This document shows positions 1 through 33,051 of a DNA stretch of 33,051 nucleotides, in pieces. Origin of the DNA: Bacteroidota bacterium (GTDB lineage Bacteria; Bacteroidota; Bacteroidia; Chitinophagales; Chitinophagaceae); NCBI GenBank assembly GCA_018267585.1, contig JAFDYE010000904.1, forward strand, positions 1-33,051, written 5' to 3'. Numbering within the stretch: position 1 is the stretch's first letter; every line of letters begins with the position of its first letter. Position numbers and translations under genes: made by a program. The notes beneath the pieces are model-generated. The model searched no databases. It worked only from the letters and a program-made list of their open reading frames with translations, and had not been told where the DNA came from.

Positions 1-2
1 AC

Positions 3-392
3 AAAAAAGACGACCGGCTCGTTAACAAAAGACTCGAGAACCTCGACAACTACATCCGTTCATTCCCCCTGAAAACCACCTACATCCCCGAAGACTACCC
101 CGTTTGGGACAGCGGCGGCATCCCTTCCGATATAGAAGACCAGATACTCCGCCTCGAAAAAGCAGGAGAAATAACAGACTACTACGATATAGTAGAAAAT
201 AACTATGGGCATAAATTAGGCGGCTATCCCACATTTACCCAGTCGGGAATTGACTTTGGCGAAAACTTTGAATTTCTATTGCAGATCGCTTCGGATGGAA
301 AGGCCAATCTCAATATTGTAGACGCTGGAACGATTTTTCTCGCCAAAAATCGGAAAACAGGAGAATGGAGGCTATATATCGATTTTCTTTAA
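3..392 (+). CDS. DUF1963 (YwqG-like) protein, C-terminal part
   Basis: An open frame enters from the left edge and runs 129 codons to TAA at 390-392; the start lies outside the window. The C-terminal part reads KLGGYPTFTQSG, then FEFLLQIASD, then NIVDAGTIFLAKN and a final WRLYIDF. This is the usual order of the C-terminal half of DUF1963/YwqG proteins, cytosolic proteins of unknown function. The last 21 bases overlap the end of the convergent ABC ATPase gene, so the two 3' ends share sequence and no terminator fits between them. Family assignment is by motif memory; the function is unknown. Confidence 0.7.
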   Translation, partial: KKDDRLVNKRLENLDNYIRSFPLKTTYIPEDYPVWDSGGIPSDIEDQILRLEKAGEITDYYDIVENNYGHKLGGYPTFTQSGIDFGENFEFLLQIASDGKANLNIVDAGTIFLAKNRKTGEWRLYIDFL

Positions 393-1259
393 TGCTATCC
401 TCACCCGGTCTCCCTTCCTAAGCGTTTCCACCGTCGTCCTCAGGGCCACCGTGCTATTTTTCAATCGCACCTCCACGTCATAATACCATCCCTGAAAAAC
501 CACGCTCTCTACTACCCCTTCAAGACTGCCCTCGTCCACGATCCGTATATCCTCCGGCCGTACGAACGTCTTCCCGATAAGATTGTACCTCCCGAAAAGA
601 CCCGCCACATACTCGTTTACAGGTTGGCGGTATACCCGCTCGGGCGGCCCCTGCTGCTCGACACCCCCATTCCTCAACACCAGTATCTCATCCGCCCACG
701 CCATCAGGTCCAGCGGATCATGTGATACAAGGATGCAGGTAATATCCAGCCGCTCGCCTATGTTGCGGATCACCCGCTTAAGAGTATCCTTATGGATCAT
801 GTCCAGGTTCGAAAAAGGCTCGTCCAGCAACAACAGACGCGGAGGCTTTACCAGCAGCCGGGCGAGGGCGATACGCTGCCTCTCCCCACCCGATAGCGCA
901 TCGGTCCGGCGGCCCATCAGGTGATCGATATGACAAATGGCATACAGCTCCGCTGATTCGTCCGGGGTCAGATCGTTGGAATAGGACAGTATCTCCTCCA
1001 CACGGTAATTGTGCCACAGCTCAAAATGCTGCGACAAATAGGCTATTCCCGGCTGTCCCGGCACCAGTCGCTCCTTCGGTCCCAAAACCCTCTCCCCTTC
1101 GAACCATACCGCCCCCGCCGAAGGCTCGCTAAGCCCCGAAATGATCTTTAACAGCGTACTCTTCCCGGACCCCGTCTCCCCCGCAATGGCCAGTTTCTGC
1201 CCCTTTTTTTGCGCAAAGCTGATCTTGCCGTTAACACCCTCTATTTGTAAAAAGTCCAT
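372..1259 (-). CDS. ABC transporter ATP-binding protein, orphan
   Basis: This 295-residue protein is an ABC ATPase. Walker A is GETGSGKST (27-35), the Q-loop glutamine is in LSQHF (about 77), the signature is LSGGERQR (122-129), Walker B is LLLLDEP with D146/E147, and the switch histidine is in VSHD (about 180). After the ATPase domain, residues about 225-295 form a small beta-rich tail (FVRPEDIRI, then GVVESVVFQGWYYDVEV) like the TOBE-type regulatory tails of CysA/PotA-type importers. This suggests an anion or small-solute importer ATPase, but no permease or binding protein is next to it. The ATG at 1259 starts only 13 residues before the first recognisable strand of the fold, so the N-terminus is short. 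It is divergent from the HipA-like gene across just 34 bp and overlaps the DUF1963 gene end by 21 bp. The substrate cannot be read from the sequence. Confidence 0.88.
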   Translation of the reverse strand: MDFLQIEGVNGKISFAQKKGQKLAIAGETGSGKSTLLKIISGLSEPSAGAVWFEGERVLGPKERLVPGQPGIAYLSQHFELWHNYRVEEILSYSNDLTPDESAELYAICHIDHLMGRRTDALSGGERQRIALARLLVKPPRLLLLDEPFSNLDMIHKDTLKRVIRNIGERLDITCILVSHDPLDLMAWADEILVLRNGGVEQQGPPERVYRQPVNEYVAGLFGRYNLIGKTFVRPEDIRIVDEGSLEGVVESVVFQGWYYDVEVRLKNSTVALRTTVETLRKGDRVRIALKKIDI

Positions 1260-1264
1260 AAATC

Positions 1265-1272
1265 CAAAAATA
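1265..1272 (-). promoter_or_regulatory. Candidate -7 element TATTTTTG of the ABC ATPase gene
   Basis: On the minus strand TATTTTTG matches the Bacteroidota -7 consensus TAnnTTTG exactly, and its last base is 5 nt from the ATG at 1259. No TTG is found 17-23 bp further upstream. If used, the transcript would be nearly leaderless. Plus-strand TAATTTG (1275-1281) could be a poorer element for the divergent kinase gene. This rests on pattern matching only. Confidence 0.35.
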
Positions 1273-1293
1273 AGCTAATTTGCCCCGGTTTTT

Positions 1294-2193
1294 ATGTCAG
1301 CACAAACACCATCGCTCAGAACCGTCCAGGTAACCCGCTACGTTACCCCCCTGCGGGAAGGCGGCTCCCTACCCGCCATCGCCGAGGCAGACGACGAATT
1401 CCTGTACGTACTAAAATTCCGCGGCGCAGGCCAGGGCGTAAAATCTCTGGTCGCCGAACTCATCGGCGGAGAGATCGCGCGGCTCCTCGGCCTGAAAGTA
1501 CCCGAGATCGTCTTCGCCCAGCTCGACCCCGCTTTCGGCCGCACCGAACCCGACGAAGAGATACAGGACCTGCTAAAAGCCAGCGTAGGCCTCAATCTGG
1601 GTCTGCACTACCTCACAGGCTCCATCACCTACGACCCCGCGGTGACGGCCATCGACGCCCTCACCGCCTCGCGCATCGTCTGGCTGGACTGCCTCCTGAC
1701 CAACGTAGACCGCACGGCCCGCAATACCAATATGCTCTTATGGAATAAAGAGCTCTGGCTCATCGACCACGGCGCATCCCTCTATTTCCACCACAGCTGG
1801 GACGGCGCGCCGGCAACATACCTCGAACAGGCCAAACGCCCCTTCATCCAGGTGAAAGACCACGTCCTCCTCCCCTGGGCTTCCCGCCTGGACGAAGTAG
1901 ACCCGGTCTTCCGGGCGACACTAACACCCGAAAAGATCAACAGCATCGTCGCCCTGCTGCCCGACGAATGGCTCACCGGCTCCCCCTCCGGACAGTCCCC
2001 ATTTGGCCAGTCCTCTCCGGGTCAATCCCCATTTGGCCAGTCGTCTCCCGGTCAGTCCTCATCAGGTCAATCCTCTCCGGGTCAGTCCCCCGACGAGATC
2101 CGATCCGTCTATTCCAGCTTCCTCAACACCCGCATCGGAGTATCTTCCATTTTTGTAAACGAAGCCCAGCATGTCAGAAAAAATATTATTTGA
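1294..2193 (+). CDS. HipA-like (HipA_2 family) kinase domain protein
   Basis: This is a 299-residue single-domain protein resembling the short HipA-like kinases, not full HipA toxins. A beta strand with a candidate ATP-binding lysine (VLKFRGAG, K41) is followed by the helix GVKSLVAELIGGEIARLLGL. Then comes a catalytic-loop-like NVDRTARNTNM (D139, N144) and a metal-binding LIDHGASL (D158). About 40 residues before the C-terminus seven SxxGQ pentapeptides (residues 230-264) interrupt the sequence, encoded by a 15-bp tandem repeat. The stop overlaps the DUF3037 start by 23 bases, implying translational coupling; HipA-like kinase and DUF3037 genes are often paired in bacteria. No HipB-like antitoxin is present, so calling it a toxin is not justified. 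Its substrate is unknown. Confidence 0.8.
   Translation: MSAQTPSLRTVQVTRYVTPLREGGSLPAIAEADDEFLYVLKFRGAGQGVKSLVAELIGGEIARLLGLKVPEIVFAQLDPAFGRTEPDEEIQDLLKASVGLNLGLHYLTGSITYDPAVTAIDALTASRIVWLDCLLTNVDRTARNTNMLLWNKELWLIDHGASLYFHHSWDGAPATYLEQAKRPFIQVKDHVLLPWASRLDEVDPVFRATLTPEKINSIVALLPDEWLTGSPSGQSPFGQSSPGQSPFGQSSPGQSSSGQSSPGQSPDEIRSVYSSFLNTRIGVSSIFVNEAQHVRKNII
1981..2085 (+). repeat. In-frame 15-bp tandem repeat, 7 units, in the HipA-like gene
   Basis: Seven contiguous 15-bp units encode SPSGQ, SPFGQ, SSPGQ, SPFGQ, SSPGQ, SSSGQ and SSPGQ. A 30-bp higher-order unit (SPFGQ+SSPGQ) is duplicated. Nucleotide identity between units is high, with synonymous changes (CAG/CAA, TCC/TCG), suggesting slippage expansion followed by drift. 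Confidence 0.9.
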
Positions 2194-2554
2194 ATACGCC
2201 GTCATCCGGGTCGTGCCAAAGGTAGAACGCGAGGAATTCCTCAACGTCGGCGTCATCCTCTATTCCCCAAAACTCAAATTCCTCCAGCTGATCTATACCC
2301 TGAACATCGACCGCCTGAAGGCCTTTTCCCCATCCGTCGACATCAACGAACTGGAAGAACACCTCCGGGCCTTCGAAGCCATAACCCTCGGCGACAAAAC
2401 CGCCGGTCCCATCGCCCGGCTCGACATCGCCAGCCGTTTCCGCTGGCTGACAGCTACCCGCAGCACCATCCTCCAATCCTCAAAAGTGCATCCCGGTTTC
2501 TGCTCCGACCCCGCAGCGGCGCTCACCCGCCTCCACGCAACCCTCGTCCTCTGA
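2171..2554 (+). CDS. DUF3037 domain protein
   Basis: This 127-residue protein begins FEYAVIRVVPKVEREEFLNVGVILYSP, the hallmark opening of DUF3037 proteins (an R-V-P-...-E-F-x-N-V-G-V-I pattern). The full length matches the small soluble family members. The ATG lies 23 bases inside the end of the HipA-like kinase gene, in another frame, so expression is probably coupled and the two products are expected to act together. There is no signal peptide or membrane segment. The molecular function of DUF3037 is not known to me; pairing with a HipA-like kinase suggests a substrate, adaptor or inhibitor role, which is inference. Confidence 0.82.
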   Translation: MSEKILFEYAVIRVVPKVEREEFLNVGVILYSPKLKFLQLIYTLNIDRLKAFSPSVDINELEEHLRAFEAITLGDKTAGPIARLDIASRFRWLTATRSTILQSSKVHPGFCSDPAAALTRLHATLVL

Positions 2555-2597
2555 CCCATCCAATAAAAATGACTGTTTTTCGTTTTATCCCTCTACC

Positions 2598-3167
2598 ATG
2601 ACAGATATATCAGAAACCATCCAGCAACCGCTCGAAGAAGCTTCCAAAAGCAGCATCAACGCCCTCGTCGCCCTCTTCGTCGCCATCACAGCTACCTTCA
2701 TGGCTATCTGCAACGTCAAGGACGGCAACATCGTCCAGGCCATGGACCAGGCCCAGGCCCACAGCATCGACTCCTGGTCCTACTACCAGGCCAAAAGCAC
2801 CAAACAAGCAACAGTGGAAAGCGTTCTCGAACTGGCCAGACTCCAAAAAACAGCCGGCTCCGACGAGCTGATAAAAAAATACGAGGCGCAGATCGCTCGC
2901 TACGACTCCGAAAAAGCAGAAATAAAAAAACAGGCCGAAGGCTATCAAAAACAATACGACGACCTCAATCTCTTCGACGACCAGTTCGACATGACCGAAG
3001 CCCTGCTGACCATCTCCATCGCCATGCTCGGCATCGCCTCCCTCACCCAGCGAAAATGGCTGCTCTGGTTCGCCAGCGCCATGAGCCTCCTGGGCATCAT
3101 CTTCGGCCTCACCGCCTTCCTGAAGATCAGCCTCCACTCGGACTTCGTATCCAATATCCTGAGCTGA
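2598..3167 (+). CDS. DUF4337-like membrane protein
   Basis: This 189-residue protein has one N-terminal membrane segment (residues about 22-40, NALVALFVAITATFMAICNV). A long charged helical middle follows (about 85-120, rich in K/E/Q with coiled-coil character, e.g. ELIKKYEAQIARYDSEKAEI). Two closing membrane segments lie around residues 135-180. This layout and the sentence-like motif QAHSIDSWSYYQAKSTKQ are typical of DUF4337 proteins, whose function is unknown. It follows the DUF3037 gene by 43 bp on the same strand and may be in the same operon, though that gap could hold a promoter. It ends before a short inverted repeat that faces the convergent DUF4412 gene. Confidence 0.78.
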   Translation: MTDISETIQQPLEEASKSSINALVALFVAITATFMAICNVKDGNIVQAMDQAQAHSIDSWSYYQAKSTKQATVESVLELARLQKTAGSDELIKKYEAQIARYDSEKAEIKKQAEGYQKQYDDLNLFDDQFDMTEALLTISIAMLGIASLTQRKWLLWFASAMSLLGIIFGLTAFLKISLHSDFVSNILS

Positions 3168-3202
3168 TCCTCAACCCACCCCGGGTCCCCGAAGATCCCC
3201 AT

Positions 3203-3223
3203 AGGTTCCCTCACCAGGAACCT
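3203..3223. terminator. Inverted repeat between convergent genes, weak terminator candidate
   Basis: AGGTTCC and GGAACCT form a perfect 7-bp stem with a 7-nt loop between the convergent DUF4337 and DUF4412 genes. The T-rich stretch on the plus side (ATTTTCTTAT) starts only after six further bases, so this is not a classical intrinsic terminator. Confidence 0.4.
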
Positions 3224-3225
3224 CC

Positions 3226-3867
3226 CTACATTTTCTTATATCCCTCCGGTATCTCAAAATTATAAGCCGGCGGCGTCTTCGTCTGGTAGTTCGTCAGCAT
3301 AACCACCTGGTCCCCGGCCTGCGTCTTCACCACAACCCCGTCCCCTCCGGCGCCCTTGATCTTATTCAGGATCATCGAACCCAACGGATAATATAGAAAT
3401 ATGCCCGCCAGACAAATATTCGAGCTGCCAAGGTCTTTCGTGATCCAAAGATCCCGCTGGTCCCCCTTCACCTTCACCACAAAATGCTGACAATCCAGTT
3501 TGCCGATCTTCTCAGCCCCTACACTCTCCACGCTGATATCCCCCTCAGACAGTTTCATCTCCTTCTCCGCATTCAGCTGACTAAACCCACCCTCCGTATA
3601 TACATGGTGCTTGTCGACAAAATGTACCTCCTTGTTGGTCGTAAAATCCAAAAGCATATTATCCTGCTCCTTCCCCCTGGTGATATCCGCAGCCCCCTCC
3701 TTCATCGGATAGATCTTCGACTCGATCTTTACCTTGTTCTTCGTCTCATACAAGGTCATCATCACCTTATTCTTCAACGTGCAATCATAAACCAACGTTC
3801 CCTCGAACTGGGCAAACGATACCTGAAAGATGCCCACCAGGGCGACCAATACGGTTAGCTTTTTCAT
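3226..3867 (-). CDS. Exported DUF4412-like protein
   Basis: The ATG at 3867 gives 213 residues opening with a clean signal peptide, MKKLTVLVALVGIFQVSFAQ; an in-frame ATG at 3915 would add 16 residues before it and is less likely. The mature protein begins FEGTLVYDCTLKNKVMMTLYETKNKVKIES, matching the DUF4412 pattern of small Bacteroidota periplasmic or outer-membrane-associated proteins, and ends in a beta-rich YNFEIPEGYKKM. It has no lipobox cysteine. Function is unknown. A TAAATTTG -7 element lies 21 nt before the ATG, so it may have its own promoter, distinct from the rhamnosidase gene whose coding sequence begins on the same strand upstream. Confidence 0.72.
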   Translation of the reverse strand: MKKLTVLVALVGIFQVSFAQFEGTLVYDCTLKNKVMMTLYETKNKVKIESKIYPMKEGAADITRGKEQDNMLLDFTTNKEVHFVDKHHVYTEGGFSQLNAEKEMKLSEGDISVESVGAEKIGKLDCQHFVVKVKGDQRDLWITKDLGSSNICLAGIFLYYPLGSMILNKIKGAGGDGVVVKTQAGDQVVMLTNYQTKTPPAYNFEIPEGYKKM

Positions 3868-3888
3868 ACTGTCAGTAGATGGAAAGTT

Positions 3889-3896
3889 CAAATTTA
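3889..3896 (-). promoter_or_regulatory. Candidate -7 element TAAATTTG of the DUF4412 gene
   Basis: Minus-strand TAAATTTG is an exact TAnnTTTG match ending 21 nt before the ATG at 3867. No TTG -33 element is seen at the expected distance. Confidence 0.35.
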
Positions 3897-3911
3897 CGGT
3901 TTTTCCCCTCC

Positions 3912-6542
3912 TCACGGCTCACGAAATTCATACCTCCCCGCCACCAGCTCCACCTTCTTCCATGGCAACTCCAACTGCGCCGTCGCCCCCGCAGGCACCA
4001 CAGCAGCATAAACGATCTTCCCCCCGTCCGTCTTCCAGGACGAAACGATCTCCCCATACGGGCTCTCATGCGTAGCCCTGAATCGCTCCAACCCCTTTGC
4101 AAAATGCGGACGCAACAGGATATGCCTGAACCCCGGCTGCCCGGCATCCGGCAATATCCCCCCAAGCCCCTTGAACAGCCAGGCCCCGATCTCCCCAAAC
4201 ATAATATGATTCATCGATATATCACTCTTGGCGTCGATGGGCCAGTTCTCATACAGCGTAGTGGCGCCGTTGACGATCCACCAGCCCCAGGACGGATAGG
4301 TCCGTTGCGTCGCCACCGTATAGGCCAGATCGGCATACCCGTTCTCGCTCAGCGCACTCAGCAGAGCCTTCGTCCCCAGCAAACCGACATTCAGGTGATT
4401 CCCGTCGGCCTCCACCCTCCGGGCCAGACTCGCAGCCACCTTTGCCCGCATGTCATCAGGAACGAGCCCCCAGTACAACGGCATACACTGTTCGGTCTGT
4501 AACCCGCTGCCATACACGCCCTTCGCCCTGTCCAGATACCGCGCATTGAACGCCGTCCTTATCTTCTCCGCCAGCACCCGGTATTTCTTCTCGTCCTCCT
4601 TCTTCCCCAGCAGACCCGCCGCCCGGGCCAGTATCCTCGCATCGGTGTAATAATAGACGGTAGACGTGAACTCCACCGGCGGCTTCGTCGTCACCGGGAT
4701 CCAGTCCCCAAGCCCCCAGTCCGTCAGCCCCGTCGATCTTCCGTTCTCCCCCCGCAACTCGATATGATCGACATAGCGCCTGATATTATCATAACAGTCC
4801 CTCAGCAGCCTGGGGTCACCATAGAACATATAAATATTCCAGGGTATAAGAGCGATCGTGCTCGTCCAATCCGGACCGTTACCCCACTCATATCCCCACC
4901 CATCCGTCGGTATTATCGACGGAAGAACGCCATTGGGCTGCTGCTCATCCCGGTGATCCGCCATCCACTTCTCATAGACCTTTATCCCATTGAAATTGTA
5001 CAGCCCCGTCTCTACGGCGATATGCGCATCCCCGGTCCATCCGTTCTTCTCCCGTTGCGGACAGTCCGTGGGATACCCCATAAAATTTGAGAGATAGGAA
5101 TTGTTCGTAGCAGCCCACAACCTGTTGACAAGGGTGTCCGAGCTTTCTATCCGTCCCGCCGCCTGGACATCGCTGTGCATGAACCAACCCGTAAGACTAT
5201 TCGCATTTAACCGGACATCCGGCGACGAAGACACGACCTCAACATACTGAAAACCCTTATACCCCATCAGCGGCTTGAATACCTCCTCACCTCCCCCCTT
5301 TAATATATAAATATCCGTCTGAAAAGGATCTCCATCACCAACCGGCCGGTAGTGCACCGAGATATTCGACTGGTCCACATGCCCATTCGGATATAGCCGT
5401 TCTCCATGCACGAGCCGCATTCTCGCCCCCGCCGGACCACTGACATGCAGCTCGCTTACACCCGCAATATTCCTCCCGAGGTCATATACCACGACCGTAT
5501 CGTTGAGCCGTTTCATCGTCACGGGCATTATCCTTTCCACATCTCTGATCGGCGGCATTACCTGCGCAGCCACATTCCCCGACGGCGCGCTGCGGAAGAT
5601 CACCTCCTTCCAGGCGCTGTCATTAAACCCCGGCCTGTCCCAACCCTCCTGCACACGCCGGTCATCGACGTGCTCACCCGTATAGATGCTGTTAAAGACG
5701 ATCGGGCTCAATGACGTCTTCCAGTCCTTGCCCGAACAAATGGTCTCCGTCGAACCATCCTCATAATTAATACGGATGTCCATGCACATACAAGGCCTTG
5801 CCCGCCACGGCGCCTCATGAAAATACCACACCGCCGTGGACTGCATATTATACCAGCCATTTCCCAGCAATACCCCCACGGCATTCTCTCCCTGCTGCAA
5901 ATAGTTCGTTATATCATAGGTAACATATAGATTCCTGCGGTCAAAACGCGTATACATCGGATCCAGCCGGTGATTCCCCACCTTCGCGCCGTTGATATAC
6001 AGCTCATACAGCCCGGCCGCCGCAATATACGCCCTCGCCGACCGGACCTTCTTCTCCATCCGGAAAGGCTTCCGGAAATAAGCCGCAGGCTTTAATTGAA
6101 TATCCCTCGAATCACTGATCCACGCCCCCCGCCAGTTCCCCATTCCCATCATCCCAGTCTCAAAGCTCGCTACCCCCGGCATCCCCCCTTTCTTCCCATC
6201 CTTGTCCTCGACGGTCACGCGCCAATAATAACGCGTCCACGGCCTCAGCGCCGGCCCCTCATAACTCACCAACTGCGCCGCCGACAGCTGCCGCCCCGAG
6301 CTCCACACCCCACTCCCCTTCTCTACTAATAACGAATCCGTCCCAACCACCACCTCATACGCCGTCTGCCGCGCCCCCCGACGTTCATCCATCAACTTCC
6401 ACGAGAACCGCGGATGCGCCTCATCAATGCCCAATGGATCCTCCAGGTACTCAGTCCTCAGATCCACCGGCCGGCATACCTCCTGCCCCATCCCCGTCAT
6501 ACAAAAGCTAAATAAAGCTAAAAAACCAAATAGATACCGCAT
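3912..6542 (-). CDS. Alpha-L-rhamnosidase, GH78 family
   Basis: The chosen ATG at 6542 gives 876 residues starting with a signal peptide (MRYLFGFLALFSFCMTGMGQ); an ATG at 6575 would add 11 residues. The order is that of GH78. A fibronectin-like N-terminal domain (LRTEYLEDPLGIDEAHPRFSW) is followed by beta-sandwich domains (GLYELYINGAKVGNHRLDP) and an (alpha/alpha)6 catalytic barrel with DCPQREKNGWTGDA (about 493-506) containing the acidic catalytic residues. A late GATTLYENW carries the candidate second glutamate, and a C-terminal beta-domain follows. It should remove terminal alpha-L-rhamnose from oligosaccharides in the periplasm or at the cell surface. It is the third gene after susC and susD on the same strand, 113 bp after susD. 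That gap holds an 18-bp minisatellite and an exact TAGATTTG element. The precise linkage specificity cannot be read. Confidence 0.92.
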   Translation of the reverse strand: MRYLFGFLALFSFCMTGMGQEVCRPVDLRTEYLEDPLGIDEAHPRFSWKLMDERRGARQTAYEVVVGTDSLLVEKGSGVWSSGRQLSAAQLVSYEGPALRPWTRYYWRVTVEDKDGKKGGMPGVASFETGMMGMGNWRGAWISDSRDIQLKPAAYFRKPFRMEKKVRSARAYIAAAGLYELYINGAKVGNHRLDPMYTRFDRRNLYVTYDITNYLQQGENAVGVLLGNGWYNMQSTAVWYFHEAPWRARPCMCMDIRINYEDGSTETICSGKDWKTSLSPIVFNSIYTGEHVDDRRVQEGWDRPGFNDSAWKEVIFRSAPSGNVAAQVMPPIRDVERIMPVTMKRLNDTVVVYDLGRNIAGVSELHVSGPAGARMRLVHGERLYPNGHVDQSNISVHYRPVGDGDPFQTDIYILKGGGEEVFKPLMGYKGFQYVEVVSSSPDVRLNANSLTGWFMHSDVQAAGRIESSDTLVNRLWAATNNSYLSNFMGYPTDCPQREKNGWTGDAHIAVETGLYNFNGIKVYEKWMADHRDEQQPNGVLPSIIPTDGWGYEWGNGPDWTSTIALIPWNIYMFYGDPRLLRDCYDNIRRYVDHIELRGENGRSTGLTDWGLGDWIPVTTKPPVEFTSTVYYYTDARILARAAGLLGKKEDEKKYRVLAEKIRTAFNARYLDRAKGVYGSGLQTEQCMPLYWGLVPDDMRAKVAASLARRVEADGNHLNVGLLGTKALLSALSENGYADLAYTVATQRTYPSWGWWIVNGATTLYENWPIDAKSDISMNHIMFGEIGAWLFKGLGGILPDAGQPGFRHILLRPHFAKGLERFRATHESPYGEIVSSWKTDGGKIVYAAVVPAGATAQLELPWKKVELVAGRYEFREP

Positions 6543-6545
6543 CCC

Positions 6546-6553
6546 CAAATCTA
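6546..6553 (-). promoter_or_regulatory. Candidate -7 element TAGATTTG before the rhamnosidase gene
   Basis: Minus-strand TAGATTTG is an exact TAnnTTTG match ending 3 nt before the preferred ATG at 6542. No -33 TTG is well placed. It would give a leaderless transcript, or may be chance. Confidence 0.28.
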
Positions 6554-6581
6554 GCAAATATCCCCAACCGTCCATCCTTTA

Positions 6582-6653
6582 CCTTCCTGTCCCGCATACC
6601 CTTCCTACTCTACTTGACCTTCCTACTCCGCACGACCTGCCCACCCGAAGGGA
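6582..6653. repeat. 18-bp minisatellite, 4 degenerate units, between susD and GH78
   Basis: Units start at 6582, 6600, 6618 and 6636. The first three share CCTTCCT and units two and three share CCTTCCTACTC; the fourth is CCTGCCCACCC, 8 of 11 to that core. The array fills most of the 113-bp gap. It is pyrimidine-rich on the plus strand, hence purine-rich in the presumed transcript. Confidence 0.75.
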
Positions 6654-6655
6654 CC

Positions 6656-8194
6656 TTAATAGCCGGGGTTCTGACCCAACCCCGGATTAACCTGCACCTC
6701 CCTCGAAGGCACCGCATAGATCAGCTTATTCTGCGTCACATTATACGACTGCGGCAACAGATACGGCAACATCGCCTTCTGCTTCACCCCATACGCACTC
6801 ATCACCGTGATCGCCTGCCCCGTCCGTACCAGGTCAAACCACCGCTTGTTCTCAAACGCCAACTCCACCCTCCGCTCATGCGCGATCGTATCCCTCAGGC
6901 TCCCCTGATCCGTCACAGTAGACGGAGCCAGTCCAGCCCTCGCCCGCACCTGGTTCAGATACGGCAACGCCGCCGCCGGCTGCCCCTGCTCATTCAACGT
7001 CTCCGCCAGCATCAGCAGCACATCCGAATAACGATAGACCGGCCAGTCATCATCGGTATTATAGACAAGCGGCGTCTTCAATGGCAGATGCAACTGCTTC
7101 TTGACAAATTTCTTATACAACTCCCCATTCTCCGCCGCCGTATCCGGATTCAAAATGCTCATCACCCCCTCCGGCTGAAAATCCGCATTGTCATCCAGCC
7201 GACCCTTCACCACCCCAACGCTGACATCCAGCCGCTTATCCCCCTTCTCATAGCTGCTGATCAGGTCATCCGTCGGCGTGTTCCACCCACCCTCGGTATT
7301 GGCGTAGTCCACACCCAGGATATTCTGCGTATGCGGCGTGACCGGAATAAAATAGTAAATGAACTGGCTCGCCTGGTTGTCCGTACCCGTCTTATACTGC
7401 ACCTCAAAAACCGACTCCTGGCTGTTCTTATTCGCCGGATCAAATACCGCAGCATAGTCCGGCAATAGCCCATAACCCATCTGCGTCACCGACTGCAGCA
7501 GCGGCAGCGCCTTGTCATACTGATGCAGCGTCATATAGACGAAAGCCAGCTCCGTCGCCGCCATACCCTTCGTCACACGACCCGTCCCCGGAAACCCCGA
7601 AGGCGGCGCCAGCTTCGCAACCGCATCCGTCAGATCCGCGATGATCTGCCCATAAACACTGTCCACCGGCGACCGCCCCAAAAAGGCGTTCTTCGCATTC
7701 GTCACCTCATGCAGATACAACGGCACCGCCCCAAAACACCGGACCAGCTCAAAATAATAGTGCGCCCTCAACGCCTTCGCCTCCCCCGTGATCTGGTTCT
7801 TCACCGAATCCGCCATATCCGTCGGCGGACTAGCCAATTTATCCAGCACAATATCGGTCCGCTGAACCCCGCTGAAATCAGCCGTCCACAAAGCAAGTAT
7901 CGTTGGGTTGGCCGAATTGTCCAGGAAATCCGACAGCTGCTCGCTCGTCGCACCTCCCCGGTCCTTCGAATTATAGTCATAATGCGTATTGTCCGAACGC
8001 ATCTCCTCCATATAAAAGGCTACATTGGCCGCATCCCTCAGCGGACCATAAGCCCCCGCCAACGCCTCCTGAAAGTCGGAAGTACTCTTAAAAAAATTCC
8101 CCTCATTTACCTGCCCCTCCGGATAACGCGTAACAAAATCCTTCTTACAGGCCGCGAAGACCACGACCGCCAGAACAATAAGAATATATTTCAT
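6656..8194 (-). CDS. SusD/RagB family glycan-binding lipoprotein
   Basis: With ATG at 8194 the protein has 512 residues and begins MKYILIVLAVVVFAAC, a lipoprotein signal peptide with the lipid-attachment Cys at 16; ATGs at 8200 and 8218 are alternatives. The mature N-terminus (KKDFVTRYPEGQVNEGNFFKS) and the TPR-rich body are typical of SusD. So is the C-terminal LPYLNQVRARAGL...ERRVELAFENKRWFDLVRTG region (about 420-480), and length is normal for the family. SusD proteins sit on the cell surface over a SusC barrel and bind glycan for import. The gene starts 10 nt after the susC stop, so the two are almost certainly co-transcribed. The ligand is not readable, but the adjacent GH78 suggests a rhamnose-containing glycan. 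Confidence 0.95.
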   Translation of the reverse strand: MKYILIVLAVVVFAACKKDFVTRYPEGQVNEGNFFKSTSDFQEALAGAYGPLRDAANVAFYMEEMRSDNTHYDYNSKDRGGATSEQLSDFLDNSANPTILALWTADFSGVQRTDIVLDKLASPPTDMADSVKNQITGEAKALRAHYYFELVRCFGAVPLYLHEVTNAKNAFLGRSPVDSVYGQIIADLTDAVAKLAPPSGFPGTGRVTKGMAATELAFVYMTLHQYDKALPLLQSVTQMGYGLLPDYAAVFDPANKNSQESVFEVQYKTGTDNQASQFIYYFIPVTPHTQNILGVDYANTEGGWNTPTDDLISSYEKGDKRLDVSVGVVKGRLDDNADFQPEGVMSILNPDTAAENGELYKKFVKKQLHLPLKTPLVYNTDDDWPVYRYSDVLLMLAETLNEQGQPAAALPYLNQVRARAGLAPSTVTDQGSLRDTIAHERRVELAFENKRWFDLVRTGQAITVMSAYGVKQKAMLPYLLPQSYNVTQNKLIYAVPSREVQVNPGLGQNPGY

Positions 8195-8204
8195 AAGCAT
8201 CGCT

Positions 8205-11200
8205 TTAAAAGTTAACATTCGCCCCTACCATAAATACCCTCGGCACCGGATACGACCCATTGTCCGTCCCACCCGTCGTAGCCGCATCCTTCGTATCGTT
8301 CACCTCCGGATTCTGCCCCGGATACTTCGTGAACATAAATGCGTTCTGAACACTTCCATACACCCGTATTCCCTTGATCGCATGCAGCCACTCGCGACCA
8401 AAACTATATCCCAGCGTTATATTCTTGACCGCCAGATAGTCGCCGCTGAACACCCACGTCGAATTGATCGTCCGGTACAGCTCCGTCGTATTCGCCAGCG
8501 TCCTCGGCACCCTTCCATTCCCCGGATCTGACTCGCTCCTCCACCGGTTCTGCATCTGCTTGTCGACATTAAAAACCCCATCCAGGTTATACAAATTCTG
8601 CAGATTCGTATTCGCTATCTTATTCCCCACCTGCCCGGCAATGACTACACCAAGATCGAAATTCTTATAGGTGAAGTTGTTCGACATCCCGTAAATGAAC
8701 TTCGGATTCGTCCTCCCGATAAAGGTCCGGTCATCGATATTGATCGTATCGTCTCCATTGACATCCTTCATCTTCGCCGTACCTATAGCCGACGTCGCCT
8801 CCTTGGGAGACTTGTCAAAATCGGCCTGGTTCATATACAGACCTTCGAACTCATATCCATAGAGCTCCCCGATCCGGTGACCGACCGCCGTCCGGTTATA
8901 ATCGCTGTACTGGTTGAAACCCCCGATCGGCGTCCCGTTGACAAGCGATATGACCTTGTTGTCGTTAAAGGAAATATTGAAATCCGTCGTCCAGGTGAAA
9001 TTCTTCGATTTGATATTGTCTGAGCTGATCTGTATATCATGACCCCATATACGAAATGCGCCCTCATTGTACTGGATCGACTCGTACCCCGAGGCATAGG
9101 GGACAGGCAGCGGCGTCAGCATCCCCTCCGTTCGCTTGTTATAATAATCGTAACTGATATTGATCCGCCCACGCAACAGCGTTAGTTCCGCTCCGATATC
9201 CAGCTGCTTGGACGTCTCCCAGGTGAGCTCCGAATTGCCCAGGTTCGTGATCGACTCACCCAGCGTCGTCGCGCCGTTGAAGACATAATTGGTCGCGCTC
9301 AGCAGCGATACCCACGTGTAATTCCCGATATTGTTGTTCCCCGTCAACCCATAGCTGCCCTTGAACTTCAGAAAGTTCAGCACGTCCGACTTCGGAAAGA
9401 ATTTCTCATCACTCGCCACCCAGGCGACACTGACGGACGGAAAGGTCCCGTATTTCTTGACCTCCCCGAATCTCGAGCTGCCGTCATTCCTTATCGTTCC
9501 CGAAATATAGTAGCGCTTTTTATAGTCATAGTTGATCCTCGCCAGCGCCGAAGCCAGCGTCCACTCCTGGCTGTTGGTCGTCCCGGTAGTCGTCGTAGCG
9601 GCCTGGATAAAAGGCGTCTCGTCCGTCGCAAATCCCGTACCCGTCACCGTCCGCAACGTCTGATAGAATTTCTGGGTAGTATACCCCGCCAGCACCTCCA
9701 GCGAATGATCGCCAAAACGCCCATTGTAGTCCAGCGTATTCTCATTGAGCCAGGAGTAGGAGTTATTGGAGTTGTTCATTGCCGTGGACTGCGTCGGCGA
9801 CCGCGGCGGCACCTGCCCGAACAGCCCGAACTGTGTTCCGTAATACGCATTGTAGTCCTGCGTAAGGATATTCCCGTTAAAGCTCGACCGCGCCTTCAGT
9901 CCGTGCAAAACCTCCACTTCAGCATAGAGATTGCCCAGGAAGTGAAAATTCGTCTGGTCATTGTCCATGATCTCCGCCTGCTGCAGATAATTGGGCAGCT
10001 TATACATGCCGTATGAAGCCGTGGACAGGATCCACTTCCCGTCCTGCGTCTTCGGCTGTACGAGCGGCGAGCTGAGGTCCGCCCCCGCCACTACCTGCCG
10101 GTTGCCATTCAGCCCCAGCAACCCGCCCCTCGTGTTGTGATCGATCTGATAGGTAGGCGCCAGGTTAAGACCGATCTTTATCCGCTCATTCGGCCGGTAC
10201 TCGGCATTGGTACGGAAAGCATAACGTTTCGTCCCGGTATTGTAAAGCACCCCGTCCTGATTGAAATAGTTCATCGTCGTACTGGAAGACAGCTTATCGG
10301 TACCGATAGACATATTGACCGTATAATTCTCCATCGGCGCAGTACGGACCAGCGCCTTGTACCAGTTCTCCCCCTTGCCATACTGATCCGGATTGGCATA
10401 ATCCGCCGGTACGGTCGCCGCTCCCGTTGCAGGATTGACCCAGTTCTCGTATTTTATCTTGTCCTCATAGTATCCCTTCATATACGTGGCAAACTCCTTC
10501 GCGTTCATCAGGTTCGGTTGTCCCCTGTTCGGCACCGCCTGGAGACCATAGTACGCATTGACGCTGATGCTGCTCTTCCCGATCTTCGCAGTCTTTGTCG
10601 TGATAAGAATAACCCCGTTGGACGCACGGCTGCCATACAGTGAAGTCGCAGCCGCATCCTTAAGTACACTGTACGACTCGATCTCGTCCGGATTGATCAG
10701 GTTAATATCCCCCGTCCCTCCTGCAGCATCGCTGTTCACCGGCTGTCCATCTACGACTACAAGGGGCTGATTCCCCGAGTTCAGAGAAGCCGCACCCCTT
10801 ATCCGAAATACAATTGACTGGCCGGGCACCCCGCTGGTCTGCTGGATCTGTATGCCCGCAACCTTGCCCTGCAGCTTCTGACCAAACTCCGTAGCATTGA
10901 TATCCCTGACATCCACAGCATCGACCTTGGACACCGAGCCGGTAATATCCCGCTTCAGCTGCTTCCCATAACTGACCGTCACCTGCTCAAGTGTATTTTC
11001 TTCCTTTGTAAGAGTAAGGTTAATGGGCAGCTTACTGTCTACGCTGACCTCCGTCGTCTTATACCCCACATGGCTGAACACCAGCGTCTGCAACGGCGCC
11101 ACCAGGATGGAAAAATTACCCGCACTATCGGTCTGCGCAACCTTCGTCGTCCCCTTGATCGTAATGCTGGATCCCGATTGATCGGCACCGCCGCCCGCAA

Positions 11201-11480
11201 GTGTTATCTTCCCCGTGATCTTCACCTTGTTGCCGCTGGTATCGCCGATCGACGTGTCAGCCACCGCAGCGGAAGAGCCCGCGGACGAATCTCTGAGATC
11301 GGAAGCCCTGAGCTTCGCCGTATCCTTTACCGGTTTGGAAGGCACAGTATCCCGCCGCGGCGGGGACTTCTTGCCGGTAGTATCCTGCGCCAAAGAAGTC
11401 AAAGTCATTAAGAATAATAGCAATAAGGCGCCTCCGGCCCTGATGGACGCGGGGACCCGGGCTGATGTATAAATTGTCAT
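8205..11480 (-). CDS. SusC/RagA family TonB-dependent outer-membrane transporter
   Basis: This 1091-residue protein has a signal peptide (residues 1-31, hydrophobic GGALLLLFLMTLTSLAQ). An unusual low-complexity linker (about 32-85) has repeated DT dipeptides, charged residues and Ser/Ala. A carboxypeptidase-regulatory-like domain follows (about 88-160, VKITGKITLAGGG to FSHVGYKTTEVSV). Then come the plug (GKQLKRDITGSVSKVDAVDV; VVDGQPVNSD; SYSVLKDAAATSLYGSRASNG, about 170-300) and a long beta-barrel ending in GANVNF. The SYSVLKDAAATSLYGSRA stretch is a SusC hallmark. It imports glycan fragments across the outer membrane using TonB energy. I see no STN domain and no obvious TonB box. It is followed by susD after 10 nt and preceded by a 340-bp non-coding leader. 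Confidence 0.96.
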   Translation of the reverse strand: MTIYTSARVPASIRAGGALLLLFLMTLTSLAQDTTGKKSPPRRDTVPSKPVKDTAKLRASDLRDSSAGSSAAVADTSIGDTSGNKVKITGKITLAGGGADQSGSSITIKGTTKVAQTDSAGNFSILVAPLQTLVFSHVGYKTTEVSVDSKLPINLTLTKEENTLEQVTVSYGKQLKRDITGSVSKVDAVDVRDINATEFGQKLQGKVAGIQIQQTSGVPGQSIVFRIRGAASLNSGNQPLVVVDGQPVNSDAAGGTGDINLINPDEIESYSVLKDAAATSLYGSRASNGVILITTKTAKIGKSSISVNAYYGLQAVPNRGQPNLMNAKEFATYMKGYYEDKIKYENWVNPATGAATVPADYANPDQYGKGENWYKALVRTAPMENYTVNMSIGTDKLSSSTTMNYFNQDGVLYNTGTKRYAFRTNAEYRPNERIKIGLNLAPTYQIDHNTRGGLLGLNGNRQVVAGADLSSPLVQPKTQDGKWILSTASYGMYKLPNYLQQAEIMDNDQTNFHFLGNLYAEVEVLHGLKARSSFNGNILTQDYNAYYGTQFGLFGQVPPRSPTQSTAMNNSNNSYSWLNENTLDYNGRFGDHSLEVLAGYTTQKFYQTLRTVTGTGFATDETPFIQAATTTTGTTNSQEWTLASALARINYDYKKRYYISGTIRNDGSSRFGEVKKYGTFPSVSVAWVASDEKFFPKSDVLNFLKFKGSYGLTGNNNIGNYTWVSLLSATNYVFNGATTLGESITNLGNSELTWETSKQLDIGAELTLLRGRINISYDYYNKRTEGMLTPLPVPYASGYESIQYNEGAFRIWGHDIQISSDNIKSKNFTWTTDFNISFNDNKVISLVNGTPIGGFNQYSDYNRTAVGHRIGELYGYEFEGLYMNQADFDKSPKEATSAIGTAKMKDVNGDDTINIDDRTFIGRTNPKFIYGMSNNFTYKNFDLGVVIAGQVGNKIANTNLQNLYNLDGVFNVDKQMQNRWRSESDPGNGRVPRTLANTTELYRTINSTWVFSGDYLAVKNITLGYSFGREWLHAIKGIRVYGSVQNAFMFTKYPGQNPEVNDTKDAATTGGTDNGSYPVPRVFMVGANVNF

Positions 11481-11569
11481 AAACAGCCAATGATTTTAGT
11501 GTTAAGCTCAATGTTATGTTCATACGCGCAACAGACCATGCCTTTCAGGCAGGCGGAGCCACGCGCTTC

Positions 11570-11604
11570 AACCGGAGCTGAATCCGGTTCATTTTTTTCA
11601 ATTT
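11570..11604 (+). terminator. Plus-strand terminator-like hairpin upstream of susC
   Basis: AACCGGA and TCCGGTT form a perfect 7-bp stem with a 6-nt loop (11570-11589), followed on the plus strand by CATTTTTTTCAATTTTT. It looks like an intrinsic terminator for plus-strand transcription, yet both flanking genes are on the minus strand. Confidence 0.4.
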
Positions 11605-11712
11605 TTAGCGGCTAACTGAGGAGATGGGGGCCATCAGAATTTCTGTACTCTCCGGCTCAAGGCTCTGGGTGGTAGGACTCGTCCAGCTATGCCACAAACA
11701 AATACCTTGCCA

Positions 11713-11733
11713 CTACGAATACGTGTTTCGTAG
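11713..11733. promoter_or_regulatory. Dyad CTACGAA-N7-TTCGTAG upstream of susC
   Basis: A perfect 7-7-7 inverted repeat spans 21 bp, about 230 bp upstream of the susC ATG. It could be an operator for a dimeric regulator or an RNA hairpin; its role is not assigned. Confidence 0.35.
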
Positions 11734-11820
11734 ACAGCGATATGCCCCCGTAAAATTGGTTAAAATTCTGTACCCTTCGGCTATGCGTCCGGTACTATCC
11801 CGACCAGGTCCGGTTTGGGA

Positions 11821-12861
11821 TCAGAGGATATTTTTCCCCACGGATACACATATCCTTGTACCCTTATCGATCTCGCTATGGATACTCAGCTCCCCGTTGA
11901 TGGAGGCTGCTCGCTCCCGCATACGCACGAGCCCGGACTTTGACTTATGCTGTTCGACATCAAAACCCTTACCATCATCCGTGATCACCATCTGCAGCAC
12001 GTCCCCATTTTCTTCGACCACAACCCTCACATAGCTCGCCTGTCCATGACTAAGCGTATTTATTAAGCATTCCTGACAGATCCTGAACAGATCGGTCTTA
12101 ACCTCCTCGCTCAACGAAGATTCATCAAAAGAACCTTCATAACGGCACGTCAATCCGTTCATCACCGAAAACTCCCGGCAATACCAGTCCAGCGTCGCGC
12201 CAAGACCGAGATGCACCAGCATATTCGGACTTATGGAAAAAGATATCCTCCTTATCGCCTTCACCAGTTGCTGCCCTACCTGCGACGCATGCTCGATCCT
12301 CGTACGGGCCACAGGCGAGAGTTCGAAAGCATTGCTCTTTATCCACTCGACGTCCGACCTTAATACCGCCGCCAGATGCGCCAGCTCCTCGTGTAATTCG
12401 TTCGCCAGCGTCTTCCTGTCTTCTTCAATGCTGCTCTTAAAATGGGTTGCCAGCCCCTTGAACTTCTTATACTTCTCCGCTGTTTCAAGTTCGGTCTCCT
12501 TCCGCTCGGTAATATCCTTTGCTATGGCAAACACGACCTCATCCTCCGGAAAATAGATCGAGGTCCATTCCAGCCACAGCGTTGCACCGGCCTTCGTCAC
12601 ATACCGGTTCTGAAAATTCAATAGCTTCTTCCCCCGCAATAGCTCGGACCTCCGCAGCGCAGTAAATTGTTTGTCCTCGGGATGAATAAAAGTGGAGATA
12701 GGCACCGACATCAGTTCCTGCTCGCTATAGCCCAATTTCTCGATGACGGCCTGATTCACCCTCTTAAAAAACCCATTGCGATGGGCAATGCAGACCAGGT
12801 CGGGAGTTCTTTCGAAGAAATTAGATACAGACAGGTCAGGTTGTTGCAGATTTGGGGTCAT
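11821..12861 (-). CDS. PAS-domain sensor histidine kinase (HisKA_3/NarX type)
   Basis: The first ATG is at 12861, giving 346 residues; a TTG three codons earlier is a less likely start. Residues about 15-125 form a PAS domain with the typical exit AIAKDITERK. A dimerisation segment follows with phosphoacceptor-like LANELHEELAHLAAVL (H157). A GHKL ATPase comes next, with N-box ECLINTLSHGQ (N268) and G-box DDGKGFD (about 295-301). No membrane segments or signal peptide are present, so it is cytosolic. NarX/DegS-type kinases usually pair with LuxR-type regulators, but none is adjacent. It follows the DUF2264 gene by 59 bp on the same strand, so it may be the last gene of the sensor/regulator operon and could feed another signal into it. 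The PAS ligand is unknown; no flavin-binding LOV motif is visible. Confidence 0.9.
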   Translation of the reverse strand: MTPNLQQPDLSVSNFFERTPDLVCIAHRNGFFKRVNQAVIEKLGYSEQELMSVPISTFIHPEDKQFTALRRSELLRGKKLLNFQNRYVTKAGATLWLEWTSIYFPEDEVVFAIAKDITERKETELETAEKYKKFKGLATHFKSSIEEDRKTLANELHEELAHLAAVLRSDVEWIKSNAFELSPVARTRIEHASQVGQQLVKAIRRISFSISPNMLVHLGLGATLDWYCREFSVMNGLTCRYEGSFDESSLSEEVKTDLFRICQECLINTLSHGQASYVRVVVEENGDVLQMVITDDGKGFDVEQHKSKSGLVRMRERAASINGELSIHSEIDKGTRICVSVGKNIL

Positions 12862-12920
12862 TTGCACCAATTTACCGATTTTTCTTTATCCGCCCGGGGT
12901 CATCCGATGCCCCTTCCGGC

Positions 12921-14123
12921 TTATTTAATGTCCAATGCATGATCCGCCCTGACGCTGTCCATCCCGCCCCAGACTTTCACCGACGTCCAGGCCGCCCCCG
13001 GAGACGCCCAGAAAGGGTCCCCCACGCCAAGACCCATCGGCAAAAAAACCTCCGCACACAGATAGAGACTCCCCCCTGTTATATACCCGTCTGCCAGTCC
13101 CTCCTGATGCCCATGCAAGCCGATGTTCAGCCAGCCCTGCGCACCAAAAGTCCCCGGCGCCCCAAGGGTCTTTTTTATGACCGCCGTCAGCGCCGAACGC
13201 ACCTGCCCCGGCGACAGAGAGACTGGCAACTGCCCGCGCAACGCCATATCCGCCAGATGATGGAACGCCCCGCACCGGTAAGTGATCGAACGCCCCGTCA
13301 CCGGATAGCTGCCGTCAGCATTGATCATCCGCTCCTGAAGCTCCGCATATCGTTTGGTTATCCTGTCCAGCTTCTCCGCAAAGCTCCGATACCTCGATCC
13401 GGCCACCGCAACCACCAAAGAAAGATAGGGCTGTATCACATAGCTGTTGTAGTAGTCATCATGATAGCTCATCCCATCGGAAAAATTGCCATCCCCCACA
13501 TACCAGTGCTCCGAGAACTGCCGCACCGCATACTCGATCCGCACCGGGTCATAGTCATACCCATACTTGCAGAAAAAACTCTCTATCATCGCTGAGAACA
13601 ATACCCAGTTATTATAGGGAGGTACGGTAGCCCTCGTCATCCTCAACGCCGTCACCACCCGTGCCTTCACCGCCGTGTCCAGGTGCTCCCACAACCACGG
13701 ACAACGGATCAGTCCCAACGCAAAAAAAGAGGCATCCACCAGGGGCTGAGCCCCCGTCCACACCATATAGTCCTTCGATAAAGGATTGACCGAGTTATCA
13801 ACCGCCTTCAATGCCCACTCCCTGTATTGACGCCGGAGCCCGACCTCCTCCCTCCCTCCCCCTTCCGAGTTCAGCCACGGCCCGATCCCGCTGAGCAGCC
13901 GCCCCCAGGCCTCCAGATAGGTCACCCGGCTTCGCGTCTCTTTGTTATCCACGATCCGCGACAACACCACGGGCATCGTCTCCCGCAGACGCCCATCCGC
14001 CAGCGCCGACAACACCGGCCTGGCCACCTTGTCCATATAATCCAGCCAAACCTTCCGATCCTCCTGGGCGTAGCCGCACCCGCTCAACATCACAAAAATG
14101 ACAAGCAATATTCTCTTTTCCAT
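12921..14123 (-). CDS. DUF2264 lipoprotein, probable carbohydrate-active enzyme
   Basis: The ATG at 14123 gives 400 residues with a lipoprotein signal (MEKRILLVIFVMLSGCG; Cys16); an ATG six codons upstream is less likely. Family features are dense: YLEAWGRLLSGIGPWL, then NNWVLFSAMIE, then DGNFSDGMSYHDDYYNSYVIQPYL, then DGSYPVTGRSITYRCGAFHHL, GWLNIGLHGHQEGLADGYI and GSLYLCAEVFLPMGL. The fold is expected to be an (alpha/alpha) barrel. I recall that DUF2264 relatives include CAZy GH154 beta-glucuronidases, which I cannot verify here. It starts 24 bp after the response-regulator stop, inside the sensor/regulator operon and next to a rhamnosidase locus, which fits a role on the same glycan. It would act as a membrane-anchored periplasmic or surface enzyme. 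The exact reaction is inference. Confidence 0.85.
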   Translation of the reverse strand: MEKRILLVIFVMLSGCGYAQEDRKVWLDYMDKVARPVLSALADGRLRETMPVVLSRIVDNKETRSRVTYLEAWGRLLSGIGPWLNSEGGGREEVGLRRQYREWALKAVDNSVNPLSKDYMVWTGAQPLVDASFFALGLIRCPWLWEHLDTAVKARVVTALRMTRATVPPYNNWVLFSAMIESFFCKYGYDYDPVRIEYAVRQFSEHWYVGDGNFSDGMSYHDDYYNSYVIQPYLSLVVAVAGSRYRSFAEKLDRITKRYAELQERMINADGSYPVTGRSITYRCGAFHHLADMALRGQLPVSLSPGQVRSALTAVIKKTLGAPGTFGAQGWLNIGLHGHQEGLADGYITGGSLYLCAEVFLPMGLGVGDPFWASPGAAWTSVKVWGGMDSVRADHALDIK

Positions 14124-14147
14124 CCCCCGAATATACAACAACCATCC

Positions 14148-14906
14148 TCAATATTTGAAATGCTCCTTCACCTTGGTCAGAAACAGCTCCTTTTTTCGCC
14201 GGCTTACCTCGATCTCCATTCCATTGCTCATGATCACCGTCCCCCCCTCGCCGCGGATATATTCCTTTACATGCAGAAGATTGATGAGATAGGATTTGTG
14301 GATCCGGAAGAATATTGTATCGGCCAACAGACGGTCATAGTCGAATAACGGCTTGGAGATGATGACAGTCTTATTGTCCACAAGCCGGAATATGGTATAG
14401 CTCCGCTGCGCCTCGCAGTACACGATCTCTTCCAGCTTGACCACCGAAAAGCCCTTCAACGTCGGCAGACAAAGCCGCATCTCCATCGGCGATCCCACTT
14501 TATTGATATTGTGCAGCAGCGTTTCCGTCTGCTCAGGGTCCCTCTCCTGCCTCACCCTCTCCTTCGCCCTCATCACGGCTTCGATCAGCCGGTCCTCATC
14601 GACGGGCTTCATCAGGTAGTCCACCGCGCTAAACCGGAGAGCCTGCAGGACATACTCATTGTGAGCGGTAACAAAGATGACCTTGAAGTTCATCTCGCTC
14701 AGGCCGGCCAGCATCTCCAGCCCGCTCTTCCCCGGCATCTGCACATCCAGGAACACAAGGTCCGGCCTCAGCTCGCCTAACTTCTGTTCCGCAGTCGCGG
14801 CATTTGGACAGGTAGCCACGACCTCTACTTCCGGGCAGTGAAGCTCCAGCAGCTTCATCAGCGTTCTTATGCCATCCGGCTCGTCGTCAACCAGGATTGC
14901 TCTCAT
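14148..14906 (-). CDS. LytTR-family response regulator
   Basis: This 252-residue protein has a receiver domain (1-120) with acidic pair D7/D8, phospho-acceptor D54 in VFLDVQMPGKSG, T/S switch in FVTAHNE and the lysine in YLMKPVDED. A LytTR DNA-binding domain follows (about 145-250), with IVYCEAQRSYTIF, then FFRIHKSYLINL and a closing SRRKKELFLTKVKEHF. It should be phosphorylated by the sensor kinase encoded immediately upstream: the ATG overlaps that gene's TGA by 4 bases (ATGA), the usual sign of a translationally coupled two-component pair. LytTR proteins bind tandem 9-bp direct repeats; a pair of that type occurs upstream of the kinase gene at 18797-18826. Confidence 0.95.
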   Translation of the reverse strand: MRAILVDDEPDGIRTLMKLLELHCPEVEVVATCPNAATAEQKLGELRPDLVFLDVQMPGKSGLEMLAGLSEMNFKVIFVTAHNEYVLQALRFSAVDYLMKPVDEDRLIEAVMRAKERVRQERDPEQTETLLHNINKVGSPMEMRLCLPTLKGFSVVKLEEIVYCEAQRSYTIFRLVDNKTVIISKPLFDYDRLLADTIFFRIHKSYLINLLHVKEYIRGEGGTVIMSNGMEIEVSRRKKELFLTKVKEHFKY

Positions 14907-17900
14907 ATGTATAGTTTATTGGTGATTACTTTGAATCGCAATACGACACGGGTCCCCGACCTGCTGCTGTCAATGTCCTGCAAATCCGTGATCTCCAGCG
15001 TACAGCCCGTATCGTATTTCTCATTCATGATCTTGATCCGGTTGCGCAGATTGCTCAACCCCACGCTCCTGTGACCCGGATTGCTCATCTTCTTCAGCTG
15101 CTCGCTCTTGTTGATACCGATCCCGTTGTCTTCGATGCTGCAGTAGATCATCCCGGCGCTCCGGAAAAACCGGATGGTAAGATTCTTCTCCCCGTTCTTG
15201 TACATCAGCCCATGCCAGATGGCATTCTCCGCCAGCGGCTGTATCATCAGGGTCGGGATCAGCGTGTCCTCCCGGTCGATATCCTCGTCGACAATGACCT
15301 CAAAACAAAAACTGTCGCCAAATCGCAGCTTCTCCATCACCAGGTAATTCTCCAGGTGCTCGATATTCTCATACAAAGTGGTAAAGATCTCCTTTGACTG
15401 GTTCAGCGTCGTCCGGATCATATTCGCGAACTTGCTCAGATAACGCGAGGCCTTCTGCCGCTCGTCATTGAGGATCATGCCTTTTATACTATTCAGACAG
15501 TTGAAGATAAAATGCGGGTTCATCTGCGTCTGCAGAGCCGACAGCTGCGCTTCGGCCAGCTGCTGGTTGATGACCGCGATCTCCCGCTGGTGTATCTCCA
15601 GCGACTGCTCCGACTCGATCTGCTTGATCTTGGCCCCCACCAGCGCCGCAATCGTGATCAGGATCTTCAAATCCCGCTCCTTGAAATAGTCGACAACCGG
15701 ATGCTCCGAGTCCAGAACCCCGATGAGCTCCTCATTGTGCATGATCGGCACCGTGATCTCACTCAGACCCGGGATATTGTCCACCCGGTAACGCCCGTCC
15801 TTCCTCGTATCCGGCACAACGATCGGCTCCCTGGTCTGCATGACATAGCCGACCAGCCCCTGCCCGGGATAGACATCGAACAGCTGAGTGGCCAGCAACG
15901 CCGGAGTCCCCTTGGGGCCATAGGCCGCACGCTGCACCATCTTGGTCTTGTCCGCGTTCCATAAATAGATGATACAGTCCACATACCCAAGCCGGCTGAT
16001 CAGATTGTCCATAACGTCCCAAAGCACCTCGGTTACGTCGGTCTTGTCGGTCAGCGAAGAAGAGAAATAGTTGATGATCTGCTCCAGCTCCAGCCGGTTC
16101 TTATATTCCTCCGCTATCAGCTGCTGCACCTGCGCATACTCCCGCTCTTTCCGTCGCACCGAATTGACCCTCGTCTTATAGACAAGAATGATCAGCCCCG
16201 TGACACCCACCACGAAAAGGACGATGAACCACGTCGTCTTCCAGTACGGCGGCTTTATATAGATATGCAGCGACTTCACCTGCTGCGGCCAGTGGTTGTT
16301 CGCGGAATAGAGCTTGATCTGGATGGGATGCATCCCCCCGGGAAGACTCGTCAACGTGATCAGATTCTGAGTGTTCAGATCCTCCCAGGCAGTGTCGCTT
16401 CCATGCATCATCCGCCAGGCATAACGATTCTCTTCCGGGTCGTTGAAATTGACGGTGTTGAAATGGATCGACATATTGTTCTGGTTCCACGCCAGCCGGA
16501 TCTCCCGCTCCGTCGGCACGATCAGCGAATCCCGGACCTGCATCTTCTCGATGAACAACGACGGGGCGATCTTGTGCGAAAGCCCCAGGTCGGGAACGAA
16601 GGTTATCAGCCGGTGCCTCGCACCGATATACATCCTGTTCTCCACCCCGTCATAAAAACTGCCCCTGCGCCAGGTGCTCAGGCTCACCGACGGAAGACCG
16701 TCCGCATACGTCAGCTGCCGAACCGAATAATTCCTGATATTGAAAGCGGATATCCCGTTATCCGTACCCAGCCATATATGATCCCCTATGACCGGCGAGC
16801 TGGTGATGGTATTCCCGTCGATCAGGTTGTTCTCCTCCTGTCGCAAATACATCGTATTGGTGGTACAGTTATACTGGATGATCTCGTTGTCATAGGAGGA
16901 CAGCCAGAGACTGTTCTTATTGTCCCGGCCCAGGATGAACATATAGTTTCGCAGCGATTTGCTTACTCCGGGATAAGGGATCAGCGTATCCACCGTCTTT
17001 TTCATGACGTTCCAGCGGCAAAGCCCATCCCCGGCCAGCCAGATATTGCCCTGCATATCCTCCGCCATGCTGAACACGTAAGTGATCTTCAACCAGGGAT
17101 TCTCCGCCGGCGGCGACAGATCGGCAAACGTCCTCGTCGCACGGTCATAACGGACAAGCCCGTTTAGCTTATTGAACCCCATCCAGATATTCTTCTTCGA
17201 ATCTATAAAAACACTGGTCGTGTTGGTCTGTTCCATCCACCCGAGAGCCGGCGGGATATTCAAACGCCCATAGTGGTAATTCTTATTATTCATCCAGATG
17301 ACGCCCGCGCCGGTCCCCAGCCACAACGTATCCTCCGAATAAGGGATAACATCGTAAATGGTATTGCTGAACGTGAACTGCGGTTTAAATTCCACCCGCT
17401 TCCGGATAGCCGAGGTCTTCTTGTCCAGGACAAGCAGCCCGCCCCCATTGAGCAGCCCGGCATAGATCGAAGACCCGTCAACATAAAGACTCCTGATCGC
17501 ATGGTCCATCATATAGGGCGACTGCAACGACAGATCAGTGACCGAGAAGAAAGACCCCTGCAGGTTCTCCTTGTACAGCCCGTCGGCCGTTCCGACCCAC
17601 AGACGCGACTCCCTGTCCCTGAAAACCGTAGTGCACTGGATACCCTTAAAACATTTTATGCCGTCGCTGGTCAGCCGCTTAGCCCGCCGGTCGTAATGGA
17701 AGACATAGAACCCATTGCTCCTGCAGGTCATAACCAGCAGACTGTCATTCAAATACGAAAGATCGCTGTACCACCCCAGCTCGGCATCGATCGAGAACGG
17801 CATCATATTCGCCACGCCCTGGGCCGTGTTAATGTCGACTACGTCGATGGCATTCTTCTCCCGGTCAAAAATGAACAACTCGTTGCTCTTACCGACCCAA

Positions 17901-18619
17901 GCCGGACGCAGATCGCCTCCACCGTCCGTCAGCTGCTTCTTCAACGCCTCCCGCCTTCGGACATACGCCGTATCGATCGTGTTAAAGACAGGGTTATACA
18001 CCGTGCCGATCAGGTCGTTGATCTGTAACGTCGACCCGTCGGACAACATACCCGCCCTGATCCCAAAGACCATCTCCCTGACACCGACATCAGCCGGGGT
18101 ATAGTGGTCATAACGGTTGACCAGCCGTCCGGCCTTGTTAAAAATGTACATGCCGGTCTTGGTAGACACGATATAATTACCCTGCCCGTCCTTCGTGATC
18201 CCCGTCCCATGGTTGGTCCAGAAATAAATGACCGAATCACAGGGAACAATGAGCTCCCTGCTACGCCCGCAGAAAGGATTGAAGGCGAACGCCCCCGCTC
18301 GCGTCACCCCAATAATCTCCGAATCAGACGGATGCCCCAACTGTACCACAAAATTGCTGGGCAACGGCGACTGCGGCGACCCTTTATAGACCGTCTGGAA
18401 GGTCTTCCCGTCAAATCGGTTCAGCCCCTTATGCGTCGCCACCCAGATATACCCAACAGAATCCTCTACGATCCCCGATACATAATTATTGGAGAGACCC
18501 TGCAGCCGCGTATACCTGCTGAAATTGCTCTGGTCGAAACACTGCGCCCCCACTCCGCTGGAAAACAATAGCACCAGGGCTCCCAGCGGGAGTAAAATAG
18601 CGAGTTTAGGTAGTCGCAT
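14903..18619 (-). CDS. Propeller/Y_Y_Y/GAF sensor histidine kinase, LytS-type
   Basis: The ATG at 18619 gives 1238 residues with a signal peptide (MRLPKLAILLPLGALVLLF...VGAQ). An in-frame ATG 21 codons earlier would bury it. Two-component-propeller repeats fill the periplasmic part (e.g. YIWVATHKGLNRFDG, LWVGTADGLYKE, IWLGTDNGISAFN). A Y_Y_Y-like domain with NRYAWRM follows, then one membrane helix (about 796-820) and a short coiled coil. A cytosolic GAF domain (about 855-990) precedes a His_kinase region with QMNPHFIFNCLNSIKG (His near 1035). The GHKL ATPase has LAENAIWHG (about 1130) and EDNGIGI (about 1165). It senses an extracellular or periplasmic ligand and phosphorylates the LytTR regulator encoded after a 4-base overlap. 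The propeller sensor resembles hybrid two-component systems controlling glycan loci, but here sensor and regulator are separate proteins. A glycan ligand is inferred from the neighbours. Confidence 0.93.
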   Translation of the reverse strand: MRLPKLAILLPLGALVLLFSSGVGAQCFDQSNFSRYTRLQGLSNNYVSGIVEDSVGYIWVATHKGLNRFDGKTFQTVYKGSPQSPLPSNFVVQLGHPSDSEIIGVTRAGAFAFNPFCGRSRELIVPCDSVIYFWTNHGTGITKDGQGNYIVSTKTGMYIFNKAGRLVNRYDHYTPADVGVREMVFGIRAGMLSDGSTLQINDLIGTVYNPVFNTIDTAYVRRREALKKQLTDGGGDLRPAWVGKSNELFIFDREKNAIDVVDINTAQGVANMMPFSIDAELGWYSDLSYLNDSLLVMTCRSNGFYVFHYDRRAKRLTSDGIKCFKGIQCTTVFRDRESRLWVGTADGLYKENLQGSFFSVTDLSLQSPYMMDHAIRSLYVDGSSIYAGLLNGGGLLVLDKKTSAIRKRVEFKPQFTFSNTIYDVIPYSEDTLWLGTGAGVIWMNNKNYHYGRLNIPPALGWMEQTNTTSVFIDSKKNIWMGFNKLNGLVRYDRATRTFADLSPPAENPWLKITYVFSMAEDMQGNIWLAGDGLCRWNVMKKTVDTLIPYPGVSKSLRNYMFILGRDNKNSLWLSSYDNEIIQYNCTTNTMYLRQEENNLIDGNTITSSPVIGDHIWLGTDNGISAFNIRNYSVRQLTYADGLPSVSLSTWRRGSFYDGVENRMYIGARHRLITFVPDLGLSHKIAPSLFIEKMQVRDSLIVPTEREIRLAWNQNNMSIHFNTVNFNDPEENRYAWRMMHGSDTAWEDLNTQNLITLTSLPGGMHPIQIKLYSANNHWPQQVKSLHIYIKPPYWKTTWFIVLFVVGVTGLIILVYKTRVNSVRRKEREYAQVQQLIAEEYKNRLELEQIINYFSSSLTDKTDVTEVLWDVMDNLISRLGYVDCIIYLWNADKTKMVQRAAYGPKGTPALLATQLFDVYPGQGLVGYVMQTREPIVVPDTRKDGRYRVDNIPGLSEITVPIMHNEELIGVLDSEHPVVDYFKERDLKILITIAALVGAKIKQIESEQSLEIHQREIAVINQQLAEAQLSALQTQMNPHFIFNCLNSIKGMILNDERQKASRYLSKFANMIRTTLNQSKEIFTTLYENIEHLENYLVMEKLRFGDSFCFEVIVDEDIDREDTLIPTLMIQPLAENAIWHGLMYKNGEKNLTIRFFRSAGMIYCSIEDNGIGINKSEQLKKMSNPGHRSVGLSNLRNRIKIMNEKYDTGCTLEITDLQDIDSSRSGTRVVLRFKVITNKLYI

Positions 18620-18753
18620 GGGGCGCAATAATTTTATTTTAAAGGTAACACACTTGCCAATATAAATTAATGCGTCCGCCACCTCAGCCCCTTGCGCCCC
18701 GCCATTGGGAAACCGGCTCCCCGCTTTAATAGCCCGCTGGCTGCCGATGGTTG

Positions 18754-18767
18754 TAACAGAACTGTTA
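18754..18767. promoter_or_regulatory. Palindrome TAACAG-AA-CTGTTA
   Basis: A perfect 6-bp inverted repeat with a 2-bp centre lies 134 bp upstream of the sensor kinase ATG. It has operator-like geometry; the binding protein is unknown. Confidence 0.3.
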
Positions 18768-18796
18768 AATATTCTTGGGAGCCCGGCCGACCCCTT

Positions 18797-18826
18797 CCCG
18801 TTTGGAAAAACACCTTGACCGTTGGG
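18797..18826 (+). promoter_or_regulatory. Tandem LytTR-type binding site
   Basis: CCCGTTTGG (18797-18805) and ACCGTTGGG (18818-18826) are direct repeats separated by 12 bp, a 21-bp period. The published LytTR consensus is [TA][AC][CA]GTTN[AG][TG] with 12-13 bp spacing; the copies match 8/9 and 9/9. The next bases GAAA/AAAA extend the similarity to CCGTTKGGAAA. The site lies 177 bp from the sensor kinase ATG and 210 bp from the sigma-factor ATG. Autoregulation of the LytTR operon is the simplest reading, but the repeats read toward the sigma factor. Confidence 0.55.
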
Positions 18827-18967
18827 AAAGGAGCCCCCCTATAGTCTGACCACATCTCGATTTTTCTCCGGACAACGGCCCTATCCCTCACCCACCTCTC
18901 CTCCTATATCGGCATCTCCCGGGAAACCCCCAGCCGCCTGAAAAATCCATAAAAAATTCCCCCCACC

Positions 18968-18994
18968 TGTCACAAATCCAAAGGCTATCTTGTC
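18968..18994 (+). promoter_or_regulatory. Candidate ECF41-type promoter, TGTCACA-N16-TGTC
   Basis: TGTCACA (18968-18974) followed by 16 bp and TGTC (18991-18994) matches the -35/-10 pattern I recall for ECF41 sigma factors (TGTCACA and CGTC) with one mismatch in the -10. It lies 42 bp before the ATG of an ECF41-type sigma gene, as expected for self-activation of the operon. Confidence 0.7.
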
Positions 18995-19036
18995 TACTTT
19001 GACGGGACCGGGTCCTTTTTCGCCGGAATAAATGAT

Positions 19037-19936
19037 ATGGAGAACAAAGCCGACATTTTTTTAGAGTATAAACCTCTCTTATTCTCAATCGCCTACAACA
19101 TGCTGGGCCACGTCGACGAGGCAGAAGAGATGGTACAGGACAGCTTCCTCAAATGGATGGAAGTAGAAATAGCCAGCGTCCGGCAACAAAAAGCGTTTCT
19201 CGTAAAAATGGTCACCAACGCCTGCATCAACCACCTCAACAGCGCCCGCGCCCGCCGGGAAAAATACGTCGGCATCTGGCTCCCCGAACCCCTCCAGAAC
19301 TATACCCCCGACACCGGCCACGCCCGCATCGAGACCTACCACGCCCTCTCCATCGGCATGCTCGTCCTCATGGAAAAACTCACGCCACAGGAAAGAGCCA
19401 TCTTCCTCCTGAAAGAGATATTTGCCTACGACTATTACGAACTGGCAGAGATCTTCAACAAAAGCACAGACGGCTGCCGCCAGATCCTCAAAAGGGCAAA
19501 AGAGAACCTCGGCAAAGACAGACGGAGATTCGAGATCGACCTGAAAGTGCACGAAAAGATACTCAACAACTTCCTCAGGGCGATCGACGAAGGCAATATG
19601 GACGGCCTTATCGACCTCCTCAAACAGGATATCCGGATGGTCACCGAAGGCGGCGGCGCTGGCCTCACCCTGAAAAACCAGCGCCTCAGGGCCTTGCCCA
19701 AACCCATCGTGGGAAGAGACAACGTCTCGAGGCTTATCCTCGCCATTCTACCCAAGATCCGCGAATCCGTGCCCAACTTCAGCGAAGACATCACCTTCGC
19801 CAATGGTATGCCCTGCATCATCACCTACTCGGGCAACCAGCCCCTTAGCCTCGTCGCACTGGAGACCGACGGCGAACAGATCCGTAATATCTACGTACAG
19901 ACCAACCCGGAAAAGCTCAAACACTTTAGGAAATAG
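19037..19936 (+). CDS. ECF41-type RNA polymerase sigma factor (SigJ-like) with C-terminal SnoaL-like domain
   Basis: This 299-residue protein is longer than a plain ECF sigma factor. Region 2 spans about 8-75 (LLFSIAYNMLGHVDEAEEMVQDSFLKW). The linker has the ECF41 motif WLPEPL (81-86). Region 4 spans about 108-165 (LTPQERAIFLLKEIFAYDYYELAEIFNKS). The rest is a SnoaL-like regulatory domain with TEGGGAG (about 203-209) and a closing NPEKL (290-294), both matching conserved ECF41 tail motifs. In this group the fused tail replaces an anti-sigma factor and modulates activity, and targets are usually the gene's own promoter and adjacent redox-type genes. That agrees with the TGTCACA promoter just upstream and the oxidoreductase-like gene in the same operon. 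No FecR-like anti-sigma gene is present. Confidence 0.93.
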   Translation: MENKADIFLEYKPLLFSIAYNMLGHVDEAEEMVQDSFLKWMEVEIASVRQQKAFLVKMVTNACINHLNSARARREKYVGIWLPEPLQNYTPDTGHARIETYHALSIGMLVLMEKLTPQERAIFLLKEIFAYDYYELAEIFNKSTDGCRQILKRAKENLGKDRRRFEIDLKVHEKILNNFLRAIDEGNMDGLIDLLKQDIRMVTEGGGAGLTLKNQRLRALPKPIVGRDNVSRLILAILPKIRESVPNFSEDITFANGMPCIITYSGNQPLSLVALETDGEQIRNIYVQTNPEKLKHFRK

Positions 19937-19981
19937 ACGCAACAGAACAAAATCAACACCAAAAGAAAAAACAACACTCGT

Positions 19982-20455
19982 ATGAATTCCCAGACACTTC
20001 TTAACCTCGCCCTCATCATCCACATCACCGGATTCACCATGTTGGCTGGCACCATCATCGCCGATTACGTCATCAGCCGGCGACTCAGCAAATTCATCAT
20101 ATCGGACAAACAAAGGGCCATCGCCGTCCTCGACACAACCGCAGGACTCGGGAGGCTCATCGGCATCGGCGGCGGTCTCCTCCTCATTACCGGCATCGCC
20201 ATGGTCATGATTTTTAAGGGTACGGTGGCACAGATGCTGTGGTTCAAAATAAAGATGGTGCTCGTCATCCTGGTCATCCTCAACGGCGTCGGAGTGCTCC
20301 AACGGGGTACCGGTCAGTTGCGCAAAATGCTCGAACCCGACAGCACGGTCAACAACGGGCAGATCACCGCGCTGAAAGGCAGGCTCAACACCTTCCACTT
20401 CCTGGAGATCCTCCTGTTCCTGATCATCTTTATTTTGAGCGTCATCCGTTTCTAA
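19982..20455 (+). CDS. Four-helix integral membrane protein, DUF2269-like
   Basis: This 157-residue protein has four predicted membrane segments (around residues 7-28, 55-78, 85-105 and 135-155) and few loops. An early IIHITGFTMLAGTIIADYVISRR recalls DUF2269/CopD-like small membrane proteins with a histidine in helix one, but I would not name the family firmly. It starts 45 bp after the sigma-factor stop and ends 11 bp before the NAD(P)-binding gene, so it is probably part of the ECF41 operon and a likely target of the sigma factor. Function unknown. Confidence 0.72.
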   Translation: MNSQTLLNLALIIHITGFTMLAGTIIADYVISRRLSKFIISDKQRAIAVLDTTAGLGRLIGIGGGLLLITGIAMVMIFKGTVAQMLWFKIKMVLVILVILNGVGVLQRGTGQLRKMLEPDSTVNNGQITALKGRLNTFHFLEILLFLIIFILSVIRF

Positions 20456-20466
20456 ATCCCTTGCTC

Positions 20467-21114
20467 ATGAACATACTCATCATCGGGGCCGCCGGAGGCA
20501 TCGGCCACGAAGCCGTACAACTGGCGCTAAAAGAGGGCCACCGCGTCACCGCCGTCTTACGCCATCCGGGCAAACTACAGATCGACCATCCCAACCTGTC
20601 CATCGTACAGGGCGACATCTTCCAGCCCTCAACCTTCGAAAAACAGCTCGGCGACTCCGAACTCATCATATCCGCCATAGGCGTCAGCGGCGCCAGCTTT
20701 TTCAACGACAAGCCGACCACCCTGTACTCCAAAGGCAACGCCAGCCTCGTCTCGGCCATGCAACGCATCGGCGCCAAAAGAGCCTTCTTCATTTCCGCCT
20801 CTGCCGTCGAGATAAGCCCCGTGCTCCCTGCCTTCGTCCGCTTCGTCGAAAAATATTTCGTCCAGCGCGTGCTGCGCCACATGTACGCCGACCTGCGGGC
20901 AATGGAAGCTACCATAAAGGCCAGCAGCCTCAACTGGACCATCATCCGTCCTCCCCAGCTGACCAAAGGCCCCGTCACCGGTCACTACCGGACATCCGTC
21001 AACGCCTTCCTGAAGAACGCCCTCAGGATATCCCGCGCCGACGTCGCCCACTACATGATCCACAACGCCCGCAACGAATCCACCTACAAAGGCATCGTCG
21101 AAATTGGCTACTGA
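20467..21114 (+). CDS. NAD(P)H-binding protein, SDR-like (NmrA/YwnB type)
   Basis: This 215-residue protein starts MNILIIGAAGGIGHEAVQLAL, a Rossmann-fold dinucleotide-binding loop (GAAGGIG, residues 7-13). It then has HRVTAVLRHPGKL, a strand with VQGDIFQ, and SELIISAIG. FFISASAVEI and TIIRPPQLTKGP are typical of atypical SDR proteins of the NAD(P)H-binding (NmrA/YwnB-like) type. A Tyr-x-x-x-Lys catalytic pair of classical SDRs is not evident, so it may sense redox cofactors or isomerise a substrate instead of being a normal dehydrogenase. It is the third gene of the ECF41 operon; ECF41 factors commonly sit beside redox proteins. A strong hairpin terminator follows 20 bp after the stop. Confidence 0.87.
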   Translation: MNILIIGAAGGIGHEAVQLALKEGHRVTAVLRHPGKLQIDHPNLSIVQGDIFQPSTFEKQLGDSELIISAIGVSGASFFNDKPTTLYSKGNASLVSAMQRIGAKRAFFISASAVEISPVLPAFVRFVEKYFVQRVLRHMYADLRAMEATIKASSLNWTIIRPPQLTKGPVTGHYRTSVNAFLKNALRISRADVAHYMIHNARNESTYKGIVEIGY

Positions 21115-21134
21115 CCGAAAAACCACAGGACAAA

Positions 21135-21158
21135 ATAAGCGCCCGTCAGGGCGCTTAT
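21135..21158. terminator. Bidirectional hairpin terminator
   Basis: ATAAGCGCCC and GGGCGCTTAT form a perfect 10-bp stem around a GTCA loop, between the convergent NAD(P)-binding gene and pstS. The A/T edges of the stem plus following ACTTTAC on one side and TTTTG on the other support use in both directions. Confidence 0.85.
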
Positions 21159-21186
21159 ACTTTACATATTCTTGGTTCGACAAGGA

Positions 21187-22260
21187 CTAAAGAACCGGCT
21201 TGCCGTCAAAAGTCACTGACTTCAGCAGCGCATCACCAACCTTTACCGCAGCCGGAGACAGCGGAGCATAGTTCAACCCGGTGCTGAACTTCTGACCGTC
21301 GTGGATCATCCACTGCAACAGCTTCATCATGTTCATAGCACGCGCCTTGCTGCGGCTGTTGTAACTCTGCTCTTTGTAGAGCACAACCCAGGAAAAGCCG
21401 GAGATAGGATAACCATCAACCGCATCCGTGTTGGTCAGAGAGACCTTGGAATCGGCAGGGATAGCGATGTTCGCAGCAGCACTGACACTGGCCGTGCTGG
21501 GCACGATGAACTTCCCCGCCTTGTTCTGCATCGTTGCATAAGGCATTGAGTTCTGCACCGCATAAGCCAGCTCGATATATCCGATAGTGCCGGGAGTCTG
21601 CTTGATCAGACCGGCAACACCTTCGTTACCCTTTCCACCGATACCCGCAGGCCAGTTAACGGCAGAACCCTTTCCAACCTTGCTGTTCCAGTCACCGCTG
21701 ACTTTCGAAAGATAGGTAGTAAAGATATTCGTCGTACCGCTGCCGTCGCTGCGATGCGCGATCAGGATAGAAGTCGAAGGCAGGCTGACACCCTTGTTGA
21801 TAGCGGCGATCTTTCCGTCATTCCACCTGGTGATATTTCCGAGGAAGATATCGGCCAGTACGGACGGGGTCAGCATCAGCGGCTTGGTTACCTCAGGCAG
21901 GTTATAGCTCAGCACCACCGCACCTGCCGTCACCGGGATATGTACAGCAGGGCCGGTCAACCCAGAGTCCTGCTTGCCGGACATCGGAGCATCTGTCGCA
22001 CCAAAATCCACGGTCTTGTTGGTCAACTGCGAGATACCCGCCCCCGATCCAACGGACTGATAGTTGATCTCAACACCCGTCTTGGAATTATAGTCGGCAA
22101 ACATCTTGGTGAATAAAGGATAGTCGAAAGTACTACCCGCGCCGATCAGTTGCTTGTCATCCTGGAAATTAGCGGTCCCGGGCGCCAGCATGCTCATGCT
22201 GAATGCAGCCACGATGACACCCGCAGCTACGGTCCTGGTTCTGGACAAATGGAGCTTCAT
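21187..22260 (-). CDS. pstS: Phosphate ABC transporter substrate-binding protein
   Basis: This 357-residue protein has a signal peptide (residues about 1-30, VAAGVIVAAFSMSMLAPGTA) and the PstS fold. GAGSTFDYPLFTKMF, SVGSGAGISQL, DFGATDAPMSG and AHRSDGSGTTNIFTTYL provide the phosphate-binding loops. PSTASVSAAA and ISGFSWVVLYKE follow, and length is typical. It delivers periplasmic phosphate to PstCAB, but none of pstC, pstA, pstB or phoU occurs in this window. Its upstream neighbour is an unrelated small membrane gene behind a minisatellite, and a strong terminator follows, so it looks monocistronic. No clear Pho box was recognised upstream. There is no lipobox, so it should be a soluble periplasmic protein. 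Confidence 0.93.
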   Translation of the reverse strand: MKLHLSRTRTVAAGVIVAAFSMSMLAPGTANFQDDKQLIGAGSTFDYPLFTKMFADYNSKTGVEINYQSVGSGAGISQLTNKTVDFGATDAPMSGKQDSGLTGPAVHIPVTAGAVVLSYNLPEVTKPLMLTPSVLADIFLGNITRWNDGKIAAINKGVSLPSTSILIAHRSDGSGTTNIFTTYLSKVSGDWNSKVGKGSAVNWPAGIGGKGNEGVAGLIKQTPGTIGYIELAYAVQNSMPYATMQNKAGKFIVPSTASVSAAANIAIPADSKVSLTNTDAVDGYPISGFSWVVLYKEQSYNSRSKARAMNMMKLLQWMIHDGQKFSTGLNYAPLSPAAVKVGDALLKSVTFDGKPVL

Positions 22261-22572
22261 TTGATTTTAAAGTTTAGTTAGTTAAGAGAGATTCATAGAT
22301 TGCCTGGACCGCAAAAGAAAATCTATTAACCAGCATTTCATTAAAATCAACTTTATCGAAATATTATCATTTCCCTTCCTTCCATCTTCACCATCACCCT
22401 ATAATCCCCCATTCTCCCCTCACCATCCTTCCCCGGTTCCCCCACTCCCCCGTCTCCGTCACCCCCCTGTTCCCTGCTTCCCCTCACCATCGGTCCCCGG
22501 ACCCCCATTCCACCCTCACCATCGCTCCCCGGTCCCCCGCTTCACCGATCCCACATCCGATCGCTTCCCGGA
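22261..22572. other. Upstream region of pstS
   Basis: The 126 bp next to pstS are AT-rich and probably hold its promoter. Minus-strand TTCTTTTG at 22311-22318 is one mismatch from TAnnTTTG, with no well-spaced TTG. The remaining part is the 32-bp-period C-rich array. No gene is seen. Confidence 0.5.
22387..22546. repeat. 32-bp-period degenerate minisatellite, 5 phased units
   Basis: Units begin at 22387, 22419, 22451, 22483 and 22515 in strict 32-bp phase. Units 2, 4 and 5 share CTCACCATCNNTCCCCGG followed by a C-run; unit 1 keeps TCACCATC and unit 3 is the most diverged. A shifted partial copy ends near 22577. Plus-strand guanine is rare, so the minus strand carries many G-runs of 3-6. Confidence 0.8.
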
Positions 22573-22860
22573 TTACCGCAACCCAAAGAACAGACACAAA
22601 AAAAGTATCGCCACCCCCGCATTCACAAGCATCGGCCCGACAAACGCCCTGTTCCCTATGATCCGCCCTACGAGAGAAAAAAGGAAAAGACCAGCAGCAA
22701 CCATCGGAGTAAAGATCAATATCATCGCACCAACCCCGGGAGTACAGGGACCACTGGGCGATATCCGCTCACCAACCCAGACTACCAATCCATATATCAC
22801 ATAAAAAATTATGGTCCATAGAGTATATTTTCTTCCCTTATGCATATGTCTTATAAACAT
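22573..22860 (-). CDS. Small hypothetical membrane protein
   Basis: This frame encodes 95 residues (ATG at 22860) or 90 residues (ATG at 22845, MHKGRKYTLWT). Three hydrophobic segments are visible at about 14-30, 43-65 and 74-93, with basic residues at the N-terminus consistent with an inner-membrane protein. The motif ISPSGPCTPGVGAMIL between segments one and two is unusual but not one I recognise. It is separated from pstS by the minisatellite and is divergent from the lytic transglycosylase. No family assignment; it is accepted as a gene because its hydrophobic pattern is coherent and nothing else uses this stretch. Confidence 0.6.
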   Translation of the reverse strand: MFIRHMHKGRKYTLWTIIFYVIYGLVVWVGERISPSGPCTPGVGAMILIFTPMVAAGLFLFSLVGRIIGNRAFVGPMLVNAGVAILFLCLFFGLR

Positions 22861-22951
22861 ACAACTTAATTACCAATGATTTAAATCCACTCCCCGTCCT
22901 ATATAGTATTTCCCCTCGTAAAACCCGCTATGAGATGCCGGCGGCAACAGT

Positions 22952-22959
22952 TATCTTTG
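22952..22959 (+). promoter_or_regulatory. Candidate -7 element TATCTTTG upstream of the lytic transglycosylase
   Basis: This is an exact TAnnTTTG match on the plus strand, 155 bp before the ATG at 23115, implying a leader of about 150 nt. No TTG at the expected -33 position. Confidence 0.25.
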
Positions 22960-23114
22960 TCGGATGATCTTTACAGGTCACTGCAGCTGTTATTGAAAAA
23001 CCCTTAATCACCGTACCCACAGCAGGCAGTGATCATTCCCACCAATATTCTATGTTAGCCTTCTCTTAACATCCAAACCTGGGGCCGGCATTGTTTTACC
23101 CAAAAACTAAAACG

Positions 23115-24029
23115 ATGTTGAAGTCATCAGTACCCTTTTACGTTTGCAGCGTGGCGCTTATTATGGTGCCGCCACCCAAGGCTGATTCCGGCCAGTCAAC
23201 CGCCGAATTACGAAAGACACTGCCCTACACGGCAGCGGTAGTTACCAGCCCTTCCTCCCATTCACGCGCGAAAAAGAACAATTTTTCGGTCACCCCTCCC
23301 GACAGACAGGGGATGAAATTCGTCAGCCATTATATCAGGAATAATGACGACGACCTGCTTACTATCAAAAAAAGGAGCGAAGGCCCCTTTACCATCATCG
23401 ACTCCGTACTCAACCACTACGGCCTGCCCCTTCAGCTCAAATACCTCGCCGTCATCGAGTCCGAGCTCAAACCTTCGGCGCTTTCCCGCGTCGGCGCAAG
23501 AGGCCCCTGGCAGCTGATGCCCGGCACCGCCCACGAACTCGGCCTCAAGGTCAACCACCGCTCGGACGAGCGCACGAATTATTATAAAAGCACAAGGGCC
23601 GCAGCAAAATACCTGAAAGACCTGCACCGCGAATTCGGAGACTGGCTCCTCGTCCTGGCAGCGTACAACGGCGGACCCCTCCCCGTCTACAAAGCCATCC
23701 ACCGGTCACACAGCAAGAACTTCTGGACCCTCCAGAAATATCTCCCCGCTGAGTCGAGGATGCACGTGAAAAGATTTATCGCCACTGCATTCTATTTTGA
23801 ACGCACAGACTCCCTCAACAGCGTCCGGCAGTCCACGGGGCAGTCCACGGCTGACCTGGCCGCGATCCCTACCACCGCTGTCGCGGCACGGATCCCTACC
23901 ACCGCGTCCCTCGCACAGACCACTCCCTTCAGGACACAGGCCGGCGAGACGCCCGACGAAAAATTTACCCGTCTCATGAAAGAGTCCGCAACCTCGCTCA
24001 AAACCTCGCACGAGCTTCTCACATACTAA
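23115..24029 (+). CDS. Lytic transglycosylase, SLT family (MltD/Slt-like)
   Basis: The ATG at 23115 gives 304 residues; a TTG eight codons earlier is a weaker choice. The N-terminus (MLKSSVPFYVCSVALIMV) is a signal peptide or anchor. After a 50-residue linker, the catalytic SLT domain spans about 68-230. It has LAVIESELKPSALS with the catalytic glutamate (E115), GARGPWQLMPGTA, and VLAAYNGG. The enzyme cleaves the MurNAc-GlcNAc bond of peptidoglycan to give 1,6-anhydro products in the periplasm. The C-terminal 70 residues are Ser/Thr/Ala-rich and contain no LysM repeat, unlike full MltD. It stands alone, is divergent from the small membrane gene and ends at a good terminator. Confidence 0.9.
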   Translation: MLKSSVPFYVCSVALIMVPPPKADSGQSTAELRKTLPYTAAVVTSPSSHSRAKKNNFSVTPPDRQGMKFVSHYIRNNDDDLLTIKKRSEGPFTIIDSVLNHYGLPLQLKYLAVIESELKPSALSRVGARGPWQLMPGTAHELGLKVNHRSDERTNYYKSTRAAAKYLKDLHREFGDWLLVLAAYNGGPLPVYKAIHRSHSKNFWTLQKYLPAESRMHVKRFIATAFYFERTDSLNSVRQSTGQSTADLAAIPTTAVAARIPTTASLAQTTPFRTQAGETPDEKFTRLMKESATSLKTSHELLTY

Positions 24030-24041
24030 ACCAGACAAAAG

Positions 24042-24067
24042 AACCCGCCGGCAACGGCGGGTTTCTT
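24042..24067. terminator. Hairpin terminator, lytic transglycosylase / aldo-keto reductase
   Basis: AACCCGCCG and CGGCGGGTT form a 9-bp stem with a GCAA tetraloop, followed by TCTTAATAT; preceding AAAAG can extend pairing across a bulge. It sits between convergent genes and may serve both. Confidence 0.85.
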
Positions 24068-24095
24068 AATATATCGGCGTGCGCTTATGATACCA

Positions 24096-25112
24096 TTATT
24101 TGATCCTGTCCTTCGCCGTCCGCTCGAGTATCCAACCCGGGTACTCCGGACTCAGCCTGCTCACTTCATCCAGCCTGGCCAGCTCCTCCGCAGTGAACAC
24201 AACATTCACCGAATCCAGATTCGCCACCAGCTGCTCCATCTTGTTCGCCCCAATGATCACCGAGCTCACCGCCTGCTGATGCAGCAGCCACGCAAGCGCC
24301 AGCTGCGCGACAGAAAAGCCCTTGGCCTCCGCCATCGTCCGGAGCACATCCACGATATCGAACGCCTTCTCCTTGTCCACCGGAATGATATCGAATCCCG
24401 ATAGCCGGCCCTGATCAGGAGCCTGCCCCCGCTTGTATTTCCCGCTCAACAGTCCACCCGCCAGCGGACTCCAGATCATCAACCCGACCTTCTGATCCAA
24501 AAGCAGCGGTATCAGCTCCCGCTCGAGCTCTCTGCTCGCCACCGAGTAATACGCCTGCAGCGAGACGAACCGCGACAGCCCATGATAACTGCTGTGCGCC
24601 AGCGCCTTCATCAGCTGCCACGCAGCCAGATTGCTCGCCCCGATATACCTCACCTTCCCGCTACGGACAAGGTCATTCATCACATCCAGCGTCTCTTCCA
24701 GCGGCGTCAGCGGATCGAACGCATGTATCTGGTAAAGATCGATATAATCCGTCTGCAGCCTCTTCAGGCTGGCCTCCGCCTCCCGAAAAATATGCTTCCG
24801 GCTCAGCCCTTCATCGTTAGGCCCCTGACCCATCGGCCGGAATACCTTGGTAGCCAGCACGAGATCGTCCCGGCGAAGACCAAGATTCCGAATGGCCCGC
24901 CCCGTTAGCTCCTCCGATACCCCGAACGAATACACGTTTGCCGTATCGATAAAATTGACGCCCGCATCGACAGCCGCCCTCACCTGCTCATCCACAGCAT
25001 CCTGCCCCAGACTGCCTATCGGGGCAAAACGGCCGACACCTCCATAGGTCATCGTACCCAGGCAAAGCTCCGAAACCCTCATCCCCGTATTTCCTAATAA
25101 ATTATACTTCAT
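24096..25112 (-). CDS. Aldo/keto reductase
   Basis: This 338-residue protein is a complete TIM-barrel aldo/keto reductase. The catalytic tetrad is visible: D56 and Y61 in FIDTANVYSFG, K89 in LVLATKVF, H130 in DLYQIHAFD. NADPH-phosphate contacts lie in the C-terminal SSVIIGANKMEQL. Length and N-terminal MKYNLLGNTGMRVSELCLGTM match the YajO/YghZ-like cytosolic branch. It should reduce carbonyls with NADPH; the substrate is unknown. An AraC-type regulator gene lies immediately upstream on the same strand (81 bp), and an exact TAATTTTG element in that gap suggests the reductase has its own promoter, probably controlled by that regulator. Confidence 0.94.
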   Translation of the reverse strand: MKYNLLGNTGMRVSELCLGTMTYGGVGRFAPIGSLGQDAVDEQVRAAVDAGVNFIDTANVYSFGVSEELTGRAIRNLGLRRDDLVLATKVFRPMGQGPNDEGLSRKHIFREAEASLKRLQTDYIDLYQIHAFDPLTPLEETLDVMNDLVRSGKVRYIGASNLAAWQLMKALAHSSYHGLSRFVSLQAYYSVASRELERELIPLLLDQKVGLMIWSPLAGGLLSGKYKRGQAPDQGRLSGFDIIPVDKEKAFDIVDVLRTMAEAKGFSVAQLALAWLLHQQAVSSVIIGANKMEQLVANLDSVNVVFTAEELARLDEVSRLSPEYPGWILERTAKDRIK

Positions 25113-25134
25113 ATTGTTGGTATTTTTTGCACCA

Positions 25135-25142
25135 CAAAATTA
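25135..25142 (-). promoter_or_regulatory. Candidate -7 element TAATTTTG of the aldo/keto reductase gene
   Basis: This is an exact TAnnTTTG match on the minus strand, ending 22 nt before the ATG at 25112. The gap also holds a tandem AAGTATA repeat near 25176-25189. No well-spaced TTG was found. Confidence 0.35.
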
Positions 25143-25193
25143 CACCGCCCGCTATCCGCAGCCTAACGTTCTTCAAAGTATAAAGTATAAAAA

Positions 25194-26027
25194 TCAAATA
25201 ACTGCCTGTTTCCGCAGGGACAGCGGCGTCACGCCGGTATGCTTCTTGAAGAAATTATTGAAATAGGTCGGATACTCGAAACCCAGACTGTCCGAGATCG
25301 TAGCAACGCTCCAGTCGGTATACTTCAGCAAAGCCCTGGCCTCGTTCACGATCCGGTCGGCGATCAGCGTGCTCGGCGACTTCCCCGTCACTTCCTTGAC
25401 CGCATGATTCAGGTGATTGACATGGACAGAAAGACTGTCGGCATAATCACCGGCCCTCTTCAGCTTCAGCTCCTGGTCCGGCGAATCCACCGGGAACTGC
25501 TTCTCCAGCAGGTCCAAAAAAGAAGTGGCGATCCGGCTCGCCGCATTGCCGTGTACCTCTCCCTCCGCCACAGGCTGCAGCTTCAGCGAAAAATGGATCA
25601 GCAACGCCACATAACTCCGCAAAACATCATATTTGTAGGCGTATTCTCCCGAATATTCGGCGATCATATCTTCATAGGTCCTCCGCACCATCGCCATCTG
25701 CACCTTGTCCGGGAAAAATACCTTGTCGCTGCCCGGCCTGAACAAGGTCGACTCACGCAGGATCTCCATCCGGCTGCCCGCCTTCAGAAAAGGTTCCGTA
25801 AATATGCACTTATACCCCTTTCTCTCGGGCGCCTCGCTCTCCAGCGAATACGGCACCAGGGGGTTCGTAAAGATCAGCGCAGGCCGGTCGATTACTACCG
25901 ACCTGTCCGCATAATGTAGCGTACTCCTTCCCTCCAACACCCATATCTTATAAAAGTCCCTCCGGATGTACGGCGATGCCTCCTGGCGACCCGTAAACAA
26001 AAACTTCTCTACTTTAAATAATTCCAC
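25194..26027 (-). CDS. AraC-family transcriptional regulator
   Basis: This 277-residue protein starts with GTG (26027): an upstream in-frame TAA at 26037-26039 leaves no earlier start, and no in-frame ATG follows before residue about 90. The N-terminal half (1-150) is a cupin-like sensing domain, with YKIWVLEGRSTLHYADRSVVIDRPALIFTN. The C-terminal third (about 175-275) carries two HTH motifs, SLSVHVNHLNHAVKEVTGKS and the signature-like VATISDSLGFEYPTYFNNFFKKHTGVTPLSLR. It is divergent from exonuclease III and sits just before the aldo/keto reductase, its most likely target. The effector is unknown. Confidence 0.92.
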   Translation of the reverse strand: MELFKVEKFLFTGRQEASPYIRRDFYKIWVLEGRSTLHYADRSVVIDRPALIFTNPLVPYSLESEAPERKGYKCIFTEPFLKAGSRMEILRESTLFRPGSDKVFFPDKVQMAMVRRTYEDMIAEYSGEYAYKYDVLRSYVALLIHFSLKLQPVAEGEVHGNAASRIATSFLDLLEKQFPVDSPDQELKLKRAGDYADSLSVHVNHLNHAVKEVTGKSPSTLIADRIVNEARALLKYTDWSVATISDSLGFEYPTYFNNFFKKHTGVTPLSLRKQAVI

Positions 26028-26121
26028 CCCATAAAATTAAGAAAATCAAAGGACTTCCGGCTACCCCTCAAATCACCCGGTCAGGGCGATCTTATCCCCC
26101 CTAAATTCGTACCTTAACGAC

Positions 26122-26892
26122 ATGAAAATTGCAACATATAACGTCAACGGGGTCAACGGCCGCCTCCCCGTCCTCCTTCGCTGGCTCGAAGAGTCCAAAC
26201 CCGATATCGTCTGCCTGCAGGAACTAAAAGCTCCCCAGGAGAAATTCCCCGAGTCCGCCATCCGCGACGCCGGCTATCACGCCATCTGGCACGGACAAAA
26301 GAGCTGGAACGGCGTCGCCATCCTCTCCCGCAAAACCCAGCCACAGGAGATCCGCCGCGCCCTGCCCGGCGACCCCGAAGACATCCATAGCCGCTATATC
26401 GAGGCCTCCGTCGGCGACCTGACCGTCGGCTGCCTGTACCTGCCCAACGGCAACCCCGCACCCGGACCCAAATTCGACTACAAACTCGACTGGTTCCGCC
26501 GCCTCACCACCCACGCCGCCGACCTCTTCACCTCCGGAAAACCCGTGATCCTTACCGGCGATTACAACGTCATGCCCACCGAGATCGACGTCTACAAACC
26601 CGAGAGCTGGGTCGACGACGCCCTCTTCCGCCCCGAAGTCCGCCTGGCCTTCAAAAACCTCGTCGCACAGGGATGGACAGACGCCATCCGCCACCTGCAC
26701 CCCGACGAAAAAATATATACCTTCTGGGACTACTTCCGCAACGCCTTCGCCCGCAACGCCGGCCTGCGCATCGACCACTTCCTCCTCACCCCACAGCTCG
26801 CCAAACGCCTCAAATCCGCAGGCGTAGACCGCGAGGTCCGGGGCTGGGAAAAATCCAGCGACCACGCACCAGTCTGGATCCAACTGACCTGA
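26122..26892 (+). CDS. xth: Exodeoxyribonuclease III / AP endonuclease
   Basis: This 256-residue protein has the full exonuclease III set. N7 is in TYNVNGV and the metal-binding E34 in CLQELKA. Y106 lies in CLYLPNG, D147 and N149 in TGDYNV, D218 in LRIDHF, and the closing D247/H248 in SSDHAPV. It repairs DNA by cutting at abasic sites and removing 3' blocks in the cytosol. Length equals typical bacterial ExoIII. It stands alone, divergent from the AraC-type gene, and converges with the RND pump gene across only 9 bp, so no terminator fits between the two stops. Confidence 0.95.
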   Translation: MKIATYNVNGVNGRLPVLLRWLEESKPDIVCLQELKAPQEKFPESAIRDAGYHAIWHGQKSWNGVAILSRKTQPQEIRRALPGDPEDIHSRYIEASVGDLTVGCLYLPNGNPAPGPKFDYKLDWFRRLTTHAADLFTSGKPVILTGDYNVMPTEIDVYKPESWVDDALFRPEVRLAFKNLVAQGWTDAIRHLHPDEKIYTFWDYFRNAFARNAGLRIDHFLLTPQLAKRLKSAGVDREVRGWEKSSDHAPVWIQLT

Positions 26893-26901
26893 CCCCTCCT
26901 C

Positions 26902-29900
26902 CTACACCGTCACATAACCCTCCTCATCCTCATCCCTCCGCCTCGAAGAAACCTTCTCCTGCAACGCCTGGAAGATAACAAACAATACAGGTATGATGAA
27001 TACACCCAGGATAACCCCGACCAACATCCCCCCCACGGCGCTCCACCCAATGGAATGGTTGCCCTGCGCCGACGCCCCGGTCGTAAAGATCAACGGCGTC
27101 ATCCCCACAATAAAGGCGAACGAGGTCATCAATATCGGACGAAGCCTCAGCCTCGAACCCTCCAGCGCTGCCTCTACCAACCCCATACCCTTCCGCCTCC
27201 GCTGAACCGCGAACTCCACGATAAGGATAGCATTCTTGGCCAGCAGCCCGATCAGCATGATCAACCCGATCTGCACATAAACGTTATTCTGCAACCCCGC
27301 CATCCCCACAAAAGCAAACACCCCCAATATCCCCGTCGGCACCGTGAGTATCACCGCCAGCGGCAGAATATAACTTTCATACTGCGCCGACAATAAAAAG
27401 AACACGAACAGCACGCTCAACAGGAACACAAATACCGTCTGATTACCCGCTCGTATCTCCTCCCTCGTTATGCCCGTAAACTCATAGGCATATCCCTTCG
27501 GCAACGCCTTCTTCGCCGTCTCCTCTACAGCCTTGATCACATCCCCCGTACTGAACCCCGGCTTCGGCGTCGCGTTAATTGTAACGGCATTGTATAAGTT
27601 ATTACGGGTCACCGTCTCCGGACCATATACACGGACGAATTTAGCGATCGAAGTAGCCGGCACCATCTGGCCCGAGCTGTTCTTGACATAGACACCTCCC
27701 AGCGAACTGGCATCCAGCCGGTAAGGGACATCGGCCTGCGCCATCACGCGATAGTACTTGCCAAACCGGTTGAAGTCCGAGACAAAGCTGCTGCCATAAT
27801 AGATCTGCATCGTATTCATGAGTTCGGTCACAGATACCCCCAGCTGCTTTGCCTTGTCCTCATCTATCTCTATATTATACTGAGGATTGCCGGTATTGAA
27901 AGTGGTAAAGGCCGAACCCACCTCAGGCCGCTGCGACAAAGCGCCCACAAAACCCCAGGCCGTTTGCCCCAGTTTATCCAGCGGCCCGCTCGACCGGTCC
28001 TGCAACATCATCTCCACACCGCTGACATTACCAAAACCCTGCACCGTAGGGAAGTTCACAAAGATCGACATGGCATCGCTTACCTGACCCGTCTCCCCGA
28101 TAAGCCGGCCGGTGATCTGGGCAGGATCCTTTGCCGGCCCCCTCTTATCCCTGGGATTCAGCCGGCAGAAGACGACTGCATTCGGAGAAGCGAACGAGCT
28201 GGTCACAAAGTTCATCCCATTCACGTTCCAGACGTCGCTGGCCGCCCCATCACGCATAACGATCTTGCTTATATTGTCTGTAGCGCGCGTAGTCCTGCTC
28301 AACGAGCTGCCCGCAGGCGTCTGCGCCACAGCTATGATAAAACCCTGATCCTCCTCAGGAATAAACCCCGACGGTGTTCGCCGGACAAGAAAGAACGCCC
28401 CTATACACACGATCACCAGCCCCGCTATCGCCAACCATTTCCGGCGCACCAGGAACTGCAGACTCCTTATATATTTGTCCGTCATAGCCGTAAAACCCGC
28501 ATTGAACCCCGCAAAGAACCGGGCCGACAGCCCCCTTCTTGCCCCCTCTTCATCATGCGGTCGCTTCAGGAACAACGCACACAAGGCCGGGCTCAATGTC
28601 AACGCATTGACAGCAGAAATGATAATGGCCGTCGCCAGCGTGAACGCAAACTGCTTGTAAAAGACCCCGGCAGGCCCCTGTACAAAGCTCACAGGCACGA
28701 ACACCGCCGCCATCACAAGCGTAATGGAAACGATCGCCCCCGAGATCTCATTCATGCTCTCGATAGTCGCCCTCCTCGGCGGCAAATGCTCCCGCTCCAT
28801 TTTGGAGTGGACAGCTTCCACGACCACGATGGCATCGTCCACCACGATCCCGATCGCCAGCACCAGCGCAAACAAAGTCAGCAGATTGATGCTGAAGCCA
28901 AACAGATTCAAAAAGAAAAAGGTGCCGACAATGGCCACAGGCACGGCGATGATAGGGACCAGCGTAGACCGGAAATCCTGCAGGAATATGAACACCACAA
29001 TGGCCACCAGTATGAATGCAATGATCAGCGTCTCCTCCACCTGCCCGATCGAAGCATCCAGGAATTCCTTGGCATTGTACATGATCTTGAAATGCATGCC
29101 CTCAGGAAGATTCTCGTCGAATTCCTTGATCTGCCTTTCCAGCTCGGTCAATATCTGGTTGGCATTGGACCCCGGCGTCTGCAATACGCCAAAGCCCGAA
29201 GCTGGCTTGCCGTTCAGCTTGTTGGAGGAAATATAGGTGTACGCCCCGAACTCGACACGCGCTACATCCTTCAGCCGCAGCAACGACCCGTCGCTGTTGG
29301 CCTTGATCACCATATTCTCATAGTCCGTATTCTTGTTCCGCTTCCCCTTATACTTTATTACATACTCGAACGATTCAGGACTGCTCTGGCCAAGCCTTCC
29401 CGGCGCAGCCTCGAGGTTCTGGTCCTTGATCGCATTTAAGACATCCTGCGGAGAAAGACTATTGGCGATCAGACGATCGGGCTTCAGCCAGATACGCATG
29501 GAATAGTCCTTCGAGCTGAAGACCTGCGCCTGCGCCACGCCGGGAATACGCTGCAGCTGAGGAATGACATTTATCCGCAGGTAGTTCTCCAGGAAAAGCT
29601 CATTGTACTTTGCGCTGTCGTCACTGTAAAGCCCCACGAACATGAGAAAGCTGTTCTGTATCTTCTGGGTGGCGACACCGGCCTGTATCACCTCCGGCGG
29701 CAACTGACTGTTCGCCTTCGACACCCTGTTCTGCACATTCACGGCATCGATATCCGGATTGGTGCCCTGCTTGAAGAATACCGTCAGGTTCATCGTGCCG
29801 TCATTGCTGGAATTGGAGGTCATATAGCTCATGTTCTCCACACCGTTGACAGCCTCCTCTATCGGCACCGCTACCGTACGCGCAACCACTTCGGCATTGG

Positions 29901-30054
29901 CGCCCGGGTAAACCGCCGTTACCTGTACACTGGGCGGCGCGATCTCCGGGAACAACGTGATAGGCAACGAGAAAAGGGATAGCACCCCCAACAACAACAA
30001 TATAATGGATACGACCGTAGACAAGACCGGTCTTTCGATAAATCTCCTTAACAT
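26902..30054 (-). CDS. RND efflux pump, HAE1/AcrB-like inner-membrane transporter
   Basis: This 1050-residue protein has the AcrB layout. It opens MLRRFIERPVLSTVVSIILLLLG (helix 1), followed by porter-domain signatures (FPEIAPPSVQVTAVYPGANAE). FALVLAIGIVVDDAIVVVEAVH contains the paired proton-relay aspartates near residue 405, and GLLAKNAILIVEFA holds the relay lysine near 940. Twelve helices and two large periplasmic loops are expected, and the length matches HAE1 drug pumps, not heavy-metal RND pumps. It exports hydrophobic compounds using proton motive force with an adaptor and outer-membrane channel. The adaptor gene lies 22 bp upstream in the same operon. No TolC/OprM-like gene follows, so the channel must be encoded elsewhere. 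Substrates cannot be inferred. Confidence 0.96.
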   Translation of the reverse strand: MLRRFIERPVLSTVVSIILLLLGVLSLFSLPITLFPEIAPPSVQVTAVYPGANAEVVARTVAVPIEEAVNGVENMSYMTSNSSNDGTMNLTVFFKQGTNPDIDAVNVQNRVSKANSQLPPEVIQAGVATQKIQNSFLMFVGLYSDDSAKYNELFLENYLRINVIPQLQRIPGVAQAQVFSSKDYSMRIWLKPDRLIANSLSPQDVLNAIKDQNLEAAPGRLGQSSPESFEYVIKYKGKRNKNTDYENMVIKANSDGSLLRLKDVARVEFGAYTYISSNKLNGKPASGFGVLQTPGSNANQILTELERQIKEFDENLPEGMHFKIMYNAKEFLDASIGQVEETLIIAFILVAIVVFIFLQDFRSTLVPIIAVPVAIVGTFFFLNLFGFSINLLTLFALVLAIGIVVDDAIVVVEAVHSKMEREHLPPRRATIESMNEISGAIVSITLVMAAVFVPVSFVQGPAGVFYKQFAFTLATAIIISAVNALTLSPALCALFLKRPHDEEGARRGLSARFFAGFNAGFTAMTDKYIRSLQFLVRRKWLAIAGLVIVCIGAFFLVRRTPSGFIPEEDQGFIIAVAQTPAGSSLSRTTRATDNISKIVMRDGAASDVWNVNGMNFVTSSFASPNAVVFCRLNPRDKRGPAKDPAQITGRLIGETGQVSDAMSIFVNFPTVQGFGNVSGVEMMLQDRSSGPLDKLGQTAWGFVGALSQRPEVGSAFTTFNTGNPQYNIEIDEDKAKQLGVSVTELMNTMQIYYGSSFVSDFNRFGKYYRVMAQADVPYRLDASSLGGVYVKNSSGQMVPATSIAKFVRVYGPETVTRNNLYNAVTINATPKPGFSTGDVIKAVEETAKKALPKGYAYEFTGITREEIRAGNQTVFVFLLSVLFVFFLLSAQYESYILPLAVILTVPTGILGVFAFVGMAGLQNNVYVQIGLIMLIGLLAKNAILIVEFAVQRRRKGMGLVEAALEGSRLRLRPILMTSFAFIVGMTPLIFTTGASAQGNHSIGWSAVGGMLVGVILGVFIIPVLFVIFQALQEKVSSRRRDEDEEGYVTV

Positions 30055-30076
30055 ACAATTCGTTTTAAAGGTAATA

Positions 30077-31279
30077 TCAAAGTGGCTTCGCCTTAAGCAG
30101 GCTGTCTGTCGAGATCATTTGTGGATTGATCACCATTCCATCCCTCAGTCCCCCGAACAAAGTAGTGGACATAGAGCTCAGAACAACCTTATCGCCCTCT
30201 TTCACACCCTCCGAAACAAAATAATAGTTCGTGGTGTTCCCCGTAATGGTCAGCGGCCTGGTCGCTATCTTATTGCTATCGCCGACCGTATAAACAAAGA
30301 CCTTCCCCTGCAGCTCAAAACTCGCGTCCTGCGGGATCACCAGCGCAGATTTCATCGTGGTGGGAATCCGTACCTTACCCGTATTGCCGCTCCGCAGAGT
30401 CCCTTCCGCATTCGGAAAACTCGCACGAAATCTGATAGCCCCTACCGTCTTGTCGAACTGCCCCTCCACCAGCTCCACCCTCCCCGGCTGGGGATAAACG
30501 CTGTTATCCGCCAGCACCAGCTGAACCGGCGGCATCTGTTTTACCTTCTCGGCAATGGTATTTCCCGGGTATTTCTGCTTGAATTCGAGGAATTCAGGCT
30601 CGCTCATGGAAAAATACACCCGCATGTCCCGCGTTTCCGACACGACAGTCAGCGCTCCGGCCTGTGCCTTTGTAACAAGACTCCCCGCCTTGAAAGGAAT
30701 AACCCCCACATACCCGTCGCTGGGCGCCGTAATGGTCGTATAGCTAAGGTTGACCCGGGCATATTGGACCGACGCCTTCGCCTGATCCACCGCCGCCTTG
30801 GCAGTATTGTACGACGTCTGCGCCGATTTCAGCTGTATATCCGAAACCACGTTATTCTGTACCAGCGGCTTTAGCTTGTCTACATTTATCTGCGCATTCT
30901 CCAGCGAGGATTCTGCAGCCTGCAGACTGGCCTGCGCAGTGTTCAGCTGCTCCTCGTACGGCCGCCTGTCGATCAGGAACAGCGTTTGCCCCTTATGCAC
31001 ATACGCACCTTCATCCACTTCGATGGCGGTCAGATAGCCATCGATCTGAGGCCTTATTTCAACGTCCTGCTTTCCCTGCACAGATGCCGGAAAATCCTGA
31101 TATGTTGTGGCAGGCATCGCCTTTACCGTAATTACCGGCAACGACGGCGGAGGCATGGCCCCACGAGCGGCCTCTGCATTACCGTCCTTACACGCATATA
31201 AGAGAATACTGGCAGCAAGTGAGAAGCCGGAGGCCCTCAACGACCATACTACAGGAGAGAAAGATGAGGTGCGTTTCAT
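30077..31279 (-). CDS. RND efflux periplasmic adaptor subunit (membrane fusion protein)
   Basis: This 400-residue protein has an N-terminal lipoprotein signal with lipobox LLYAC (Cys30). A lipoyl/barrel-sandwich half-motif follows (IDGYLTAIEVDEGAYVHKGQTLFLID). An alpha-hairpin (about 110-180, TAQASLQAAESSLENAQINVDKL and the returning helix) precedes the second half-motif TITAPSDGYVGVIPFKAGSLV. Beta-barrel and membrane-proximal domains end the protein. This is the AcrA/MexA order. It links the RND pump encoded 22 bp downstream to an outer-membrane channel. Its own start is 64 bp after the metallophosphoesterase stop; a TAAATTTA one-mismatch -7 element lies in that gap, without a well-spaced TTG. 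No regulator gene is adjacent. Confidence 0.95.
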   Translation of the reverse strand: MKRTSSFSPVVWSLRASGFSLAASILLYACKDGNAEAARGAMPPPSLPVITVKAMPATTYQDFPASVQGKQDVEIRPQIDGYLTAIEVDEGAYVHKGQTLFLIDRRPYEEQLNTAQASLQAAESSLENAQINVDKLKPLVQNNVVSDIQLKSAQTSYNTAKAAVDQAKASVQYARVNLSYTTITAPSDGYVGVIPFKAGSLVTKAQAGALTVVSETRDMRVYFSMSEPEFLEFKQKYPGNTIAEKVKQMPPVQLVLADNSVYPQPGRVELVEGQFDKTVGAIRFRASFPNAEGTLRSGNTGKVRIPTTMKSALVIPQDASFELQGKVFVYTVGDSNKIATRPLTITGNTTNYYFVSEGVKEGDKVVLSSMSTTLFGGLRDGMVINPQMISTDSLLKAKPL

Positions 31280-31343
31280 TTTACAGGTATTTGAGATGTT
31301 CTTGATATAAATTTAGCGATTTCCTCCAATCCCTTCAGCACTC

Positions 31344-32588
31344 TTATGCCTTCCTCTTCAGGGTGATCACCGTGACCTCGGGCCATATACCTAATCTCCC
31401 CGAGAACGCCAGGAAGCCAAAACCCCTGTTCACATAAAGATACCGTCCTTCGGTCTCCATCAGCCCCGCCCAGTTCAAATACCTGTACTCCACCGGACTC
31501 CAGCGAAACCTGTCCGTCTCCACTCCGAACTGCGCCCCATGCGTATGCCCCGACAACGTTAGATGGATCTTTGTCGGATTATTCCGGATCTTCTCCTCCC
31601 AGTGCGTCGGGTCATGCGACAGACAGATCTTAAAAGCGCCGGGATCAACACCCTCCATCGCCTTTTCCAGATTGCCGATCTGGATAAAACCCTTTCCCCA
31701 GTTCTGGACGCCGATCAGCGCGATCTTCTGCCCATCCTTCTCCAGATGAACATGCTCATCCAGCATCAGCTGATACCCCAGTTGCTTGTGATGTCCTTTC
31801 AGCTGCTCTAAGTTATCTGATTTCTCCTGGTCGGAATTCCACTTTATGTAGTCCCCGTAATCATGATTCCCCAGAATGGAGAACTGTCCATACGGCGCCT
31901 TCAACTGGCCAAACCGGCCGATATACGGCTCGATCTCCCAGGCCGCATTGTTCACCAGATCACCGGTGAACACGAACAGATCGCTCTTCTGCTCCTTCGC
32001 CAGGTCGATGCCCCGCTGGACCGCGTCCACATTGTCGAAAGAACCCGAATGGATATCCGAAAGCTGCGTGATCGTAAACCCGTCGAACGCCGCCGGCAGA
32101 TCGTCGAAGAACAAAGTCGTCCTGTGCACCCGGTAGTCGTACTTGCCTTTCAGCATCGCATATAAGAACGACGTCATTGGAACCGCAGCGAACAGCGCCG
32201 CCACCTCGCTGATGAACCTCCTCCTGCTCCCGTCCACCTTCTTCCCCGACGCCCGGCCATAACCCCAGTAAAAGAACCGCCCGATATCTCCCAGCAACAA
32301 TATCACTACAAAAAATACCCTGGTCACTATCAGCGCCAGCACCAGGCTCAGCACCCATTCATGATAAGGCCGCATCCCGCTCGCCGTCCTGAAACTGCCC
32401 AGCCCGGTCAGGAACAACAGCGTTATCCCGATAGAAACAACCAGATATCCCCACTTGACACCCCCCGCCAGACGCCTCGACTTCCAGCCTTTCGTCAGCG
32501 TCTTCAGCCCGCTGAACACATACCAGTCCATCAAAATACCCGCCACGATAATGATCAATAGAACCCTGACAATTCCGCTACCATGCAT
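31344..32588 (-). CDS. Membrane-anchored metallophosphoesterase (YkuE/YaeI-like)
   Basis: This 414-residue protein has about four N-terminal membrane segments (residues 5-25, 47-65, 78-100, 128-146). A calcineurin-like phosphoesterase domain follows with all metal motifs: SDIHSGSF (D178, H180), TGDLVNN (D210), LGNHDYGD (N241, H242), CLSHDPTHW and SGHTHGAQFG. It hydrolyses a phosphate ester at the membrane. YkuE-like relatives act on lipids such as UDP-2,3-diacylglucosamine-type substrates, but the substrate here is not defined. It is divergent from the tricorn-like protease. A promoter-like TTG-N23-TACATTTA, whose -7 coincides with a palindrome, lies just upstream of the ATG. Confidence 0.92.
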   Translation of the reverse strand: MHGSGIVRVLLIIIVAGILMDWYVFSGLKTLTKGWKSRRLAGGVKWGYLVVSIGITLLFLTGLGSFRTASGMRPYHEWVLSLVLALIVTRVFFVVILLLGDIGRFFYWGYGRASGKKVDGSRRRFISEVAALFAAVPMTSFLYAMLKGKYDYRVHRTTLFFDDLPAAFDGFTITQLSDIHSGSFDNVDAVQRGIDLAKEQKSDLFVFTGDLVNNAAWEIEPYIGRFGQLKAPYGQFSILGNHDYGDYIKWNSDQEKSDNLEQLKGHHKQLGYQLMLDEHVHLEKDGQKIALIGVQNWGKGFIQIGNLEKAMEGVDPGAFKICLSHDPTHWEEKIRNNPTKIHLTLSGHTHGAQFGVETDRFRWSPVEYRYLNWAGLMETEGRYLYVNRGFGFLAFSGRLGIWPEVTVITLKRKA

Positions 32589-32602
32589 ATCCTGCAGATT
32601 TT

Positions 32603-32640
32603 TACATAAATGTATCTCATTTCATCCCACGCCGACCCAA
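32603..32640 (-). promoter_or_regulatory. Candidate promoter with overlapping palindrome, metallophosphoesterase gene
   Basis: On the minus strand TTG (32638-32640), 23 bp, then TACATTTA (32607-32614) is one mismatch from TTG-N17-23-TAnnTTTG and ends 18 nt before the ATG. TACATAAATGTA (32603-32614) is an inverted repeat with an AA centre covering the -7 element, a plausible repressor site. Confidence 0.4.
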
Positions 32641-32709
32641 AATTTGTATGACCGGTATTTTATTTTATACCTCTTTAACTATCTTCAGACATCCATAAAC
32701 TAACCAACC

Positions 32710-33051
32710 ATGGGCCTCATACGCGCCTTCCTGCAAACCCTTCCGCTCCTCATCCTGACCATCTCCCTGCACGCCCAGCAGCCCCTCCTGCTACGGCAGC
32801 CCGCCATCAACCGGGACGGAACCCTCGTCGCCTTCTCCTTTCAGGGAGATATCTGGACCGTTCCCGCCACCGGAGGCAGGGCCACGCGCCTCACCATCCA
32901 CGAAGGCTACGAAGGACACCCGGTCTTCAGCCCCGACGGCAAACAGATCGCCTTCTCCGGTGCGCGCTACGGCAATAACGACATCTTCGTCATCCCCACA
33001 GAAGGAGGTACGCCCCGCCGCCTGACCTTCCAGTCCGGCGAAGACATCATC
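32710..33051 (+). CDS. Tricorn-like S41 peptidase, N-terminal part
   Basis: The frame opens with ATG at 32710 and runs 114 codons without a stop to the window edge. A signal peptide (MGLIRAFLQTLPLLILTISLHAQ) is followed by tricorn-type beta-propeller repeats: LLRQPAINRDGTLVAFSFQ, GDIWTVPATGGRATRLT, PVFSPDGKQIAFSG and DIFVIPTEGGTPRRLTF. This opening is the standard start of Bacteroidota tricorn-protease homologues of about 1080 residues, which carry PDZ and S41 serine-protease domains further on (outside this window). Exported, presumably degrading peptides in the periplasm. TolB-like propeller proteins of other kinds share the repeats, but the LLRQPAI...GDIWTVP start argues for tricorn. Confidence 0.85.
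   Translation, partial: MGLIRAFLQTLPLLILTISLHAQQPLLLRQPAINRDGTLVAFSFQGDIWTVPATGGRATRLTIHEGYEGHPVFSPDGKQIAFSGARYGNNDIFVIPTEGGTPRRLTFQSGEDII

Follow-up and report, generated by a model that had tools for sequence, protein, structure and literature searches.

Positions 18968-18994 on the forward strand of the window, by which is meant the whole stretch of 33,051 nucleotides of Chitinophagaceae DNA analysed here, carry what we take, with a probability of roughly 0.88, to be the promoter of the sigma gene behind it, recognised by the very sigma factor which that gene encodes, with feedback on the operon and with dispersed copies of the promoter in related species. What can be read directly in the DNA is the motif, how well it is conserved, its link with the presence of the sigma gene, and the extra bases that its copies share. 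From these we infer that the sigma factor, with its ECF41-like architecture (sigma2, WLPEP linker, sigma4 and a putatively SnoaL-like tail), reads the site, and that the tail probably keeps it in check until a small ligand binds. Once active, it would transcribe its own operon from TGTCACA-N16-TGTC and so raise the levels of an NAD(P)-dependent enzyme and a small membrane protein along with its own. In relatives, this sigma factor would also drive copies of the promoter in front of genes for a TonB-dependent receptor, for DoxX-like and DUF2214-like membrane proteins and for an NAD(P)-binding protein; the majority of these target families are unlinked to the sigma gene in at least one genome. 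Among the points in favour of this explanation, its promoter logic has been tested elsewhere (PMC3426412; PMC6180224) and the protein is related to SigJ over its whole length.

The probable promoter site and its conservation

The site reads TGTCACA-N16-TGTC and lies 42 bp upstream of the ATG at 19037, exactly where the initial annotation had placed it. It consists of a -35 element (18968..18974, + strand), which stands unchanged upstream of 18 of the 19 orthologs, and a -10 element (18991..18994, + strand) that is the clade form of CGTC and is found in 18/18 sigma promoters with the motif. The spacer carries CT at 18985..18986 (+ strand; spacer positions 11 and 12, 4 bp 5' of the -10), with C in 11/18 and T in 15/18 of the sigma promoters and in 11/14 and 12/14, respectively, of the CGTC-type sites listed. 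Downstream of the -10, an extension at 18995..18999 (+ strand) tends towards TNATG in the clade and reads TACTT here, the base at +5 being T and not G. No Rfam family was matched in the window. The gene that follows is of a stress type, and its host is a soil bacterium.

A chance match beside a sigma gene might be considered for the loose form of the motif (N14-18, YGTC), which is expected 0.13 times per window and was present in 11 of 100 window shuffles. The exact N16-TGTC form, however, appeared in none of the 100 shuffles and is kept in 18 of 19 orthologs, and this reading, already refuted, retains practically no probability. Across the window's own genome (7.0 Mb on 929 contigs), TGTCACA-N15-17-YGTC occurs at two sites, 18968-18994 and an N15 site on contig C702, and the reversed pattern occurs 13 times. 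The site at 18968-18994 is the sole copy of TGTCACA-N16-TGTC in this genome, and no N16-CGTC site was found there.

Orthologs of the sigma gene were compared at 19 loci in Chitinophagaceae (53-100% identity, window included), the duplicate loci L011, L012, L013, L015 and L016 being counted once. The initial annotation had named absence of the motif upstream of orthologs as the observation that would speak against it; the comparison shows the exact motif, always with a spacer of 16, directly 5' of the sigma gene in 18 of the 19, including one locus (L024) in which a contig end cuts inside the gene. The spacers between -35 and -10 have diverged among the orthologs, and the gap from the -10 to the ATG ranges from 9 to 146 bp. 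The 19th ortholog, L014, comes from a Niastella MAG and differs by one base, at a site that precedes the gene upstream: TGTCACA-N16-GGTC followed by TTATG, 64 bp 5' of the likely ATG of a TonB-receptor gene that is 63% identical to that of genome G018, runs in the same direction as the sigma gene and has its stop 9 bp before it. In L018, L037 and L040 (9 bp), L023 (10 bp) and L019 and L021 (12 bp), the -10 ends so near the sigma ATG that, with the usual start distance, the mRNAs would be almost leaderless.

Directly behind the sigma gene lie DoxX-like genes (L034, L038 and L039; second in line in L037) or genes for a SnoaL-like (L035 and L036) and an NmrA-like protein (L036); in L041 there is no same-strand gene close behind it. 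For the window, the best reading would be self-activation of the sigma factor together with the membrane protein and the NAD(P)-binding protein.

The conserved block could instead be an operator for a classical regulator. TGTCACA contains TCACA, which is half of a Crp-type site, and a gene that appears Crp/Fnr-like by eye lies near one N16 site (L099). However, a second element at a fixed N16 and the TGTC with its TNATG extension make a poor fit to an operator, as does a block that is not palindromic, and the -35 elements mapped by 5' RACE at the ECF41 promoters of B. licheniformis and R. sphaeroides are identical to 18968..18974 (PMC3426412). An operator is hence very unlikely, and the block is best regarded as a promoter.

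The sigma factor and its predicted operon

The gene at 19037..19936 (+ strand) encodes an ECF41/SigJ-like sigma factor of 299 aa with a fused C-terminal extension, as judged from Pfam, TIGR02957 and the SigJ profile. Pfam places sigma region 2 at residues 8-71 and region 4 at 110-158, and the protein thus has the combination of sigma2, sigma4 and a tail of ~100 aa that is expected of ECF41. NCBIfam ranks SigX4 and SigJ first, with scores slightly under the curated cut-offs (TIGR02957, 309.7 bits against 323.25; NF007214, 263.5 bits against 271), and both models match 18/18 clade members, that is, the 19 clade loci less the truncated L024. A profile of the clade aligns end to end with SigJ of Mycobacterium tuberculosis (5xe7), covering positions 8-294 at E 2.7e-36 (5e-25 with only the window protein as query), and the tail profile by itself finds the SigJ tail (E 7e-5), NTF2-type entries being matched without significance. 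Since Pfam SnoaL_2 hardly reaches the tail (2/18 members, best E 0.013) and the structure predicted from 8 sequences is poor (pLDDT 53.7), the SigJ match is the basis for assigning the tail a fold. SigJ is a remote relative, and the comparison with it, tail included, covered the protein sequence.

GGG and NP(D/E)KL are letters of the ECF41 extension motif. These, as well as the WLPEPL linker, had been pointed out in the initial annotation as marks of the group, and all of them (WLPEPL, GGG and NPEKL) are present in the protein. Among the 19 clade loci, the WLPEP linker is found in 18 (L020 has WLPEA), GGG is lacking in four (L033, L034, L038 and L023), and NP(D/E)KL is absent in L014 and in L024, where the contig end cuts it off. 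No known anti-sigma family was matched among the operon proteins (Pfam, NCBIfam).

The locus shares with the ECF41 systems of B. licheniformis and R. sphaeroides the TGTCACA -35, the spacing of 16 +/- 1, the WLPEP linker, the fused C-terminal extension, a linked carboxymuconolactone decarboxylase/oxidoreductase/epimerase gene (here NAD_binding_10/Epimerase, third in the operon) and the lack of a noticed adjacent anti-sigma gene (PMC3426412). In contrast to these systems, the promoter here precedes the sigma gene itself, and the -10, CGTC or TGTT there, is TGTC in the window and throughout the clade. CGTC, although a feature by which ECF41 is recognised, is a consensus and no absolute requirement, since TGTT takes its place in B. 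licheniformis (PMC3426412). Inhibition through contact with the linker is described for ECF41 tails (PMC8999054), and some members have been tied to oxidative stress (PMC8103513). The label ECF41-type is based on the features above; other SnoaL-bearing groups are ECF56, ECF205, ECF294 and ECF295. In a tree of 80 proteins, the 18 orthologs form a single clade (100/100). Three ordinary ECF factors from the same genome fall outside it, and its neighbours are ECF41-type proteins of Cyanobacteriota, Actinomycetota and Pseudomonadota; this tree does not resolve its backbone or the place of the clade among ECF41-type clades, and it has long outgroup branches and unsettled bootstrap values.

Two genes follow on the same strand at gaps of 45 and 11 bp, which fit the three-gene operon that had been proposed. 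The first (19982..20455, + strand) encodes a small membrane protein of 157 aa that is weakly DUF2214-like (Pfam E 2e-5, below the cut-off), and the second (20467..21114, + strand) encodes an NAD(P)-binding protein (NAD_binding_10, Pfam E 2.1e-36), the epimerase/oxidoreductase-type gene of the locus. The terminator assigned to the end of this operon was only partly right. The stretch at 21135..21158, between convergent genes, forms a good hairpin on the + strand (z -4.3), yet as a terminator it was picked up by the scan on the - strand only, where the T tail lies. It may chiefly serve the convergent gene on its other side, a solute-binding protein (PBP_like_2) at 21187-22260 on the - strand.

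A clade-specific form of the -10

Measured against CGTC, the site had been called near-perfect; the match is real but was undersold, for TGTC is, on the sequences compared, no slip from CGTC but the clade's own -10, fixed among its members. The scan outside the clade took in 10 named plasmid loci and 68 ECF41-like loci (some repeating one gene), and exact TGTCACA-N15-17-YGTY sites were found in 6/10 and 15/68, respectively, the remaining 53 of the 68 having no site within the stretch scanned. An N16 site occurs at 16 loci. At 13 of these, CGTC is the only -10 form (L287, where there are two sites, L290-L293, L135-L139, L142, L143 and L145), while L150 has one TGTC and two CGTC, L149 has TGTC and L129 has TGTT. 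The N15 sites outside the clade end in CGTC (L295) or TGTC (L042, L043, L147 and L148). In eight of the remote loci (L135-L139, L142, L143 and L145), the exact N16 site lies 636-695 bp before the sigma gene and would precede another gene upstream. The TGTCACA-N16-CGTC site of L292 probably belongs to the RpoE9 locus of Sinorhizobium meliloti, an ECF41 system that resembles the present one in its group-type motif, there found at the one start that has been mapped, and for which one target is reported (PMC6180224).

The 18 sigma-bearing genomes contain only 8 N16-CGTC sites, none of them (0/8) in promoter position, which is taken to mean between genes and within 250 bp of the start of a gene on the same strand, according to a simple gene caller. 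On the protein side, N occupies residue 65 (region 2.4) in 17/17 clade proteins, as against D in 13/14 CGTC-type proteins, a difference that, like those in 31 other columns listed, is confounded with ancestry.

Further bases around the -10 are shared as well. T directly precedes TGTC in 18/18 sigma promoters as against 4/13 targets, and T stands at +4 after TGTC in 18/18 sigma promoters. The dinucleotide TG at +4,+5, a check independent of how the sites were selected, occurs at 11/17 sigma sites (the L034 site, met by the script at the cut end of L187, was set aside) and at 10/15 target-type sites, versus 3/15 other N16 sites (L101 and L104 included; p 0.025 against the target-type), 2/16 sites in sigma-less genomes (p 0.003), 1/10 N15 promoter-type sites, 0/14 other N15 sites and 1/16 N17 sites. 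Some sigma promoters have a TAnnTTG look, and the Bacteroidota housekeeping -7 box is TAnnTTTG; a link between the two was considered but stays speculative, most target promoters being without it. The published reclassification of ECF factors may show clade-specific promoter motifs.

Promoter copies and the predicted regulon in relatives

Further copies were sought in 20 genomes, namely 17 with the sigma gene besides the window's own and 3 with intermediate paralogs only. The sigma-bearing genomes together with the window hold 48 N16-TGTC sites, 18 before the sigma gene and 30 others, and 15 of these 30 are in promoter position (14 as called, plus L114, where the DoxX-like gene behind the site was added by hand). 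That the other half lies outside promoter position counts against the preferred explanation, as do the T at +5 in the window, the lack of a further N16 target in its own genome, the N15 sites in promoter position and the 53 of 68 remote ECF41-like loci that have no site in the stretch scanned. Among N17 sites, 0/16 are in promoter position (two more N17 sites in G028 fall outside this count). In sigma-less genomes of the genus, promoter position was found for 1/17 classified N16 sites (17 of 21 have loci, and two of them are nearly identical in sequence) and for 1/7 N15 sites (21 of 25 sigma-less genomes).

TonB receptors that are mutually 62-89% identical lie behind N16 sites in G001, G018, G028, G229 and G365 (Pfam was run on two of the five). 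A search of 394 family genomes, with two candidates scored per genome, found 12 with a receptor relative at E 1e-150 or better, and the motif precedes the ortholog in 5/5 sigma genomes versus 0/7 elsewhere (Fisher 0.0013). Identity to the query receptor is 62% or more in the five and 48-56% in the other seven, so that sigma presence and closeness of the receptor are not separable, only sigma genomes having the closer receptors. Proteins of the DoxX_2 type are encoded behind N16 sites in G089, G114, G181, G229 and G028 (two of the five by Pfam, the rest by similarity), and DoxX-like genes carry the motif in 5/8 cases in sigma genomes versus 0/22 elsewhere (Fisher 0.0004; 30 loci out of 36 places found), although here, as for the receptors, counts and Fisher values overstate independence because related species share ancestry. 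The three DoxX-like genes without the motif in sigma genomes are one directly behind the sigma gene (G365) and two distant paralogs.

Moreover, homologs of the window's own operon genes are found with promoter copies of their own: DUF2214-like genes in G229 and G114 (37-38% to the second operon gene) and an NAD(P)-binding gene in G229 (38% to the third). Members of the same families can thus lie inside the sigma operon or, away from it, behind a copy of the promoter. The window's own genome has neither a receptor nor a DoxX relative at the thresholds used and no second N16 target, and the predicted regulon of this species would therefore be the operon itself, as seen in a fragmented assembly.

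Some individual sites merit mention. L099 and L186, counted among the promoter-type N16 sites, are without both extra features and are probably chance sites. In L101 (G004), a 39-residue remnant of a TonB-receptor C-terminus (2337-2453, - strand; 61.5%) lies behind the promoter site, as though the promoter had outlasted its target gene, and L104 adjoins a gene that is DUF2214-like by eye and points away; both may be real promoters. Carboxymuconolactone decarboxylase is the gene type classical for ECF41 loci, and in L203 (G323) such a gene follows closely on a more distant sigma paralog and is preceded by a TGTCACA-N16-TGTC of its own at 901-927. Sites of the N16 type ending GTGATAAATGTC were seen in L199, L204 and L201 of G297 and G384, genomes without this sigma factor, two of them before an aldo/keto-reductase-like gene and one before another gene (families by eye).

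Sites with a spacer of 15 appear to form a separate class. In the sigma genomes, 10/24 of them are in promoter position (near 901-931 in L208, L211, L213, L221, L225, L229, L235, L236, L238 and L242). Treating N15-17 as a single class was abandoned, the N15 sites lacking the extra bases; this lack also suggests that they are probably read by another sigma factor, although cross-talk may occur. Two N15 sites, in G004 and G018, precede similar 170-aa genes that are DinB-like by eye. Among the 25 paralogs and remote relatives first examined (26-42% identity, L017 included), N15 sites were found in L042 and L043 and a near match directly upstream in L045, the rest reaching at most 9/11 positions. 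L042, L043 and L045 make up a related ECF41-like clade, in which TGTCACA-N15-TGTC lies 8-9 bp before the ATG in 2/3 loci.

Could 18968-18994 be read mainly by one of the dozens of other ECF factors, with the operon as a mere target and no loop? The genome has 55 matches to the SigX4 profile, nearly all spanning the sigma regions only, and the N15 variants in promoter position without the extra bases make a second reader of TGTCACA likely. A candidate of this kind is encoded on contig C822, a second ECF41-like sigma factor of the same genome (31% identity, WLPEP present). However, the motif is absent from the 250 bp 5' of this paralog, and genomes without the present sigma factor, some of which have ECF41-like paralogs, lack the motif at all seven TonB receptors and all 22 DoxX-like genes. 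A different main reader is therefore improbable, and recognition by the sigma factor encoded behind the site is preferred.

Part of this picture has precedents. ECF41 factors in Bacteroidota and their general promoter, with one target operon, are already published: PMC3426412 lists ECF41 in ten phyla, with 2 Bacteroidetes proteins among them, and derives the motif from 285 sites of ECF41 loci, to which the two Bacteroidetes loci may or may not have contributed. The suggestion that the ECF41 code extends to Bacteroidota is supported, with the motif kept in the clade, but is not new in kind. The same paper concludes that, as a rule, an ECF41 factor has one gene or operon under its control, and its main text has no occurrence of DoxX or TonB; a TonB receptor and DoxX-like proteins are among the target families here, in contrast to those of B. 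licheniformis and R. sphaeroides (PMC3426412). Factors with wider effects are possible elsewhere, given that RpoE10, an ECF41-type factor of Azospirillum, regulates lateral flagella (PMC12826043). A literature search combining ECF41, Bacteroidetes and regulon gave a sole match, concerning synthetic switches, and one for ECF41, DoxX and TonB-dependent brought up no title on such a regulon among the matches listed (PMC9023288, as listed).

Overall, the earlier reading is supported, with a promoter code modified rather than copied, and the most interesting part lies beyond the coordinates first noted, namely the ECF41-type regulon predicted for Chitinophagaceae, with its several copies of the promoter. 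It is likely that the ECF41-type sigma factor of this family has recoded its -10 from CGTC to TGTC with a downstream ATG-like block and N for D at residue 65, and that it governs a small, scattered regulon to which an outer-membrane TonB receptor belongs and whose member genes enter and leave the sigma operon, gaining their own promoter copy when unlinked. For ECF41, a widespread group whose signal is unknown and for which one target gene or operon each has been described in three species (PMC3426412; PMC6180224), the recurrent promoter copies before TonB receptor, DoxX-like and NAD(P)-binding proteins would offer several independent read-outs. They may also, speculatively, point to the nature of the signal, which might be a compound passing through the envelope and processed by redox enzymes. 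Finally, the clean shift from C to T in the -10, together with a candidate residue, should make promoter recognition by ECF41 factors directly testable.
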